In this document: one piece after another, positions 1 to 64,000 of the stretch
How the letters are laid out: each line of letters starts with the position of its first letter
Position numbering within the stretch: the first letter of the stretch is position 1
Source: Pontibacter sp. E15-1
GTDB taxonomy: Bacteria > Bacteroidota > Bacteroidia > Cytophagales > Hymenobacteraceae
Assembly: GCF_022601975.1 (NCBI RefSeq)
Contig: NZ_JAKVIR010000012.1
Coordinates: 1 to 64,000 of the forward strand
Direction: 5' to 3'
Length of the DNA: 64,000 nt
Notes under the pieces: model-generated
Databases searched by the model: none
Told to the model about the DNA's origin: nothing
What the model saw: only the letters and a program-made list of their open reading frames with translations
Made by a program: the position numbers and the translations under genes

Positions 1-75
1 TATGGTATGGTATGGTATGGTATGGTATGGTATGGTATGGTATGGTATGGTATGGTATGGTATGGTATGGTATGG
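1..75. repeat. (TATGG)15 pentanucleotide tandem array
   Basis: Fifteen perfect head-to-tail copies of TATGG, equivalent to GGTAT, run from the first base of the window until they break into unique sequence at 76. The left boundary is not visible, so the array may be longer. It can be translated as a repeating M-V-W-Y-G peptide, but this is a by-product of the 5-bp period. The same pentamer is over-represented throughout the window. Confidence 0.97.
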
Positions 76-109
76 CTCGCGCCGGATAGAACTTAGCCAG
101 GAGATGCCG

Positions 110-472
110 TTAAAAATTATCGTTTACCCACTTCCAGGCTGCCTCGCGCTGATCGAAATCAAAATACTTCAGGTCGCCGCTCAGGAAAGGGGAAGCAGCT
201 TTCACAAGTATTTCCTCCCATTTGCTGTCGCCCACCATGGCTGCCCTGCTGATGTCGGGCGCGTATTTCACGTCCATTTTTAGGTCTTCCCAGATTGCCT
301 GCAACGTGATTCCCTCCAGGTCGAGCATCTCGGCATATACCCTGATCTTACCGAACTCCGCGATGCGTTGCGCAAACATAGGCTGCAGGATCGCGTAGTC
401 GTTCTCGTCAATCCGCCCGGAAACGCGAAATGCCACCAGGTCGGGGGTAGGTGTGTCTAATAGCTGTAACAT
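110..472 (-). CDS. SpoIIAA-like (STAS-fold) protein
   Basis: A 120-residue cytoplasmic protein that resembles the SpoIIAA-like family (PF11964), small single-domain STAS-fold proteins of unclear function. It opens with a short strand followed by the family-like stretch VAFRVSGRIDENDY near residues 14-27, has a central segment containing VYAEMLDLEGIT, and ends with FDFDQREAAWKWV, the usual C-terminal helix. No signal peptide or membrane segment is seen. The ATG at 472 is the only sensible start. It is not tightly linked to the gene at 542-943, which has the same orientation. The family assignment is by eye. Its biochemical role is unknown, though relatives are often considered stress- or membrane-associated. 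Confidence 0.75.
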   Translation of the reverse strand: MLQLLDTPTPDLVAFRVSGRIDENDYAILQPMFAQRIAEFGKIRVYAEMLDLEGITLQAIWEDLKMDVKYAPDISRAAMVGDSKWEEILVKAASPFLSGDLKYFDFDQREAAWKWVNDNF

Positions 473-541
473 GGCAAAAGGAATCAGATGGTATGACTAT
501 ATCTACGGGGCTACTGCTCCATGCGTTCCTGAAACAGGCGG

Positions 542-943
542 TTACTGCTGCTCCATTTCCCGTAGGGCGCGGGTTAGTACAACCGCCGCGGTTTCTGTGT
601 GGCCGTCGCTGAACTGTATGAGGTAGTCTTCGCCCGACATGCCTGATTTGGAGGCCAGCTTCTCAATAAACTCCTCGGCCGTTTTCACGTCGGCTTTGTG
701 TTTTTGCCATTTCGCCTGCAGGTGTTGCGCAGCCTCCGCGCAACTGTGCTTGCTGCCGTTCCGGATAAAGGTAGCTCCTTCCATACTGCTCACGAAAGCA
801 ATCAGTTTCTCTACTTTCTGGATTTCTGTGAGGTGAGGCCGGGGGGCATCGGTAAGATGAGGTATTCGGGGGAGGGCAGTCGCCTCCTGCATCCCCGGCG
901 TTGCCGCCAGCAACGCTGTCAGTACTAAATGGTAAAGTCGCAT
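542..943 (-). CDS. DUF5329-like exported protein
   Basis: A 133-residue protein with an N-terminal signal peptide (residues 1-23, hydrophobic core VLTALLAATPG, then EATA-L). The mature part contains EIQKVEKLIAFVSS, FIRNGSKHSCAEAAQHLQAKW and SGEDYLIQFSDG, the pattern I associate with the DUF5329 family of small periplasmic proteins of unknown function. One cysteine remains in the mature chain. The ATG at 943 gives a complete signal peptide, which supports that start. No operon partner is evident; the neighbouring gene ends about 70 bp downstream. Confidence 0.72.
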   Translation of the reverse strand: MRLYHLVLTALLAATPGMQEATALPRIPHLTDAPRPHLTEIQKVEKLIAFVSSMEGATFIRNGSKHSCAEAAQHLQAKWQKHKADVKTAEEFIEKLASKSGMSGEDYLIQFSDGHTETAAVVLTRALREMEQQ

Positions 944-1239
944 GGTTACGCTATTAAGTGTGTATCAAGAGTATAAGGCAAGATTCATGCACTTATACTG
1001 CATTTGTAGCCTAAAGTGGCCCAAAGCGACAATTCTTTTAACTCGACTACTTAAGTTGATATTTATTCGGGAGATAATAATGTGTTTGGGCTATGGCAAC
1101 CTGCCGCTTCGCAATTTCAGCGGGGCTGCACAGGTATAATTTTGGCCAACGCCTGAAACTGAGAGAGGCCATATACCCGTATGGGGGGCACTGGCGGCAG
1201 GAGGTATAACCCTGGATATGGACTTGCGTTGTGTGAGGT
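944..1239. other. Intergenic spacer with a probable promoter for the DUF421 gene
   Basis: This 296-bp spacer lies between divergent genes. The only recognisable element is a TAnnTTTG-type site at 1137-1144, listed separately. Short ORFs here have no family resemblance and were not annotated. Confidence 0.5.
1137..1144 (+). promoter_or_regulatory. Bacteroidota-type -7 box (TAATTTTG)
   Basis: TAATTTTG matches the Bacteroidota TAnnTTTG -7 element. A TTTC at 1115-1118 lies 18 bp upstream and could be a degenerate TTTG -33 element. It would give a leader of roughly 85-90 nt before the DUF421 start at 1240. The site is inferred from consensus only. Confidence 0.4.
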
Positions 1240-1755
1240 ATGCAGGATATCTTCAACAGTGTTTTCGGGATCCATGACCAAACGCTAACCTGGTGGCAAA
1301 TGTCTGTGCGGGCCATCGGTGTTTTTTTCGCGGCCTTATTTATCATCCGGGTGGGGAGCCACCGCATCTTCGGCAAGAACACGGCCTTCGATATCATTCT
1401 CGGCATTATCTACGGCTCGGTGCTGAGCAGGGCGATTACGGGCAATGCGCCTTTCTGGCCCACGATAGCCGCCGCGCTCACGCTGGTGCTGCTGCACAAG
1501 GGCTTGGCCATGCTGGCCTATCATACCAGCTTTGGCTTTGGGAATGTGATCAAAGGGCGCCCCCGGGAGTTGGTGAAAGACGGCAAATTGCAGGAAAAAG
1601 CACTAAAGGCTAGCAGCATTACGGAGAACGACCTACTGGAGGCGGCCCGAAGCACGGGTGCGGTCACGGACCTGAGCCAGGTGGACCGGGCGTACCTGGA
1701 GCGAAGCGGCAACATCAGCATCATACTGAAGGAACCGGAGAAAGAGGGGAAATAA
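1240..1755 (+). CDS. DUF421 (YetF-like) membrane protein
   Basis: A 171-residue integral membrane protein of the DUF421/YetF family. The N-terminal half has three hydrophobic segments (about residues 20-40, 50-65 and 70-90), with the family-like R-V-G-S-H-R-x-F-G-K-x-T-A-F-D cluster between the first two. The soluble C-terminal half contains GRPRELVKDGKL and ITENDLLEAARSTGAVTDLSQVDRAYLERSGNISII, typical of the DUF421 C-terminal domain. Family members are linked to spore or stress physiology in Bacillus, but the molecular function is not established. The gene is monocistronic, with its own hairpin terminator directly after the stop codon. Confidence 0.88.
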   Translation: MQDIFNSVFGIHDQTLTWWQMSVRAIGVFFAALFIIRVGSHRIFGKNTAFDIILGIIYGSVLSRAITGNAPFWPTIAAALTLVLLHKGLAMLAYHTSFGFGNVIKGRPRELVKDGKLQEKALKASSITENDLLEAARSTGAVTDLSQVDRAYLERSGNISIILKEPEKEGK

Positions 1756-1791
1756 AAAAGGCTTTCCCGCGCTGGCGCGGGAAAGCCTTTT
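1756..1791. terminator. Bidirectional intrinsic terminator
   Basis: GGCTTTCCCGCG pairs perfectly with CGCGGGAAAGCC around a CTGG loop, flanked by an A-run on the left and a T-run on the right. It lies between the converging DUF421 and thioredoxin genes and can serve both. Confidence 0.9.
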
Positions 1792-1823
1792 AAGGTTATG
1801 TGTTAGAATGGAAGCTTTGCAGC

Positions 1824-2150
1824 TTATGCCATCTGCGACTCTAGTTTCTGAGAGAGCACGTTTTTCGGAACAGCGCCTACCTGCTTGTCTACCACTTCGC
1901 CATTCTTGAAAACGAGAAGCGTCGGGATGCTGCGGATGCCGAACTTAGCGGAAGTCTGTGGGTTGGCGTCTACGTCTACTTTGCCGATAATGGCTTTGCC
2001 TTCGTACTCGCCCGCCAGTTCTTCCACAATCGGGCCTACCATGCGGCACGGACCGCACCACTCTGCCCAAAAGTCTACCAATACGGGTTTATCTGAATTG
2101 ATGATCTCATCAAAATTTGCGTCTGTGATTTCTATTGCTTTGTTAGCCAT
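1824..2150 (-). CDS. trxA: Thioredoxin
   Basis: A 108-residue thioredoxin, a cytoplasmic protein-disulfide reductase that works with thioredoxin reductase. The active-site WCGPC motif is at about residues 31-35, the cis-proline motif is present as RSIPTLLVFKNG, and the typical FWAEWCGPCR and VDVDANPQT segments are intact. Length and start match the classical single-domain TrxA. The gene stands alone: a shared terminator follows it, and a long spacer with no other gene precedes it. Confidence 0.97.
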   Translation of the reverse strand: MANKAIEITDANFDEIINSDKPVLVDFWAEWCGPCRMVGPIVEELAGEYEGKAIIGKVDVDANPQTSAKFGIRSIPTLLVFKNGEVVDKQVGAVPKNVLSQKLESQMA

Positions 2151-2597
2151 GACTTTAGCGTTTTTTTGTGTTAGTTTCTTGATTTAAATATAATAACAAT
2201 TACTCTTTGGGCAAATAACAGCCCAAACTAAAACTGCCTGACAAGCTGTCGGAAACATATCCTGCAAGGCAAACTATACATACGGCGTAAGCCGTGTAAT
2301 GGTCGCTGTCGTTTGTATGAACAAATGTTGTCGGGAAAAGTTTCAGCGGCTGCGAAAGAAAAAAGAGGCAGCCTTTAAGCAGTCGTTGTGCATTGCCTCA
2401 ACAGCACGTGGTCCGGGAGCGGAGGCCATACCCTGGCGCAACTGCGATGAGCGATTTATAGCTATAAGTGAGTAAATACTTGCCATGCCTGCCCCACATC
2501 TGGTGAATGGATCAAAATTAGGAGGCAAGATTAAATCTTATAGCGTAGATGAATCCGTACATATCTTTTTATAATGTTCAATTTCAAATAATTACTT
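2151..2597. other. 447-bp spacer between divergent trxA and lipoprotein genes
   Basis: No convincing gene is seen. Small open frames here lack any family similarity. A short inverted repeat, TACGGCGTAAGCCGTGTA, lies near 2280-2300. The last 60 bp before 2598 are AT-rich, as expected for a promoter, but I cannot place boxes with confidence. Confidence 0.4.
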
Positions 2598-3605
2598 ATG
2601 AAAAACTTACTTCTATACAGTACACTGTTTGCTGCCACGTTGCTCACCTTCTCGTCCTGCGACGTGGAGGATGAGATTGACTTTCCCCTGCCCGGGCATG
2701 GCGATAAGGCAAACGCATACATTACCAGCAATACCAGCGGCATGCTCACGATGCTCAACGGAGAGGACCTATCCGATGTGAAGGCCAGGCAGAAGAATAT
2801 CGCCTCGATGGATGCCGACGGCGTCTACTACAACGAAGACAGAAAAGAAATTATCCTGGCGTCCAGATCGACCAACCGAATCGAGATTTACCAAAAGCGC
2901 AAAGACGGCTCCCTGGAGATCAAAACCACCAGCGACCCCAGGTTTACCAACGCACGCGAGATAGCCGTAAGCGGCAACATGATTGTGGTGGTGCAGGACG
3001 GAGACCCGGCCCTCAACAACAACATGAACAAGCTGTATGTGTATGAGCGCACCCCGAGCGGGGTCCGTTACCGCAACACATACGATGTTGATTTCAACCT
3101 GTGGGGCATTCATGCCGAGGGCTCTACGCTCTTCGCCGTAGTCGACAATTCCGGCGACATCGTGTCTTTCGACAATTTCTTTTCCAACCCGAGTGGTATG
3201 ATTCAGCCAACGAAGCGGGTGACAATTGAAGGCCTGGTGCGCACGCACGGCATCACATACTCTAAGATGGATGACAGAATGGTGCTGACCGACGTAGGCG
3301 ACGCGGCCGTGGCCGACGATGGCGGAATCGTGGTTATCAACAACTTCCATGCGCTGTATAGTGGTATGGCCAACGGCGGAACGATTGGTGCCGATGACCA
3401 GATCAGGATTGAGGGCGGCAACACCATGCTCGGCAACCCGGTGGATGTAGGGTATGATCATGAGTCGAAGAGCATCTATGTGGCCGAAAGAGCCAACGGG
3501 GGTGGCAAGGTGCTCATCTTCAGCATGCCTGCCGCAGACGGAAACCCTTCTCCTATCTATGTTAAAAACGTGGCCGGAGCTTCCTCTATCTACGTGATGC
3601 AATAG
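2598..3605 (+). CDS. Surface or periplasmic lipoprotein, probably beta-propeller
   Basis: A 335-residue lipoprotein of unknown function. The signal peptide ends in the lipobox TFSSC, with the lipidated cysteine at residue 21, followed by an acidic DVEDEIDF stretch that in Bacteroidota can favour surface export. The rest contains recurring short blade-like units (AYITSNTSGMLTML, GVYYNEDRKEIILASR, REIAVSGNMIVVVQDG, GIHAEGSTLFAVVDNSG, GITYSKMDDRMVLTDVG, SKSIYVAERANGGGK), consistent with a beta-propeller that might bind a ligand or protein. No catalytic signature is visible. A strong terminator follows. The fold is inferred from repeat periodicity only. Confidence 0.7.
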   Translation: MKNLLLYSTLFAATLLTFSSCDVEDEIDFPLPGHGDKANAYITSNTSGMLTMLNGEDLSDVKARQKNIASMDADGVYYNEDRKEIILASRSTNRIEIYQKRKDGSLEIKTTSDPRFTNAREIAVSGNMIVVVQDGDPALNNNMNKLYVYERTPSGVRYRNTYDVDFNLWGIHAEGSTLFAVVDNSGDIVSFDNFFSNPSGMIQPTKRVTIEGLVRTHGITYSKMDDRMVLTDVGDAAVADDGGIVVINNFHALYSGMANGGTIGADDQIRIEGGNTMLGNPVDVGYDHESKSIYVAERANGGGKVLIFSMPAADGNPSPIYVKNVAGASSIYVMQ

Positions 3606-3615
3606 CAATTTCCAT

Positions 3616-3664
3616 AGTGCAAAAAAAGACCGGGCCTCAATGGGGTCCGGTCTTTTTTTGCACT
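3616..3664. terminator. Strong intrinsic terminator
   Basis: AGTGCAAAAAAAGACCGG pairs with CCGGTCTTTTTTTGCACT around a short loop. Its long A and T arms mean it can end both the lipoprotein gene (plus strand) and the RayT gene (minus strand). Confidence 0.92.
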
Positions 3665-3683
3665 GTTTTCTGCGGAACCAGCT

Positions 3684-4229
3684 TTACTCCAGCAGCAAGA
3701 TATCGAGTAAGCCACGCTCCCCAGCATAGTTGCAGGCAGAACTGTAGCGGTAATGCTCCGGCTCACTCACCCATTCTGCCCGTACCGGGTTCTGGTGTAT
3801 ATAGCCTAGCTTCTGGTCGATAAAGGCATTGCTGATGAGCTCCTTGGCCTCGTTGCCGTCCTGCCAGAGTTTATAGTGTCGTACTTTCGGGTTTTGTATG
3901 GCATTGAACTGGAAACGGTGCAGCAGCCACTGCCTCCGGCTCTCGGGTTCTTCCTGTAGGGCAGCCACGATTTTCCGGCTGGTAAACTGCTTAAAATCCC
4001 GCAGGATGTCCGAGAGGTTCTTGCCCTCTTCAGCCGAGGCAATCAGGTGCAGGTGGTTGCTCATCAGGCACCATGCATGAAGGCGCAAGCCTTTGTTGTG
4101 CTGGCAGTACTGAAGCGCATCCACGATAATGTGTTTATATATGGGCCGCGTAAACACATCCACCCAGTCCACCACCGTCATGGTCAGAAAGTATATGCCG
4201 CCGGGTATAATCCTGTTTTTGAGCCCCAT
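3684..4229 (-). CDS. REP-associated tyrosine transposase (RayT, Y1 HUH family)
   Basis: A 181-residue single-strand DNA transposase-like protein of the Y1_Tnp family (PF01797). It opens with the RayT-like GGIYFLTMTVVDWVDVF, carries the HUH metal motif as SNHLHLIA near residue 58, and has the presumed catalytic tyrosine in QKLGYIHQNPVRA near residue 142. Such proteins cut and rejoin REP palindromes and are usually single-copy, domesticated-looking genes. Four REP-like hairpins lie just upstream of the gene (4286-4401), the expected arrangement of a REPtron. All family motifs are intact, so the enzyme is probably active. Confidence 0.93.
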   Translation of the reverse strand: MGLKNRIIPGGIYFLTMTVVDWVDVFTRPIYKHIIVDALQYCQHNKGLRLHAWCLMSNHLHLIASAEEGKNLSDILRDFKQFTSRKIVAALQEEPESRRQWLLHRFQFNAIQNPKVRHYKLWQDGNEAKELISNAFIDQKLGYIHQNPVRAEWVSEPEHYRYSSACNYAGERGLLDILLLE

Positions 4230-4285
4230 GCGTAGCTATACTTCTAAAAGCAAGAAGCTGTTCTGCTGTTATGGATTTTCTGCTG

Positions 4286-4307
4286 TTTCGGATTTCTTAA
4301 TCCGAAA
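4286..4307. repeat. REP-like hairpin 1 (loop TCTT)
   Basis: TTTCGGATT pairs perfectly with AATCCGAAA across the loop TCTT. It is the copy nearest the RayT start and shares the GGATT core with its neighbours. Confidence 0.88.
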
Positions 4308-4318
4308 CTTTTCCTGAA

Positions 4319-4336
4319 GCGGATTTCCTAATCCGC
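4319..4336. repeat. REP-like hairpin 2 (loop TCCT)
   Basis: GCGGATT pairs with AATCCGC across the loop TCCT. It has the same orientation as hairpin 1, judged by the pyrimidine-rich loop. Confidence 0.87.
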
Positions 4337-4350
4337 GTTAGCAGAACCAC

Positions 4351-4368
4351 GGGGATTAGGAAATCCCC
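4351..4368. repeat. REP-like hairpin 3 (loop AGGA)
   Basis: GGGGATT pairs with AATCCCC across the loop AGGA, the reverse complement of the loop in hairpin 2. This copy therefore lies in the opposite orientation, as in a BIME. Confidence 0.88.
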
Positions 4369-4377
4369 GGCAGGTGG

Positions 4378-4401
4378 CTTTCGGACTAGGAAGTCCGAAA
4401 G
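4378..4401. repeat. REP-like hairpin 4 (loop AGGA)
   Basis: CTTTCGGACT pairs with AGTCCGAAAG across the loop AGGA. It has the same orientation as hairpin 3. The A-T to G-C change next to the loop is compensated on the other arm, which suggests that the structure is conserved. Confidence 0.88.
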
Positions 4402-4446
4402 AGCGGAAAGAGCGGGAACAGCATAGCTTTCCATATATAAATCCAC

Positions 4447-7400
4447 CTATATCAGCTTACACTCGCCCACGCCCATACCTTTGATAGTCTCCAGAAACAG
4501 TTTCGGGTCAATGCGGTATTTGCGGGAGTACATGGGCAGCACCAGTTTCTCTTCCGGCACATGGAGCGTGATCTCCAGGCGTTTCTGGCCAGCGCTCTCC
4601 GTAATGGCGGTCTCCAGGGCCTCGGCCAGGTTCGGGGTGAAGTGCTGCATGTTGATGTTGAGCTGCACGCCCTGCGCCATCTTGTCCATCACATCGCCGA
4701 GCAGCTGGATGTTGGTCGGCTTCAGTTCCCACTGGTCCTCGGTTTTATACCGTAGCTGCACCTTACCCCGGATAAAGAGGTATAAACCCGTTTTCAGGTA
4801 GGGCGAGAACTTCACGTAGTCCTCCCCAAAAAGGGCCATCTGCATGGTCGAGTCGTAGTCTTCGATGGAGAACAGCGCGAAAGGGTTGCCGTTCTTGGCC
4901 GTCCGGATCACCACTTCCGATACCATGCCGGCCACGTTCACATCGCGGCTCTTGTAGTCTGTAATCCTGTCTAGCGAGCAGGTGCAGTAGGAGTCGATCT
5001 CCAGCTTAAACTGGTCGAGCGGGTGGCCCGACATGTAAAAACCGACCACTTCCTTCTCGCGGCGCAGCATCTCGGCCTGTGTCCAGACGGGCACTTCCGG
5101 TATTTTGGGCATCGGGGCGGCCACGGCGGCCCCACCGCCAAACAGCGACTGCTGCGCTGCCTGCAACTCTGCCTGGTAGCTGTTTCCGAAGCGCACTGCT
5201 TTCTCTAGCAAGCTGATATTCTCCCCCTCGGGCACCTCCATCAGCTGCGCCCGGTGGTATAGCTCCCACGAGTCGAAGGCACCGGCCAGGGCCATGCTCT
5301 CAAACGTCTTCTTGTTCACAGCCCGCAGGTTCACGCGCTTGGCAAAGTCGAAGATATCCTGGTACAAGCCTTTTTCCCTTTCCGAGATGATGGCATCCAC
5401 GGCCGATTCGCCGGTTCCTTTTATCGCGGCCAGACCAAAGCGAATGTCGCCCTGCTCGTTCACGTTAAATTTCAGCAACGATTCGTTCACGTCCGGCCCC
5501 AGCACCTGTACGCCCTGCTTGCGTGCCTCCTCAATAAAGAACGTCACCTTCTTGATGTCGTTCATGTTGTTGGTGAGCACGGCGGCCATATACTCGGCCG
5601 GGTAATGGGCCTTCAGGTAGCCCGTCTGGTATGCCACCACTGAGTAGGCGGCAGAGTGGGAGCGGTTAAAGCCGTACTGGGCAAACTTCTCCATCACGTC
5701 GAACACCTCAGAGGCTTTCTTCGCCGGGATCTTGTGGATCTCCCCGGCTCCAGCAATGAATTTCTCACGCTCCTCGGCCATCTTCTTCATGTCCTTCTTA
5801 CCCATCGCACGGCGCAGCAAGTCGGCACCGCCAAGTGAGTAGCCCGCCAGAATCTGGGCGGTCTGCATAATCTGCTCCTGGTATACCATGATCCCGTAGG
5901 AGTACTCCAGGATCGGTTTCAGCAACTCGTGCGGGTATTCTACCTCCTCGCGGCCATGCTTCCGGTTAATAAAGTTCGGGATGAACTGCATCGGGCCCGG
6001 GCGGTACAAGGCGTTCATCGCGATCAGGTCTTCAATGTTGGTTGGCTGCAGGTCCTTGAGGTACATGCGCATACCCTCCGACTCAAACTGGAACGTACCG
6101 ATGGTGTCGCCGCGCTGGTAGAGCTGGTAGGTTTTCTCGTCGTCTATCGGAATCTCGTCAATATCAACCTCCACCCCGTGGTTTTTCTTAATCAGCTCGA
6201 TGGCATCTTTGATAATGGTCAGGGTTTTCAGACCCAAAAAGTCCATCTTCAGCATACCCGCACTTTCAATCACCTTGCCGTCAAACTGGGTTACCAGCAG
6301 GTCGGAGTCTTTTGAGGTTGATACCGGGATGTAGTTGGTGATGTCGTCGGGGGCGATGATAACGCCGGCGGCATGTATACCTGTGTTTCGGATGGAGCCT
6401 TCCAGCTTCTCGGCCAGGCGCAACGTGGCGCCGCGGTGGTCGTTGCCCTCACGGATGGCAGCCAGCTCCAGATTCTCGATAAAGGCCTTGGCCAACGTGG
6501 TGCCCGGTGTTTCCGGCACCATCTTGGCCAGCTCATTGGCCTCGGCCAGCGGCAGGGAGGTGGTGCGGGCCACGTCCTTTATAGACGATTTGGCGGCCAT
6601 GGTGCCGAAGGTGATGATCTGGGCCACTTGCGTTTTGCCGTATTTCTCCACCACGTAGTCAATCACGCGCTGGCGGTTCACGTCGTCGAAGTCAATATCG
6701 ATATCGGGCATCGACACACGCTCCGGGTTCAGGAATCGCTCAAAGAGCAGGCTATACTTAATCGGGTCGATGTTGGTGATACCCACGCAGTAAGCCACCG
6801 CCGAGCCAGCCGCCGAACCACGGCCCGGCCCCACGGCCACACCCATGTCGCGACCCCGGTTGATGAAGTCCTGCACAATGAGGAAGTAGCCGGCAAAACC
6901 CATTGTCTCGATGATGCGCAGCTCGTAGTCGAGGCGCTCCTCGGTTTCTGCGTTTATCTCCCCGTAGCGCTTAGCGGCACCCATATACGTCAGATGGCGC
7001 AGAAAGGCGTCGGCGTTGGCGTGCTCCGGCGGTATAGGGAAGTTGGGCAGCAGGATATCGCGCTTCAGTTTCGGCGGCGTGATCTTGTCTACGATCTCGT
7101 TGGTGTTGTCTACCGAGGCAGGCACGTCCTTGAACAGTTCGTTCATCTCGGCCTGCGTCTTAAAGTAGAACTGGTCGTTGGGGAAGCCGAAGCGCGTTTT
7201 TGGGCCCGCCTCATCAATGCGGTTCAGCATCTGGCGCACACTGGACATATGGCCGTGCTGGTTGCGCACGTTGTCCACGGTGTCGTAAATCACCTTCTGG
7301 TCATCCGACAGGAAGCGGTAGTACTTCGTTTGGAAATCCCCGACAGGCGTGCTCTGGTCCTCGCCGGTGTTCACGCACAGCAGGATATCGTGGGCGTTCC

Positions 7401-8067
7401 AGTCGTCCTGGTCCACATAATGCGAGTCGTTGGTGCAGATCACCTTGACGTTATACTTGAGCGCAAACTTGAGGAGCACCTGGTTCACGTCTTCCTGGCT
7501 CATACCGGTTCCGTCGATGTTCTGGATGCCGTGGCGCTGCAGCTCAATGTAATAGTCGTCGCCAAACAGGTCGAGCCACCATTTCAGCAGCTCCTCGGCC
7601 GCTTCCTCGCCTTTCCAGAGAATGGTTTGCGGCAGCTCGGCTCCGATGCAACAGCTAGTGGCGATCAGGCCCTTGCTGTATTTCTGAAGCAGTTCCTTGT
7701 CGATGCGCGGCCATTTGCTGTATATGCCCTCGATGTAGGAGAGGGAGCAGAGCTTGGCCAGGTTCTGGTAGCCGTCCTGGTCTTTGGCCAGCAGCAACTG
7801 GTGGTGGCGCACATCCTTCACTTCCTTTGTAAAGGTTTTGAGGTGGCGGTCCTTTACCAGGTAAAACTCGCAGCCCACGATCGGCTTCACGTTATACTTG
7901 TTCGCCTCGGCCACAAAGTTGAAGGCGGCAAACATGTTGCCGTGGTCGGTCATGGCAACGGCGGGCATGCCATCGGCCTGCGCCTTTTTCATGAGCGCGC
8001 TGATGCTCGCCTGGCCGTCGAGCAGCGAGTACTGGGTATGGGTATGTAAATGCGAATAAACAGGCAA
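4447..8067 (-). CDS. dnaE: DNA polymerase III subunit alpha
   Basis: The 1206-residue replicative polymerase (DnaE1 type). The N-terminal PHP domain begins directly with SHLHTHTQYSLLDG and has TDHGNM. The catalytic palm contains GPGRGSAAGSAVAY and the aspartate cluster MPDIDIDFDD around residues 390-450. The finger and tandem HhH regions follow, and a C-terminal OB domain is visible as VNVAGMVSEVVIRTAKNGNPF with ALFGEDYVKF. The length is normal for the family. The best start is a TTG at 8067, because the PHP motif begins within ten residues and no ATG fits. It stands alone, next to the REP cluster at its 3' end. Confidence 0.97.
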   Translation of the reverse strand: MPVYSHLHTHTQYSLLDGQASISALMKKAQADGMPAVAMTDHGNMFAAFNFVAEANKYNVKPIVGCEFYLVKDRHLKTFTKEVKDVRHHQLLLAKDQDGYQNLAKLCSLSYIEGIYSKWPRIDKELLQKYSKGLIATSCCIGAELPQTILWKGEEAAEELLKWWLDLFGDDYYIELQRHGIQNIDGTGMSQEDVNQVLLKFALKYNVKVICTNDSHYVDQDDWNAHDILLCVNTGEDQSTPVGDFQTKYYRFLSDDQKVIYDTVDNVRNQHGHMSSVRQMLNRIDEAGPKTRFGFPNDQFYFKTQAEMNELFKDVPASVDNTNEIVDKITPPKLKRDILLPNFPIPPEHANADAFLRHLTYMGAAKRYGEINAETEERLDYELRIIETMGFAGYFLIVQDFINRGRDMGVAVGPGRGSAAGSAVAYCVGITNIDPIKYSLLFERFLNPERVSMPDIDIDFDDVNRQRVIDYVVEKYGKTQVAQIITFGTMAAKSSIKDVARTTSLPLAEANELAKMVPETPGTTLAKAFIENLELAAIREGNDHRGATLRLAEKLEGSIRNTGIHAAGVIIAPDDITNYIPVSTSKDSDLLVTQFDGKVIESAGMLKMDFLGLKTLTIIKDAIELIKKNHGVEVDIDEIPIDDEKTYQLYQRGDTIGTFQFESEGMRMYLKDLQPTNIEDLIAMNALYRPGPMQFIPNFINRKHGREEVEYPHELLKPILEYSYGIMVYQEQIMQTAQILAGYSLGGADLLRRAMGKKDMKKMAEEREKFIAGAGEIHKIPAKKASEVFDVMEKFAQYGFNRSHSAAYSVVAYQTGYLKAHYPAEYMAAVLTNNMNDIKKVTFFIEEARKQGVQVLGPDVNESLLKFNVNEQGDIRFGLAAIKGTGESAVDAIISEREKGLYQDIFDFAKRVNLRAVNKKTFESMALAGAFDSWELYHRAQLMEVPEGENISLLEKAVRFGNSYQAELQAAQQSLFGGGAAVAAPMPKIPEVPVWTQAEMLRREKEVVGFYMSGHPLDQFKLEIDSYCTCSLDRITDYKSRDVNVAGMVSEVVIRTAKNGNPFALFSIEDYDSTMQMALFGEDYVKFSPYLKTGLYLFIRGKVQLRYKTEDQWELKPTNIQLLGDVMDKMAQGVQLNINMQHFTPNLAEALETAITESAGQKRLEITLHVPEEKLVLPMYSRKYRIDPKLFLETIKGMGVGECKLI

Positions 8068-8529
8068 ATTTCTGAGAATTAGAAATTAAAAATTACGAAT
8101 TAGAAATGACAAATCAATTGAAAAATCATTTCTGAGTAGAGCGTTAGCAGATTAAAACCAAAGATTAAGAATCAGAAAAATCAAAGCGAATTAAACGTCT
8201 TTAACATTTTTAATCCCTGATTTCTAATTTTTAATTTGGCGTAGCTCAAGTCATTTTCGGGATGTTAAAATTACGGAAAATAGGCGCCTCTCCCAAACCC
8301 AAACCGACCTTAACCCTAACAAAAATGCATCGGGAATAATCCCGGCAAGTAAGGGCCTTTTGATCTAACAAAACCGCGGCGGCAGGGTTAGTACCCGAGG
8401 GGGATGGGTTAGCCAGCGCGGGTTTTGGGGAGCAACGCATGCCCGCCCAGGACGAAGGCTATACCCCAATCGCTTATTTATGCTTTTTATACCGGTAGGT
8501 ACTACAACGCCAGGGTATAAACGGCACGT
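8068..8529. other. 462-bp spacer with AT-rich dispersed repeats
   Basis: This divergent spacer between dnaE and the MFS gene holds low-complexity AT-rich words of the type GAATTAGAAATTAAAAATTA near 8079 and TTTCTAATTTTTAATTTGGC near 8221. The second recurs exactly at 17472-17492. No gene is supported here. Confidence 0.6.
8221..8241. repeat. Dispersed 21-bp repeat, copy A
   Basis: A 21-bp word beginning TTTCTAATTTTTAATTTGGC is identical to one at 17472-17492, and both copies are followed by a GTAGC or AAGC-like sequence. The two copies lie more than 9 kb apart, in spacers upstream of plus-strand genes. Confidence 0.8.
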
Positions 8530-9891
8530 ATGTATAAGCCTGTGCCTGAATTGGCGCAGCAAAAATATTCTATGGCAGCAGGTAAATTGAGTGAAATGTT
8601 CCGGGCGCTACGCTCACGCAACTACAAACTGTTTTTTGTGGGGCAGGGCATTTCGCTGATCGGCACCTGGATGCAGCAGGTGGCCCTGAGCTGGCTGGTG
8701 TACCGCCTCACCGACTCCGTTTTCCTATTGGGCGCGGTCACGTTCTCGAGCCAGATTCCCTCTTTCCTGCTCGGCCCCTTTGCCGGTGTGCTGGCCGATA
8801 AGTTTAACCGGCACAAGGTGCTGCTCGTTACCCAGGCCCTCTCCATGATTCAGGCTACTACCCTGGCCGTGCTCGTCCTGACGAACACGATTGAGATCTG
8901 GCATGTGCTGGCGCTGAGTGCGGTGCTGGGCACCATCAATGGGTTTGATATTGCCACCCGGCAGGCCTTTGTGGTGGAACTGGTGGAGAAGCGGGAGGAT
9001 ATGAGCAATGCCATCGCCCTCAACTCTTCGATGTTTAACATGGCGCGGCTCATCGGCCCCACCGTGGCCGGACTCCTGATATCGGTCGTGGGGGAAGGGA
9101 TTTGTATCCTGATCAATGCGGTCAGTTACCTGGCTGTGCTGGCCTCCTTGCTGCTCATGCACCTGAAGCCTTTTGTGCGGGTGCAGCAGCAGCGCAAGGT
9201 ATGGGCCTCGCTCAAAGACGGTTTCCGGTATGCCTTTGGCTTTCCGCCCATCCGGGCGCTTATTGTTATTGTGGCTTTGCTGAGCCTCTTCGGGATGCCG
9301 TTTACCGTGCTGCTGCCCGTTTTTGCCCGCGATGTGCTGCATGGCGGGGCCAACACGCTCGGCTACCTGATGGGCGCTTCGGGGTTTGGGGCGCTGGGCG
9401 GGGCCTTGTTTTTGGCGCAACGGAAATCGGTAGAGGGCCTGGGCAAGGTGATTATCCTGACGATGCTGCTTTTCGGCGTTGCGCTCATCGGCTTTTCCTT
9501 CTCCGTGGTGCTGCTGCTCTCGCTGGCACTGATGCTGGTAAGCGGCTTTGGCATGATCGTGACCATGGCCTCCTGCAACACGCTGCTCCAGACCATTGTG
9601 GACGACGACAAGCGTGGCCGCGTGATGAGCCTCTATGCCACGGCGTTTATGGGTATGGCCCCGGTGGGGAGTATGCTGGCGGGCGCTGTGGCCGAGCACG
9701 TGGGGGTAGCCTATACCCTCGCTGGTTGCGGTTTCCTGTGTGCCATCAGCATTGTGCCTTTCGCCGTGAACAGACCCAAACTGCGCCAGATGGTACAACC
9801 CATCTACGAGCGCCTCGGCATCGTGCCCGAGATTGCCTCTGGCCTTCAGTCGGCCTCTAACCTGAGCACCGCACCGGAGGAAAGGCGGTAA
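8530..9891 (+). CDS. MFS transporter, EntS/MFS_3-like exporter
   Basis: A 453-residue inner-membrane exporter of the major facilitator superfamily, closest by eye to the MFS_3 group (PF05977) that includes enterobactin exporter EntS. About twelve hydrophobic segments are visible. The conserved start FRALRSRNYKLFFVGQGISLIGTWMQ is at residues 22-47, and the loop 2-3 motif GVLADKFNRHKVLL near residue 85 corresponds to MFS motif A. The substrate cannot be told. An alternative ATG at 8572 would remove 14 residues and still leaves the family N-terminus intact. No siderophore genes are adjacent. Confidence 0.88.
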   Translation: MYKPVPELAQQKYSMAAGKLSEMFRALRSRNYKLFFVGQGISLIGTWMQQVALSWLVYRLTDSVFLLGAVTFSSQIPSFLLGPFAGVLADKFNRHKVLLVTQALSMIQATTLAVLVLTNTIEIWHVLALSAVLGTINGFDIATRQAFVVELVEKREDMSNAIALNSSMFNMARLIGPTVAGLLISVVGEGICILINAVSYLAVLASLLLMHLKPFVRVQQQRKVWASLKDGFRYAFGFPPIRALIVIVALLSLFGMPFTVLLPVFARDVLHGGANTLGYLMGASGFGALGGALFLAQRKSVEGLGKVIILTMLLFGVALIGFSFSVVLLLSLALMLVSGFGMIVTMASCNTLLQTIVDDDKRGRVMSLYATAFMGMAPVGSMLAGAVAEHVGVAYTLAGCGFLCAISIVPFAVNRPKLRQMVQPIYERLGIVPEIASGLQSASNLSTAPEERR

Positions 9892-9964
9892 TGGCGATTG
9901 GGGATTGTGTTTCCTGTGCCGGTTATGTTCCCGCATGTTCACTTGAGAAAAGAGCCATGATTTT

Positions 9965-10104
9965 GTAGGGACAGGTCGTGACCTGTCCGCGCATCGGCCA
10001 AGATTATGCAATCCCATACCTGAACTGATTCAGTTCTGAAACCCTGATGCTGATGCTGACGGCTTGGTTAGGGAACGATTGGACAGGTCACGACCTGTCC
10101 CTAC
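9965..10104. repeat. Inverted pair of GACAGGTC palindromes (unit 1)
   Basis: A 24-bp word starting GTAGGGACAGGTCGTGACC at 9965-9988 recurs in perfect inverted orientation at 10081-10104. Each copy is itself a palindrome, GGACAGGTC-GT-GACCTGTCC. The 92-bp interior is not repetitive. The rest of the spacer 9892-10266 holds only the terminator at 10194-10233 and a short CTAACGT tandem at 10238-10262. Confidence 0.93.
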
Positions 10105-10193
10105 GAAACACACTGGAAGGACAGCATCTTGCTTTTTTGATGCGCTATAAGTCCATTCCACTGATTTCCTACCTTTAAATGCTTAACCTATTC

Positions 10194-10233
10194 AAACGGT
10201 AAAGGCCCACTGTCCAGTGGGCCTTTACCGTTT
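10194..10233. terminator. Bidirectional intrinsic terminator
   Basis: AAACGGTAAAGGCCCACTG pairs with CAGTGGGCCTTTACCGTTT around a 2-nt loop. It lies between the converging MFS and LysM genes. Confidence 0.9.
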
Positions 10234-10266
10234 TAGTCTAACATCTAACGTCTAACGTCTAAAAAA

Positions 10267-12774
10267 TCACTTCTTCCTCACCCGAAGCTTTTCCCCGATA
10301 CTCACCGAGAAGTCGGATTTGTTGTTCCACTCCATGATGTCTTTGATCGTGACGCCGTATTTGCGGGAGATCTGGTACATGCTTTCGCCAGAGGCCACGG
10401 TATGGTAGCCGCTGGCAGGGGCTGCGCTGGTCGCAGCGTCGTCGGTGGCGGTAGAGGCGGCTTTGGCGGGAGCCTGTATGCGCAGCTCCTGACCCAGCCG
10501 GATGCTGTTGTCGGCTAAATTATTCCAGTTGCGCAGTTCCTCCAACGACACCTCATACTGCCTGGATATCTGGTAAAGGGTCTCGCTGGCAACCACGGTA
10601 TGGAAAGCGCTTCCCAGGCTTCTGTGCGCAGTCGGATCGTTTGCAGCGACTGCCTCCTGGGCGGGCTGTGCCAACGGCTCGGCTATATACAGTTCCTGGC
10701 CGGGGCGCAACGCCTCGCTCCCGAGCTTGTTCCAGGCTGTCAGGTCATGTATCGTAACAGCGTACATCCGGGAAATGCCATAGAGCGTTTCGCCTGCCTT
10801 CACGGTATGGCGGGTAGGCTTAGGAACCGGCTGTACAGGTGCGGCAGCGGGAGTGCGTTTGGCTGGGGCAGCGGTTGGCTTTGCGGCTGGCTCGGGACCG
10901 CTCTCCACAAAGATATCCCGTACGGCCGTGACTGTGTCTGTATCCTCCGCAGCAGTGTCCCTAATTACCCAGTCTCCCTCTATTTCTTCTGCTACCGTGT
11001 CTGCTGGCAAGGCCAACGCAGCGCTGTCGGTTGCAACAGTGGCAGTGGCTTCCTCCGGTGCAGGTAGCGTAACCCAGCTGGTGGTGTCGGTCTGGGGGTA
11101 TAAAACGGCTTTTTTCTGAACAGGTGCGGGGGTTGGCAGTGGCTTGGCAGGAACATCCGCTTTAGGTATGGAAACGGAGGTATCCGTCTCTGCCTCCAGC
11201 ACGATAGGGTCTATGAAATCAGCGTCGTCAGCCTCTGTTTTCGCCGTAGGCACAGTGGCGGCACTGCGAACGGTGGCTTTTTGGGCTGGTGTGCTTGGCA
11301 CAGGCGCACCTTCTGTCGCAACCAGTTCCTCCTCGTCTTCAACCTCTTGCTGCGGGGTTGTCTCCTCCTTGTTAAAGCGTTTGAAGCTGTTGATGAATCT
11401 TTTGAAAATGTTTTCTTTCGGGGCCTCGTCCTGCTTGCGGGCAGGTGTGGGGCTGGTTACCGTGGCCTTGGGCTGGGTATAGCTTGGCGCAGCCTCAACT
11501 TTGGTCATCTGCTTCTTCTGGCTCAGGTCGCGCACTTCCACGGGGGTATGGGCCGGTCGGCGCTTCTGCAGCCACAGCACGCGGCCCGGCACGGGCACCT
11601 CGTTGCGGTTCATGCGGTTCTTGAAGAGCAGGTAATTCAGCTTCACGCCATAGTGCTGGGCCACTTGCTGCATGCTTTCACCGGGCTGCACCACGTGGTA
11701 CTCCACCTCCGCGCTGCTTCGCTTCGACTCGATGTAATACGCGGTGCCTGCCTCAATCCTGTCAAAATTGCGCAGGTCGTTGTACTTCAGGAACCTGCGG
11801 GTGGAAATGCCCGCCTGCAGCGCCAGCTTGTCTTTGGTGTCGCCGGGGCGCGCAATCACGGTGGTGAGGCCGTTTCGCTCAGCCCGCACCAGCGCCCCCA
11901 CGCGGTTTCCTTTGGCCAGCGGCGGGGCCGTGTCTTTGGATGCCAGCAGACCGGCATCGCTGCCGCCGTTGCGCACCGGCACAATCACGTAGTAATCCTT
12001 ATCGGAGGGGATTGACCCGCCCAGCAGCCATTTGTTGTATTTCTCCAGTTCTATATAATCGGTCTGGGTGTCCATGGCAATATCGGCCAGGCTTTGGCCG
12101 GGAGTGCAACGCATCTCGCGCAGCGAAAGCGCAGGTGGGTTGCTTTTCCCCACAAACGCGTCGTAGGCGATTTTGTGCGCCAGAAAGGTGAGCACGTAGG
12201 GGTGCGAGCGCTCTGTGATCTCCATTTTGCGCGCCCCGTTGTCTGACGGCTGGGTATAGGTTTTGGCCCCCGAGTAGCCCAGGTAGTACGAAAGCAGGGA
12301 GTTGAACCAGTTGTTGTAGTAATTGTTGCTGCGCTTGAAGTACTTGGCGGCACCCCGGCTGGCCTCGATGATATGGCGGCGCTCGTCCACCTTGTTGTCC
12401 ATGCGGAGGTTAAAGTCTGAGGCGGCCTCGCGCTTAAACTGCCAGTAGCCCACCGCGTTCGACGTGGACACGGCATCGCCGATCAGGCCGCTCTCCTGCA
12501 GGGCCAGGTACTTGTAATCGTCCGGCACGCCCTCCTCCTTAAACACACGCTCAATGATCGGGAAATAGGCATCGGCCAGGTCCACTTTCAGCTTAAAATA
12601 GGTCTGGTTGCGGTGCAGGGCATCCACCTTCTTCTGGATCTCCTCCTGCGCCCCCCCGGAAAGCACCAGGTGAATGTCGGCGAAGTTGACGTTTCGGGGT
12701 ACAGTGACAAACTGCGCCAGTGCCAGCAGGGGCAGAAGCAACAGGACGAAAAGGCTGCTGATGGATTTTCTCAT
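10267..12774 (-). CDS. LysM lytic transglycosylase, MltD-like
   Basis: An 835-residue exported peptidoglycan lytic transglycosylase. A signal peptide occupies residues 1-20. An SLT domain follows (about 55-200), with presumed catalytic Glu94 in LALQESGL and the signatures NAVGYWQFKREAA and NSLLSYYLGYSGAKTY. A degenerate LysM-like stretch lies near 355-405, then a long Pro/Ala/Thr-rich linker (about 410-650). Three clear C-terminal LysM repeats bind glycan, each with a HTV-x-x-x-E-(T/S)-(L/M)-Y-x-I-S-R pattern. The enzyme would cleave murein in the periplasm during growth or remodelling. The gene is monocistronic, with a terminator downstream and a putative -7 box about 120 bp upstream of the start. 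Confidence 0.92.
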   Translation of the reverse strand: MRKSISSLFVLLLLPLLALAQFVTVPRNVNFADIHLVLSGGAQEEIQKKVDALHRNQTYFKLKVDLADAYFPIIERVFKEEGVPDDYKYLALQESGLIGDAVSTSNAVGYWQFKREAASDFNLRMDNKVDERRHIIEASRGAAKYFKRSNNYYNNWFNSLLSYYLGYSGAKTYTQPSDNGARKMEITERSHPYVLTFLAHKIAYDAFVGKSNPPALSLREMRCTPGQSLADIAMDTQTDYIELEKYNKWLLGGSIPSDKDYYVIVPVRNGGSDAGLLASKDTAPPLAKGNRVGALVRAERNGLTTVIARPGDTKDKLALQAGISTRRFLKYNDLRNFDRIEAGTAYYIESKRSSAEVEYHVVQPGESMQQVAQHYGVKLNYLLFKNRMNRNEVPVPGRVLWLQKRRPAHTPVEVRDLSQKKQMTKVEAAPSYTQPKATVTSPTPARKQDEAPKENIFKRFINSFKRFNKEETTPQQEVEDEEELVATEGAPVPSTPAQKATVRSAATVPTAKTEADDADFIDPIVLEAETDTSVSIPKADVPAKPLPTPAPVQKKAVLYPQTDTTSWVTLPAPEEATATVATDSAALALPADTVAEEIEGDWVIRDTAAEDTDTVTAVRDIFVESGPEPAAKPTAAPAKRTPAAAPVQPVPKPTRHTVKAGETLYGISRMYAVTIHDLTAWNKLGSEALRPGQELYIAEPLAQPAQEAVAANDPTAHRSLGSAFHTVVASETLYQISRQYEVSLEELRNWNNLADNSIRLGQELRIQAPAKAASTATDDAATSAAPASGYHTVASGESMYQISRKYGVTIKDIMEWNNKSDFSVSIGEKLRVRKK

Positions 12775-13130
12775 GGCTAGGTACTTGATCTTGGCTAAAA
12801 GTTGGCGCTGGTGCTCTACTTACCGTTGAGTTGGTGCCAGCTAAATAGCTATGCGCTAATATGTTCGAAAGGTACTGTATCTCGTTGCAAAAATAACGCA
12901 ATTTGCCTCGCATTTTAAAACGCTTGGCTAAGTTCTTTCCTTATAATTTTGGCAGGCGGAGGGCGATCTTTCCCGCGAAGAGGGGTGGTATAAAGGCCAA
13001 GCGGCAGGCTTGTAGCGTGTTATGAAATGAACCTGGAGCCGAAAGGCTTTTTGTAAAAAAATCGGGCGAAGCCGTCAGGCGCTCCCGGTTGCGCAGATGG
13101 CGGCGGTGTTAGAGGAGACAGGCAGCGGCG
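12775..13130. other. 356-bp spacer upstream of the LysM gene
   Basis: Apart from the CAAAAATA promoter-like box at 12888-12895 I see no gene, RNA or repeat here. Confidence 0.4.
12888..12895 (-). promoter_or_regulatory. Bacteroidota-type -7 box for the LysM gene
   Basis: On the minus strand this reads TATTTTTG, a full match to TAnnTTTG. No clean TTTG is found at the -33 distance. The predicted leader would be about 105 nt. Consensus match only. Confidence 0.35.
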
Positions 13131-13775
13131 TCAGATTTTGCGGGCTATCAGCAGGCCGTCGCGCACAGGCAGCAGGATGTTCTCCACGCGCGGGTCCTGG
13201 TGCACCTTCCGGTTAAAGTCGATGACGGCCTTGGTGTCCTCATCCAGCTTTTTGCGGTATTTCTCCAGCACTTTCCCGCTCCAGAGCACGTTGTCGGCAA
13301 TGATGTAGCCGCCTGAACGCACCTTGTCGATCACCATATCATAGTAATGGGTATAGTTGATCTTGTCGGCATCTATAAACACCAGGTCGAATACGGCGTC
13401 GATGGTTGGCACGATCTCCAGGGCATTGCCCATGTATAACTTTAGCTGCGGACCCCACCCGGATTCGTCGAAATAGCCCCGCACGCGGTCTTCCAGCTCC
13501 TCATTCTTGTCCACGGTGTGCAGGGTGCCGCCCGGCTGCAGGCCCTCGGCCATACATAAAGCAGAGTAGCCGGTATAGGTGCCGATCTCCAGGATCTGCT
13601 GCGGCCGTATCATCTTCGAGAACATCGAGAGCAGGCGCCCCTGCTGGTGCCCCGACAGCATGCGTGGCTTCAGCACGCTCAGGTGCGTCTGCCGGTTGAT
13701 CTTGTGCAGCAGCTCGCTTTCAGGGGAGGTATGTTCCTCCGAGTAGCGTAGCAGGTCTTCGTTTATGAATTCCAT
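13131..13775 (-). CDS. Class I SAM-dependent O-methyltransferase
   Basis: A 214-residue cytoplasmic methyltransferase of the Methyltransf_3/COMT-like family (PF01596). SAM-binding motif I is ILEIGTYTGYSAL near residue 70, followed by HTVDKNEELEDRV. The metal-binding and post-motif segment is FDLVFIDADKINYTHYYDMVIDKVRSGGYIIADNVLWSG. The C-terminus DGLLIARK is family-typical. Such enzymes methylate catechol-like hydroxyls; the natural substrate in Bacteroidota is usually unknown. It lies 75 bp downstream of the M16 protease gene on the same strand, with a repeat-rich spacer between. Confidence 0.92.
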   Translation of the reverse strand: MEFINEDLLRYSEEHTSPESELLHKINRQTHLSVLKPRMLSGHQQGRLLSMFSKMIRPQQILEIGTYTGYSALCMAEGLQPGGTLHTVDKNEELEDRVRGYFDESGWGPQLKLYMGNALEIVPTIDAVFDLVFIDADKINYTHYYDMVIDKVRSGGYIIADNVLWSGKVLEKYRKKLDEDTKAVIDFNRKVHQDPRVENILLPVRDGLLIARKI

Positions 13776-13784
13776 ATTTGATTG

Positions 13785-13855
13785 TCAGTTGTTAGTTGTT
13801 GATTGTTAAATGGTTGTCCTTAAGCTATCACAACAATAAACAATCAGCTATTAAC
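13785..13855. repeat. Inverted pair of TTGATTGT/ACAATCA low-complexity repeats
   Basis: TTGATTGTCAGTTGTTAG with further TTGTTGATTGTT at the left faces AACAATAAACAATCAGC at the right. The same word family recurs near 19262-19300 and as a pair near 30424-30585. Confidence 0.6.
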
Positions 13856-15083
13856 CCGGTACATAATTCAGGAAGCTGAGCTGGTCTTCGCGCAGGGCGT
13901 CGTTGGCAATGTCGAGCAGGTCGGTGGCGGTGATGTTCTTGATCTGGGCGAAGATCTCGTTTAGCGAGTCCACCTTGCCCTGGTCCAGCAGGCTCTTGCC
14001 GATCATCATCATCAGGCCCATGTTGCTTTCCTCGGCCATGGCCAGTTGCCCCATTAGCTGCTCTTTGGCCGTGTGCAGCTGCAGCGATCCCAGCGGTTTC
14101 TCGCGCAGCTTCTGCAGCTCCTTCAGCACCAGCGAGGTGGTGCGCTTCAGCTGCTTTTTCTCGGTGCCGAAGTATATTGTGAGCAGGCCGGTGTCGATGT
14201 AGGTGGCGTAGTTGGCGTCGATGGTATACACGAGGCCATGCTTTTCGCGCACGGCCAGGTTCAGGCGCGAGTTCATACCGGGGCCGCCCAACAGGTTCAC
14301 GAGCATGAAGAACGGGATGCGGCGGTCGTCGGAGAGGGCATAGGCCGGTGAGCCGATCACACAGTGGGCCTGCGAGATGGGCTTCTCCAGCGTGATCGAT
14401 TTGGGGGTATAGGCCGTGAAGGGCACGCGCTTGCGCGGCTTCTTTATCTCTGGGATGTCGCCGAGGTATTTCTCCGCCAGCCTCAGCACTTTATCAAAAG
14501 GCAGGTTGCTGACAGAGCAGAAAATAAGCGCGTCGGTGCTGAGGTTGCGGTCGATGAAACGCAGGAAATCCTGCTTCTCGAACCCCGACACGCTCTCTTT
14601 GGTGCCCAGGATGTTGCTGCCCAGCGAGTGCCCTTCGTACACCACGGCGTCAAACTCATCCACAATGGCATCCTCGGGTGCGTCTAGGTACATGGCCATC
14701 TCCTCCAGAATCACGCCGCGCTCTTTCTCTATCTCGCGCTCCGGAAACACCGACCGGAAGGTGATGTCGGTCAGCAGCTCAAAAGACTTGTCGAAGTGCT
14801 TGTCCAGCACAGAGGAGTAAAAGCAGATTTTCTCTTTGGTGGTATAAGCGTTCAACTCGCCGCCCACCGACTCGAGCCGGTTCAGGATATGGAACGACTT
14901 GCGCTTCTCGGTGCCTTTAAAGGCCATGTGCTCCCAGAAGTGGGCAATCCCGGTCTGGTCGGTCAGCTCGTCGCGGCTGCCGATGTCCATGATGAAGCCG
15001 CTGTGGGCTATCTTGGTGTGCAGCACCTGCTTGTGTACGACCCGGATTCCGTTGGGTAAGGTATGGATATGGTAATCAGGCAT
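13851..15083 (-). CDS. M16 family zinc metallopeptidase
   Basis: A 410-residue insulinase-like peptidase of the M16 family, processing-peptidase-like. The inverted zinc motif HxxEH is present as HFWEHMAFKGTEKR near residue 48. The downstream glutamate region (PEREIEKERGVILEEMAMY), with EGHSLGSNILGTKESV, is also intact, so the N-terminal catalytic domain looks active. The C-terminal half is the usual inactive M16 repeat domain (GGPGMNSRLNLAVREKHGLVYTI). It lacks a signal peptide, so a cytoplasmic location is likely. The protein is short and single-unit, and probably acts as a dimer. It is co-directional with the O-methyltransferase, but a functional link is not evident. Confidence 0.94.
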   Translation of the reverse strand: MPDYHIHTLPNGIRVVHKQVLHTKIAHSGFIMDIGSRDELTDQTGIAHFWEHMAFKGTEKRKSFHILNRLESVGGELNAYTTKEKICFYSSVLDKHFDKSFELLTDITFRSVFPEREIEKERGVILEEMAMYLDAPEDAIVDEFDAVVYEGHSLGSNILGTKESVSGFEKQDFLRFIDRNLSTDALIFCSVSNLPFDKVLRLAEKYLGDIPEIKKPRKRVPFTAYTPKSITLEKPISQAHCVIGSPAYALSDDRRIPFFMLVNLLGGPGMNSRLNLAVREKHGLVYTIDANYATYIDTGLLTIYFGTEKKQLKRTTSLVLKELQKLREKPLGSLQLHTAKEQLMGQLAMAEESNMGLMMMIGKSLLDQGKVDSLNEIFAQIKNITATDLLDIANDALREDQLSFLNYVPG

Positions 15084-15197
15084 TCAATCTCAAATTAGCC
15101 TGCAAAGGTACGGGAAAGCGCGATGAGTTAAAAGCCATACCTCCCGGCGTGTGCAGAGAGGCATACCCCCGGACGTATAATTATTTTGCGCGCGCGG

Positions 15198-15959
15198 TTA
15201 GCGGGCGGCAGGCTTTTGCGCCGGGCGACTGCCCACGTTGATCACGAGGCCGAGCGAGAAAACGGCATAGCCGGCCGTGAGGGCGTCCCTGTTTTTGAGG
15301 CCGAAGTTAGAGCCGCTGGTATATTGCAACTGCACGGCGGGGTTCAGGGTGAGGCGGGTATAAAAGATCGGCTCCAGAAAGATGTTGTCTTCCTCATCCT
15401 TCACCACGCCGTTGAGCAGATGCTTGCTCATGTCCACGTAGCTGGCGCGCAGGGCCGTGCCGTAGTTCAGCGGGAAGTCTTTGCCAAAAAAGTGCAGGGA
15501 CTTTTTCCGTTTGGAGCTAAAGTTCACCTGCACGAAATACTTGTTGAAGCTTACCTCGCGGCGCTGAAAGGTCATGTTCCCCTTTTCGTCCTCCTCCTTG
15601 TCGGTGCGGTCGCTGCTGCCGCCGCCAAAGCCGCCGTATACCTCCAGAATGCGGTTGTTGTTCTGGCCGAAGGTGGTGAAGTAGCCACCGCCCGCCTCCA
15701 GCAGGTTGTGCCGGAAATCGCGCTTTCGGCGCTCACTGTTCAGCATCGAGCCGTTTACCAGCACCCCGAAATGATCCGATACGGCATAGGCCGTGTTAAA
15801 AGTGATGTTGCCTTTGGGCGTGATGTGGCCCCCGGCGCTCAGCTCGCCTTTCTGGGTAAACATGGGCACGTTGGGCACGTTGGGCATATACGCCGACACG
15901 CAACCCGACATGAAAACCACTAAACTGCAAAAGCCGGCAAGGGAGATAATTCTTTTCAT
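15198..15959 (-). CDS. Outer-membrane lipoprotein, probable beta-barrel
   Basis: A 253-residue lipoprotein of unknown function. I chose the ATG at 15959 because it opens a signal peptide, MKRIISLAGFCSLVVF, with lipobox MSGC; an upstream ATG at 16058 would bury it. The mature chain has alternating amphipathic strands such as GGHITPKGNITFNTAYAVSDHFGVLVNGS and YFTTFGQNNNRILEVYGGFGGGS, ending in a strand (AGYAVFSLGLVINVGSR), consistent with a small beta-barrel or porin-like protein. No enzyme motif is visible. Confidence 0.75.
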   Translation of the reverse strand: MKRIISLAGFCSLVVFMSGCVSAYMPNVPNVPMFTQKGELSAGGHITPKGNITFNTAYAVSDHFGVLVNGSMLNSERRKRDFRHNLLEAGGGYFTTFGQNNNRILEVYGGFGGGSSDRTDKEEDEKGNMTFQRREVSFNKYFVQVNFSSKRKKSLHFFGKDFPLNYGTALRASYVDMSKHLLNGVVKDEEDNIFLEPIFYTRLTLNPAVQLQYTSGSNFGLKNRDALTAGYAVFSLGLVINVGSRPAQKPAAR

Positions 15960-16301
15960 ATGATGGTATAAACAGGGGCGGCCCGTGTCCTTTGCCTGTA
16001 TGCGATGGCCGAAATGCAGTTGCCGGCGCAGTCGCGGTGTTGCAGGCCGCAGGTACACGGCTTCCTTTCACAAATATCAAGACTGTATTTGATATATTTC
16101 AAGCTTTGGGGAAGTATTATGTGAAAGTAGACTTAAAACAAGGGGAAATACGCGCTAGCGTTTGGGCTATTGGCCGAACAATTTTATCTTGCTGATTAGC
16201 CCGGAACGGCACCGATGCTTCCGCAATGCCCAAACAGCTTTGCAGGGTAGTTGGCGGCCTGTTTCGGCAGGCGTAGTTTTGCCCGAAGCAGCAAGAGCAG
16301 C
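15960..16301. other. 342-bp divergent spacer
   Basis: The right end holds the promoter listed at 16251-16281 for the glycosyltransferase. Nothing else can be supported, although the sequence near 16080-16160 is noticeably AT-rich. Confidence 0.4.
16251..16281 (+). promoter_or_regulatory. Bacteroidota sigma-ABfr-type promoter for the GT9 gene
   Basis: TTGG at 16251-16254 and TAGTTTTG at 16274-16281 are separated by 19 bp, a near match to TTTG-N19-TAnnTTTG. Transcription would start close to 16288 and leave a leader of about 14 nt, typical of the phylum. Confidence 0.5.
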
Positions 16302-17315
16302 ATGAACAAGATACTGATTATACAAACGGCCTTTCTGGGAGATGTGGTGCTGGCGACGGCGCTGGTGGAGAAACTGCATGCCTTTTACCCGGAGGCCCAG
16401 CTCGATTTCCTGCTGCGCAAGGGCAACGAGGGGTTGCTGCAAGACCACCCGCTGCTGCGCCAGGTGCTGGTATGGAACAAGCAGGAAGGGAAGTACAAAA
16501 GCCTGCTGAACCTGCTGAAGCAAATCAGGGCAGCGCAGTACGACCTGGTGGTGAACGTGCAGCGCTTCGGGGCGACCGGCATCCTGACGGCCCTGTCGGG
16601 GGCAAAGGAAACGGTGGGGTTTGAGAAGAACCCGTTCTCGCGCCTCTTCACGCGCCGCTACGTGCACGATGTGCAGTCGGGCACGCATGAGGTGGAGCGC
16701 AACGACCTGCTCATCCAAAGCCTGACCAACGCCCTCCCGACCAAGCCCAGGCTATACCCCAGCCCGGTGGATTTCGCGAAGGTGGAGCACTGGAAACAGC
16801 AGCCCTTCATCTGCTTGGCCCCTACCTCGGTGTGGTTTACCAAGCAGTACCCGCAGGAGCAGTGGGTCACGTTGCTCAACTCCCTCGACCCGAATTACAA
16901 GGTATACCTGCTGGGCTCGCCAGCCGACAAACAGCACTGCGACGAGATCATCAGCCAGAGCACCAACCCCCGCGTTGAGAACCTGTGCGGCCAGCTGAAC
17001 CTGCTGCAGTCGGCGGCGCTGATGCGCGACGCGGCGCTGAACTACGTGAACGACTCGGGCCCGATGCACCTCGCCTCGGCCCTGAACGCCCCGACCTGCG
17101 CCATCTACTGTTCCACGGTGCCCCGCTTCGGCTTCGGCCCCCTTTCTGATTTTGCCACGGTGGTGGAGCGCGAAGAGCCGCTGTACTGTCGCCCCTGCGG
17201 CCTGCATGGGTATAAAGCCTGCCCCGAAGGCCATTTTAAGTGCGCCCGCGAGATCCGGAATGAGCAGCTGCTGGAGGTGTTGAAAGTTAGAGAGGGGTAT
17301 GAGTTGGAGAGGTAG
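16302..17315 (+). CDS. Glycosyltransferase family 9 (heptosyltransferase-like)
   Basis: A 337-residue GT9 enzyme, the family that adds heptose or related sugars to lipopolysaccharide from nucleotide-sugar donors on the cytoplasmic side of the inner membrane. It starts with MNKILIIQTAFLGDVVLATAL, the typical GT9 N-terminus, and has YVNDSGPMHLASALNAPTCAIY, the donor-binding loop. An upstream ATG at 16251 would add 17 unrelated residues; I prefer 16302, which also fits the promoter. The C-terminus has a four-cysteine motif, YCRPCGLHGYKACPEGHFKC, that is also present in the second GT9 at 35409-36407. Confidence 0.92.
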   Translation: MNKILIIQTAFLGDVVLATALVEKLHAFYPEAQLDFLLRKGNEGLLQDHPLLRQVLVWNKQEGKYKSLLNLLKQIRAAQYDLVVNVQRFGATGILTALSGAKETVGFEKNPFSRLFTRRYVHDVQSGTHEVERNDLLIQSLTNALPTKPRLYPSPVDFAKVEHWKQQPFICLAPTSVWFTKQYPQEQWVTLLNSLDPNYKVYLLGSPADKQHCDEIISQSTNPRVENLCGQLNLLQSAALMRDAALNYVNDSGPMHLASALNAPTCAIYCSTVPRFGFGPLSDFATVVEREEPLYCRPCGLHGYKACPEGHFKCAREIRNEQLLEVLKVREGYELER

Positions 17316-17380
17316 AAAAGTTAGAGAGGTATGATTTAGAAAGTTAGAGGGGTATAAATTTGAGGTATAAATTTATAGAG
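17283..17380. repeat. Degenerate tandem of GTTAGAGNGGTATNA
   Basis: Starting at the 3' end of the glycosyltransferase gene, words of the form AAGTTAGAGAGGTATGA and GTTAGAGGGGTATAAATTT occur about four times. A related sequence in the opposite sense (CTCTAACTTTCTATATCTCTAAC) lies at 19345-19375. Confidence 0.65.
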
Positions 17381-17471
17381 TTAACTAGTACTCGAACAAT
17401 TTATTTACCAGAATTAGCGTTTGCTTGTATAGGAAGAAAAGCTGCTTTTATGCCTCATTTTTAATTCTTAA

Positions 17472-17492
17472 TTTCTAATTTTTAATTTGGCG
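17472..17492. repeat. Dispersed 21-bp repeat, copy B
   Basis: Identical to 8221-8241. It lies 37 bp upstream of the TenI-like start. Confidence 0.8.
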
Positions 17493-17528
17493 AAGCACTA
17501 GTTGGATGGGTTGTCTGGAGAATGCGGG

Positions 17529-18146
17529 ATGGAACTGATCGTGATCACGTCGCCGGAGCGGGTGGGGCAGGAGCAGCAGGTATGCTGCCAGCTTTTTGCG
17601 CTTGGGCTGCAGACACTGCATGTGCGCAAGCCCGGGGCAACCCTGCCGGAACTACGCAACTGGCTGCAGCTACTGCCGGAGCGGTATCACCGGCACATCA
17701 TGCTGCACACGCATCATGCGCTGGCGCAGGAGTTTGCCGTAAAAGGGCTGCATTTCCGGGAGACTGAGCGAGCTGCCACTGCCACAACTGAGAAAGGACG
17801 CCTCATTTTCTCCTCCTCGTTTCATACCCTCGGGGCCGTGCAGCAGCCACAGCCATACCTTGATTACGCTTTCCTGAGCCCGGTTTTCCAGAGCATCTCC
17901 AAAAAAGACTACCCCGCCGCCTTTACCTCAGATGATTTGAAAGCAGCCCTCCCAAAGGCAACGCTGCCGCTTGTGGCGCTGGGTGGTATAACTGCGGAAA
18001 AACTACCACTGGTACAAAACCTGGGGTTTGCCGGGGCCGCCGTGCTAGGGGCTGTTTGGGGAAACCCGGAGCCAGTGCAGGCATACCGCAGACTGCTTCA
18101 GTTCAGAGAAGACCTCACAGCGTCTGCAAGACCTGTGAGTGTCTGA
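17529..18146 (+). CDS. TenI-like thiamine phosphate synthase paralogue
   Basis: A 205-residue TIM-barrel protein of the TMP-TENI superfamily. It keeps the general fold signatures (TLHVRKPGA, KGLHFRETE, FLSPVFQS, LVALGGITAEKL, GAAVLGAVW), but lacks the ND and GPxxxTxTK phosphate-binding signatures of true ThiE, which are present in the separate gene at 21391-22053. By analogy with Bacillus TenI it may be a thiazole tautomerase acting after ThiG. I prefer the start at 17529 (MELIVITSPERV), since the nine extra residues of the upstream ATG at 17502 are not family-like. It converges on the thi operon. Confidence 0.8.
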   Translation: MELIVITSPERVGQEQQVCCQLFALGLQTLHVRKPGATLPELRNWLQLLPERYHRHIMLHTHHALAQEFAVKGLHFRETERAATATTEKGRLIFSSSFHTLGAVQQPQPYLDYAFLSPVFQSISKKDYPAAFTSDDLKAALPKATLPLVALGGITAEKLPLVQNLGFAGAAVLGAVWGNPEPVQAYRRLLQFREDLTASARPVSV

Positions 18147-18189
18147 GCGAAGGCAGCTGCTAATAAAACAGACACAAATTTCTACACCG

Positions 18190-19257
18190 CTACTCCTCCC
18201 ACGCCGCCAGGCCACCCGCCAGGTTGTAAAACTGCACCTCCGGGAAACGAGCTTCCAACAAGGCAATCGCCCGCTTACTGCGCACCCCCGACTGGCAAAG
18301 CACCACTACCTCAGGCTGCAGGGCCAGCGTGTCCAGCACTTCCTCCAACTCAGACAGTGGCACTGCGTCACCGCCAATATTATAGGCCTCATACTCCTGC
18401 AACTCGCGCACATCCAGCACCTGCACTTGTTTGCCCGCTTCCTGCCAGGCCTGCAACTCGCTCGCCGATATTTCCCGATCCACGGCACAGGTAACGCCAT
18501 AACTTGCCTGAAGCGAAGTTACAGTATCGGCATAGTGGGTGCGCGGAAACTTGAAGGAGGAAAAATGGAGGGAAAGTGCATCGAACAGTAGCAGCTTGCC
18601 GGAAGCCACCTCGCCCAAACCGCAGATAATCTTTATCGCCTCGGTTGCCTGCAGCGTGCCGATGATGCCCGGCAGCACCCCAAGCACACCCGCCTCGGCG
18701 CAATTCGGGATCTCACCAGCGGGAGGGGGCTCTGGAAACAGGCAACGGTAACTTGGTCCGTTATGGTAATTGAACACCGACACCTGCCCCTCGAACTGCG
18801 AGATGGCCCCGAAGACAAGCGGCGTTTGCAGGATGGTGCAGGCGTCGCTCACGAGGTAGCGGGTCGGGAAGTTGTCGGAGCCGTCTACCACCAGGTCATA
18901 GTCCTGCACCAGCTCCAGCGCATTTTCCACGCTTATTCCGGCGGGGTGCAGCGCAAACTGCACGTATGGGTTTTGCTGGGCCAGCCTCCGGGCAGCAACT
19001 GTTACCTTCGGCTCGCCCACATCAGCGGAGGTATACAGGATCTGACGGTGCAGGTTGCTCTCGCTCACCACATCCATGTCGGCAATGCCGATGGTGCCCA
19101 CGCCTGCCGCAGTCAGGTACTGCAGCACCGGGCACCCGAGTCCGCCCGCGCCAATCACCAGCACCCGGGACTGCTTCAGCTTTTGCTGGCCAGTCTCGCC
19201 CAACTCCGGCAAAATCATCTGCCTGCCATACCGCTCTCTCTCTGCTTTGCCTAACAT
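18190..19257 (-). CDS. thiF: ThiF/MoeB-type adenylyltransferase fused to rhodanese
   Basis: A 355-residue fusion. Residues 1-240 form an E1-like adenylyltransferase: GAGGLGCPVLQYL nucleotide loop, SNLHRQILYTSADVG arginine motif, DGSDNFPTRYL and EPPPAGEIPNCAEAGVLGVLPGI. Residues 260-355 are a rhodanese domain with active cysteine in VVLCQSGVRSKRA. It would adenylate the C-terminal Gly-Gly of ThiS, and the rhodanese could deliver sulfur. The CxxC pairs that bind zinc in classical MoeB/ThiF are missing: only one of the first pair is kept (PSYRC), and none near residue 240. It is the last gene of the thi cluster, about 109 bp after thiH. A MoeB-type role in molybdopterin synthesis remains possible. 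Confidence 0.88.
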   Translation of the reverse strand: MLGKAERERYGRQMILPELGETGQQKLKQSRVLVIGAGGLGCPVLQYLTAAGVGTIGIADMDVVSESNLHRQILYTSADVGEPKVTVAARRLAQQNPYVQFALHPAGISVENALELVQDYDLVVDGSDNFPTRYLVSDACTILQTPLVFGAISQFEGQVSVFNYHNGPSYRCLFPEPPPAGEIPNCAEAGVLGVLPGIIGTLQATEAIKIICGLGEVASGKLLLFDALSLHFSSFKFPRTHYADTVTSLQASYGVTCAVDREISASELQAWQEAGKQVQVLDVRELQEYEAYNIGGDAVPLSELEEVLDTLALQPEVVVLCQSGVRSKRAIALLEARFPEVQFYNLAGGLAAWEE

Positions 19258-19366
19258 TTTGGTTGATGATTGTTAAATTGTTGAATGGTTAGATTGTTGA
19301 ACGTTCCCCCGCTAAACTCATACCCTTTAATTTCTTGACTCTCTACTTCTCTAACTTTCTATATCT
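19258..19366. repeat. Repeat-rich spacer between thiH and thiF
   Basis: It contains TGATGATTGTTAAATTGTTGAATGG near 19264, of the TTGATTGTT family, and the CTCTAACTT words near 19345-19375 that mirror the array at 17283-17380. No gene is seen. Confidence 0.5.
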
Positions 19367-20476
19367 CTAACTTAAAACGCTGTCCCAGTCTTTCCAGATG
19401 GCGTCATACCCCTGGTGGCGGATCATCTGCACGATTTCGGCCGGGGTGCGCTCGTCGCTGATCTCGAACTGCTCCAGGGCGTTTATACCCCCCGCATACC
19501 CGCCCGGATCGGTTTTAGAGCCCGCGCTGACAGACGTAATCCCTAATTTAATAACATTATTGCGAAAATGCTGGCTCTCCCGCGTCGAGAGCGAAAGTTC
19601 TGCTTCCTCGTTCCAGATGCGGTAAGCGCAGATCAGCTGTACCAACTCCCGGTCGCTCATCTCCACCTTGGGGGGCAGGCCGCCGGAGAATGGGCGGAGC
19701 CGCGGGAACGAGATGCTGTACTTGGTTTGCCAGTAGGTGCGCTCGAGGTACTGCAGGTGCAGCGCGGTATAAAAGCTGTCGGTGCGCCAGTCCTCCAGCC
19801 CGATCAGCACGCCCAGACCGATTTTGTGGATACCGGCCTGGCCCAGTCGGTCGGGGGTTTCGAGGCGGTACTGGAAATTCGATTTCTTTCCCTTCGGGTG
19901 ATGTTTTTTGTAATCCTCCTGGTGGTACGTCTCCTGGTATACCAGCACCGTGTTCAGCCCCAGCGAAGCCAGTTGTGCATACTCCTCCTGGTCCAGCGGC
20001 TGCACCTCCATGGAAATGTGCGAGAAGTAGGGCCGGATCAAGGGCAGCACCTCTTTAAAATAGTCCATACCCACAGTTTTGCTGGCCTCGCCGGTTACCA
20101 GCAGCACATGGTCGTAGCCATACCCCTTGATCACCTCCACCTCCTTCAGAATCTGCTCCTTGGTAAGTGTGGTGCGGGGCATGGGGTTGTCGAGGCTGAA
20201 GCCGCAGTAAGTGCAGATGTTCTGGCACTCGTTGGAGAGGTAGAGCGGGATGTATAGCTGCAGCGTTTTCCCGAACCGTTTCTGGGTAAGCTGCTGGCTC
20301 AGGGCCGCCATCTGCTCCAGGTAAGGGGCCGCCGCCGGCGAGATCAGCGCTTTGAAATCCTCCAGGGTACGCACCGGCCTTGCCAGCGCCTGCTCCACAT
20401 CTACGCTGGTTTTGGCATAGATGCTTTGCTTTGCCTCGTCCCAGTTGTGATTTTCGAAAATGGCGTTAAAACTCAT
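19367..20476 (-). CDS. thiH: 2-iminoacetate synthase (tyrosine lyase)
   Basis: A 369-residue radical SAM enzyme that cleaves tyrosine to dehydroglycine for thiazole formation. The CxxxCxxC cluster is CQNICTYCGF near residue 85, preceded by IPLYLSNE. Other ThiH signatures are VLLVTGEASKTVGMDYF, VLVYQETYHQEDYKKHHPKG and SVSAGSKTDPGGY. The length matches the family. It lies 164 bp downstream of thiG, and the gap contains a pair of GACAGGTC palindromes. Confidence 0.96.
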   Translation of the reverse strand: MSFNAIFENHNWDEAKQSIYAKTSVDVEQALARPVRTLEDFKALISPAAAPYLEQMAALSQQLTQKRFGKTLQLYIPLYLSNECQNICTYCGFSLDNPMPRTTLTKEQILKEVEVIKGYGYDHVLLVTGEASKTVGMDYFKEVLPLIRPYFSHISMEVQPLDQEEYAQLASLGLNTVLVYQETYHQEDYKKHHPKGKKSNFQYRLETPDRLGQAGIHKIGLGVLIGLEDWRTDSFYTALHLQYLERTYWQTKYSISFPRLRPFSGGLPPKVEMSDRELVQLICAYRIWNEEAELSLSTRESQHFRNNVIKLGITSVSAGSKTDPGGYAGGINALEQFEISDERTPAEIVQMIRHQGYDAIWKDWDSVLS

Positions 20477-20492
20477 TTTAGTTAAAAGTTAA

Positions 20493-20629
20493 GTAGGGAC
20501 AGGTCGCGACCTGTCCAATCTACACCGGCAATGGTGCCGGTTAATTCTTTGCTGAACCGTCTCATTAAAACCTCATCCTATCATGGTTGCTTAAGGGGCT
20601 GTAGCGGACAGGTCGCGACCTGGCCCTAC
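20493..20629. repeat. Inverted pair of GACAGGTC palindromes (unit 2)
   Basis: The same family as 9965-10104. GTAGGGACAGGTCGCGACC... at 20493-20516 is matched in inverted orientation at 20606-20629 with one mismatch. The unit is 137 bp against 140 bp for unit 1, although the interiors are unrelated. It sits between thiG and thiH inside the operon. Confidence 0.92.
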
Positions 20630-20639
20630 GATACCTCAA

Positions 20640-21413
20640 TTAAAGCGCATCCAGAAAAGAAGTGAGCGGGCTGCTGGCCTGCGCCGTGATTCCGGTTGGT
20701 GCCAGTTTTGCCTCATACGCTATACGTCCGGCCTCCACAGCCAGCTGAAAGGCCCGGGCCATTTGCACCGGGTTCTGGGATACGGCTATAGCGGTGTTCA
20801 CCAGCACCGCATCGGCCCCCAGTTCCATGGCTTCGGCGGCATGCGAGGGCGCCCCAATACCGGCATCCACCACCACGGGCACCTTGCTTTGCTGAATGAT
20901 AATCTTCAGGAACTCGCGGGTCAGGAGGCCGTTGTTGCTGCCGATGGGGGAGCCCAGGGGCATGACGGCTGCCGCACCCACTTCCTCGAGGCGCTTGCAC
21001 AGCACCGGGTCGGCGTGGATGTAGGGCAGCACCACAAAGCCAAGCTTCGCGAGTTCCTCGGTGGCCTTCAGCGTCTCGATGGGGTCGGGGAGGAGGTATT
21101 TCGGGTCTGGGTGGATCTCCAGCTTGAGCCAGTTTGTTTCCAGTGCCTCGCGCGCCAGCTGGGCGGCAAACACAGCCTCTTTGGCATTTCGCACGCCTGA
21201 GGTGTTGGGCAGCAGGTTGAACTGCGGGTGCGCAAGGTATGGCAGAATATCATCCTGGCCGTGCTGCACGTCCACGCGTTTCAGGGCCACGGTCACCAGC
21301 TCGGAGCCGGAGGCCAGCAGCGCCTCTTCCATCTGCCGGCCCGAGCCGAACTTGCCGGTGCCGGTAAAGAGGCGCGAGGTAAAGGTTTTATCAGCTATTT
21401 GTAGTGGTTTCAT
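20640..21413 (-). CDS. thiG: Thiazole synthase
   Basis: A 257-residue TIM-barrel enzyme that assembles the thiazole phosphate from deoxyxylulose 5-phosphate, dehydroglycine and ThiS thiocarboxylate. The family start [12 protein letters not shown] is present, and the lysine likely to form the Schiff base is in VTVALKRVD. Phosphate loops are visible as [43 protein letters not shown]. Its start overlaps the 3' end of thiE by 23 bp, which suggests translational coupling. Confidence 0.97.
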
Positions 21414-22053
21414 ACGAAGGTGCTGGGTTTAAACTGATGTGATGGTGGAAGTTGGCAACGGCGTCGCTTCTATCTGTTGCCTGCGCAATGGCCGAGGAAA
21501 CGGCGACGCCATGAACTCCTGTGGACAGCAACTGCGGCAGATCCGATACTTCGATGCCGCCAATGGCAATAATTGGGATCAGAATGCCTGCCTCACGGCA
21601 TTGCCGGAGCAGGGCGGTATACCCTTCCAGGCCGAGTATGGGGCTCAGGTTTTGCTTGGTGCGGGTAAAGCGGAACGGGCCCAAGCCAATGTAATCGACT
21701 CCTTGCGCAGCCAGGCGCTCGATGTCTGCAAAGGTGTTTGCTGTGCCACCGATGATTTTGTTCGGGCCTAGCAGCGCGCGCGCCTCCACTGGCGGCATGT
21801 CCTGCTGGCCCAGGTGCACGCCATCAGCATCTACCTCGGCAGCCAGGGCCGCATTGTCGTTCAGGATAAAAGTGCAGCCATAGTGGCGGCAGATGGCCTT
21901 TGTTTGCAGGGCCTGGTCCTTCCATACCGCGTCGGGCTGGCCTTTTACGCGCAACTGTAGCCAGTCGACCCCTGCCCGGCAGGCAGCTTCGGCCGCCATG
22001 GCATGGGTAAAGCCTGGTTGCTGCTGTGTAATATAATGTAGTTTCGAAATCAT
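21391..22053 (-). CDS. thiE: Thiamine phosphate synthase
   Basis: A 220-residue enzyme that joins HMP-PP and thiazole phosphate. It has the complete ThiE signature set: [43 protein letters not shown] and IIAIGGIE. I chose the ATG at 22053 ([14 protein letters not shown]); a longer frame beginning at 22191 runs through the thiD coding sequence and is not family-like. It starts two bases after the thiD stop codon and overlaps thiG, so thiD-thiE-thiG form one tight unit. Confidence 0.95.
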
Positions 22054-22055
22054 AC

Positions 22056-22808
22056 TTATAAATAGTGATAGCCTAACAAAGTGCTGTTGCTGTTGAGGAA
22101 GCGGGTGGTATAGTCTTTGGCTTTGCGACAGGCCTTGGGGAGCGGGTAGCCCTGCGCCAACAGCGCCGTAACTGCGGCCGACAAAACACATCCAGAGCCG
22201 TGTTTGCCCTGCGGCACCGGCTGCTTGGGCCGGAAAGACCGCATTGTGCCATTGCTGAACAGGTAGTCGTAGCCGGGTTTAGCCTCGTTGTGGCCGCCTT
22301 TCAGCAGCACGTGGCAATGCAGGCTCAGAGCTGCGGCGGCTTCCATTGGGGGCAGGTGGGGCATCAGCTGCTGCATCTCGTTCCAGTTTGGGGTGATGAG
22401 GTATAGCCGCTGGCAAAGTTCCTCCAACTGCGCTGCATGCACCTCCTCGTGGAAGGGAAAGCTCGCGCTGGCCTTCAGAATCGGATCCCAGACCAGCTTC
22501 GTCTCCGGCGACAGCCGTTGCACCAACTCCAGCACCTGTAGCAGCGCATCCATGCTTTGCACCAGCCCGATCTTGGCAAAGGGCACTTTATACCTGCCCA
22601 GCAGGGCGGTCAGCTGCTTTTCGAGTTGCCCTATACCCAGCCAGTCCACTCCCGCAAACATCGCCTCATGCTGGTAAGTGATGGCCGTGCACGCACTCAG
22701 TCCCTGCACTTTCAGCGCCTCAAACGTTTTACTGTCCGCCGTTAGGCCCGCCCCCCCGCTGGGGTCGAACCCGGCAATGGAAAGGGTATAAGGTCTTTGC
22801 TTTGGCAT
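22056..22808 (-). CDS. thiD: HMP/HMP-phosphate kinase
   Basis: A 250-residue ribokinase-fold kinase that phosphorylates hydroxymethylpyrimidine and its monophosphate. The N-terminal SIAGFDPSGGAGLTADSKTF and the C-terminal anion-hole motif GKHGSGCVLSAAVTALLAQG are intact. VWDPILKASASF replaces the usual VxDPVMxAxSG, a modest divergence. It is followed immediately by thiE. The ATG at 22808 gives the standard start. Confidence 0.95.
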   Translation of the reverse strand: MPKQRPYTLSIAGFDPSGGAGLTADSKTFEALKVQGLSACTAITYQHEAMFAGVDWLGIGQLEKQLTALLGRYKVPFAKIGLVQSMDALLQVLELVQRLSPETKLVWDPILKASASFPFHEEVHAAQLEELCQRLYLITPNWNEMQQLMPHLPPMEAAAALSLHCHVLLKGGHNEAKPGYDYLFSNGTMRSFRPKQPVPQGKHGSGCVLSAAVTALLAQGYPLPKACRKAKDYTTRFLNSNSTLLGYHYL

Positions 22809-22866
22809 GGCGTGGTGTTAGTTAAAAGGATAAGGCTGCAAGCGCGCGCCAGCGACTACTCTTGGG

Positions 22867-24777
<1,911 letters not shown>

Positions 24778-24789
24778 CTAAAATTCCCA

Positions 24790-24857
24790 GCGCAAGCGTC
24801 CGCTTGTGCCCTTTTGCGAATGCTGACCTTCTGGCTAGCACAAGCGGACGCTTGCAC
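24790..24857. repeat. Inverted pair of GCAAGCGTCCGCTTGTGC palindromes
   Basis: A 20-bp sequence at 24790-24809 is matched in inverted orientation at 24838-24857 with one difference. Each copy is itself nearly palindromic (CAAGCG-TC-CGCTTG). The pair sits in the thiS-thiC spacer and could fold into one long hairpin in the mRNA. Confidence 0.9.
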
Positions 24858-24892
24858 CATAGAAAGCCAATTTAAATTGGTATAGGGTCGGG

Positions 24893-25096
24893 TCAGCCGC
24901 CCTGGGTCGCGCGGATAAGCGTGAGGCGGTCGTTGGGCCGTAGCTGGTGCGTGGGCCATTGGTCGCGGGGTAGCACCTCGTTGTTGATCGCGATGGCAAG
25001 GCCGCGGCTGTGCGGAAGCTCCAGAAGCTGGAGCACAGCAGTTACTGTGGCCGGCTCAGAGAGCTCCCTTTCGTGGTTATTCAGGAAAATTGTCAT
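24893..25096 (-). CDS. thiS: Sulfur carrier protein
   Basis: A 67-residue beta-grasp protein ending in the required Gly-Gly (RATQGG), which ThiF adenylates and which then carries sulfur as a thiocarboxylate to ThiG. The start MTIFLNNHE, the central VLQLLELPHSRGLAIAINNEVLPRDQW and the end RLTLIRATQGG are typical. The ATG at 25096 lies inside the last codons of a 36-residue leader ORF that follows the TPP riboswitch. Confidence 0.95.
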   Translation of the reverse strand: MTIFLNNHERELSEPATVTAVLQLLELPHSRGLAIAINNEVLPRDQWPTHQLRPNDRLTLIRATQGG

Positions 25097-25187
25097 GGTT
25101 TGCTCGGTTTGGGATGCAGCTAGCAGTGGCGCTTACCGCCCAAGCGGAAACAAGAAGAAGTAGGAGGACAGGTGTGTGTATCGTCAT
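25077..25187 (-). CDS. Short leader ORF between TPP riboswitch and thiS
   Basis: A 36-codon frame starts with ATG only a few bases after the riboswitch and ends at 25077, overlapping the first 20 bases of thiS in another frame. The GAAGGGAAAA just before the ATG is both the 3' strand of the riboswitch closing region and a plausible ribosome-binding site. The predicted peptide looks like a signal peptide (TPVLLLLLVSAWAVSA, then a cysteine). Translation into thiS would be coupled. It may be a real leader peptide or a chance frame; no homologue is recognised. Confidence 0.4.
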   Translation of the reverse strand: MTIHTPVLLLLLVSAWAVSATASCIPNRANHDNFPE

Positions 25188-25193
25188 GACTTT

Positions 25194-25275
25194 TCCCTTC
25201 GTCAGTGCTAACTGTATCAGGTTCAGAGGGTATTTCTCAGTTCTGCCGCGTTGGTTTGGGAAGAACACCCCTAAA
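25194..25275 (-). promoter_or_regulatory. TPP riboswitch (THI element)
   Basis: On the minus strand the RNA reads AGGGGTGTTCTTCCC, then AACTGAGAAATACCCTCTGAACCTGATACAGTTAGCACTGACGAAGGGA when taken in order. The diagnostic CTGAGA, ACCC, GAACCTGAT and AGGGA elements are in the right order and spacing for a thiamine-pyrophosphate aptamer. It lies directly upstream of the leader ORF and thiS. The AGGGA arm covers the likely ribosome-binding site, so a translational or dual OFF-switch is plausible. Confidence 0.95.
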
Positions 25276-25283
25276 GTGTGTGC

Positions 25284-25316
25284 TAAATGTAGGAAAAGTT
25301 TCGGGCAATATCCAAA
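25284..25316 (-). promoter_or_regulatory. Putative promoter of the thi operon
   Basis: On the minus strand TTTG (25316-25313) is followed 21 bp later by TACATTTA (25291-25284), close to TTTG-N19-21-TAnnTTTG with one mismatch. The start of transcription would fall at the 5' edge of the TPP aptamer. Confidence 0.38.
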
Positions 25317-25481
25317 TGCGCCGCCTTTAATCGCCATAAAAAAATGCTTTGCTGGGTATGGCGATTGGGCTATTGCCGGGAAGGATGGCAGGAGGGGAGT
25401 ATGAAAAAGTGCCTCAATTGCCAATCAAGCAAAATTTAGTACATTTAAGACGTTACGCAACGCTACAAAAAGAGACGAACC

Positions 25482-26771
25482 ATGAAGTATCTGCCTATAG
25501 CGCAAGGGTTGTTTGTGCGCAACCGCCGCCGCTTTGTAAAACAGCTCAAGCCATCTTCCGTCGCTGTCTTTCACTCCAACGACGTGATGCCGACCAACGC
25601 CGACGGCACGCTGCCTTTCCGGCAAAGCAGCGACTTGTTCTACCTGTCTGGCATAGACCAGGAAGAAAGCATCCTGATGCTTTTCCCGGATGCGAAGGAC
25701 GAGCGCATGCGGGAGGTGCTTTTTGTGCGCGAGACAAACGACCAAATCCTGACCTGGGAGGGGTATAAACTCACCAAGGAGCAGGCGCGGGAGGTGTCGG
25801 GCATCGGGAGCATCCTCTGGACACACCAGTTTGAGCAAGTGCTGGGCAGCCAGTTGTTCGAGGCGGAGCACATCTACCTGAACACAAACGAGCACCTGCG
25901 CGCCGTGGTAGAGGTGGAGACCCGCGATGCCCGGTTTATCAAGAAAGTAAAAGAACTTTACCCGCTGCACAAGTATGAGCGCAGCGCCCCAATCCTGCAT
26001 CAGCTGCGTGCCGTTAAGTCGGAGCAGGAGGTGGCCCTGATCCAGCAGGCCTGCGACATTACAGAGAAAGCCTTTCGCCGCCTGCTCGGTTTCATCAGTC
26101 CCGGCGTGATGGAGTATGAGATAGAGGCCGAGCTGTACCACGAGTTCCTGCGCAACCGCTCCCGGGGCCCGGCCTACGCCCCCATCATCGCCTCGGGCGG
26201 CAACGCCTGCATCCTGCACTATACAGACAATAACCAGGAGTGCGAGGAGGGCGAACTGGTACTCATGGACTTCGGGGCGGAATATGCCAACTACGCCGCC
26301 GACCTGACGCGCACGGTGCCGGTAAGCGGCAAGTTCACGCCGCGCCAACGGGAGGTGTATAACTCGGTGCTGGCTGTGATGAAGGCCGCTACCCAGATGC
26401 TGGTGCCCGGCAACACGCTCGGGCAGTACCATAAGTTTGTGGGCACCGTGATGGAAAACGAACTGATCAGGCTCGGCTTGCTGAACGAGCAGGATATCCG
26501 CCACCAGGACCCGGTGAATCCGCTCTACAAAAGATATTTCATGCACGGCACCTCGCACCACCTCGGCTTGGATGTGCACGACGTCGGCAACCGGTTCCGG
26601 CCGTTTGAGGCGGGTATGGTGTTCACCTGCGAGCCAGGCATCTACATCCGGGAGGAAGGCATCGGAATCCGGCTGGAAGACGATATCCTGATTACCCCGC
26701 AGGGGCCCAAAAACCTGATGCAGCATATTCCGATTGAAGCCGACGCTATTGAGCGGCTGATGCAACAGTAA
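25482..26771 (+). CDS. pepP: Xaa-Pro aminopeptidase (M24B)
   Basis: A 429-residue metallopeptidase that removes an N-terminal residue preceding proline. The N-terminal creatinase-like domain (about 1-165) contains LPFRQSSDLFYLSGIDQEES. The pita-bread catalytic domain has all five metal ligands in context: LMDFGAEYANYAADLTRT (two Asp), HGTSHHLGLDVHD (His), CEPGIYI (Glu) and IRLEDDIL (Glu). Length and layout fit PepP-type enzymes. It is divergent from the thi operon, with a weak terminator after it. Confidence 0.95.
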   Translation: MKYLPIAQGLFVRNRRRFVKQLKPSSVAVFHSNDVMPTNADGTLPFRQSSDLFYLSGIDQEESILMLFPDAKDERMREVLFVRETNDQILTWEGYKLTKEQAREVSGIGSILWTHQFEQVLGSQLFEAEHIYLNTNEHLRAVVEVETRDARFIKKVKELYPLHKYERSAPILHQLRAVKSEQEVALIQQACDITEKAFRRLLGFISPGVMEYEIEAELYHEFLRNRSRGPAYAPIIASGGNACILHYTDNNQECEEGELVLMDFGAEYANYAADLTRTVPVSGKFTPRQREVYNSVLAVMKAATQMLVPGNTLGQYHKFVGTVMENELIRLGLLNEQDIRHQDPVNPLYKRYFMHGTSHHLGLDVHDVGNRFRPFEAGMVFTCEPGIYIREEGIGIRLEDDILITPQGPKNLMQHIPIEADAIERLMQQ

Positions 26772-26798
26772 GAACTGCTCTTTACAAAGCCACAGAAT

Positions 26799-26825
26799 AG
26801 GTTGTCAGCAAAGTGCCGGCAACCT
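26799..26825 (+). terminator. Probable intrinsic terminator
   Basis: AGGTTGTC pairs with GGCAACCT (one G-U pair), followed by TTTATTGTTG. The stem is short. Confidence 0.5.
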
Positions 26826-27141
26826 TTATTGTTGTCCTTACACTGAAATTCGTTCGGTTGCATCAAAAAAAATAGCCGTGTACAACCTTGTGCAGCTGTA
26901 TGAGTTTGAAGTATAATAAAATGTGCCCCCACAAATGCTTCCAAACTGAGAATGACAGTGGCAGTGAGGGTATTAGAACACTAACCTTTGTACCGTGCCT
27001 ATGGAAAAACTTCTCCTCCCGCTAAATTTTCGTGCAAAAGCCGCTGCCTTGAATGCAGAGGCGCGCCTATTTTTTAGGCAGAATAGAAACACCTTTCCAA
27101 ACATGCACGTATTGTCATATCAAAATATACTTTGTAAAATC

Positions 27142-28605
27142 ATGCAAACACAACTTACAAAACTAAGTAGACTGGCTTTGGCGCTTGTTTTCTTGCTCAC
27201 GGCAAGCAATCAACTGTTCGCGCAAAGCTCAGACCAGCCAATGAATCTCCAGATATACGGAAGCGCTTTACAGTATAAGGGTGAAGTTGAAAACCAGTTC
27301 TGGGATAACAATAGGCTCGAGTGGGGCGGTGGCCTAAACCTCAACCGCTATATCAGTCCTTCGTTCGACGCTGGATTGCATCTAACCTACGGTAGCGCAG
27401 AAGCGCGCATAGATGACTTTACCCATTTTGATGCGCAGATAGGAACAGCCATGCTTGCCGTTCGGCTAAAAATGTATGGCACTATCCTGAAAGAGGATGC
27501 CTTCATTGGGCCATACCTGCAGGTTGCTGGTGGTGGTGCCTGGGCTAAAACAGACGCTGTTGCCAATCAAATCCGCCAGCAGGACGACAAATTCTTTACA
27601 AGTGCCCTGAAAGGCGGCGCGGGTATCCGTTTCCGTTTCTCTGATGCCGTAAGCGCGTTTGTAGAATCAAATTACATGATTATTGGCCAGGATAAGATCG
27701 ACGGCATTTTTAGCGGTGAAAACGATCGCTTCCTGATGCACAATGTAGGCCTGGGCTTTAACCTTGGCAGAGCGACAGACACAGACGGTGACGGCGTGTC
27801 TGACAAAAGAGATGAATGCCCGGATACCCCAACGGGTGTGCAGGTAGACAAAAAAGGTTGCCCGATTGACTCTGACGGTGACGGCGTGGCAGACTATCAG
27901 GACCAGTGCCCAACCGAGGCCGGAACTGTTGCAACGCAGGGATGCCCTGACCGTGACAACGACAACGTAGCTGACAAAGATGACCGTTGCCCAGACCAAG
28001 CGGGTACTGTAGCGCTGCAGGGTTGCCCTGACGCAGATGGTGACGGTGTAGCAGATGACCAGGATGAGTGCCCAGACACGCCAGCAGGTGTGCAGGTAGG
28101 CCCGAATGGTTGCCCAGTAGACTCTGACGGTGACGGTGTGCCAGACAACGAGGACAACTGCCCTAACTCTCCGGGTACAATCGAGACAAAAGGATGCCCT
28201 GAGCTTGACCAGGCAACATTGAAGTTACTGGAAGAGAAAGTTCGCTTTGAGTTTGACCAAGCCCGTGTGCAGGATTCATACAAGCAACTGCTTGACAGCA
28301 TTGTGGTAGCCCTTTCTAAGTACCCTGACCATGTGTTGCTGATCAAAGGCCATGCAGACTTCATCGGCTCTGAGGAGTACAACCAGGTTCTGTCTGAGCG
28401 TAGAGCAGAAGCCGTGAAAGAGTACTTGATTCAGCAAGGTGTGCAGAACCCTGACCGTATGGTAACAAAAGGTTACGGTGAAACACAGCCACTGGTGCAG
28501 GTTAACCAGCGCCAGTCACGTCGCAGAACTGAATCCGCGAGAGCGAAAAACAGAAGGGTAGGTTTCGAAATGAACACACCTGACATGCAACTGAACCTTG
28601 AGTAA
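27142..28605 (+). CDS. OmpA-family outer membrane protein with TSP3 repeats
   Basis: A 487-residue outer-membrane protein. A signal peptide ends near LFAQ (residue 28). An eight-stranded-barrel-like domain follows (to about residue 212). Then come five thrombospondin type-3 calcium-binding repeats (DTDGDGVSDKRDECPDTP and similar), and a C-terminal OmpA domain with FEFDQARVQ and the peptidoglycan-binding region GHADFIGSEEYNQVLSERRAEAV. It anchors the outer membrane to murein. I selected the ATG at 27142 because the 49 upstream codons lack a signal peptide. Codon use is slightly more AT-rich than in its neighbours, as in many highly expressed genes of the group. A strong terminator follows. Confidence 0.95.
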   Translation: MQTQLTKLSRLALALVFLLTASNQLFAQSSDQPMNLQIYGSALQYKGEVENQFWDNNRLEWGGGLNLNRYISPSFDAGLHLTYGSAEARIDDFTHFDAQIGTAMLAVRLKMYGTILKEDAFIGPYLQVAGGGAWAKTDAVANQIRQQDDKFFTSALKGGAGIRFRFSDAVSAFVESNYMIIGQDKIDGIFSGENDRFLMHNVGLGFNLGRATDTDGDGVSDKRDECPDTPTGVQVDKKGCPIDSDGDGVADYQDQCPTEAGTVATQGCPDRDNDNVADKDDRCPDQAGTVALQGCPDADGDGVADDQDECPDTPAGVQVGPNGCPVDSDGDGVPDNEDNCPNSPGTIETKGCPELDQATLKLLEEKVRFEFDQARVQDSYKQLLDSIVVALSKYPDHVLLIKGHADFIGSEEYNQVLSERRAEAVKEYLIQQGVQNPDRMVTKGYGETQPLVQVNQRQSRRRTESARAKNRRVGFEMNTPDMQLNLE

Positions 28606-28621
28606 CAACTCATCATTAAGT

Positions 28622-28658
28622 ACAAAGAGGCCGCAGGATTATCTTGCGGCCTCTTTTG
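28622..28658. terminator. Intrinsic terminator of the OmpA-like gene
   Basis: ACAAAGAGGCCGCA pairs with TGCGGCCTCTTTTGT around a short AT-rich loop, followed by TTTT. Confidence 0.92.
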
Positions 28659-28799
28659 TTTTAGAGGCACGCACATTGCAAGCGGCTCATACGCATTAGC
28701 AATCAGAGCCAGTGCATTTAGGGTATATATGCCAAACAGAAGGTGCTATGCCTATATATGCTGGAGCAAACCGATAAGCATTTTGCGGATCGGTTATAT

Positions 28800-28849
28800 T
28801 TAACAAGGCCTCTATGGTGCTCAATTGAGCACCATAGAGGCCTTGTTAA
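28800..28849. repeat. 50-bp perfect palindrome downstream of pyrB
   Basis: TTAACAAGGCCTCTATGGTGCTCAA meets its exact reverse complement at a central AATT, with no spacer: 25 matching bases per arm. It lies 24 bp beyond the pyrB stop codon. It may act as the pyrB terminator, but on the minus strand no T-run follows. The GGCCTCT core resembles that in the adjacent OmpA terminator. Confidence 0.95.
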
Positions 28850-28873
28850 TGAGTATGTATAAAAGCAGTGCTG

Positions 28874-29797
28874 TTACTGCTTCTGAGCCAGGAGGTATAG
28901 CACTGCCATCCGGATTGCCACACCGTTTTCTACCTGGTTCAGTATGATGGAGTGGTGGGAGTCGGCAGCATCGCTGCTCAGTTCCACGCCTCGGTTTATG
29001 GGGCCGGGATGCATCAGCGTAATCTCTTTGTCCAGGCTGTCGAGCATCTTCTTGTCGATGCCATAGTAGAGCGTGTACTCGCGCAACGACGGGAAATACT
29101 TCATCTGCATCCGCTCCAGCTGTATGCGCAGCACGTTTGCCACATCGCACCACTGCAGCGCCCGCCGCACATCCGTTTCCACCAGCACCCCGAGCTGCCT
29201 GATGTGCCTGGGCAGGAGCGTGGTAGGGCCGCACACCATTACCTCGGCTCCCAGCTTCTGGAGCGCGAAGATGTTGGACAGCGCAACCCGTGAGTGCAGG
29301 ATATCACCGATGATCACGACTTTTTTGCCTGCCACTTCGCCGAGCTTCTCCCGGATGGAGAAAGAGTCGAGCAGCGCCTGCGTGGGGTGTTCGTGGGTGC
29401 CGTCGCCGGCGTTCACGATATTGGCCTTGATGTGGTTCGACAGGAAGTGCGGCGCACCCGGGCTGGAGTGGCGCATCACGATCATGTCTACCTTCATGGC
29501 CAGGATGTTGTTGACGGTGTCGAGCAGGGTCTCGCCTTTCTTCACGGAGCTGCTGCTGCTGCTGAAGTTCACCACGTCGGCCGAAAGCCGCTTCTCGGCC
29601 AGCTCGAAGGAGAGGCGCGTGCGGGTGGAGTTCTCGAAGAAGACGTTGGCGATGGTAATATCGCGCAGCGAGGGCACTTTCTTGATTGGCCTGTTGAGCA
29701 CATCCTTAAAGTTGTCCGCCGTCTCAAAAATGAGCTGTATGTCTTGCGGAGTAATGTCTTTGATGCCTAACAGGTGCCGGACGCTGAGCTCTTGCAT
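28874..29797 (-). CDS. pyrB: Aspartate carbamoyltransferase catalytic subunit
   Basis: A 307-residue enzyme that makes carbamoyl-aspartate, the first committed step of pyrimidine synthesis. The carbamoyl-phosphate loop FENSTRTRLSFELA is near residue 55. The motifs MRHSSPGAP, GDGTHEHPTQALLDSFSI and MHPGPINRGVEL are intact. The N-terminal VRHLLGIKDIT is typical. No regulatory pyrI gene follows. It lies 10 bp downstream of pyrR in the same operon. Confidence 0.97.
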   Translation of the reverse strand: MQELSVRHLLGIKDITPQDIQLIFETADNFKDVLNRPIKKVPSLRDITIANVFFENSTRTRLSFELAEKRLSADVVNFSSSSSSVKKGETLLDTVNNILAMKVDMIVMRHSSPGAPHFLSNHIKANIVNAGDGTHEHPTQALLDSFSIREKLGEVAGKKVVIIGDILHSRVALSNIFALQKLGAEVMVCGPTTLLPRHIRQLGVLVETDVRRALQWCDVANVLRIQLERMQMKYFPSLREYTLYYGIDKKMLDSLDKEITLMHPGPINRGVELSSDAADSHHSIILNQVENGVAIRMAVLYLLAQKQ

Positions 29798-29807
29798 GTG
29801 GGAAAGT

Positions 29808-30356
29808 TTAATCTTCGGTTTTGGTAATCAGCCATATATTGTCTTCGGGGGCCTGCTGCTCCTTCCACTCCACAAGCACCCGCTGGCTTTGCAGCGAGTT
29901 TACCTGGCGGCCCACATAGGTGGCCTGTATGGGCAGGTGACGCGTGTACAGGCGGTCGATGAGCACCAGAAGCTCCACGCTGGCAGGGCGGCCATAGGCA
30001 ATCATGGCATCTAGGGCGGCCCGCACCGAACGACCCGTGTACAGCACATCGTCCACGAGAATCACCTTTTTGCCTTCTACCAGAAAATCCACTTTGGTGG
30101 CGTTGGCGGTGAGCGGCGTTTCGCGGCGACGGAAGTCATCGCGGTGGAACGTGGTGTCGAGGTAACCGGTAGGCACCTGCTTGCCCAGAATGGCGGCCAG
30201 GGTGCTCTGAATGCGCTGCGCAACAAACCTACCGCGCGGCTGCAAGCCCAGGATAACAGAATCAGAAAAGTCGCCGTGGTTCTCGATAAGCTGGTGGCAA
30301 AGGCGCAACACCATGATCTCGAGCAGTGGAGGGTTTACGATGAGTCTTTTCTGCAT
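29808..30356 (-). CDS. pyrR: PyrR bifunctional regulator / uracil phosphoribosyltransferase-like
   Basis: A 182-residue phosphoribosyltransferase-fold protein. The PRPP motif is VILVDDVLYTGRSVRAALDAM near residue 90, and PyrR signatures SVILGLQPRGRFVAQRI, VPTGYLDTTFHRDDFRRR and VELLVLIDRLYTRHLPIQATYVG are present. In Bacillus PyrR binds pyr mRNA and has weak UPRTase activity; which role applies here is not shown. I chose the ATG at 30356 (MQKRLIVNP), since the extra seven codons of the upstream ATG are not conserved-looking. It is the first gene of pyrR-pyrB. I saw no clear attenuator in the spacer. Confidence 0.93.
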   Translation of the reverse strand: MQKRLIVNPPLLEIMVLRLCHQLIENHGDFSDSVILGLQPRGRFVAQRIQSTLAAILGKQVPTGYLDTTFHRDDFRRRETPLTANATKVDFLVEGKKVILVDDVLYTGRSVRAALDAMIAYGRPASVELLVLIDRLYTRHLPIQATYVGRQVNSLQSQRVLVEWKEQQAPEDNIWLITKTED

Positions 30357-30423
30357 AGCCGGATGTATTAATTGCAAATATAGCGCACCAGATTAAGATG
30401 CGGAAATAATTGTTGGGGTGTGA

Positions 30424-30585
30424 TGGTGGATTGTCAGTTGCTGATTGATATTTGCTGCGTGTTTCACATGATACTGATTGGCACGCGCCAGAAAAATCAC
30501 AACAGCAGAAGAGCACAGCGGAGGTATAACATATGTATACAGCAGCCTTAAGCAATTACCAACTGACAATCAGCAACGAATAAGC
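30424..30585. repeat. Inverted pair of ATTGTCAGTTG / CAACTGACAAT repeats
   Basis: GGATTGTCAGTTGCTGATTG near 30428 is mirrored by ACCAACTGACAATCAGCAAC near 30556. About 105 bp separate the two. The words belong to the family also found at 13785-13855. Confidence 0.65.
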
Positions 30586-30590
30586 AGCCC

Positions 30591-32081
30591 TCAGAAAGAG
30601 ATTTTGTTGATGTAGAAAACGGTGCGGAAACCATCTTCTTTGGACTTGATGCGCTGGAAACCGAATGCCGCAAAGTGATTGCCATACCACTTGATAATGC
30701 CGGGCGCGATGGTATCCTGTATTTTATCGCTCTCCGCATACGTAAGCACTTCCGTCTCGGTCTCCTCCTCGTTATACCTCCCTTGGTCCATCACTTGGTA
30801 TATGATTTTCTCCTCGTCGGGGTAGGCCATGACCACCCGGCCGTCGGGTAGCCAGCCGACCTCTATCGTATGCACCAGTTGCGCCGTCACCAGCCCCTTC
30901 AGCGGGAAGATGTTATCCCAAAGCAACTTTCCCTGAGCATCGAAGGCGATGGCCACCGCATGCGTGCGCTTATACCCTTCCTGCTGCCGCCTGCCCATCG
31001 ATATGGCCCTGTCAATCCCGAAGGAGTTGTTGTTGCTGATGTACTGCGGGAAGTATACCTCGGCGGCCAGCACGTAGCCCGTGGGCGTCACGATCAGGTC
31101 GTGGAGGAGCAGGCGATAGCGGTAGCCCAGCTTTTTGCCCTGCTTGAGGCGGGAGCCCTCCCGGCGGCGAAGGCGTTCTTCCTGGCGGGGTTTGAGGTAC
31201 TTGAAAAAGTTCTTGAGCTGGAGCATGCTGTAAAAAGCCCCCTCCTCATCCACTAGCCCGGCAGCGAGCGGTGCCGTGAAAAAGCCCTGCACATTTTGCA
31301 GGTCGCGGGTGCCGTAGGTGCCCAGCAGCAATTTCCGGGTACTGTCGCCGGGAGAGACCTCGGCATTCAGCAGGTTCCGGCTTTCCTGCTGCAGTATAAA
31401 CCGGTTGTCGAGCAGCTTGCCCATCGCATCGAAGGCCTTCACTTGCAGCCGCGTTATCCGCCCGTTCGACTCTGCCAGCACGGCGTCCACGCGGCCGTTC
31501 TCGGGGTCTGCGAGCAGGTCCGAGAACGTGGACTGGTCTCCGTAGATCGAGGGCAGCTGCTGGGTTTTGCCCGTTCTTGCGTGGATGTGCCACAGTTGGG
31601 GCTTGCGCTCCCGTGTGTTGTGCCCGATGATAAAGTAATTCCCTTCCAGCACCACAAACTCATACACGGCCTCAATCTGATCCAGCTTATACCGTTTGTG
31701 CTGCAGCTGCCCGGTGACATAGTTTACGCGCACGATGGTATACTGCTGCCGGTTCTCCTCCCCAAAGATAAAATAGGTATAGGGGGCCTCGGTATACTGC
31801 CGTAAAAACTCACTGTCTGGCGGGATGGAAACGGTGTCGGCCCAGGCAGGCTCGAGGCGCGTATTATACTTTGTGAAGTTAAAGGTGGCCGATGTCTGCC
31901 AAAGAGTGTTGATCTTGTAGTACAGCAAAAGGCTGCTGTCGGGCAGTGCAATCAGGTCGGCATCTGTTTTCTCGTACTCCAGGGGCAGCTCCAGGCGTAT
32001 GGGCTGCGCCGGCTCTTGCGCCATCAGCGGATACAACAGGAAAAAGAAAATACAGGAAAGCAGGTAACGAAGAAGGACCAT
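30591..32081 (-). CDS. Exported protein of unknown function
   Basis: A 496-residue protein with an N-terminal signal peptide (LLRYLLSCIFFFLLYPLMAQ). I chose the ATG at 32081 because it begins the signal peptide; the upstream ATG at 32126 adds a non-hydrophobic segment. The rest has many beta-strand-like segments with WQTSATFNFTKYNT, YFIIGHNTRERKPQLWHI, KLLLGTYGTRDLQNVQGFFTAPL and GWLPDGRVVMAYPDEEKIIYQV, possibly a beta-propeller. Related-looking proteins are common in Bacteroidota but uncharacterised. A hydrophilic, basic patch (EERLRRREGSRLKQGKKLG) is unusual. No operon partner. Confidence 0.72.
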   Translation of the reverse strand: MVLLRYLLSCIFFFLLYPLMAQEPAQPIRLELPLEYEKTDADLIALPDSSLLLYYKINTLWQTSATFNFTKYNTRLEPAWADTVSIPPDSEFLRQYTEAPYTYFIFGEENRQQYTIVRVNYVTGQLQHKRYKLDQIEAVYEFVVLEGNYFIIGHNTRERKPQLWHIHARTGKTQQLPSIYGDQSTFSDLLADPENGRVDAVLAESNGRITRLQVKAFDAMGKLLDNRFILQQESRNLLNAEVSPGDSTRKLLLGTYGTRDLQNVQGFFTAPLAAGLVDEEGAFYSMLQLKNFFKYLKPRQEERLRRREGSRLKQGKKLGYRYRLLLHDLIVTPTGYVLAAEVYFPQYISNNNSFGIDRAISMGRRQQEGYKRTHAVAIAFDAQGKLLWDNIFPLKGLVTAQLVHTIEVGWLPDGRVVMAYPDEEKIIYQVMDQGRYNEEETETEVLTYAESDKIQDTIAPGIIKWYGNHFAAFGFQRIKSKEDGFRTVFYINKISF

Positions 32082-32195
32082 AAATAACAGGTTGAGAGCG
32101 CTATCAGGTACGGCTATATATAACATAGCAGCTAAAGCATTTTACTGCATTTAGCTGCTATTCGTTGTTTGGGCGGTCGGTTTTACCTGCTGGTG

Positions 32196-32600
32196 TTAGT
32201 TGCCAAGGGCCAGCAGAATGTCAAACTCCTCGGCGCGGAGCGGCATCACAGACAAGCGCGACTGGCGCAACAGGGCGATATTCTCCAACCGTGTGTCCTT
32301 CTTTATCTGCTCCAGCGTCACGGGTTCTTTAAACGCGCGAAATGGCACCAGGTCCACCACAACCCACTTGCCGTCATCAACGGTGGGGTCGGGGTAAGCG
32401 GCTTTATCCACCTTGGCAATGCCTACAATGGCCTTCTCCGACACGCTGTGGTAGTAGAGCACCAGGTCGCCAGGCTGCATTTGCTGCATGTTGTTGCGCG
32501 CCTGGTAGTTGCGCACGCCGTCCCACATGGTGCGGCCATCGCGGACCAGGTCGGCCCAGGCATATTTATCGGGTTCTGATTTTACAAGCCAGTGTTGCAT
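32196..32600 (-). CDS. EVE domain protein
   Basis: A 134-residue single EVE-domain protein. It has the signature start HWLVKSEPDKYAWADLVRDG, WDGVRNYQARNNM, GDLVLYYHSVSEKAIVGIAKV and the closing SRLSVMPLRAEEFDILL. EVE domains have a PUA-like fold that binds modified bases in DNA or RNA; the human relative is thymocyte nuclear protein 1. In bacteria they occur both in housekeeping and in defence settings. Nothing beside it suggests defence here. Confidence 0.93.
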   Translation of the reverse strand: MQHWLVKSEPDKYAWADLVRDGRTMWDGVRNYQARNNMQQMQPGDLVLYYHSVSEKAIVGIAKVDKAAYPDPTVDDGKWVVVDLVPFRAFKEPVTLEQIKKDTRLENIALLRQSRLSVMPLRAEEFDILLALGN

Positions 32601-32767
32601 GCTTAAGTATAATTGAATTTTGTAGATGTATAGGTATAACCCATAACAGGGAGACTACCGAGTGGTTTAAAATGACAGGCTTACGGAAAAAAGGAGGAGC
32701 AGCGTTGCGGGAACAACCAAGTTTAGTAGTGAAGAAAGGGTTGTCGAGCATTTATCTGCAGCGGCTT

Positions 32768-33190
32768 TTAGTTTTCGTTTGCCCCGTTTACCTGTGCCTG
32801 AGAAAGGCGGCGCACTTTCAGCACTTCGCCTTCCAGCGAGAGGATCTGCACCTCATACGCCTGCGGCGGGTTGCTGCCGGGCTGCATCCTGATCTGTACC
32901 CGGTCCCGGGTCAGCTGTTCCCATACCCCAGTCTGTTCCTCCAGCCCGTCGGCCGGGGCGATCTCGTAGCGCTTGATCACGCCGCCCGACTCGAGCGTGA
33001 AGCCGGTGCGCCCGCGTGAGGGCGGAAAGTCGAAGGTGTTGGGACGGTATACCACCGTGTCGCCGCTGTCTTCCTCAAAAGAGTGTAACCAGGTCTTGTT
33101 CACCAGCGCTGTCGCCAGCTTGTCGCTTTTCTTGCAGGTGGCAGCCAGCAGCATAAGGCTGATGAGGCAAAGGAAGGAGGCGTATTTCAT
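32768..33190 (-). CDS. Small lipoprotein of unknown function
   Basis: A 140-residue lipoprotein. I chose the ATG at 33190 because it opens a signal peptide with lipobox LAATC, the lipidated cysteine at about residue 19, followed by KKSDK. A longer frame starting at 33337 is rejected, since it would place the signal peptide inside. The mature part contains KTWLHSFEEDSGDTVVYRPNTFDFPPSRGRTGF and GLEEQTGVWEQLTRDRVQIR, suggesting a lipocalin-like or META-like fold. No specific function can be assigned. Confidence 0.72.
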   Translation of the reverse strand: MKYASFLCLISLMLLAATCKKSDKLATALVNKTWLHSFEEDSGDTVVYRPNTFDFPPSRGRTGFTLESGGVIKRYEIAPADGLEEQTGVWEQLTRDRVQIRMQPGSNPPQAYEVQILSLEGEVLKVRRLSQAQVNGANEN

Positions 33191-33341
33191 GCTTCGTATT
33201 CGGTTTATAGGGCCAAGATAGGCATTTCCGGCTTTACATTGAAGTCGACTAATATAAAACCGCGAAGTATAGGCATGGCCGAAAACGAAAGAGGCTGGCC
33301 GAATATAAACCGCGCGGCAGGCAAGGTTCGGTGGCATTTTC

Positions 33342-33349
33342 TATCTTTG
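33342..33349 (+). promoter_or_regulatory. Bacteroidota-type -7 box (TATCTTTG)
   Basis: TATCTTTG fully matches TAnnTTTG. It lies within the first codons of the longest PolX-like frame, so transcription from it would favour a start codon further downstream, near 33370. No good -33 TTTG is visible. Confidence 0.4.
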
Positions 33350-33369
33350 TGTCTATACAGAAACGCGCT

Positions 33370-35073
33370 TTGGAAAATAAGAAGATCATCAAACTGTTTA
33401 AGCTCACGGCCGAGTTGCTGGAGCTGCACGACGAGAACCCGTTTAAGGTTCGCTCTTACGGGAATGCCGTCGGCGCGCTGGAGCTGGTGGAGGCACCTTT
33501 GGCCGGTATGAGCCAGCCGCAGCTCGAGGAAATCGGCGGGGTAGGCAAGGGTATCGCGGCTAAGATCGTGGAAATCAACACCACGGGCTCTTTCGAGGAG
33601 CTGGACCAGATGCTGGCGGCTACACCGCCGGGCGTGGTGGAAATGCTCCGCATCAAAGGCATCGGGCCAAAAAAAGTACGCACCATCTGGAAGGAGCTGG
33701 GCACCGAAACCGTGGAGGATTTGCTGGAAGCCTGCGAGCAGGATAAGCTGAGCAAGGTGAAAGGCTTCGGGGCCAAAACCCAGGACAACATCCGGCAGGC
33801 GCTGCTCTTTACGCAGCAGAACCGCGGCAAGCTGCTGTACGCCGAGGCCGAGCCCGCCGCCGAAGAATTATTACAGCAGTTGAAGGCGATATTCCCGGAT
33901 ACGCCAATCGCCCTGGCTGGCGATGTGCGCCGCCGGATGGAGATCGTGGAGTCGCTGCAGGTGATGGTGGCCACCGAGACGCCGGACGCTGCCACAGCTG
34001 CTTTAAACAAGCTGGACGTGCTGGCGCAGGAGGAGCAGGCATCAGGCCCCTGGGTATGGCGCGGGCAGCATACCGTGAGCGGTCTCAGCACCGAGATCTT
34101 TCTGGTGCCTGCAGCACGGTTTGCCAATGAACTGCTCAAGCACTCGGCCTCAGCTGCGCACCTGACCACTATTTTCGCCGCTGGTAAAAGTATGCTTTCT
34201 GTGATACGGCAGGAAGACCACGCTACCGAGGAGGATATTTACGCCGCGGCAGGTATGGCTTACGTGGTGCCCGAAATGCGCGAAGGCACCACCGAACTGC
34301 AACTGGCCATGGAGAACAAATTGCCGAAACTGCTCGAGCAATCAGACCTGAAGGGCAGCCTGCACAACCACAGCACCTACTCCGACGGTGCCCATACCCT
34401 GGAGCAAATGGCCACTTTCCTGCGCGATGCGGGGTATGGCTACCTGGGTATTTCGGACCACAGCAAAACGGCCTCCTATGCCGGCGGCCTGCGCGAAGGC
34501 GATGTGCTGCGCCAGCAAAAGGAAGTGGATGAACTCAACAAAAAACTGGCTCCGTTCAAAATCTTCAAAGGCATTGAGTCGGATATTTTAACCGACGGCT
34601 CACTGGATTACGAAGACGACATCCTCAAAACGTTTGACTTTGTGGTGGCTTCGGTGCACAGTGTCCTGAACATGGACGAGAAAAAGGCGACGAACCGCCT
34701 CATCACCGCCATCGAGAACCCGTATACCACCATCCTCGGTCACCCGACGGGCCGCCTGCTGCTGCGCCGCGAGGGCTACCCGATTAACCACAAAATGGTG
34801 ATCGATGCCTGTGCCGTTAACAACGTCATCATCGAGATCAACGCCAACCCTTGGCGGCTGGACCTGGACTGGCGCTGGGTGCAGTATGCTATGGAAAAGG
34901 GTGTGCTGCTCAGCATTAACCCCGACGCCCACCATACCAGTGGCTACGCCGATATGAAGTATGGCGTGCTGGTGGGCCGCAAAGGAGGCCTGACCAAAGA
35001 AATGACCTTCAATACCAGGTCGGCTGAGGAGGTGGAAGCGTACTTCCGGGAGCGGAAGGCGAAGATAAAGTAG
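33370..35073 (+). CDS. PolX-family protein with PHP domain, polymerase site degenerate
   Basis: A 567-residue member of the family-X polymerase/PHP group. The N-terminal helix-hairpin-helix part has LEEIGGVGKGIAAKIVEI and IKGIGPKKVRTIW. The polymerase palm contains LAGDVRRRMEIVESLQVMVAT, where functional PolX has GSxRRG...DxDxxxAT, so the DxD pair is replaced by S and Q. The C-terminal PHP domain is intact: HNHSTYSDGAHT, ISDHSKT, KGIESDIL, SVHSV, LGHPTGR and NPDAHH. The frame can begin at a GTG at 33331, but a TTG at 33370 gives the family-like start ENKKIIKLFKLTAELLELH. It is probably a nuclease rather than a polymerase. Confidence 0.85.
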   Translation: MENKKIIKLFKLTAELLELHDENPFKVRSYGNAVGALELVEAPLAGMSQPQLEEIGGVGKGIAAKIVEINTTGSFEELDQMLAATPPGVVEMLRIKGIGPKKVRTIWKELGTETVEDLLEACEQDKLSKVKGFGAKTQDNIRQALLFTQQNRGKLLYAEAEPAAEELLQQLKAIFPDTPIALAGDVRRRMEIVESLQVMVATETPDAATAALNKLDVLAQEEQASGPWVWRGQHTVSGLSTEIFLVPAARFANELLKHSASAAHLTTIFAAGKSMLSVIRQEDHATEEDIYAAAGMAYVVPEMREGTTELQLAMENKLPKLLEQSDLKGSLHNHSTYSDGAHTLEQMATFLRDAGYGYLGISDHSKTASYAGGLREGDVLRQQKEVDELNKKLAPFKIFKGIESDILTDGSLDYEDDILKTFDFVVASVHSVLNMDEKKATNRLITAIENPYTTILGHPTGRLLLRREGYPINHKMVIDACAVNNVIIEINANPWRLDLDWRWVQYAMEKGVLLSINPDAHHTSGYADMKYGVLVGRKGGLTKEMTFNTRSAEEVEAYFRERKAKIK

Positions 35074-35079
35074 CCCGTT

Positions 35080-35124
35080 TGGTATAACTTATCAGGTATA
35101 AATTGTTAGGTATAAATTGATAAC
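35080..35124. repeat. Three direct copies of GGTATAANTT
   Basis: TTGGTATAACTTATC, AGGTATAAATTGTT and AGGTATAAATTGATAAC follow one another directly after the PolX stop codon. The word contains the GGTAT pentamer discussed in the findings. Confidence 0.7.
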
Positions 35125-35140
35125 AAGGTTCTCACTGGCG

Positions 35141-35249
35141 CAATTCTCCAGAATTGTGTCTTCCCATAAAGTCGAGTCTGTGACTCGACTGGGCCTTACA
35201 TGCAAACTCGCGCGCACTTTGGGGAATTGTAATCATCCCCCTGCCCCCT
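35141..35249. repeat. Cluster of three unrelated palindromes
   Basis: CAATTCT-CC-AGAATTG (35141-35156), AGTCGAGT-CTGTG-ACTCGACT (35170-35190) and CCCCCTT-CA-AAGGGGG (35234-35249) follow one another in the 335-bp spacer between PolX and the second GT9. The last belongs to the CCCCTCCTT family near the IS element. No gene is present here. Confidence 0.82.
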
Positions 35250-35408
35250 TCAAAGGGGGACTTTTATTAGAGAGGGTATAAAGAAGTAACTCAAGCTATG
35301 GCGGAAGCCTCTGCTTTTGTCCTTTAATTATTACCCCGAGCTTGCGTAATCACTTGGTCCGGCACATATAGCTGCTTGTGCCGGAATTTGATTTATTGAC
35401 CGTATAAA

Positions 35409-36407
35409 ATGCCAAAAATACTCATCCTCCGTTTTTCCTCTATCGGCGACATCGTCCTGACGACGCCTGTGGTGCGCTGCATCAAACAGCAGGTGCCGGG
35501 GGCGGAGGTGCATTATTGTACCAAGCAGGCTTTCAAAAGCATCCTGGAGCCGAACCCATACATAGACAAGGTGCATCTGTTGGGCGGCAGCCTGAAGGAA
35601 CTGGTGCAGCAGCTGAAGGCAGAGGACTTTGACTATGTCGTGGACCTACACAGCAACCTGCGCACGCGCGTGATCAAGGCACGGCTGGGCAAGCCTTCCC
35701 GCAGCTTCGACAAACTGAACTATCAGAAGTGGCTGATGGTGAACTTCAAGATCAACCGCTTGCCAGAGCAGCACATCGTACAGCGCTACCTTGATGCCGC
35801 AGCATCCCTTGGCGTGAAAGACGATGGCCAGGGCCTCGACTATTTTATACCTGCCCCAGACGAAGTAGACACCCAAACACTGCCTGCGCCCTTCCGGCAG
35901 GGCTACGTAGCCTTTGCCATCGGTGCGCAGCATTATACCAAGCGTCTGCCCACCGCGCGTATCATCGCGCTGTGTGAGCGTCTGCAGCAACCCATTACAC
36001 TACTAGGCGGCAAAGAGGACGCTGCCACCGGAGACGAGATCGCCGCCCACTTCGACACACGAACAACAAACAACGAACAACGAACAACGATTTACAACGC
36101 CTGTGGCAAATACAACCTCAACGGCTCGGCCTCTTTGGTACGGCAGGCAACGAAAGTGGTAAGCCACGACACCGGCCTGATGCACATCGCGGCGGCTTTC
36201 CGGAAAGAGATTATCAGTATCTGGGGCAACACCATTCCGGAGTTTGGTATGTATCCTTTCCGGACCAGGTATAAGGTGCTGGAAGTACAGGGACTTAGCT
36301 GCCGGCCATGCTCCAAAATTGGCTACAGCAAGTGCCCGAAAGGCCATTTTAAATGCATGCAGGATATATCTTTTGATAACCTAACAGCAAACCATGCCGA
36401 AGCATAG
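35409..36407 (+). CDS. Glycosyltransferase family 9 (heptosyltransferase-like)
   Basis: A 332-residue GT9 enzyme for transfer of a sugar to lipopolysaccharide or a related glycan. It begins MPKILILRFSSIGDIVLTTPV and keeps the donor loop VSHDTGLMHIAAAFRKEIISIWG. The same C-terminal cysteine motif as in the GT9 at 16302-17315 is seen (SCRPCSKIGYSKCPKGHFKC). A run of AACAAC/AACGAAC repeats at about 36057-36091 encodes a polar insert TRTTNNEQRTT in a surface loop, in frame. The downstream 135-residue gene overlaps or abuts its stop codon. Confidence 0.93.
   Translation: MPKILILRFSSIGDIVLTTPVVRCIKQQVPGAEVHYCTKQAFKSILEPNPYIDKVHLLGGSLKELVQQLKAEDFDYVVDLHSNLRTRVIKARLGKPSRSFDKLNYQKWLMVNFKINRLPEQHIVQRYLDAAASLGVKDDGQGLDYFIPAPDEVDTQTLPAPFRQGYVAFAIGAQHYTKRLPTARIIALCERLQQPITLLGGKEDAATGDEIAAHFDTRTTNNEQRTTIYNACGKYNLNGSASLVRQATKVVSHDTGLMHIAAAFRKEIISIWGNTIPEFGMYPFRTRYKVLEVQGLSCRPCSKIGYSKCPKGHFKCMQDISFDNLTANHAEA
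36057..36091. repeat. In-frame AACAACGA tandem repeat inside the GT9 gene
   Basis: About four units of (AAC)AACGAACAAC occur inside the coding sequence and give the Thr/Asn/Gln/Arg-rich loop. The words resemble the ACAATCA/AACAACGA repeats usually found in intergenic spacers of this window. Confidence 0.8.
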
Positions 36408-36801
36408 TATGAATTGGGAGGAAACAGACGCGCAGTTTCTGGAGGCTTTGCTGCTGGCCACTGGCGGTGAGGGAGGGGCCACGCTACAAGACGTGCTCCT
36501 GATGGCTGATGCCATAGACGGCTCGGTGTTTACGCTGCAGGAAGTAGAACAGGCGCTGGAAAAACTGGTGGCTGTAGGCTATATAAGCGTGCAAAAAAAC
36601 AAGCTTTCACTCTCGGCTGCTTTTATGGAGGCTTATACCGCTACTGCAGTAGAAGAAAATGCCGAGGAGCAAGCACAACTGTTGCAATTGCTGCAAGCCA
36701 AGGAACTGACAGAGCCGAAAAAGGAGGAAACCCGCGCCACCCTTAAAAAGTACAAACTCAAGAATTACTACCAGCAGTATACCGAGCAGTTTGGAGGGTA
36801 A
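36394..36801 (+). CDS. Small protein of unknown function, possibly winged-helix-like
   Basis: A 135-residue acidic protein. It overlaps the end of the GT9 gene by 14 bp if the ATG at 36394 is used, or starts at 36409, directly after the GT9 stop, if the second ATG (MNWEETDAQ) is used. Its sequence, FLEALLLATGGEGGATLQDVLLMADAIDGSVFTLQEVEQALEKLVAVGYISVQKNKLSL, is compatible with a winged helix, with a Lys-rich C-terminal helix. It is translationally coupled to GT9, but I recognise no family. Confidence 0.7.
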   Translation: MPKHSMNWEETDAQFLEALLLATGGEGGATLQDVLLMADAIDGSVFTLQEVEQALEKLVAVGYISVQKNKLSLSAAFMEAYTATAVEENAEEQAQLLQLLQAKELTEPKKEETRATLKKYKLKNYYQQYTEQFGG

Positions 36802-37096
36802 TATTTAGATTGGCGATGTATCATTTTGCCAACAGCTACACTTTCATATTACTAGGCATGGGAGTACTTTTACCTATACCTGAAGAGCATCCAGTGCACT
36901 ACTAGCTAACAAGGCGAAGTTCCTACAGGCCGGATCAGTCTGGCGGCTTTTACTTTTCATTGCAATCGGAGAATCATATAGGTTTTCCTTTCCATCTGCT
37001 CAAAGCCACACCGATTAATAAATTTACAATTTGTGGTGGACTTTCCAGCCCCTAAAGTGTTCTGATCGATAAAAATCCATTCATTCATAGCATATA
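36802..37096. other. AT-rich spacer with a possible gene remnant
   Basis: This 295-bp spacer separates two convergent genes. It becomes AT-rich as it nears the HTH-HEPN gene. The possible remnant at 36957-37088 is listed separately; nothing else is recognised. Confidence 0.4.
36957..37088 (-). pseudogene. Possible C-terminal remnant of a GNAT acetyltransferase
   Basis: A 43-codon frame begins 9 bp after the HTH-HEPN stop codon. It contains NCKFINRCGFEQMERKTYMILRL, which resembles the last helix and strand of GNAT acetyltransferases (N-x-x-x-x-x-x-x-C-G-F). The acetyl-CoA binding core is absent. It could be a broken gene carried with the AT-rich island, or a short unrelated ORF. Confidence 0.3.
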
Positions 37097-37873
37097 TTAA
37101 CGGCTTTCTATTTCTTCTCTGATTGTGTGGAAAGATTCTGATAGCCTATTCATCAATGTTTTGATATGCTTCAGATCAGCATATAATTCTTCATTTGGTA
37201 CAGTTGTTCCATATCTGAAAGCAGTGCTCTTAGGGTCAGTATAGTTAAAGGCTTCAATGATATTGTCAAACCAAGGTGGAACCACAGCATTGAATTTCTC
37301 TTTTAGAATTCGATTTAGTCTTTCCTTTAGTACTTTCAAATCGTGAGTTTTCTCTACTCCAGAGACAGCTTTAATGTATAATTCTATTGCATGTCGATAA
37401 TTATAAATAGCAGGTTGAAATAGTTCTCGTTCTTCATAATTTTCGTGGGCAATATCTACTAGCTTGTCTCCAGCCAATTTGAAGGATTTAGCAGTTTCAA
37501 AGATGTCAGTGAATTTAAACTCTCCACCAAAAACTACTCCACGCCAAGATTCATCAATGGCCTCTGGCATTTCTCTAAATATTGGAATTAGGCTTAAAAT
37601 GGTGTTGTCGATTGGTTCGTTATCCCAGTGATTGTTCGACTTTAGCCCATACTTGATATATTCTAGGTCTGGATAATTTTCCCAGTGCATGTTTACATAG
37701 GCTAAAACCCGAATATCTTCAATGGTAAAAATTCGACTAAATCCCTTTTCTGGGTTCGCTTGTGAATTCAAGTATGCGGGAAAATGATATACCCAAGATT
37801 TAACAGTGTTCTTATCAACGTCAAAAATGCGTGCCACTTCAGCAACTCCATATTTTAGAGAGTAATTGACCAT
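37097..37873 (-). CDS. MerR-like HTH protein with HEPN-like C-terminal domain
   Basis: A 258-residue protein. The N-terminus is a DNA-binding helix-turn-helix (GVAEVARIFDVDKNTVKSWVYHF, residues 9-31), followed by a wing or helix FTIEDIRVLAYVNMHWENYPDLEYIKYGL as in MerR-like proteins. Residues 125-250 look like a HEPN fold: LAGDKLVDIAHENYEE, IYNYRHAIELYIKAVSGVEKTHDLKVL and the family-like DPKSTAFRYGTTVPNEELYADL. R160-H161 lie in the place of the HEPN RNase motif, but the classical R-x4-6-H is not clear. Codons are markedly more AT-rich than in the neighbours, suggesting transfer. It could be a solitary toxin-like, defence or regulatory protein. No antitoxin is adjacent. Confidence 0.75.
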   Translation of the reverse strand: MVNYSLKYGVAEVARIFDVDKNTVKSWVYHFPAYLNSQANPEKGFSRIFTIEDIRVLAYVNMHWENYPDLEYIKYGLKSNNHWDNEPIDNTILSLIPIFREMPEAIDESWRGVVFGGEFKFTDIFETAKSFKLAGDKLVDIAHENYEERELFQPAIYNYRHAIELYIKAVSGVEKTHDLKVLKERLNRILKEKFNAVVPPWFDNIIEAFNYTDPKSTAFRYGTTVPNEELYADLKHIKTLMNRLSESFHTIREEIESR

Positions 37874-38010
37874 GTTGTATAATTACCACAACTTATTTCT
37901 AAACAGAATCTATTACAATATACACCTAAATCGCAACAGCTAACCCTAACTGGCCTACCGAATATACTATATAGCCACGGCAAAATGAAGCATATTATAT
38001 AACAGGCCTA

Positions 38011-38057
38011 AAAAAGCCGAAGCGCCCCATCATCTTGACAGGGCGCTTCGGCTTTTT
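38011..38057. terminator. Intrinsic terminator of serS
   Basis: AAAAAGCCGAAGCGCCC pairs with GGGCGCTTCGGCTTTTT around a 13-nt loop. It lies 30 bp after the serS stop codon. The T-run on the minus strand fits serS termination. Confidence 0.92.
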
Positions 38058-38087
38058 ACTTCGAGTGAGCACTAGCTCTCCGGTTTC

Positions 38088-39362
38088 TTAGGAAATCCTG
38101 TCGAAGCCCAGATAGGAGTGCAGCACCTTGGGCATGTCGATGCCGTCGGGCGTTTGGTTATTCTCTAGAATTGCGGCTACAATGCGCGGCAGGGCCAGGG
38201 CGCTTCCGTTCAGGGTATGCAGCAGCTGCGTTTTACCCGATTCGTTTTTGTAGCGCAGCTTCAGGCGGTTTGCCTGGTAGGTCTCAAAGTTAGAGGCGGA
38301 GCTCACCTCCAGCCAACGGCCTTGGGCCGTAGAGTATACCTCCATGTCGTAGGTCAGGGCAGAGGTAAAGCCCATGTCGCCGCCGCAAAGGCGCAGCACG
38401 CGGTAAGGCAGTTCCAGCTTCTGTAGCAGCCCCTGTATGTGCAGGCTCATCTGCTCCAGCGCCTCATAGCTCTTCTCGGGCAGCGTGATCTGCACAATCT
38501 CCACCTTGTCGAACTGGTGCAGGCGGTTGAGGCCGCGCACGTCTGCCCCCCACGAGCCTGCCTCGCGGCGAAAGCAGGGGGTATGGCCCGTATTCATCAC
38601 CGGCAGCTGAGCGACAGGCAGAATCATGTCGCGGTATATGTTCGTGATCGGCACCTCCGCCGTCGGGATCAGGTAGAGGTTGTCCTCGGTGGCGTGGTAC
38701 ATCTGGCCCTCCTTGTCGGGCAGCTGGCCCGTGCCGAAGCCAGAGGCCTCGTTTACCAGTATCGGAGGCTGTATCTCCATATAGCCGGCGGCGATGGCTT
38801 CGTCCAGAAAGAAGTTGATGAGCGCGCGCTGCAGCCGGGCTCCTTTGCCTTTGTACACCGGGAAACCGGCCCCCGAGATCTTGTTGCCCAGCTCGAAATC
38901 AATGATGTCGTACTTCTGGATAAGTTCCCAGTGTGGCTGCGCCCCGTCAAATAATTTCGGAATTTCTCCGTTTTCGAGAACTACTTCGTTGTCTTCTGCT
39001 GTTCTACCCGTAGGCACGCTCTCGTGCGGCAGGTTTGGCAACTTGTAAAGCGCCTGCTGTATCTGGTCCTCCACCGTAGACAGTTGCTCGGCCAGTGATT
39101 TTGTCTTCTGCTTCAGTTCGGACGTTTCAGCTTTGGAAGCCTCGGCTTTCTCGCGCTCTCCGTTCTTCATCAACACACCGATTTCCTTGGCGATGGAGTT
39201 AGCCCTGCCCTGCAGTTCGTCGTGTTCGCTTTGCAGTTGGCGGCGCTGCTGGTCAAGTTCCAGCAAGGCGGCTACCTCTTCGGCCGCATTTTTGTAGTTT
39301 TTCTTGTTCAGACCTTCAATTACGTGTGCCGTCTGTTCTCTTAAAACTGTTACCTGTAGCAT
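38088..39362 (-). CDS. serS: Serine-tRNA ligase
   Basis: A 424-residue class II aminoacyl-tRNA synthetase. The N-terminal coiled-coil arm (about 30-100, LELDQQRRQLQSEHDELQGRANSIAKEIG) binds tRNA-Ser. The catalytic core has motif 2, PCFRREAGSWGADVRGLNRLHQFDKVE, and motif 3, LNGSALALPRIVAAILENNQ. TAEVPITNIYRDMIL is also typical. Length and start match the family. It is monocistronic with a strong terminator. Confidence 0.97.
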   Translation of the reverse strand: MLQVTVLREQTAHVIEGLNKKNYKNAAEEVAALLELDQQRRQLQSEHDELQGRANSIAKEIGVLMKNGEREKAEASKAETSELKQKTKSLAEQLSTVEDQIQQALYKLPNLPHESVPTGRTAEDNEVVLENGEIPKLFDGAQPHWELIQKYDIIDFELGNKISGAGFPVYKGKGARLQRALINFFLDEAIAAGYMEIQPPILVNEASGFGTGQLPDKEGQMYHATEDNLYLIPTAEVPITNIYRDMILPVAQLPVMNTGHTPCFRREAGSWGADVRGLNRLHQFDKVEIVQITLPEKSYEALEQMSLHIQGLLQKLELPYRVLRLCGGDMGFTSALTYDMEVYSTAQGRWLEVSSASNFETYQANRLKLRYKNESGKTQLLHTLNGSALALPRIVAAILENNQTPDGIDMPKVLHSYLGFDRIS

Positions 39363-39646
39363 AGTTGGGTATTATGTATAGGTGCAAAAATATACTTTTT
39401 TGAGGAGTTAGAGGCATTTTCGAAATCTTTTCGGTTAATATTGAAACTTTTTTTATAAAACACTCCGTAATATTTGTTAATTATAAGGTATTGCAATAAC
39501 ATTGCGTTACAATTGAAGAAGGTCATTTCCCGTGCCTCTCTGACTCTTTCGCAACCTATTCTTTTTTCCTAACTAATAACAAAACCTCTCGCTGCGTTCG
39601 CTCACTGTGCAACCTGGCAGGCTACTAAACTACCATACCGTTATTT

Positions 39647-41446
39647 ATGTATAATATTGATGAATTGAAAGATAGACTTCTTTCAGAACTCAAGGAAATT
39701 GCTGAGGACTTAGGTGTCAAAAACTTTAAGAAACTCAGTAAGCAAGACCTTGTCTACAAAATCCTCGACCAGCAAGCCGTTACTCCCACCGAACAATTAC
39801 CTAAAAAGTACAAGGCTGCTGCTGGTGCAGCCGCTGCAAGTGGTGCTGAAGCCCAGGATAGCACAATTGCTGTAGCAGAAGAAGCCCCCGTACGAGAGGT
39901 GGCGGTAGCCGATGCCCCAGCCCCAGCAAAAAGAGAAAAACGCCCTGTCCGCGAGAAGATAGCTGTCCGTAGCGAAAGTGCTGCAACCACAGCCACCGCT
40001 CCAACGCCAGCAGCAGCCCCAGCTCCAGCCAAAGAAAATGGTGTCCAGAACAGCCGCGAGCGCGTTCGCCGCGACGTGAGAAGCGATAGCCGCGAGGATA
40101 ACAGCTCCCGAAGCGACAGCAGAGGAAACGATAACAGGGGAAACGAAGCCAGCCGGGACAACCGCAGCGACAGAGACAACCGCAACGATAACAGAGGCAA
40201 TGAGGTACGTGAGGCCCGCCCTGAGCGCGATGCCCGGGCGGATAACCGCAACGACCGCGACCGTAACGAAGCGAATCCGCGTCGTAACAACCCACAGCCG
40301 CAGCACACCAATACCACTAACTTCAAAGAATTTGACGGTATAATCCTGAATGAGGGAGTACTGGAACTGATGCAGGATGGGTATGGCTTCCTGCGCTCCA
40401 CGCACTACAACTATTTGGCTAGTCCGGACGATATTTATGTGTCGCCCTCGCAGATCAAGTTGTTCGGCCTGAAGACAGGCGATACCGTGAAAGGCCAGAT
40501 CAGACCGCCGAAAGAAGGCGAAAAATACTTTGCGCTGCTGAAAGTGGAGACCGTAAACGGGCGCACTACTGAGGAGATCCGCGACCGTATCCCGTTCCAG
40601 CACCTGACACCGCTTTTCCCGGAAGAGCGTTTAAAACTAACAACCCGTCCAAGCCAACTTTCCACCCGCGTGCTAGACCTTTTTGCCCCCATAGGCAAGG
40701 GCCAGCGTGGTATGATCGTGGCACAGCCGAAAACAGGTAAAACCGTGCTGCTGAAAGAGATCGCAAACGCTATCTCCGAAAACCACCCGGAAGTATACCT
40801 GATGATCCTGCTGATTGATGAGCGCCCGGAAGAAGTAACCGACATGGCCCGCAGCGTAAAAGCAGAGGTAATCGCGTCTACGTTCGATGAGACTGCCGAG
40901 CGCCACGTGAAAGTATCGAGCATTGTGCTGGACAAAGCCAAGCGCATGGTAGAGTGCGGTCATGATGTGGTTATCCTCCTGGATTCTATCACGCGTCTGG
41001 CCCGTGCTTACAATACCGTAGTGCCTTCTTCTGGTAAGATTTTATCAGGTGGTGTGGATGCCAATGCGCTGCACAAGCCGAAGCGTTTCTTCGGTGCTGC
41101 CCGTAACGTAGAGAACGGCGGCTCCCTAACGATCATCGCTACGGCCCTGATCGATACGGGCTCTAAGATGGACGAGGTGATTTTTGAAGAATTCAAAGGT
41201 ACTGGTAACATGGAGCTTCAGCTGGACCGCAAACTGGCCAACCGACGCACCTACCCGGCGATCGACGTGCCTGCTTCCGGTACACGCCGCGAAGACCTGT
41301 TGATGGACAAAGACGAGCTGAACCGCATCTGGATCCTGCGCAAGTTTATGTCCGATATGAACTCGATTGAAGCCATGGAGTTCCTGAAAGACAGAATGAA
41401 AGGCACCAAGAGCAACGAAGAATTCCTGATTTCAATGAACAGCTAA
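39647..41446 (+). CDS. rho: Transcription termination factor Rho
   Basis: A 599-residue Rho hexameric RNA helicase. A Rho-N helical domain spans 1-47 ([29 protein letters not shown]). A long low-complexity insertion follows (about 55-225), first Ala/Pro/Glu-rich, then full of Arg, Asp and Asn. The RNA-binding cold-shock domain includes [15 protein letters not shown]. The ATPase has Walker [16 protein letters not shown] and Walker [17 protein letters not shown]. The R-loop and C-terminus ([22 protein letters not shown]) are intact. The insert is characteristic of Bacteroidota. The gene follows a long 284-bp leader and has its own hairpin terminator. Confidence 0.97.
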
Positions 41447-41473
41447 GCGCAAGTTTCGCATTCTCTATAAAAG

Positions 41474-41508
41474 CACAGTCCGCTTGCCGAAAGGTAAGCG
41501 GGCTGTTG
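41474..41508 (+). terminator. Intrinsic terminator of rho
   Basis: CAGTCCGCTTGCC pairs with GGTAAGCGGGCTG around a GAAA tetraloop, followed by TTGCGTTTTGC. G-U pairs are tolerated in the stem. Confidence 0.78.
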
Positions 41509-41587
41509 CGTTTTGCATGATTCTGTGTTGTGCCATTGTCAGACAGAAATTTCGCAAACAAGGAAAAAGTTTACATTAGTGGAAAAC

Positions 41588-41611
41588 GCCCCTCCTTGGA
41601 TAAGGAGGGGC
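41588..41611. repeat. CCCCTCCTT hairpin, left of the IS element
   Basis: GCCCCTCCTT-GGAT-AAGGAGGGGC is a perfect hairpin followed by AGGGGTGGTTTGACCC. A related hairpin in inverted orientation lies on the other side of the IS at 42602-42643. Confidence 0.85.
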
Positions 41612-41653
41612 AGGGGTGGTTTGACCCGGGATTGTTTTACTATTCGTTTAATA

Positions 41654-42574
41654 GACATCTTTCCAATTAAATCTACGTTTTTAGTAGATTAAGGAGGAAA
41701 AGCGATGAAAACAGCGACGGAATTAGCAAAAAGGCCAGCGGAGTTTCTCCGCACCACCGGTGTCAACTACGCCACCTTCACCATTATTCTGGAAAAGGCA
41801 GCGGCGCATGTAAAGCAGTTCAAGGAGCAAAACCCCATCCACAGGCGCGGCCGCAAAGGCTCGCTGAGCCTCTCCCAGCAGCTGCTTCTCACCCTGATGT
41901 ACATGCGCCAGTACCACACGTTCCTCTCGCTGGGGCAGGCTTTCTCCGTCAGCGAGTCCTATGCCCACAAGCGCTACTGCCACATGCGGGGCATCCTTGT
42001 GCAGGTGCTTGAGATGCCTGCCGGGCTGCTGGCCCCCACAGGGCCGCTGAAGGTGGCCGTGGACGTGAGCGAGCAGCCGGTGGAGCGGCCACTAAAGGGG
42101 CAGTGGGACTACTATTCGGGTAAAAAAAACGGCACACGGTTAAGGCCCTGATCGCTGTTTGCCTGCTCACAGGGCTGATTCTGTGTGCCTGCTGCGGCAA
42201 GGGCCGCCTCCACGACTTCAAACTCTGGAAGGAGAGCAGGTGGCGCCTCACGCCTGAGTCGGCCCTGTTCGCCGACCTGGGTTTTCTGGGCATCGGCAAG
42301 CTCCACGCCAGGTCGGTGCTGCCTTTCAAGGCCATCAGCAAGCACCCCCTGACAAAGGAGCAGAAGAGGCACAACAAGGCGCAGGCGGCCATCCGGGTGC
42401 CGGTGGAGCACGTCAACCGGCAGTGCAAGATTTTCCGCATCGTCAAGGACACCTACAGAGGAAAGCACAGGAACTATGGCCTGAACTGGAATCTGGTGGC
42501 GGCCATCAACAACCTGAAGGTGGCCTGCCGACACCTCAGCCATGCCACCCCTTGAATTTATTTGGAAAGATGTC
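41654..42574 (+). mobile_element. IS5-family insertion sequence, 921 bp
   Basis: Inverted ends GACATCTTTCCAA at 41654-41666 and TTGGAAAGATGTC at 42562-42574 match perfectly. TA (41652-41653 and 42575-42576) is duplicated at both sides, as in the IS5 groups that use TA or TNA targets. Almost the entire element is taken up by one transposase gene in two overlapping frames. A Shine-Dalgarno-like AAGGAGG precedes it. Confidence 0.93.
41705..42555 (+). CDS. IS5-family DDE transposase, split by a -1 frameshift
   Basis: A transposase of about 283 residues, read in two frames. Frame A (41705-42151) encodes the N-terminal HTH-like part (LSLSQQLLLTLMYMRQYHTFLSLGQAFSVSESYAHKRY) and the first catalytic aspartate (VAVDVSEQPVERP). 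It runs into A8 at 42122-42129. A -1 slip there restores frame B (to 42555), with YSGKKKRHTVKAL, the second Asp (FADLGFLG) and the Glu (VEHVNRQCKIF). The A8 run is a classic slippery site, so programmed frameshifting is more likely than decay. All three catalytic residues are kept. Confidence 0.9.
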
Positions 42575-42601
42575 TAATGGTCCGCTCTTGTGGTTGAAAA
42601 G

Positions 42602-42643
42602 AACCACCCCGCCTGCGGCACCCCTCCTTGAAAAAAGGAGGGG
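42602..42643. repeat. CCCCTCCTT hairpin, right of the IS element
   Basis: AACCACCCCGCCTGCGGCA is followed by CCCCTCCTT-GAAAA-AAGGAGGGG (hairpin 42621-42643). Relative to 41588-41622 it is inverted, so the IS lies inside an inverted pair. Confidence 0.83.
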
Positions 42644-42711
42644 AGTGGGAAAATGCGTTAGCAGCTGCGGTTGAAAATAGGATGCATCAGCGTTCTGACG
42701 TCCAACTCAGC

Positions 42712-43206
42712 TTACTGCCAGAAAGCATACCCCGGCTGCTCCAGCAGATTAACGGTATAGGTAATCACCAGGCCATAGATCAGGTGGGCAAAAATGAGCG
42801 TGATCAGGTATGATTTCAGGGCCAGGATCGGTGGCTTCGGGTGGACCATGAAGAAGAAATACCAGGCTACCATGGCAAAAAGACCGTGGCCCAGACCCAA
42901 AAACAAGCCCCATGATGCCGTCAGTTGGCCTACCCCGGCATCCCAGAGAGCTAGGTAGATGAGTGCGAAGGAAATGCCGATGGCATAGTTGGCCACCGTC
43001 CCGACGGCTTTGGTGCTCACCGCGTCCGAGAGGCTGCCGTCAGGTTGGGTGCGCGACATGAGCATGGTGCCCAGTATTTTGATTACCTTCATCACACGGT
43101 GCGTGGCATAGGACAGCAGGTATAAAAAGGCGGTCATGGCAGCGGTGGCAGCCAGTCCGCCCAAAAGCGCATACATAAGTTTCATAGCGGAAGCGGTATG
43201 TTTCAC
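42712..43206 (-). CDS. Four-helix membrane protein of unknown function
   Basis: A 164-residue integral membrane protein. Hydrophobic segments lie at about residues 10-33, 70-92, 98-122 and 130-155. A second ATG at 43185 (MKLMYALLGG) would give a cleaner start, without the seven preceding residues. It contains no motif I can name. It is the last gene of a four-gene minus-strand group with a UbiA-like enzyme, a methyltransferase and an unknown, 38 bp after the UbiA gene. Confidence 0.72.
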   Translation of the reverse strand: MKHTASAMKLMYALLGGLAATAAMTAFLYLLSYATHRVMKVIKILGTMLMSRTQPDGSLSDAVSTKAVGTVANYAIGISFALIYLALWDAGVGQLTASWGLFLGLGHGLFAMVAWYFFFMVHPKPPILALKSYLITLIFAHLIYGLVITYTVNLLEQPGYAFWQ

Positions 43207-43244
43207 CTGTATACGAGCCTGTGGGCGGATGTGTAAGATTGCCG

Positions 43245-44120
43245 CTAGCTATATGCCCGCACCACGATCATGGCGATGAAGGCCGCGCTGATGCAGAGCG
43301 AGGAGATCTTGTTCATCTGCATCGTGTTTTCATAATTTACCACCCTTGGGTCGCGCTGCGCCTTCAGTGCCCAACCCACAAAAAAGTACATAATCGGTGC
43401 CGTGCAGACCAAAAAGATAAAGATATTCTTTACCTGCCCATTGGTGAGGTATATATAAAGCAGCAGGGAGGTGCCTAGCAGAAGGCTAACGGCAGCAAAA
43501 AAGTACGTGCCCTTTATACCCAATATCAGGCTGAGGGTGCGGTCGCCGCGCCGGCTGTCCTCGTCGTGCTGGTAAATCTGGGTGAGGGGGTATGAACCGC
43601 AAAGAAAGAGCGTGCTGACCAAGGCAAACCAGATGGCAGGTGCGCCTAGCACTGCCGACAGCCCAAAACCAAGCCCGATCTGCACCATCATAAATGTAAA
43701 GGCCCCCTGGAAAAGCGTGACCACGGCAGTGCTCAGGAGCGGGTATTTCTTCAGTCGGATGCCTTCGTAGCTATACGCCTTCGAGACGAGTAGATAAATT
43801 GCCACCAGGGAACCAAACAAGGGCGAAAGCAGCAAGCCAAGCAGGACGGCCAGGGTATCAAATATTAACACAAGATGCATGAGATGCCGCGTTACCTTCG
43901 GGGGATGCTTCAGGCCGCCGATGCTGCCTTCGTCGCGGTCGTAGTAGGAGTTGTAGCCGTTGCTGGCGGGGTATACCAACACATGCAGGATCACGAAGAC
44001 GGCCACCGCCCGCCATACCTCAAATCCGGTCACGGTGCTGAGCGCGAACCAGAAAATGGGCATGAGGTAAACAGAAAACGGAATCCGCATCAGCGTCAGG
44101 GCACTGCTATAGCTTTTCAT
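43245..44120 (-). CDS. UbiA-family prenyltransferase
   Basis: A 291-residue polytopic membrane enzyme of the UbiA superfamily, with about eight or nine hydrophobic segments. The first Asp-rich motif is NGYNSYYDRDEGS near residue 58, and the second is YQHDEDSRRGDRT near residue 185, so both Mg-binding sites for the prenyl diphosphate are present. The acceptor is unknown: no quinone or haem genes lie nearby. Together with the adjacent methyltransferase it could make a prenylated, methylated lipid or pigment. Confidence 0.87.
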   Translation of the reverse strand: MKSYSSALTLMRIPFSVYLMPIFWFALSTVTGFEVWRAVAVFVILHVLVYPASNGYNSYYDRDEGSIGGLKHPPKVTRHLMHLVLIFDTLAVLLGLLLSPLFGSLVAIYLLVSKAYSYEGIRLKKYPLLSTAVVTLFQGAFTFMMVQIGLGFGLSAVLGAPAIWFALVSTLFLCGSYPLTQIYQHDEDSRRGDRTLSLILGIKGTYFFAAVSLLLGTSLLLYIYLTNGQVKNIFIFLVCTAPIMYFFVGWALKAQRDPRVVNYENTMQMNKISSLCISAAFIAMIVVRAYS

Positions 44121-44215
44121 TCAGTGAGGAGTATGGGTCTTGTTGCGGCTCGGCACAGCGGCTGGATATAAAGCTACCGCATTTATACCTGAACTGGCAC
44201 AGGCGTTTTTCAAAG

Positions 44216-45070
44216 TTAAGCGTATTCTTTCGGATCGTTCAATATGCTCGCCCCGGGTTCGTCTTCCGGGTCTGGGTACCCGATCAGGTAGACGACGTGC
44301 TTGCCCATGCGCGTGCCAGCTTTCCCGGATCGCCAGCTGTAACCGGGCTCCTGCACCTCGTCGGCCATCTGCTGCAGCATGCGCGGGGTATACATACGGA
44401 GCAACGACACGGTGCCGTCCCAGATAATGCCCAGCGGAATAAGCGGGAGGATGTAGGTGAAAAAAAGCCGGCTGAAGCGAAACGGCCGGATAAATGGCGT
44501 CGCAACGAGGATGATCACCGGAAAAGCGGTCCAGAGCAGCAGCAATTCCAGCCAGCTTTTGCTTGCTCCCTCATAAATCCCGATCGCTGCCCTGCGGCTG
44601 GCGGCGTGTTGCAGTATGGCCTTTGCCACGCGGGGCGGGAAGTGGTGAAAAGAAGAGAAGATAGTGCGCACTCCCTTGAGATGGTCCGGCACGGCGGTGG
44701 CGTCTACGGGCTCAGGTATAAAATCGAGCATGCCGCCAGTTGTTTGCTGCAGGTAGCTGTATGCACCGAGGTTGGGGTAGAGGTCTGAGAGGGTGACGTG
44801 GACGGTAGTGCCCATGCGTTGGCTTAGCTGCCGCTGTACCACCGCGATGCCGCCCCCTGCCCCGGAGCAAAGGTCTGTGATGTGCCGCTGCCGCGTGCGC
44901 TCCAGCAATTCCTGCAGGAGCGGCAAGGCGGCTTCGTACGCGCCCAGCTTCGAGATCATGAAGCGCAGGAAGTCGAGCATGCCCTGCCGGATAACGTGCG
45001 GGAACCAGTGTTGGTCCTCAAATTCGAAAAGCTGGAGGCGGAAGTTCAAGGGCGGGTTTTTATATGCCAT
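44216..45070 (-). CDS. SAM-dependent methyltransferase-like protein with membrane segments
   Basis: A 284-residue protein. SAM motif I is HITDLCSGAGGGIAVVQRQL near residue 60, followed by VHVTLSDLYPN. Later, residues 170-230 contain a hydrophobic stretch (ELLLLWTAFPVIILVATPF and LFFTYILPLIPLGIIWDGT), so it probably sits at the membrane. The C-terminus QQMADEVQEPGYSWRSGKAG may be the substrate lid. I assume a lipid-like substrate because of that and its UbiA neighbour. It begins 67 bp from the next gene upstream. Confidence 0.78.
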   Translation of the reverse strand: MAYKNPPLNFRLQLFEFEDQHWFPHVIRQGMLDFLRFMISKLGAYEAALPLLQELLERTRQRHITDLCSGAGGGIAVVQRQLSQRMGTTVHVTLSDLYPNLGAYSYLQQTTGGMLDFIPEPVDATAVPDHLKGVRTIFSSFHHFPPRVAKAILQHAASRRAAIGIYEGASKSWLELLLLWTAFPVIILVATPFIRPFRFSRLFFTYILPLIPLGIIWDGTVSLLRMYTPRMLQQMADEVQEPGYSWRSGKAGTRMGKHVVYLIGYPDPEDEPGASILNDPKEYA

Positions 45071-45137
45071 ACCCCGCCCCAGCCCGAAAGGTTTTCGCGT
45101 CAGCCCGAAACGGTATACCTGCTACACCGGCCGGAGC

Positions 45138-45644
45138 CTATGTGCTGAGGCCGTCTTTGCCCGCGGCTATCTTCAGGCCATCGCCGGTGTTGCTGAAGAG
45201 CTCCCAATACATCTCAGCAGGCTCTTCCGGGGCGGGAGACACCGTCAGGGTGCTCTGGTCAGAAAAGTGAAGGACGAACCCCTCCGCCTCTTTGGTTTCA
45301 ACCCGCTCCACTACCGGGGCCGGGATCTGTTTCACGTGGGCCAGCAGGCGTTGGTCGCGCAGGCTCGAGCCGGGGATTTTCCAGTCCCATACCGGGGAGG
45401 GGAGGCCCGCCTCGCGTTTTCGGATGTATACATCGCTGTGGTTGATCGTTTCCCCGCCTGCCGGTTGCAAGTGCCAGGGGCAGTTCACGGCCAGCGTTAT
45501 CTCCCCGATATCCAGGATCAGGCCCTGCGGAGTGGTATAATGCATGCTGCCGAAATGGAAAAACTGCACCTGCTCGTGGCGGGTAGTCTTGGTGAGCGGC
45601 AAGCCTGCCAGGCGGCTAAAGGCTTGTAGGATTGTTAGTTGCAT
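45138..45644 (-). CDS. Protein of unknown function in the UbiA cluster
   Basis: A 168-residue soluble protein without signal peptide. It contains HEQVQFFHFGSMHYTTPQGLILDIGEITLAVNCPWHLQ, INHSDVYIRKREAGLPSPVWDWKIPGSSLRDQRLLAHV and VERVETKEAEGFVLHFSDQSTLTV. I cannot assign a family. It is the first gene of the minus-strand group and may share a transcript with the methyltransferase. Confidence 0.65.
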   Translation of the reverse strand: MQLTILQAFSRLAGLPLTKTTRHEQVQFFHFGSMHYTTPQGLILDIGEITLAVNCPWHLQPAGGETINHSDVYIRKREAGLPSPVWDWKIPGSSLRDQRLLAHVKQIPAPVVERVETKEAEGFVLHFSDQSTLTVSPAPEEPAEMYWELFSNTGDGLKIAAGKDGLST

Positions 45645-45767
45645 AGGCAGAGGCGTTCAGGAAACGTGTGTGGCGCAAAGATAGGCAGGCTCTCCAAAAG
45701 AATTGGCGTGCAACTGAACGTTTACGAAGTTTTGCACCTTTAAAACAAAGATGTTGTGTACAAAAGG

Positions 45768-45775
45768 TATATTTG
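45768..45775 (+). promoter_or_regulatory. Bacteroidota-type -7 box (TATATTTG)
   Basis: TATATTTG is a perfect TAnnTTTG match 57 bp upstream of the PBP1A start. The -33 TTTG is not obvious. Confidence 0.5.
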
Positions 45776-45832
45776 CAGTCGTTTTAGAGAGCGTGATCGG
45801 GAATTTATCAGGGCGTCGTTTAGTGGATAAGC

Positions 45833-48157
45833 ATGCTGCAAGAGCAAGAGAAAGTAGAAAAGCCAAAGAAGTCTGTCTATAAAAGCGTGGTGGCGTTTAC
45901 CTGGAAGTGCCTGTTTCTGGGCGTTGCCTTCGTGCTGGGCTACCTGCTCAGCGTAGACAATAACCTGTTCTACCTGTTCGGGTCGTCGCCGAGCCTGGAC
46001 AAGCTGGAGAACCCGCGCTCAGACCTTGCCTCGGAGCTATATACCGCCGACGGCAAGCTGATCGGGAAGTACTTCCGAGAGAACCGCAGCCCCGTGGGCT
46101 ACGACAGCCTGTCGCCCGTCCTGCTGCAGGCCCTGATCGCGACTGAGGACGCGCGCTTCTACGAGCACTCCGGCATCGACCCTGCCGCCATCGTCTCGGC
46201 GGTGTACGGCAGCCTGCACGGCGATGCCCGCGGGGCCAGCACCCTGACGCAGCAGCTCGCCAAGAACCTCTACAAAACCCGCACCGACGACTCCAAGGGA
46301 GTGCTGGGCCACATCCCGGTGGCAAACCTGGTCATCTCCAAAACAAAGGAGTGGCTGACGGCCATCAAACTGGAGCAGCGCTATACCAAAGAAGAGATCC
46401 TGGCGATGTACCTCAACACCGTGGACTTCGGCTCGAACTCCTTCGGTATAAAAGTGGCCTCCAAGACCTTCTTCAACACCTCCCCGGACAGCCTGAAGAC
46501 CGAGCAGGCCGCCGTGCTGGTGGGTTTGCTGAAAGCCCCGACCTACTACAGCCCCCGCTTTAACCCCCAGAACGCCACACGCCGCCGCAACACGGTGCTG
46601 GCCCAGCTGGCCAAGTATAACTACATCACACCGGCCCAGTCCGACTCGCTGCGCCAGTTGCCGCTGGTGCTGGACTATAGCGTGGAGAACCATTACGACG
46701 GCCCCGCTACCTACTTCAGGGGCGCTGTGGCGGATTACCTGAAAGAGTGGACCAAGCAAAACGGCTACGACCTATACCGCGACGGCCTGAAAATATACAC
46801 CACCATCGACTCGCGGATGCAGGCGCACGCCGAGGAGGCCATGGAAGAGCACATGCGCGCCCTGCAGCACCGCTTCGACAACCATTGGAAGGGCAAAAAC
46901 CCGTGGGTGGATGAAAAGGACAAGGAGATACCGGGCTTTATCGAAGAGACCATCAAGCGCACCGCCTATTACCAGCGCCTGAAGCAAAAATACGGCAACG
47001 ACACTGCCGCCATCAGCAAGGCACTGCATACCCCGCACGAGATGAAGGTCTTTACCTGGGAGAACGACTCGCTGGAGAAGACCATGACGATGAGCCCCCT
47101 GGACTCGCTGGCCTACTACAAGCACTTCCTGCACGGCGGTATGATGACCATGGACCCGTTCTCCGGGCACATCAAGGCCTGGGTGGGTGGCATCAACTTC
47201 AAATACTTTAAGTACGACCATGTGAAGCAGGCACGCCGCCAGCCGGGTTCCACGTTTAAGCCCTTCGTGTATGTGTCCGCCATCGACAACGGCTACTCTC
47301 CCTGCGACAAGATCGTGGACAAGCGCATCACGATCAACTACGTGGAGAAGGGCGAGAAAAAAAGCTGGTCGCCCACCAACGCCGACTGGCAGTATACCGG
47401 TGCGCCGATGACGCTTCGCCGCGCCATGGGCAAGTCCGTGAACTCCGTTACGGCGCAGCTTACCGAGAAGGTGGGATGGGAGACGGTGGTGAAGTATGCG
47501 CACCGCCTGGGCATCACGAGTCCGCTGCAGGCCGTGCCGTCTATTGGCTTGGGGCCCAGCGATGTGTCTATCTTTGATATGGTGGGCGCTTACAGCACCT
47601 TCCCCAACCAGGGTTTCCATACCAAGCCCATGTTCATTACCCGCATCGAGGACCGCAATGGCAACCTCATACACCAGTTTGTGCCCAAGCAGAAGAAAGT
47701 GCTGAGCGAGGAGACGGCTTTTCTGATGATGCACATGCTGAAAGGGGGTATGGAAGAGCCGGGCGGCACCTCGCAAGCGCTTTGGGAGTATGACCTCTGG
47801 AAAGGCAACGAGATCGGCGGCAAGACCGGCACCACCTCTAACCACTCCGACGGCTGGTTTATGGGCGTGACCAAAGACCTCGTGACGGGGGTATGGGTGG
47901 GTGGCGAAGACCGCAGCATCCACTTCCGGACCTCGCAGCTGGGGGAGGGCTCTAAAACGGCGCTGCCTGTGTTTGGCCTGTATATGGAGAAGGTATACCA
48001 GGACAAGGAACTGGGCTATACGATGGGCCGTTTCCCGGGGCCAACCGTCAAGGTCAGCAAGAAGTACAACTGCACCACGGTATTGCCAAAGGCGGCCCCA
48101 GACTCCACGCAAATCGACTCTGTGCTGGAGTTGCTGAACATGGGCAACGTGCTGTAG
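45833..48157 (+). CDS. Penicillin-binding protein 1A (class A)
   Basis: A 774-residue bifunctional murein synthase. A cytoplasmic tail is followed by one membrane anchor (about 20-42). The GT51 glycosyltransferase domain has ATEDARFYEHSGIDP, GASTLTQQLAKNLY and IKLEQRYTKEEILAMYLNTVDFGSNSFGI. The transpeptidase domain has SxxK in RQPGSTFKPF, SxN in GKSVNSVT and KTGTTSNHSDGWFMG. All active-site residues are present. The family type corresponds to PBP1A/MrcA. A 40-bp perfect hairpin terminator follows. Confidence 0.96.
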   Translation: MLQEQEKVEKPKKSVYKSVVAFTWKCLFLGVAFVLGYLLSVDNNLFYLFGSSPSLDKLENPRSDLASELYTADGKLIGKYFRENRSPVGYDSLSPVLLQALIATEDARFYEHSGIDPAAIVSAVYGSLHGDARGASTLTQQLAKNLYKTRTDDSKGVLGHIPVANLVISKTKEWLTAIKLEQRYTKEEILAMYLNTVDFGSNSFGIKVASKTFFNTSPDSLKTEQAAVLVGLLKAPTYYSPRFNPQNATRRRNTVLAQLAKYNYITPAQSDSLRQLPLVLDYSVENHYDGPATYFRGAVADYLKEWTKQNGYDLYRDGLKIYTTIDSRMQAHAEEAMEEHMRALQHRFDNHWKGKNPWVDEKDKEIPGFIEETIKRTAYYQRLKQKYGNDTAAISKALHTPHEMKVFTWENDSLEKTMTMSPLDSLAYYKHFLHGGMMTMDPFSGHIKAWVGGINFKYFKYDHVKQARRQPGSTFKPFVYVSAIDNGYSPCDKIVDKRITINYVEKGEKKSWSPTNADWQYTGAPMTLRRAMGKSVNSVTAQLTEKVGWETVVKYAHRLGITSPLQAVPSIGLGPSDVSIFDMVGAYSTFPNQGFHTKPMFITRIEDRNGNLIHQFVPKQKKVLSEETAFLMMHMLKGGMEEPGGTSQALWEYDLWKGNEIGGKTGTTSNHSDGWFMGVTKDLVTGVWVGGEDRSIHFRTSQLGEGSKTALPVFGLYMEKVYQDKELGYTMGRFPGPTVKVSKKYNCTTVLPKAAPDSTQIDSVLELLNMGNVL

Positions 48158-48175
48158 GATTCGAACACCTATATA

Positions 48176-48215
48176 AAACAGGAGAGGGCGCTACACGTAG
48201 CGCCCTCTCCTGTTT
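48176..48215. terminator. Bidirectional intrinsic terminator
   Basis: AAACAGGAGAGGGCGCTA pairs perfectly with its complement around CACG. It lies between the converging PBP1A and epimerase genes. Confidence 0.93.
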
Positions 48216-48234
48216 GGTTAATGTGGCAATCGCC

Positions 48235-49155
48235 TCAGTCCTTCTCCTCCTCATAAAAAGACTCCAGGGCCTCTTCCAGATAGTTGTACTCAAAGGTAAA
48301 GCCCGTTTGCAGCACTTTGTTGGCGCTCACGCGCTGGCCAGCCAGCACTACCTCGCTCATCTCGCCCATCATCAGGTTGATGGCGAAAGCCGGCACTTTG
48401 GGCAGCACTAGGGGGCGTTTCATGGCCTCAGCCAGCTCTTTCATAAACTCTTTGTTGGTTACAGGGTGCGGAGCCACCACATTGTATACCCCCTGATAGT
48501 GGGTATCTTCGAGGGCTCTGATGTAAAGGCGGCAGGCATCGTCGAGGTGTACCCACGACATATACTGCTTGCCCGAGCCCAGGGGGGCACCGGCCATCAG
48601 CTTCACGGGGCGGGCCATCTGGGGCAGAGCGCCGCCTTTTGTGCTCAGCACGATGCCCATGCGCAGAATCACGGTGCGTAGGTTCAGCTCGTGCATTTGC
48701 CAGGCCGCGTTTTCCCAGGCTTCGCATACCTCGGCCAGGAAGTCGTCGGCAACGGTAGCGCTTTCCTCAGACATCAGCTGGTCGCCAGAGTCGCCGTAAA
48801 TGCCTATGGCAGAGGCCGAGATAAAGCCCTTCACATGGTGGTCCATCTCCTTCAGTGACTTGTAGAGGAGGTTGGCGCTTTGTACCCTGCTGTTTACGAT
48901 TTCCTTTTTGCGCTCGTCCGTCCATTTCTCGCCGGCTACGCTTGCGCCAGCCAGGTGCACGATATAATCTGCGTAGGTAATGGCGTTCTCATCTATGTAG
49001 CCGTCCTTCACATCCCACCGAAAGGTTTTATAGGTAGATACCTTGTCAGGGTTCCGGCTTAAGTGCGACACCTCATACCCCTGGTCGATGAGCATCTCAG
49101 ACAGACGCATCCCAACCAATCCTGACCCACCTGTTATTAATATTTTATCAGCCAT
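48235..49155 (-). CDS. TIGR01777-family NAD(P)-dependent epimerase
   Basis: A 306-residue short-chain dehydrogenase-like protein. The Rossmann glycine motif is ILITGGSGLVGMRLSEMLIDQGYEVSHLSRNP, at residues 5-36. IVHLAGASVAGEKWTDERKKEIVNSRV, GFISASAIGIYGDSGDQLM and FLAEVCEAWENAAW are the signature segments of the TIGR01777 (YfcH-like) family. The C-terminal extension with PVTNKEFMKELAEAMKRP is also typical. Substrate unknown. Confidence 0.92.
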   Translation of the reverse strand: MADKILITGGSGLVGMRLSEMLIDQGYEVSHLSRNPDKVSTYKTFRWDVKDGYIDENAITYADYIVHLAGASVAGEKWTDERKKEIVNSRVQSANLLYKSLKEMDHHVKGFISASAIGIYGDSGDQLMSEESATVADDFLAEVCEAWENAAWQMHELNLRTVILRMGIVLSTKGGALPQMARPVKLMAGAPLGSGKQYMSWVHLDDACRLYIRALEDTHYQGVYNVVAPHPVTNKEFMKELAEAMKRPLVLPKVPAFAINLMMGEMSEVVLAGQRVSANKVLQTGFTFEYNYLEEALESFYEEEKD

Positions 49156-49281
49156 ATGTGCTTTTAAATATGATTCGGCATAGAATTACCCTATACGCAA
49201 TACAACTGTATTAAAGTTTATTGGTATTGCATAGGAAAAAACAAAGTGGGCGAACAGTTGAAGCCCCTAAAGGGCAGCCTG

Positions 49282-49956
49282 CTATTTGCTGGTGCGGATA
49301 TGCCCTAAAAACTCGTTGCGGTATTGCTCCTGGTCAAACAGGCCAGAGTACTCTGCCGTAATGGTGCTGCTGCTCACGTCGTTCACGCCCCGGCTCATCA
49401 CGCACAGGTGGTCAGCCTCAATCATCACCGCCACGTTGTCTGTCTTCAGGGCCTGCTTCAGTTCGTTGGCAATTTGCATGGTCATGCGCTCCTGCACCTG
49501 CGGGCGGCGGGCAAAGTAATGCACAATGCGGTTCAGCTTCGACAGGCCGATCACATGCTCGTTGGGGATATAGGCCACGTGCGCCTTCCCGATAATGGGC
49601 ACAAAATGGTGCTCACAGGAAGAGTATACCGTGATGTCGCGCTCCACCAGCATCTTGTGGTAGCCGTACTTGTTCTCGAAGCGGCGCGCCACAGGCTTAT
49701 TTTTGGGGTGCAGGCCGCTAAAGATTTCCTTCACATACATCTTGGCCACGCGCAGCGGCGTGCCTTTCAGGCTGTCGTCTGTCAGGTCTAGGCCCAGGGT
49801 GTGCATAATCTCGTGGAAGTGGCCTTCGATGATGGCGATCTTCGCCTCGTCGGTCAGCGCAAAGGCGTCCGGACGCAGGGGCGTATCCAGCGAGCTCATG
49901 ATATGGTCGTCCATTGCCTCTTCGTCTCGGTCTATATCGGTTTTGTGGCTATCCAT
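49282..49956 (-). CDS. folE: GTP cyclohydrolase I
   Basis: A 224-residue enzyme converting GTP to dihydroneopterin triphosphate. The zinc and catalytic segments YSSCEHHFVPIIGKAHVAYIPNEHVIGLSKLNRIV and VMSRGVNDVSSSTITAEYSG are intact. I chose the ATG at 49956, where ATGGATAG overlaps the stop codon of the upstream gene; a longer frame to 49986 reads into that gene. The overlap suggests coupling to the PTPS-like protein. Confidence 0.95.
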   Translation of the reverse strand: MDSHKTDIDRDEEAMDDHIMSSLDTPLRPDAFALTDEAKIAIIEGHFHEIMHTLGLDLTDDSLKGTPLRVAKMYVKEIFSGLHPKNKPVARRFENKYGYHKMLVERDITVYSSCEHHFVPIIGKAHVAYIPNEHVIGLSKLNRIVHYFARRPQVQERMTMQIANELKQALKTDNVAVMIEADHLCVMSRGVNDVSSSTITAEYSGLFDQEQYRNEFLGHIRTSK

Positions 49957-50356
49957 GGTATTCCACAAAGTTTCTTTCTGTTTCATAAAGTGTTACGGCT
50001 AATTCGTAGTCGGGGCTGATTTTCTCCCGGAGCTTCTCCCAGATCACCACCGCGATGTTCTCGGCCGTGGGGTTCAGTTGCTTGAACTCCGCAGTGTCGA
50101 GGTTCAGGTTCTTATGGTCGAAACGGTTAAGCACCTCTTCCTTTACCAGCGTGCTTAGTCTCTTGAGGTCGTATACATAGCCGGTCTCCGGGTCCACTGT
50201 GCCTGTGAGCTTCACAAAGAGCTCATAGTTGTGCCCGTGGTAGTTGGGGTTGTTGCATAAGCCAAACACGGCGCTGTTCTTCTCATCCGTCCAGGCTGGG
50301 TTGTGTAGCCTGTGTGCGGCATTAAAATGCTCCTTTCGGCAAATGGTTACTTTCAT
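49949..50356 (-). CDS. 6-pyruvoyl-tetrahydropterin synthase / QueD-like protein
   Basis: A 135-residue PTPS-fold enzyme acting on dihydroneopterin triphosphate. Zinc ligands are in FNAAHRLHN and the HGHNYEL motif. The catalytic cysteine sits in GLCNNPNYHGHNYEL, a wording closer to animal-type PTPS (CNNPNGHGHNY) than to the shorter QueD type. DHKNLNLD and TAENIAVVIWEKL are also typical. It is followed by folE with an 8-bp overlap, so both steps are co-expressed. Whether the product serves queuosine or a tetrahydropterin cannot be decided here. Confidence 0.9.
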   Translation of the reverse strand: MKVTICRKEHFNAAHRLHNPAWTDEKNSAVFGLCNNPNYHGHNYELFVKLTGTVDPETGYVYDLKRLSTLVKEEVLNRFDHKNLNLDTAEFKQLNPTAENIAVVIWEKLREKISPDYELAVTLYETERNFVEYHG

Positions 50357-50570
50357 AGGGTTTTAGAACAGCTGCGGCGGCTCAATTGTTCGCCGCCGGG
50401 CATAATCGCCTGCGGCTGCGAAAGCGATAGCCTGCAAAGGTAACGCACCCGCCACGATTCCCAAACCAATTTCAGGTGAAAATAATTTCCCGGTCTTTCC
50501 TTCTTTCTCCTCCTGATTCTCTACTTTAGTAGACGAGAACAACTTTATACAGTACAATACCACCTTTTAG

Positions 50571-51269
50571 ATGAAAAGAATTTTAGTTGTAATATTTTTG
50601 ATGCTTTCGGGTGTGAGCCAGGCCCAAGTGGTGCAGGTAGTGGAGAAGGAGCAGGAGGTAAACAGCGTTATCCGGCGCGGGCAGCAGCTTTCGGTGCAGC
50701 TGGACCCTAAAACGGTAGACCGGTCGTGGAAGGACTACCTTGGTAAAAAAGCCGGAAAGGTAAAAAGCAGCAGGGGGGTATACACGGTGGAAGGAGCCGT
50801 AATCGATACAATTTCAAGCTCTCCGATGCGGGTAGTTTCGGTGGTGGGCAGCAGCGCCCAGGGCAGCACCGTATGGTGGAGCCTGGACATGGGCACGGCC
50901 TATGTCGACAAAGAGGCTACCCCCGCCGAGTATGCTGCCGCTGAGAAGTTTCTGCGCGGCTTTGCCCGCAAACTCTACCGCGACGATGTGCTGCGCCAGA
51001 TAAACGAGGCCGAGGACGTGCTGCGCGCCACCAAGTCGGAGCAGGACCGGGTGGTAAAGGAAGCCAACAAGATTCAGCAGGAGATAGACAAAAACAAGCA
51101 AAGCAGAAAAGACCTGGAAGCCGAGCTGGTGCGCAACGCCGAGGAACTGAAGCAGCTCGAGCTTAGCGTGCAGCATAACGCCCGGCAGCAGGAAGTGAGC
51201 CGCCAGCAGGTGCAGGATATGGAAAAGTCGGTGGAGGCGGTGCGGGCGAAGCTCCTGAACATTAAGTAA
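50571..51269 (+). CDS. Exported coiled-coil protein of unknown function
   Basis: A 232-residue protein with a signal peptide (MKRILVVIFLMLSGVSQA-Q). A compact globular region (about 20-130) contains GQQLSVQLDPKTVDRSWKDYLGKKAGKVKSSRGVYTVEG and AQGSTVWWSLDMGTAYVDK. It is followed by a long coiled coil (about 135-232) rich in Glu, Gln, Lys and Arg. No family is recognised. A periplasmic scaffold or adaptor role is possible but not shown. It has its own terminator. Confidence 0.75.
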   Translation: MKRILVVIFLMLSGVSQAQVVQVVEKEQEVNSVIRRGQQLSVQLDPKTVDRSWKDYLGKKAGKVKSSRGVYTVEGAVIDTISSSPMRVVSVVGSSAQGSTVWWSLDMGTAYVDKEATPAEYAAAEKFLRGFARKLYRDDVLRQINEAEDVLRATKSEQDRVVKEANKIQQEIDKNKQSRKDLEAELVRNAEELKQLELSVQHNARQQEVSRQQVQDMEKSVEAVRAKLLNIK

Positions 51270-51286
51270 GCAGTTTCGGCTATACG

Positions 51287-51323
51287 CAGAAGGCCCGCTA
51301 CACCTAGTATAGCGGGCCTTCTG
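51287..51323. terminator. Bidirectional intrinsic terminator
   Basis: CAGAAGGCCCGCTA pairs with TAGCGGGCCTTCTG around a 9-nt loop, between two converging genes. Confidence 0.88.
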
Positions 51324-51362
51324 TGTTCTGTGGTATCTTGTTTTAATTTAGTATGAGCCGGG

Positions 51363-51950
51363 CTATAATCGCATCCAGCGCTGGATCTCCTTCTCTGCGA
51401 ATTTCTCGTCGCGCCAGCCTACGTAGTTGGTGTTGGCTGCCGGGTTAGAATGGGCGAACCAGCGCTGCAAAATATCTTTCACAGCCGGGTAGTCTACGCT
51501 GAGGCTGGTATAATTGGTGGCGTTTATCGGGCGCTCGCTCGGGCGGGCGGGCACGGCCACCACAATGTGCTGCAGTTCGCCATCTGTTTCCAGTTGTATC
51601 AGCCCGATCGGGATCACTTCGGCCACGGTACCGGTTTCCAGCCGCTCCGACAGCACCAGGATCTCCAGCCCCTTTCCCTCCTTGTTGATTTCGGTGGAGG
51701 GTATAAACCCGAGATTGGCGGGGTAGGGCAGGAAACCGATTACCCGGTCCTGGCCCGCGTCTTTGTCGTTGACAAACGCCTTCTGCTCGGCGTCATACAT
51801 CATTTTGTGGTTGCTGCCGGCGGGTGTCTCAATCACGGCCTGCAACTGCTTGTTGCTTGTATAGGTTGGCAGCGAGGCGTAGTCTGTATTGCAGGAGCAG
51901 AGCAGCACTGCCAAAAGTAGCGTGAGGTAGCGGCTAAGCGTTAAGTTCAT
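51363..51950 (-). CDS. Lipoprotein with degenerate family I pyrophosphatase domain
   Basis: A 195-residue lipoprotein: signal peptide, then lipobox LLCSC with the cysteine at about residue 20. The rest follows family I inorganic pyrophosphatase from end to end (AVIETPAGSNHKM, FLPYPANLGFIPST, GLEILVLSERLETGTVAEVIPIGLIQLETDG, IVVAVPA). Yet aligned by eye with E. coli PPase, D65, D67, D70, D102, K104, E31 and Y55 appear replaced by E, K, E, Q, I, M and L. A role as an exported binding protein or a different enzyme is likely; soluble PPase must be encoded elsewhere. Confidence 0.82.
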   Translation of the reverse strand: MNLTLSRYLTLLLAVLLCSCNTDYASLPTYTSNKQLQAVIETPAGSNHKMMYDAEQKAFVNDKDAGQDRVIGFLPYPANLGFIPSTEINKEGKGLEILVLSERLETGTVAEVIPIGLIQLETDGELQHIVVAVPARPSERPINATNYTSLSVDYPAVKDILQRWFAHSNPAANTNYVGWRDEKFAEKEIQRWMRL

Positions 51951-52036
51951 ATGCGGTGGTTTGGCTTCAGGGTTTTACAAAGGTACAACGTGTTTGCGGG
52001 TATACGCGGCCAGCGGCAAAGCAAAAGTGCAGAAAC

Positions 52037-52070
52037 GAAAAGAGGAGCCGTTTTGAGCGGCTCCTCTTTC
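52037..52070. terminator. Terminator of the rpsP-rimM-trmD-rplS operon
   Basis: GAAAAGAGGAGCCG pairs with CGGCTCCTCTTTC around a T-rich loop. It lies 37 bp after the rplS stop. Confidence 0.9.
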
Positions 52071-52106
52071 ACTAACACTATGGGTACTCTATGAAAACAG
52101 GTATTT

Positions 52107-52460
52107 TTATCTTCTCTCTTTGATACGAGCAGCCTTGCCCTGGAGTCCTCTCAGGTAGTACAGTCTCGCTCTTCTTACCTTACCTTTTCTGATCAGGTCA
52201 ATCTTCTCGATTGCTGGCGAAAGGAGCGGGAAGATACGCTCTAAGCCGATTTGGTTAGATACTTTTCTTACCGTGAACGTCTCACCGTTGGTGTTCACGT
52301 TCTTACGCTGAATCACAACGCCCTGGAACTGCTGCACACGCTCTTTGTTACCCTCGCGGATTTTCACGTGTACGTTAACGGTATCACCTGCCTGAAAAGT
52401 TGGGAAAGAGGCACGCTTGTCGGTAGATTCCTGCTCTATGAATTTAATTAATTCGCTCAT
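52107..52460 (-). CDS. rplS: 50S ribosomal protein L19
   Basis: A 117-residue ribosomal protein at the 30S-50S interface. It has the standard signatures [51 protein letters not shown] and [25 protein letters not shown]. It is the last gene of the rpsP-rimM-trmD-rplS group and is followed by a strong terminator. Confidence 0.98.
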
Positions 52461-52618
52461 GATGGCTATGTTCTTAAAGTATCTTCTTCAAATTTCGGAC
52501 TGCAAAGATATGTAATAATTTCATACATAAGAATCATTGCAGAAAAAAAATATAGTTTTTGGCCGCCTTTTCTCTATGAGTTTGAGGCTTGTAGCCTTTT
52601 ACGTTTGCTGTAAAGGTG

Positions 52619-53299
52619 TTATGCGCCGTTCAGCAGATCGGGGCGGCGCTGTCTGGTGCGCTCCACGGCTTGCTCAAAACGCCACTCGTCAATCTTCGGG
52701 TTGTTGCCCGACAACAGTATATCCGGCACCTGCATGCCCTTGTAATCGGCCGGGCGGGTATAAACAGGCGGGGCCAGCAGGCCATCCTGAAAAGAGTCCG
52801 TCAGGGCCGAGGACTCATCGTTGAGCACACCCGGTATGATCCGGATGATCGCGTCTGCCAGCACGGCCGCACCCAGTTCTCCGCCCGACAACACATAGTC
52901 GCCGATGCTGATCTCGTGGGTGATGTAATGCTGCCGCACGCGCTCGTCCACGCCTTTGTAGTGGCCGCACAGGATCACCACGTTCTGCAGCAGCGAAAAC
53001 TGGTTGGCAATTCCCTGGTTCAGCGTTTTCCCGTCCGGCGTCATATAAATAATGGCGTTGTAGGTGCGCTCGGCTTTCAACTCGGAGAGGAGCTTGTCAA
53101 TGGGCTCGATCATCATCACCATACCGGCCCCGCCGCCAAAGGCGTAGTCGTCTATCTGGCCGTGCTTGTTCACGGCGTACTTGCGCAGGTCATGGATATG
53201 GACTTCCACCAGGCCTTTTTGCTGCGCGCGCTTCAGTATAGAATGGCTAAAGGGGCTTTCCAGCAGGTCTGGCTGGCAGCTGATAATGTCAAATCGCAT
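52619..53299 (-). CDS. trmD: tRNA (guanine-N1)-methyltransferase
   Basis: A 226-residue SPOUT-fold enzyme that makes m1G37 in tRNA. The knot region contains [41 protein letters not shown], with [14 protein letters not shown] and [23 protein letters not shown] typical of TrmD. Its ATG coincides with the last base of rimM, so translation is coupled. Confidence 0.97.
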
Positions 53300-53880
53300 T
53301 AGTTTTCTTCCTCCGTGTCGTCGTCGCGGTCGTCGGCTTCGTCGGGGCTGGCAGGTTGGGTATACACTTCGAGCAGGCCTTCCGGAAAACTCACATGGAG
53401 TTGTCGGGCCTCGTGGTCGGCGCGAAGGAGAATCTCGTTCATCACCGGCACCAGCATCTCCTGGTTCAGGTAGTCCATCACCATCAGCTGCTGCTGCGGC
53501 AGGTCGTAAAACTCTTTCACGGTGCCAAGCGGGCCGTGCTGTTGGTCTACCACCTGGTACCCGATCACCTCATGGAAGTAAAACTGATCTTCCTCCAGTT
53601 CCGGCAGCTCGTCGAGTGGCAGGTAAATGGCTGTGTTGCGCAACGCCTCCGCTTGTTCGATGGTTTTCACGTCTTCGAACTTAATGATGCAGCGGCCTTT
53701 CTGCACAGGCTCCAAGGTATCAATAAAAAAAGGAATCAGCCTTCCCTTTTGCTCAAGGAAAACTGATTCCAGATCTTCATAATCTTCGGGGTAGTCTACG
53801 TCGAAAAACGCGACTACTTGCCCCTTGGTGCCATGGGTTTTGACGATAAAGCCTAGCTGGAAGCAGTCATCAATGTTCAT
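53299..53880 (-). CDS. rimM: Ribosome maturation factor RimM
   Basis: A 193-residue factor for 30S maturation. The N-terminal barrel has [19 protein letters not shown], and the PRC-barrel part has [50 protein letters not shown]. The C-terminus has a long Asp/Glu tail ([14 protein letters not shown]). Position between rpsP and trmD is conserved in most bacteria. Confidence 0.95.
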
Positions 53881-53891
53881 GGCAGTTTAAA

Positions 53892-54452
53892 TTATGCTTG
53901 CTCTTCTGTAGTTGCTTTGCCTTCGGCAGCTGCCTCCGGAGCCTCTTCAGCCTCAGCCTCAGCCTCAGCGGCAGGGGCGTTTGCAGCAGCCTTATCAGCC
54001 TCACGCTGACGGATAGCCTCTGCACGAGCCTCTTTCACTTTCGTCTCGGCATCGAAAGCGGCTTTCTTGGCAGCCTCTTTGGCAGAACCAAGGTCCTGTC
54101 GCTTGCCTTCGATCTTCGCTTCTTTCGCTTCTTTCCACTCGGCTAAACGAGCGTCAGCAGTTTCCTGTGTAATCGCTCCTTTGATCACACCAATCTGAAG
54201 GTGTCTTCTGAAGAGCACGCCAGTGTAGGAAAGCATTGCCTTTACCGTGTCGGTAGGCTGTGCACCGTTCATCAACCACTGAAACGCCTTGTCTTCGCTA
54301 AAGTCGATAGATGCAGGGTTTGTGTTTGGGTTGTAAGTACCCAGTTTCTCGATGAACTTACCATCACGTGGTGATCTTGCATCGGCTACTACGATATCGT
54401 AGATAGCTGCTTTCTTGCGGCCTCTGCGGGCCAGTCTGATTTTTACTGCCAT
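53892..54452 (-). CDS. rpsP: 30S ribosomal protein S16 with extended C-terminus
   Basis: A 186-residue S16. The first 80 residues are the canonical protein ([42 protein letters not shown]). The remaining 100 are a Lys/Glu/Ala-rich, probably helical or disordered tail ending [21 protein letters not shown]. Long tails on S16 are known in Bacteroidota; the role is not known. It is the first gene of the operon. Confidence 0.97.
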
Positions 54453-54585
54453 TTTGTATATAAAATTTACGTCGGTGGAACCCGTCCACCAGTTTAGAAG
54501 CGCAAAGGTAAGGATTATTGTCTGATAATCTACCGCCTTTTCTGAATTATTAAGCTATTGAAAGCCGGCCTAAAGTGTAGCCACC

Positions 54586-54616
54586 AAAAAGCCCCCCGTT
54601 GCGGGTGGGCTTTTTG
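54586..54616 (-). terminator. Intrinsic terminator
   Basis: AAAAAGCCCCCC pairs with GGGTGGGCTTTTT around GTTGC. It lies in the 295-bp spacer upstream of rpsP and most likely ends the lipoprotein gene at 54748-55233. Otherwise this spacer shows nothing recognisable. Confidence 0.8.
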
Positions 54617-54747
54617 GGCTTTTGAGTTTTAAAATGGTAAGCACTCGCTTAACATAAACTCCAAAAACTGCCTCCGCCCTTGCTGCGTGTTTTCACCAGC
54701 AAGCCGAGATGCGGTTGTTATACTTTGTAGTTGATTTAGTCAGGTAC

Positions 54748-55233
54748 TTAAAACTCTTCCAGCACAATGTGGTGCAGGTATATATTATGCTCGTCAATAA
54801 CATCGGTTTTAGACTGTAGCTTTTTGCCGTTCTGGTAGAAGCCTTCTTTAAGCGAATACCTGAATGTGTGTTTCGCTCCGTTTATAAAAATCACCCGTTC
54901 CCTTTCCAAGTTGCCTTGCCAAGGTTCAAACAATAAATTGTCATTGCTTAACATGGCAGAAACTGTATCCTGGTACTCCGTAGGAGTTGACTTTATGACC
55001 TCCGGGGTTAAAATTTCTTTTTTATAAGCCATAGTTTCCTCCCATGTCGATTTAATGTCACCTGATTCATAGTAAAAATTGGATGTTGAAATCTTGCCGC
55101 TCTCGAACAGGTTTTGGCCTGACGCATCTACAAAATTGATAAAGTGATATTGAATAAGCGGCTCCCCAATCTGCTCTTTCTTGCAGGCTAAGCACAGCGG
55201 GATGAAGAGCAGGATGAATAGTAATTTTTTCAT
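54748..55233 (-). CDS. Lipoprotein of unknown function
   Basis: A 161-residue lipoprotein: signal peptide MKKLLFILLFIPL, lipobox CLAC and a lipidated cysteine at about residue 17, followed by KKEQIGEP. Later segments (YHFINFVDASGQNLFESGKIS and NGAKHTFRYSLKEGFYQNGKKL) have a beta-rich character. I recognise no family. It is more AT-rich than neighbouring genes. Confidence 0.72.
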   Translation of the reverse strand: MKKLLFILLFIPLCLACKKEQIGEPLIQYHFINFVDASGQNLFESGKISTSNFYYESGDIKSTWEETMAYKKEILTPEVIKSTPTEYQDTVSAMLSNDNLLFEPWQGNLERERVIFINGAKHTFRYSLKEGFYQNGKKLQSKTDVIDEHNIYLHHIVLEEF

Positions 55234-55324
55234 GGCTTGTTTATTTAAGATTGTTTTCAGGGAGATTTAGGTTAGGTATAAATATAAAGGTATATTCTAT
55301 ATTCACAACGGCTATCGGAAAATA

Positions 55325-55354
55325 AGAAAGCCCTCCGTTGCGGGAGGGCTTTCT
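55325..55354. terminator. Intrinsic terminator of the desaturase gene
   Basis: AGAAAGCCCTCC pairs with GGAGGGCTTTCT around GTTGCG, 23 bp after the desaturase stop. Confidence 0.88.
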
Positions 55355-55376
55355 GTATATAAAATCATATATGATG

Positions 55377-56147
55377 TTAGGCGGCGGCTCTTGTCCGGGG
55401 CGCTGTTTTCGCCTTCACTTTCACTGGCTTCAGTTTAATGATGCTTAGTTTGTCCAGCGTCCAGATCACCGGCCAGGTTGGGTCTACCTCCCACCACTTC
55501 ACTCCGAAGTTCACGCGGTTAGGCAGTTTGTGGTGGTTGTTCTGGAACAGCTCGCCGCCCGTCAGGAAGTCGAAGAAAAGCGAGTTGCGTGACTTGTCGT
55601 TGTTGTCGAAGTTCTGGTAGCCATACTTGTGGCCGCTCCAGTTCACGATCGCGCCGTGTACCGGGCCCATCAGGAAGTGGATCGGCAACAGCAGGAACAT
55701 CCACCACTGCGTAGCGAAGGCAATGTAGAACACCACGTAGAACACGCCCCAGCCTATCCTGGAATAGTAGGAGTCACCTACTTTCTCCAGCGCAGGCCAT
55801 ACCGGGTAATCGCCATCGAATCGGCGCTCCGGGTCAACACGCTTATGCAGCACGTTGTTGTAGATCTCCTTTGTCTTCCACATCATCGTGAACGCATTGT
55901 TGGAGTAATGCGGCGAGTGCGGATCCTTCTCGGTGTCGGAGAAGGCGTGGTGCATGCGGTGCAAAATGGCATAGGCACGCGGCGACAGGAACGAAGAGCC
56001 CTGCGCCATGTATGTCAGCAGGTAGAATGCCTTCTCCCAGAAAGGGTTCATGGTGAACATTTTGTGGGCGGCATAACGGTGCAGGTAAAAGGTCTGCACG
56101 AAAAGCGACAGGTACCAGTGCACCACAAAGAATACAAGTATGGCCAT
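55377..56147 (-). CDS. Acyl-CoA / fatty acid desaturase
   Basis: A 256-residue membrane di-iron desaturase, probably introducing a cis double bond into membrane acyl chains. The three His boxes are HRYAAH near residue 23, HRMHH near residue 65, and NNHHKLP near residue 203. Hydrophobic segments flank them at 1-18, 35-55 and 130-155. A Lys/Arg-rich tail ends the protein. It resembles stearoyl-CoA-desaturase-type enzymes; the exact position specificity cannot be read. Confidence 0.92.
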   Translation of the reverse strand: MAILVFFVVHWYLSLFVQTFYLHRYAAHKMFTMNPFWEKAFYLLTYMAQGSSFLSPRAYAILHRMHHAFSDTEKDPHSPHYSNNAFTMMWKTKEIYNNVLHKRVDPERRFDGDYPVWPALEKVGDSYYSRIGWGVFYVVFYIAFATQWWMFLLLPIHFLMGPVHGAIVNWSGHKYGYQNFDNNDKSRNSLFFDFLTGGELFQNNHHKLPNRVNFGVKWWEVDPTWPVIWTLDKLSIIKLKPVKVKAKTAPRTRAAA

Positions 56148-56313
56148 TAACTTAAGGAATGATGGGTATGAGTTGAGTCTGTTGTCCGGCTGGTTGCCAT
56201 AACCGTGCCATGCGTTCCCGCAAATTTACAACACGAATTTAAAGTTAAATAGAGAAGACGGCGTAAAAGTTCAGAAAATGATTAAAATCATCTTTTTAGC
56301 GTGGAAATTCCGG

Positions 56314-56982
56314 CTAACGGAAGGGCGACCAGGTGGCATTTTGCGGCGGCAGGGCACTCACGGTAATGTTGGTCTTCAGGGTGGGGTGCTCGAACTGCAA
56401 CTGGCGCGCGTGCAGGGCAATGCTCTTGTCGGGCAGGGGCTGCGAAGCGCCATACTTCAGGTCGCCGAGGATGGGGCAGCGCATGGAGGCCAGCTGCACC
56501 CGTATCTGGTGCGACCTACCCGTGATGGGGTTTACCTCCAGCAAATACTTGCCCTGCTGCTCTTGCAACAGCTTGTAATGCAGCTCAGAGCGCAGTCCGC
56601 TTCTATTCTCTTTGGCGTAGGCCTTCGTCATGTTTTTGGAGCCGTCCTTGATCAGCCAGTGCACGAGCGTGCCTTTTTCCTGCGCTGGCCTGTTTGCTAC
56701 CACGGCCCAGTAGGTCTTCTGCGTTTTTTTGCTTCGGAAAAGCTCATTCAGGCGTGCGAGGGCTTTTGAGGTTTTCGCCAGCAACACCACGCCACTCACA
56801 GGCCGGTCGAGGCGGTGCACCACGCCCACAAACACGTTGCCCGGCTTGTTATACTTCTCCCTGATGTATTCTTTGGCGAGGTCAGCCAAGGTCACGTCGC
56901 CTGTTTCGTCGCCATGCACCAGCAACCCTGCGGGCTTGTTTACCGCCAGCACATGGTTGTCCTCATACAGTACCTCTAGCAT
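56314..56982 (-). CDS. RluA-family pseudouridine synthase
   Basis: A 222-residue RNA pseudouridine synthase. The RluA signature VHRLDRPVSGVVLLAKT (catalytic Asp) is near residue 60. Also present are NKPAGLLVHGDETGD, TYWAVVANRP and LEVNPITGRSHQIRVQLA. There is no N-terminal S4 domain, as in the short RluA/TruC-type members. The substrate (rRNA or tRNA position) cannot be told. Confidence 0.94.
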   Translation of the reverse strand: MLEVLYEDNHVLAVNKPAGLLVHGDETGDVTLADLAKEYIREKYNKPGNVFVGVVHRLDRPVSGVVLLAKTSKALARLNELFRSKKTQKTYWAVVANRPAQEKGTLVHWLIKDGSKNMTKAYAKENRSGLRSELHYKLLQEQQGKYLLEVNPITGRSHQIRVQLASMRCPILGDLKYGASQPLPDKSIALHARQLQFEHPTLKTNITVSALPPQNATWSPFR

Positions 56983-56985
56983 TTT

Positions 56986-57172
56986 TAATTACGAATTGAT
57001 AATTACGAATTACGAATTTCAAATTCCGAGTTAGAATAAAGGGAGGCGAATTTTTAAAGGCTTTAGGTATACCTAAACCTACCCCTCAGAGGATGGCGAA
57101 CAATAATGCAGTTGGATAATTCTATACCCATACCCCCATTCGTAATTCGGAACTCGTAATTCGTAATTAATA
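56986..57172. repeat. Inverted pair of AATTACGAATT repeats
   Basis: TTTTTAATTACGAATTGATAATTACGAATTACGAATTTC-type sequence near 56982-57022 is mirrored by ATTCGTAATTCGGAACTCGTAATTCGTAATTAAT near 57138-57171. The 115 bp between them are non-coding. The arrangement is similar to the palindrome pairs elsewhere. Confidence 0.7.
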
Positions 57173-57985
57173 AGCTTCTTTCTCGCTCGGGAAGTCGAGG
57201 CTTTTCACGTCTTTGATGTAGTTGGTCACGGCGTCGGTCATCACGGCGTGCAGGTCGGCGTAGCGGCGCAGGAAGCGGGGCTTGAACTCCTTGTTGATGC
57301 CCAGCATGTCGTGCACCACCAGCACCTGCCCGTCCACGTGCGGGCCAGCCCCGATGCCGATGATGGGTATGGTGAGCGCCTCGGCCACGCGCCTGGCCAA
57401 CTCCGACGGGATTTTCTCCAGTACAATGGCAAAACAGCCCAGGTCCTGAAGCAGCTGCGCATCCTCTATCAGCTTTTGTGCCTCTGTGTCTTCCTTGGCG
57501 CGCACGGTATAAGTTCCGAATTTATATATGGATTGTGGCGTGAGGCCCAGGTGGCCCATCACCGGTACGCCGGCGCTCAGGATGCGGGTCACGGAGTCTT
57601 TTATCTCAGCGCCGCCCTCCAGTTTGATGCCATGCGCCCCAGACTCCTTCATGATGCGGATGGCAGAGCGAAGCGCCTCGGAGGAGTTGCCCTGGTAGGA
57701 GCCAAAGGGCATGTCCACCACCACGAAGGCCCTGCTGACGCCCCGCACCACCGAGCTGGCGTGGTAGATCATCTGGTCGAGAGTGATGGGCAGGGTGGTT
57801 TCGTGGCCCGCCATCACGTTAGAGGCAGAGTCGCCGACCAGCAGCACGTCCGTGCCTGCTGCGTCCAGGATGGTGGCCATCGAGAAATCATACGCCGTGA
57901 GCATGGAAATCTTCTCGCCGCGCTCCTTCATGTTCTGCAGCTGGTGCGTGGTTATTTTCTTTACGTCGCTTTTATGAACAGACAT
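57167..57985 (-). CDS. panB: 3-methyl-2-oxobutanoate hydroxymethyltransferase
   Basis: A 272-residue TIM-barrel enzyme of pantothenate synthesis that makes ketopantoate. Signatures are [79 protein letters not shown] and [25 protein letters not shown] selected the ATG at 57985 ([10 protein letters not shown]) over an upstream ATG at 58042, whose extra 19 residues are unrelated and overlap the terminator. panC is not in the window. Confidence 0.97.
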
Positions 57986-58024
57986 AGTTGTATCGGTTTG
58001 GATATGTAAAGCTATAAAATCCGC

Positions 58025-58063
58025 AAACAAAAACAGCCACATGGGCTGTGGCTGTTTTTGTTT
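58025..58063. terminator. Intrinsic terminator after the LptD-like gene
   Basis: AAACAAAAACAGCCAC pairs with GTGGCTGTTTTTGTTT around ATGGGCT. It overlaps the stop codon of the LptD-like gene by two bases and shields the downstream panB. Confidence 0.88.
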
Positions 58064-60740
58064 ATCTGGTCCATCTCGACCTGCGCTTAGTCAGTTTCAG
58101 GTCTTGGAGCAGCGCCGAGCGGGCATTGATGGTCATGTTGTAGCCCCGCTGTGTGCCAAACGGAATCCAGCTGATGCTCATGTCCCAGCAGTGCAGGTCG
58201 CGGTGGATGTTGACGGTGGCGTAAGAGATGTTCTGGTTCGTGATGTCGTAGGTGCCGTTGTAGGATATCTGCCATTTCTCCGTCAGGGCCAGGGTGCCGT
58301 TTATACCCATCGTCTTATCAACTCTGTCGTCCTGGGTCAGGGACGTGGCTTTGGAGTAGTATAAGGTGAAGTCCACGGCCAGCGTCCACGGAATCTTAAA
58401 GTCGATGTACTCCGGCAGCAGCGGGTCCATGTCCTGCTGCAGCGCCGGCAGGTTGGTAGGCGACGGGGTATCGGTTTTGCTGGCTTTCGGGTTCAGGTTG
58501 GCCCGCAGGTTCAGGTTGGCGTTGGTGAGCCTGGCCAGCCGGAACTGCTGCGGGTCGAAGTAATAAGCGTCTGTCCTTCTGCCCACGCCCGCGTCGTTAT
58601 ACTCCAGATCATAGGGGTCAAACGTAGAGCTGAAGGTCACGTCCATTAGCTTAAACAGGCGCGTGTTCATGGTCAGGCGGATAGGGGCCAGCTTGAAGGA
58701 GTCGGCCGCGAAGTCGTAGCTGGAGCTAAGCCGCAGGTTGTCGATCAGGCTCACTTTCTCGAACTTGTTTTCCGTAGAGTCGCTCTTGGAGCGGACCTTC
58801 ATCTCCAGGTTATTGTCGATGGAGAAGCCCATGGAGCTGCTGAGCGAGGAGCCCGGTGCCCCGGTGCGGAAGCGGGAGAGCGTCTGTACGCGTGGCTGGT
58901 TCGTGCTTTCGTTCACTCCCGTAATCAGCGTCTGGTAAAAGCCAAAGCGGGCATCGCCAAAGTCAGGGCGGTAGTTATAGCTGATGCTGGGCCTGATCAG
59001 GTGGCGGATGGCCTCCACGCGCTTGCCCTTGATGTAGGCTGTGCCGTAGATGGTGGTGCTGAGCGAGGCCCCGGCGGCATACTGGTATACCCTGCCAAAG
59101 CCAGTCGTGTCCACATCCACTTTCTGTGAGTCGGGGTCGAAGCGGTAGCTGTATTTCTCGTCCAGCCAGGTCTCGCTGTAGCTTACTGAGGGAGAGAAGT
59201 TGAAGTAGCGGAAGATCTTGTAGTTACCCAGGCCAATGCTGAGGTTGTGGTCGGCCTGCTGCTTTCCGTTCTCCCAGATTTCCTGCAGGTTCGTCGCGTT
59301 CACCGGCAGGGTGGTGTCGGCGACCGTTTCGCCGATGATGCCGCTCACGCCGCTGAGCCGACGGCCCGTGATGCGGTTGTTCACCTCGTTGCGGGCACGC
59401 AGGCTGTAGCCGACGGTAAAGTTCTCATACCACTTGCCGGTGGCGGGGGCGTTGCTGAACAGCTCATACAGGCTGACGGTGCTCATACTCATACTCAGGT
59501 CGGGGAGCACGAAGTCCATGGCGCCCGTGGTGGTGTTCTGCGACTGCCGGGCACTCACGGTATAGCTGAAGGGCGAGTTCGGGATGGTTTTCTGATAAGA
59601 GACGCTGGAGTTAAACGACGGCGACAGGTAGTTGGCGGAGCTGGTATAGTTGAGGCGCTGGTGCAACTGGCTGCCCGCGTTCACGCTGGCCGAAAAACGG
59701 CCCCGGCCCGGCTTCTGCACCGGCGAGTGCGACCACCTGATCCAGACGGTGCGCTGCGACGGGGGAAGCGCGTCGTAAATGCTCTCCGACGTAGACTTGG
59801 CCCGCTCAACGTCTGCCTCATCGTTCTTGAAGTTGTCGTACGTCAGGCTGAGCGAGCCGCGGTAGCTGTAGCGCTTCACGTAGTCTGTGCGGGTGTCGAT
59901 GTTATACCCCCCTAGTGAGTAGATATCGCCCTGTATCAGCGTGCCCACATAGTCGTTCCAGGCAAAGTAGTAGCCGGCATCCTGCAGGTAAAAGCCGCGC
60001 GTGTTCTCCCCGAAACTCGGTACCTGTATGCCCGACGACCTTTTCTGCGTTTTGGATGCAGGGAAGAGCCCGAACAGGAAGCCCAGCGGGGTGGGAATGT
60101 CCCCGATCACGAGGTTGAAGGGGCCCGACATCACCTTGCTGTTCGGGATCACCTTGAACTTCTCGGCGCCGATGTAAAAGTGCGGGTGCTCCAGGTTGCA
60201 GGTGGTATAGCGGGAGTGGAGGCCGTAAAACTCGTTGTTGTCGTTTCGCTTCACCACTTCGGCATGAATGTAGCCTTCTCCCTGCTGCGTCACCACTTCC
60301 GAGATGCGCCCCCGGCGGGTTTTGTAATTGTAGGCGATGTTTTTTGCCGCGTAGGTCTCGCCGCCATCGGCAAACACGGGCACGCCCTGGGCTTTCCCGG
60401 TGGAGTCGGCGAGGGTGGAGGCGGTCAGCAGATTGGTTTCGTAGTTTATTTCTATATAGGCCGCCTCCAACGACATGGTGCCATAATTGATCTTGGCATC
60501 ACCGTATAAATGCACGATCTGGCGCTCCACCTCAAACAGGATAGAGTCTTTGGCCGAGTATTTGATAGTGGCCTCAATGTCGCCGCTCGGGGCTGCCAGG
60601 GCCACCGAGTCCTGTGTAGCCAGGGTTGTGGCTGTGTCTTGCCGCGCTGCAGATAATTGCCGCGTGCCCTGTCCTTTCGCCGCAAACGGGGCTAAAATGA
60701 CAAGTGGCAGGAGCAGTAAAAAAATTAAAAAGTGGCGCAA
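58062..60740 (-). CDS. lptD: LptD-like outer-membrane LPS assembly protein
   Basis: An 892-residue outer-membrane protein. After the signal peptide ([17 protein letters not shown]) comes an OstA-like periplasmic region (about 55-170: [34 protein letters not shown]) and then a very long beta-barrel (about 200-892) of LptD type, with [50 protein letters not shown]. In Bacteroidota this protein inserts lipopolysaccharide into the outer leaflet. The best start is a TTG at 60740. It diverges from the amidase gene. Confidence 0.88.
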
Positions 60741-60767
60741 ATCGTCAGAGTTCCCTAAAAGTTTCCT

Positions 60768-60775
60768 TATTTTTG
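60768..60775 (+). promoter_or_regulatory. Bacteroidota-type -7 box (TATTTTTG)
   Basis: A full TAnnTTTG match 37 bp upstream of the amidase start. No clear -33 element. Confidence 0.45.
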
Positions 60776-60812
60776 TACAAAGTTATTGTTTAACTTTTAA
60801 CTAACGAAAGTT

Positions 60813-61595
60813 GTGAAGAATATTGTTGTTGTTTCGTTTCTGGCTGTCGTTTTACTGCTGTGCTCCTCCAGTAAACTGGAATTTAGGAGAGATTACAAAG
60901 TGCGCACCGTGGTGATAGACGCGGGCCACGGGGGGAAGGATGTGGGCTGTAACGGCAAATACTCGCATGAGGCCGACGTTGCCCTGCGCCTCGCGCTGCA
61001 GGTGGGCAAGCTGATCGAGCAGAACCTGCCGGATGTGAAGGTGGTGTATACCCGCAAGACCGACAACTTCGTGGAGCTCATCGACCGTGCCGGCATCGCC
61101 AACAAAAACAACGCGGATCTCTTCATCTCCATCCACCTCAACGCCGGCCCCCCCACGGCCTATGGCACCGAGACCTATACCATGGGTATCCAGAAGTCGG
61201 AGGGCAACCTGCTGGTGGCCAAGCGCGAGAACGCCGTGGTGCTGCAGGAAGACAATTATAAGGAAAACTACAACGGGTTCGACCCGAACTCCCCCCAGAG
61301 CCACATTTTGTTCACGCTGCACCAAAGCGCCTACATCGACAACAGCCTGCGCTTCGCCGACAAAGTGGAGAGCGAGTTTCGCTCTAAGGTGGGCCGCAAA
61401 AGCCGCGGCGTGAAGCAGGCTCCCTTTCTGGTTCTTTGGAAATCCTATATGCCAAGCGTGCTGATCGAGTGCGGGTTTCTCACGAACCCCACAGAAGAGA
61501 AATTTCTTAACGATAAGGCAGGGCAAACGTATATGGCATCAGGTATATACCGTGCCTTCAAGGAATACAAAAAAGAATTGGAGGTTATGAACTAA
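60813..61595 (+). CDS. N-acetylmuramoyl-L-alanine amidase (Amidase_3)
   Basis: A 260-residue zinc amidase that removes stem peptides from murein, in the AmiA/AmiC family. It has a signal peptide (GTG start at 60813; VVVSFLAVVLLLCSSS). Zinc ligands are the His in VIDAGHGGKDVG, the Glu in HEADVALRLA, and the His in FISIHLNAGPP. The catalytic Glu is in SVLIECGFLTNPTEE. The downstream gene starts 21 bp after its stop and encodes an MCE lipid carrier, so both are likely co-transcribed. Confidence 0.94.
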   Translation: MKNIVVVSFLAVVLLLCSSSKLEFRRDYKVRTVVIDAGHGGKDVGCNGKYSHEADVALRLALQVGKLIEQNLPDVKVVYTRKTDNFVELIDRAGIANKNNADLFISIHLNAGPPTAYGTETYTMGIQKSEGNLLVAKRENAVVLQEDNYKENYNGFDPNSPQSHILFTLHQSAYIDNSLRFADKVESEFRSKVGRKSRGVKQAPFLVLWKSYMPSVLIECGFLTNPTEEKFLNDKAGQTYMASGIYRAFKEYKKELEVMN

Positions 61596-61616
61596 AGTAC
61601 AATAAGCTCCCCTTAC

Positions 61617-62699
61617 GTGAAGATATCTAAAGAGATCAAAGTTGCCCTGCTGGGTATAGTGGCCATCGGCCTGCTGTATTTCGGCTTTATGTTCCTCAAA
61701 GGCTCCAGCCTTTTCTCCGACACCCGGACCTACTATGTGATGTATAGCGATGTAGACGGGCTGGCCCTATCTAACCCGGTTTTACTGAATGGCATACAGG
61801 TAGGGTCGGTGCAGCAAATGACGTTGAAGCCTGAAGAGGGAAACAAGATTCTGGTGCGCCTGGACGTGCAGGAGGACATCCTGGTCGGGGACTCTACCAT
61901 CGCTTCCCTCGCCAACTCCGGTTTTCTGGGCAGCAAGGCTGTGGTGCTTTACCTGGGCAACAGCAGCAAGAAATATGACGGCGGCGAAAGGCTCATCGGC
62001 TTTAAGGAAAGCAGCATCACCGAACTGATCTCGACTAAAACCGTGCCCGTGATCGAGAAAGTGGACACCACGCTGGCCCGTATGAATCGCATGCTGGACA
62101 GTGAAGCCAAGGGAAACATAAAGGACATCCTGGCAAACACCAAGGCTACCACCGACGCGCTCAATACTATTTTAATGGCCAACCAGGAAAATATCAACCA
62201 GATTACGGCCAATATAAGTGCCCTGACAGGCTCGCTGCGCAAGACCGAGCGCAACATCAACAGGCTCTCTATGAACATGGCAGACATAACCGACACCCTG
62301 AAGCAGGTAGAGATAAACCAGCTGGTGCGCAACGCGAACGGGGCTGTAAAAGAACTGGAGGCCGCCGCAATTAAGCTTAACTCGAACCAGGGCTCCATCG
62401 GCAGGCTGATGAACGACGAGACGCTGTACGAAAACCTGAACGGCTCCACCGCCGCCCTAAACTCGCTGCTCCGCGATATACAGGCTTACCCGAAACGCTA
62501 CGTGCAGTTCTCGTTCCTGGGCCGAAAGGACAAGTATAAAGTGGATGAGACAGGCCGCGTGGTGTCGTTGGAGGAGGTAAAGGAGATGCAGGAAGCGCAT
62601 CCCGCCGAGTTCAGGACCGTGCCAGACACCGTGTATGTGCCAGTGCCCCAAGCCAGCGGCGCTTCCATGCAGCCAGTGAGGAAAGACTCACTCAAGTAA
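61617..62699 (+). CDS. MCE/MlaD family lipid-transport protein
   Basis: A 360-residue protein with an N-terminal anchor (VALLGIVAIGLLYFGFMFL), one MCE domain (about 38-115: VMYSDVDGLALSNPVLLNGIQVGSV, VGDSTIASLANSGFLGSKAVVLYLG) and a long helical tail (about 145-275) that may form a tunnel. Such proteins carry phospholipids between inner and outer membranes as part of a Mla-type ABC system; no ATPase or permease is adjacent. Translation begins at a GTG. Confidence 0.93.
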   Translation: MKISKEIKVALLGIVAIGLLYFGFMFLKGSSLFSDTRTYYVMYSDVDGLALSNPVLLNGIQVGSVQQMTLKPEEGNKILVRLDVQEDILVGDSTIASLANSGFLGSKAVVLYLGNSSKKYDGGERLIGFKESSITELISTKTVPVIEKVDTTLARMNRMLDSEAKGNIKDILANTKATTDALNTILMANQENINQITANISALTGSLRKTERNINRLSMNMADITDTLKQVEINQLVRNANGAVKELEAAAIKLNSNQGSIGRLMNDETLYENLNGSTAALNSLLRDIQAYPKRYVQFSFLGRKDKYKVDETGRVVSLEEVKEMQEAHPAEFRTVPDTVYVPVPQASGASMQPVRKDSLK

Positions 62700-62724
62700 C
62701 CCAAAGGCATACAGGTTAAAATCG

Positions 62725-62732
62725 TATATTTG
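62725..62732 (+). promoter_or_regulatory. Bacteroidota-type -7 box (TATATTTG)
   Basis: A full TAnnTTTG match 67 bp before the carboxylase gene. It is directly followed by a hairpin that ends the preceding operon, so the placement is tight. Confidence 0.4.
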
Positions 62733-62733
62733 C

Positions 62734-62759
62734 AAAATCCGCTTCTAGGGGCGGATTTT
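62734..62759 (+). terminator. Intrinsic terminator of the amidase-MCE operon
   Basis: AAAATCCGC pairs with GCGGATTTT around TTCTAGGG and is followed by T-rich sequence. Confidence 0.7.
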
Positions 62760-62798
62760 TCATTTACTGTCTGTCCTATGTCCTCAAATTAACTACTC

Positions 62799-64000
62799 AT
62801 GGATATTGAATTCAACAAAAACGAAGATGGCCTGAAGCAGCTGACCTTCCGGCTGCAGGAAAAACTGAAAAAGGTACACCAGGGAGGAGGGGAGAAACGC
62901 ATCCAGAAGGAGCACGCCAAAGGCAAGATGACGGCCCGCGAGCGCATCGCCTACCTGCTCGACGAGAACAGCGCGTTCCTGGAGGTCGGTGCTTTTGCCG
63001 GCGAGGGCATGTATGAAGAGGTGGGCGGTTGCCCGAGCGGCGGCGTGGTGACCGGTATCGGCTACATCAAAGGTCGCCAGTGTGTGGTGGTAGCCAACGA
63101 TGCCACCGTGAAAGCAGGCGCCTGGTTCCCGATCACGGCCAAGAAGAACCTCCGGGCACAGGAAATCTCCATCGAGAACAAACTGCCGATTGTATACCTC
63201 GTGGACAGTGCCGGGGTGTTCCTGCCGATGCAAAACGAGATTTTCCCGGACAAAGAGCATTTTGGGCGCATGTTCCGGAACAATGCCGTCATGAGCTCGA
63301 TGGGCATCGTCCAGATTGCCGCCATTATGGGCAGCTGCGTGGCCGGCGGGGCCTACCTGCCGATCATGAGCGACGAGGCGCTGATCGTGGAAGGCACCGG
63401 TTCCGTGTTTTTGGCGGGCTCATACCTCGTTAAATCCGCCATCGGCGAAACCATCGACAACGAGACGCTGGGCGGGGCCACCACACACTCCGAGATTTCC
63501 GGCGTGACCGACTACAAGTGCAAAGACGACCAGGAGGCGCTGGACCATATCCGCAACATCTTCGACAAGATGGGCGACAACCCGAGGGCCGGTTTTAACC
63601 GCGCCGCACCAGTTGCCCCTAAACTGGACGAGCAGGAGCTGTATGGCCAACTGCCCTCCGACCGCGTGAAGCCCTACGATATGATGGACATCATCCTGCG
63701 GCTGGTGGATAACTCGGAGTTTGAGCCTTACAAAGAGGGGTATGGCCAGACACTGATCTGCGGCCTTGCCCGCATCGACGGATGGTCGGTGGGCATCGTG
63801 GCCAACCAGCGCAAGATCGTGAAGAGCAAAAAAGGCGAGATGCAGATGGGCGGCGTGATTTACTCCGACTCTGCCGACAAGGCCGCCCGCTTTATCATGA
63901 ACTGCAACCAGAAGAAGATTCCGCTGGTTTTTCTCCAGGACGTGTCCGGCTTTATGGTGGGCAGTAAGTCGGAGCACGGCGGCATTATAAAAGACGGCGC
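62799..64000 (+). CDS. Acyl-CoA carboxylase carboxyltransferase (beta) subunit, 3' end cut
   Basis: The first 400 residues of a biotin-dependent carboxyltransferase; the frame is still open at the window edge. Typical signatures are KMTARERIAYLLDENSAFLEVGAFAGEGMYEEVGG, CVVVANDATVKAGAWFPITAKKNLRAQEISIENKLPIVYLVDSAGVFLP, GIVQIAAIMGSCVAGGAYLPIMSDE and LVKSAIGETIDNETLGGATTHSEISGV. The wording resembles methylcrotonyl- or propionyl-CoA carboxylase beta chains; the substrate cannot be fixed. About 130-140 residues are missing. Confidence 0.93.
   Translation, partial: MDIEFNKNEDGLKQLTFRLQEKLKKVHQGGGEKRIQKEHAKGKMTARERIAYLLDENSAFLEVGAFAGEGMYEEVGGCPSGGVVTGIGYIKGRQCVVVANDATVKAGAWFPITAKKNLRAQEISIENKLPIVYLVDSAGVFLPMQNEIFPDKEHFGRMFRNNAVMSSMGIVQIAAIMGSCVAGGAYLPIMSDEALIVEGTGSVFLAGSYLVKSAIGETIDNETLGGATTHSEISGVTDYKCKDDQEALDHIRNIFDKMGDNPRAGFNRAAPVAPKLDEQELYGQLPSDRVKPYDMMDIILRLVDNSEFEPYKEGYGQTLICGLARIDGWSVGIVANQRKIVKSKKGEMQMGGVIYSDSADKAARFIMNCNQKKIPLVFLQDVSGFMVGSKSEHGGIIKDG

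What the first reader, a model, noticed from the sequence alone, without database searches (positions are those of the whole stretch)
3684..4401. RayT transposase beside four REP hairpins in two orientations
The hairpins share a GGAYT core with 4-nt loops, TCTT and TCCT in the first two and AGGA in the last two, so two copies face each way. One base pair differs by a compensated change. This is the architecture of a REPtron/BIME. Such pairs have been studied mainly in Enterobacteria and Pseudomonas, less so in Bacteroidota.
Basis: partly seen in the sequence, partly recalled or inferred. Interest (0 to 1): 0.6.

Follow-up and report, generated by a model that had tools for sequence, protein, structure and literature searches.

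The report
Four-hairpin mobile repeats with tyrosine transposase
A tame transposase gene in a Pontibacter-like bacterium sits next to a compact element of four DNA hairpins, copies of which are scattered between genes in the genome and were probably spread by that enzyme; it is an unusual, little-described form of a known kind of bacterial repeat.

Summary
In detail: a RAYT/TnpA_REP gene (3684-4229, minus strand) lies beside four hairpins in two orientations. They form one discrete 123-bp element (4282-4404): GCT, 10-bp hairpin, CTG, 7-bp hairpin, 14-nt centre, then the same inverted, ending in AGC. At least 14 full copies are dispersed in this genome; the 19 hairpin-bearing places examined are intergenic. 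Elements of the same geometry lie beside RAYT relatives across Pontibacter. Stems covary (18 of 34 pairs change on both sides), while feet (GCT 149/154, CTG 147/154 arms) and loops (TC..) stay fixed. One copy is missing from 8 of 8 relatives at a conserved gene pair. The enzyme fits TnpA_Y1 subclass 2.6 (Bertels group 5), whose flanking 'atypical' structures were noted in print as lacking GT[AG]G. It is a REPtron, but not of the GTAG type: the predicted foot is absent and the repeat is an inverted pair of double hairpins. In some distant Bacteroidota the RAYT gene lies between inverted double hairpins, and a genome of the same genus has 0.56-0.75-kb non-coding elements with such ends, which suggests a MITE-like unit moved in trans. 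No cleavage or transposition was shown.

The parts
3684..4229 (-). rayT: Y1 (HUH) REP-associated tyrosine transposase, 181 aa; HUH motif NHLH, WQ, catalytic-tyrosine motif YIHQNP
   Evidence: Y1_Tnp 33.4 bits; NF047646 108.8 bits; PDB 4er8 TnpA_REP, E 0.0071; motifs read from the sequence
4282..4404 (.). 123-bp four-hairpin element, from GCT to AGC; it ends 52 nt before the rayT start codon
   Evidence: many of the cross-genome matches listed stop at or within a base of these ends (query 7/8-130); model matches 1-123; GCT in 149 of 154 arms
4285..4308 (+). H1, outer hairpin, 10-bp stem, loop TCTT
4314..4316 (+). CTG, 5' of the inner hairpin H2
   Evidence: 147 of 154 arms
4319..4336 (+). H2, inner hairpin, 7-bp stem, loop TCCT
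4337..4350 (.). central linker, 14 nt (14 nt in 52 of 77 elements)
4351..4368 (-). H3, inner hairpin, inverted, loop TCCT on the minus strand
4371..4373 (-). CTG (CAG on the + strand) of the inverted arm
4378..4401 (-). H4, outer hairpin, inverted, 10-bp stem, loop TCCT on the minus strand
4447..8067 (-). dnaE, DNA polymerase III alpha subunit: usual neighbour of rayT in the genus (not part of the element)
   Evidence: NF004226 1330 bits
3616..3664 (+). strong terminator-like hairpin after the gene at 2598-3605; marks the other side of the rayT insert (not part of the element)
   Evidence: a comparable hairpin between that gene and dnaE in G027, G021, G002, G044, sequences, by eye

Best explanation
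This is a REPtron of the Bacteroidota type (TnpA_Y1 subclass 2.6). A RAYT kept at a fixed place beside dnaE acts in trans on a 123-bp non-autonomous element made of two inverted double hairpins. Proposed steps: (1) the element becomes single-stranded, for example on the lagging strand, and folds (inferred; folding computed); (2) RayT recognises the loop (first bases T-C), the stem and the CT-bearing feet GCT and CTG (conservation shown; recognition inferred); (3) it cuts at a C|T foot by its tyrosine, as others measured for E. coli, S. maltophilia and Marinomonas TnpA_REP (inferred here), and joins the strand elsewhere; (4) copies accumulate in intergenic spaces, none seen between divergent genes (distribution shown). 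Stem sequence drifts with compensated changes, while feet, loop polarity and spacing are held.
For: RAYT family match. Fourteen full copies of fixed geometry among 20 places fetched in this genome. 0 structure-only hits in 5 x 64 kb of mononucleotide-shuffled sequence. 18 of 34 pairs with a change on both sides, 125 such cells against 30.5 +/- 4.0 in shuffles and at most 5 when partners are slid. Feet and loops conserved in elements picked by structure alone: GCT 149/154, CTG 147/154. In the 1.15 kb beyond the 3' end of dnaE, 15 of 16 loci with rayT have a double hairpin by the scan and 0 of 14 without. Genomes with the orthologue have more matches (median 11 against 1 DNA matches, n = 23 and 27, p about 1e-6). 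One copy absent from 8 of 8 relatives at a conserved convergent gene pair, another from the 4 relatives in which both neighbours were read. Mean identity of copies in G000 0.88, between genomes 0.77.
Against: No direct evidence of binding, cleavage or movement. No base-exact empty site: intergenic sequence is too diverged. G039, G042 and G048 have many matches (17, 12, 12) without an orthologue, which needs loss of rayT: a fragment remains beside dnaE in G042, none was found in G039 or G048. Conversely G011 and G023, with rayT, have only 2 matches each. The stem type of the rayT-adjacent element does not strictly predict that of the dispersed copies (G018, G029 mixed). The high within-genome likeness is not general: 0.75-0.81 in G004, G014, G018, G025, G029 and 0.69 for the two copies of G003. 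Species are not independent in the copy-number test, its query is of one stem type, copies can count on both strands, and the CM counts mix full and half elements.
Confidence: 0.72

Rival explanations
1. The four-hairpin elements are kept for a host function (bidirectional terminators or mRNA stabilisers at gene ends); RayT is only their maintainer or an unrelated neighbour.
For: The 19 hairpin-bearing places examined are between genes (two overlap small ORFs of 87 and 100 aa), 10 convergent, 9 tandem, 0 divergent; H1 followed by TTTT scores as terminator-like.
Against: The copy at C44:104893 lies beside a terminator-like hairpin that 8 of 8 relatives have without the element (by eye); the association with rayT beside dnaE is near-exclusive; feet outside the stems are conserved, which a terminator does not need.
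Confidence: 0.15
2. The copies are relics of an autonomous element that is no longer active; RayT serves the cell in another way and the upstream element is its own regulatory leader.
For: rayT is usually at one fixed place beside dnaE; in 15 of 18 loci with 4-nt-loop arms upstream of rayT the nearest arm has one orientation, 28-63 nt from the start in 13 of them.
Against: G000 copies are up to 99% alike and on average more alike than copies of different genomes; at least one is seen in this lineage only.
Confidence: 0.1
3. Copies spread by gene conversion or recombination between elements and not by RayT.
For: Mosaic copies with arms of different stem types; rayT inverted between two elements in G018 and G012, which looks like recombination.
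Against: Recombination between copies does not by itself place an element in a site that had none.
Confidence: 0.08

Closest known systems
TnpA_Y1 subclass 2.6 (Bertels group 5) with 'atypical secondary structures', Quentin et al. 2018, PMC6006769
   Same: 181 aa against 179 in their table (which I read as the length); NH[LIV]H, WQ and YIH[QN]NP motifs; Bacteroidetes; flanking structures without GT[AG]G, with copies elsewhere in the genome.
   Different: The parts I read describe the structures only as 'atypical', weaker and found by eye; the double-hairpin arm, GCT/CTG feet, quadruplet unit and covariation are described here. Their Table S1 and Fig. 7 were not readable here.
E. coli / Stenotrophomonas / Marinomonas TnpA_REP with REP-BIMEs (groups 2 and 3; PMC8266576)
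   Same: RAYT beside palindromes that are dispersed in intergenic DNA and come in inverted pairs; CT dinucleotides at the feet, the site where those enzymes cut.
   Different: No GTAG foot; two tandem hairpins per arm; 14 full copies found, where that paper gives about six hundred REPs for E. coli K12.
TIRtrons / TIRYT (Di Nocera et al. 2013, PMC3733652)
   Same: RAYT-like genes flanked by inverted repeats, some 'double palindromic'; some distant relatives here show [double hairpin]-gene-[inverted double hairpin].
   Different: Their figures were not readable; their shared TIR motif GGGGWSAS is not the foot found here.
IS200/IS605 insertion sequences
   Same: HUH/Y1 chemistry, subterminal hairpins, a contacted T in the loop (PMC8266576).
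   Different: NF033573 scores 22.8 bits, below its cut-off of 55; one close copy at a usually fixed place.
MITEs / REPINs
   Same: Short, gene-less, near-palindromic repeat, here thought to be served in trans.
   Different: No base-exact insertion known; each end is a double hairpin.

Membership tests
RAYT / TnpA_REP | Y1-HUH core, over the curated cut-off of NF047646 | tested here: met
   108.8 bits, cut-off 80; only PDB match up to E 0.01 is TnpA_REP 4er8
RAYT / TnpA_REP | Cleaves its cognate hairpins as single strand | not testable with these tools
   bench assay needed
TnpA_Y1 subclass 2.6 | NH[LIV]H, WQ, YIH[QN]NP; about 179 aa | tested here: met
   SNHLHL, LWQD, YIHQNP in the 181-aa protein against the table passage of PMC6006769; of 74 sequences (window and 73 relatives) HUH 70, WQ 70, YIH[QN]NP 37, looser Y..NP 66
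TnpA_Y1 subclass 2.6 | Atypical flanking structures lacking GT[AG]G, with copies elsewhere | tested here: met
   paper sections 12 and 25
[quoted passage not shown]
   no structure was predicted
REPtron | RAYT gene with its repeat family next to it and dispersed | tested here: met
Canonical REP (GTAG type) | 5' GT[AG]G at the hairpin foot | tested here: not met
   5' of the outer hairpin GCT in 149 of 154 arms
BIME / REPIN | REPs in inverted pairs | tested here: met
   inverted pair of double hairpins; single arms also occur
IS200/IS605 | NF033573 over cut-off | tested here: not met
   22.8 bits against 55
MITE | Precise insertion shown by an empty site | tested here: inconclusive
   absent at gene-pair level in 8 of 8 relatives, not base-exact

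The most novel reading that the evidence does not exclude
The functional unit of subclass 2.6 is a double-hairpin end read by RayT at two CT-bearing feet, and any DNA between two such inverted ends can be moved: the rayT gene itself (some distant Bacteroidota), about 0.45-0.65 kb of non-coding DNA (G026), or only some 14 nt (the quadruplet). The quadruplet would be the minimal, gene-less derivative of an ancestral RAYT transposon, linking REPs to IS200-like elements by intermediates that still exist.
Probability: 0.35. Interest if true: 0.68.

Novelty: new variant of a known kind. Interest (0 to 1): 0.5.

Why it matters
How REPs arise and spread is open, and the enzymes tested at the bench in the paper read here (PMC8266576) are of the GTAG type (groups 2 and 3). 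This system gives a small, well-bounded substrate with covarying stems and nearly invariant feet, in a phylum whose REP-like structures had been left as 'atypical'. It makes testable whether RAYTs can read a two-hairpin end, and whether REPs are stripped-down transposon ends.

Tried and rejected
GTAG/GTGG foot: rejected. Strict co-evolution of stem type between the rayT-adjacent element and dispersed copies: not borne out (the 40 regions fetched were picked from the best-scoring rows, so they are not a random sample). Base-exact empty sites: tried at C44:7703, C30:18125, C44:104893 and between G011 and G026; only gene-pair-level gaps came out. For C30:18125 one relative, G027, has the two neighbours side by side by the coordinates and no double hairpin; this was not aligned. 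Enrichment of AGC outside the ends: 0.029 per site near against 0.023 farther out, not pursued. Covariance-model copy numbers at E 1e-4: found to mix full elements, single arms and both strands, and only 71 candidates per genome were scored, so used with caution. Rfam: 11 matches up to E 1 in 3500-4600, none at its gathering score; the two over the element are a microRNA model at E 0.5. Tree of 74 RAYT proteins: 4-nt-loop loci (labels) are clustered (4 changes against 18.5 shuffled) but not one clade; several rows are long or fragmentary. Structure prediction was not run.

The 42 elements of alignment A1 were chosen by structure (at least 30 of 34 pairs), so 98.7% paired cells is partly by selection; the counts of changes on both sides are less affected, and the unpaired feet were no part of the choice. 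Nineteen of 73 RAYT loci showed no double hairpin by the structural scan, L045, one of the nearest relatives, among them. The shuffles keep base composition only.

Full report
What is there. RayT is encoded at 3684-4229 on the minus strand (181 aa). It passes the curated cut-off of the REP-associated tyrosine transposase model (108.8 against 80 bits), hits Pfam Y1_Tnp, and its only PDB match up to E 0.01 is TnpA_REP, 4er8, at E 0.0071. The HUH motif (NHLH), WQ and YIHQNP are all present. Between it and dnaE (4447-8067) are the four hairpins, at 4285-4308, 4319-4336, 4351-4368 and 4378-4401. The element is a near-palindrome: GCT - outer hairpin (10-bp stem) - TTTTCCTGAA - inner hairpin (7-bp stem) - 14 nt - inner inverted - GGCAGGTGG - outer inverted - AGC. 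The core pattern has 5 matches in the window, 0.15 expected. Single-strand DNA folding gives -39.9 kcal/mol, z = -9.7; in that minimum the two inner hairpins pair with each other, while the outer ones stand alone. The genus is inferred: the nearest named RayT relatives are Pontibacter.

Copies in the genome. GGAYTNNNNARTCC has 68 forward matches in the 5.59-Mb genome, 22 for the reversed control. Of 20 places fetched, 14 hold a full four-hairpin element (at least 30 of 34 pairs), 5 hold partial elements or halves, and 1 holds no exact match. One search lists at least one more, on C16 (84% identity), not fetched. The 19 hairpin-bearing places lie between genes by a simple ORF rule, two of them overlapping small ORFs of 87 and 100 aa: 10 between convergent, 9 between tandem and 0 between divergent genes. 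Five paralogues of RayT (36-48% identity) are in the genome, and a family search adds three weaker matches.

Boundaries and architecture. Many BLAST matches in other genomes stop at, or within a base of, GCT and AGC (query 7/8-130). A scan using only base pairing and spacing finds 0 such elements in 5 x 64 kb of shuffled sequence. In 77 distinct elements found by structure alone across the loci held, the outer hairpin is preceded by GCT in 149 of 154 arms and the inner by CTG (2 nt away) in 147 of 154; loops read on the arm's own strand nearly always begin with TC; the centre is 14 nt in 52 of 77. In the 42-row alignment A1, 18 of 34 pairs have changes on both sides, 125 cells against 30.5 +/- 4.0 in shuffles and at most 5 when slid. 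The rows were selected by structure, which inflates the share of paired cells.

The genus. In the 1.15 kb beyond the 3' end of dnaE, a RayT orthologue is found in 16 of the 30 dnaE loci fetched; 15 of these 16 have a double hairpin or full element there by the scan (not G025) and none of the 14 without RayT has. By eye, G047 and G035 show remnants. In G018 and G012 rayT is inverted and lies between two full elements. In G027, G044, G021 and G002 the gene at 2598-3605 and dnaE are direct neighbours with only a terminator-like hairpin between them, so RayT plus element is an insert relative to that order. Of 50 genomes, 23 have a RayT match of at least 70% identity or, in G012, a broken one of 67-68% (in G030 the match is on the other side of dnaE); they have a median of 11 DNA matches to the element against 1 in the other 27 (p about 1e-6; species are not independent, the query is of one stem type, copies can count on both strands). 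Exceptions: G039, G042 and G048 have 17, 12 and 12 matches without an orthologue, and G011 and G023 only 2 with one. In G042 a RayT fragment remains beside dnaE, in G039 and G048 none was found there, and in G049 half an element remains without RayT.

Mobility. The element at C44:104893 lies between a stop codon and a terminator-like inverted repeat; in 8 of 8 relatives searched the same two genes and a comparable inverted repeat are there without the element (the repeat by eye). The element at C44:7703 is absent between the same genes in the four relatives in which both genes were read side by side (G014, G028, G017, G030), and none of the other 29 loci fetched has a double hairpin (many of these hold only one of the two genes). 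The insertion points are not base-exact. Copies in G000 are on average 88% identical to each other, 77% between genomes; in other genomes the within-genome mean is 0.69-0.81, and 0.91 for the two copies of G015. The stem type of the RayT-adjacent element does not strictly predict the dispersed copies (G018 and G029 are mixed), so stem sequence is unlikely to be the specificity signal; the feet, loop and geometry are better candidates.

Wider view. Around 73 RAYT relatives, mostly from Bacteroidota (75 found; L115 and L119, short, left out), the structural scan finds 114 double hairpins in 54 loci, none in shuffled copies, and 10 in 282 kb of far flanks; 85 of 114 are preceded by GCT although GCT was not used to find them. 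Distant relatives mostly have 3-nt loops (for example GATT-TGC-AATC). With GCT required, double hairpins remain in 46 of 73 loci; among 3-nt-loop loci the nearest upstream one points toward the gene in 18 of 19, the nearest downstream one is inverted in 10 of 18, and in 6 of the 10 loci with one on each side the gene is enclosed by an inverted pair. In G026, 10 of 13 loci read are from it or G011 with a single arm by eye and most of the rest too (12 of 13 in all); some of these arms are ends of longer elements: four loci of G026 hold inward double-hairpin ends with homologous non-coding DNA between, spanning 560-747 bp, three with both ends found by the scan and one with its second end by BLAST only. 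This suggests that the double hairpin is a transposon-like end and the quadruplet its shortest form; that is the novel reading, not a shown fact.

Mechanism. Passages of PMC8266576 report that E. coli TnpA_REP cuts single-stranded REP at CT 5' or 3' of the hairpin, that S. maltophilia TnpA_REP cuts at CT and a Marinomonas one at CT and CA. Both feet here carry CT. I infer recognition of loop, stem and foot, cutting at C|T and joining elsewhere on single-stranded DNA; none of this was tested.

Known or new. Quentin et al. 2018 (PMC6006769; abstract, passages and sections 12, 25 and 31 read) define subclass 2.6: 179 aa in the table, Bacteroidetes, NH[LIV]H / WQ / YIH[QN]NP, flanked by atypical structures without GT[AG]G, found by eye, with copies in the genome. 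This locus fits. Di Nocera et al. 2013 (PMC3733652; passages and section 16) describe TIRtrons, some with double palindromic repeats. Searches of the open library for RAYT with Bacteroidetes, REPIN, group 5, Pontibacter and related terms listed no title or abstract opening that describes a four-hairpin unit or a GCT foot; subscription papers and supplements were not seen. Hence: a new variant of a known kind.

Noticed in passing
G026 (L330:6551-7110, L383, L384, L385): Dispersed non-coding elements of about 0.56-0.75 kb with inverted double-hairpin ends and homologous interiors; possible long MITEs of the same system.
   Followed up: partly
G018 and G012 dnaE loci (L202, L206): rayT is inverted and lies between two full four-hairpin elements, as if flipped by recombination between them.
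   Followed up: no
L045, about 28-88 nt upstream of rayT: Instead of the quadruplet there is one long 60-nt palindrome nesting two hairpin copies.
   Followed up: no
L229, L230, L234, L237 (G003, G012, G040, G048): Several elements abut a shared sequence like TTAARTTGACGGCATTGGGG, perhaps another dispersed repeat or a preferred target (by eye).
   Followed up: no
G000:C3:74998, C5:130421, C12:119639, C11:189357, C13:32249: Five further RAYT-like genes (36-48% identity to RayT) in the same genome; their own repeats were not examined.
   Followed up: no
window 2-76: Short tandem repeat at the window start that reads as repeated MVWYG in the ORF at 2-283.
   Followed up: no
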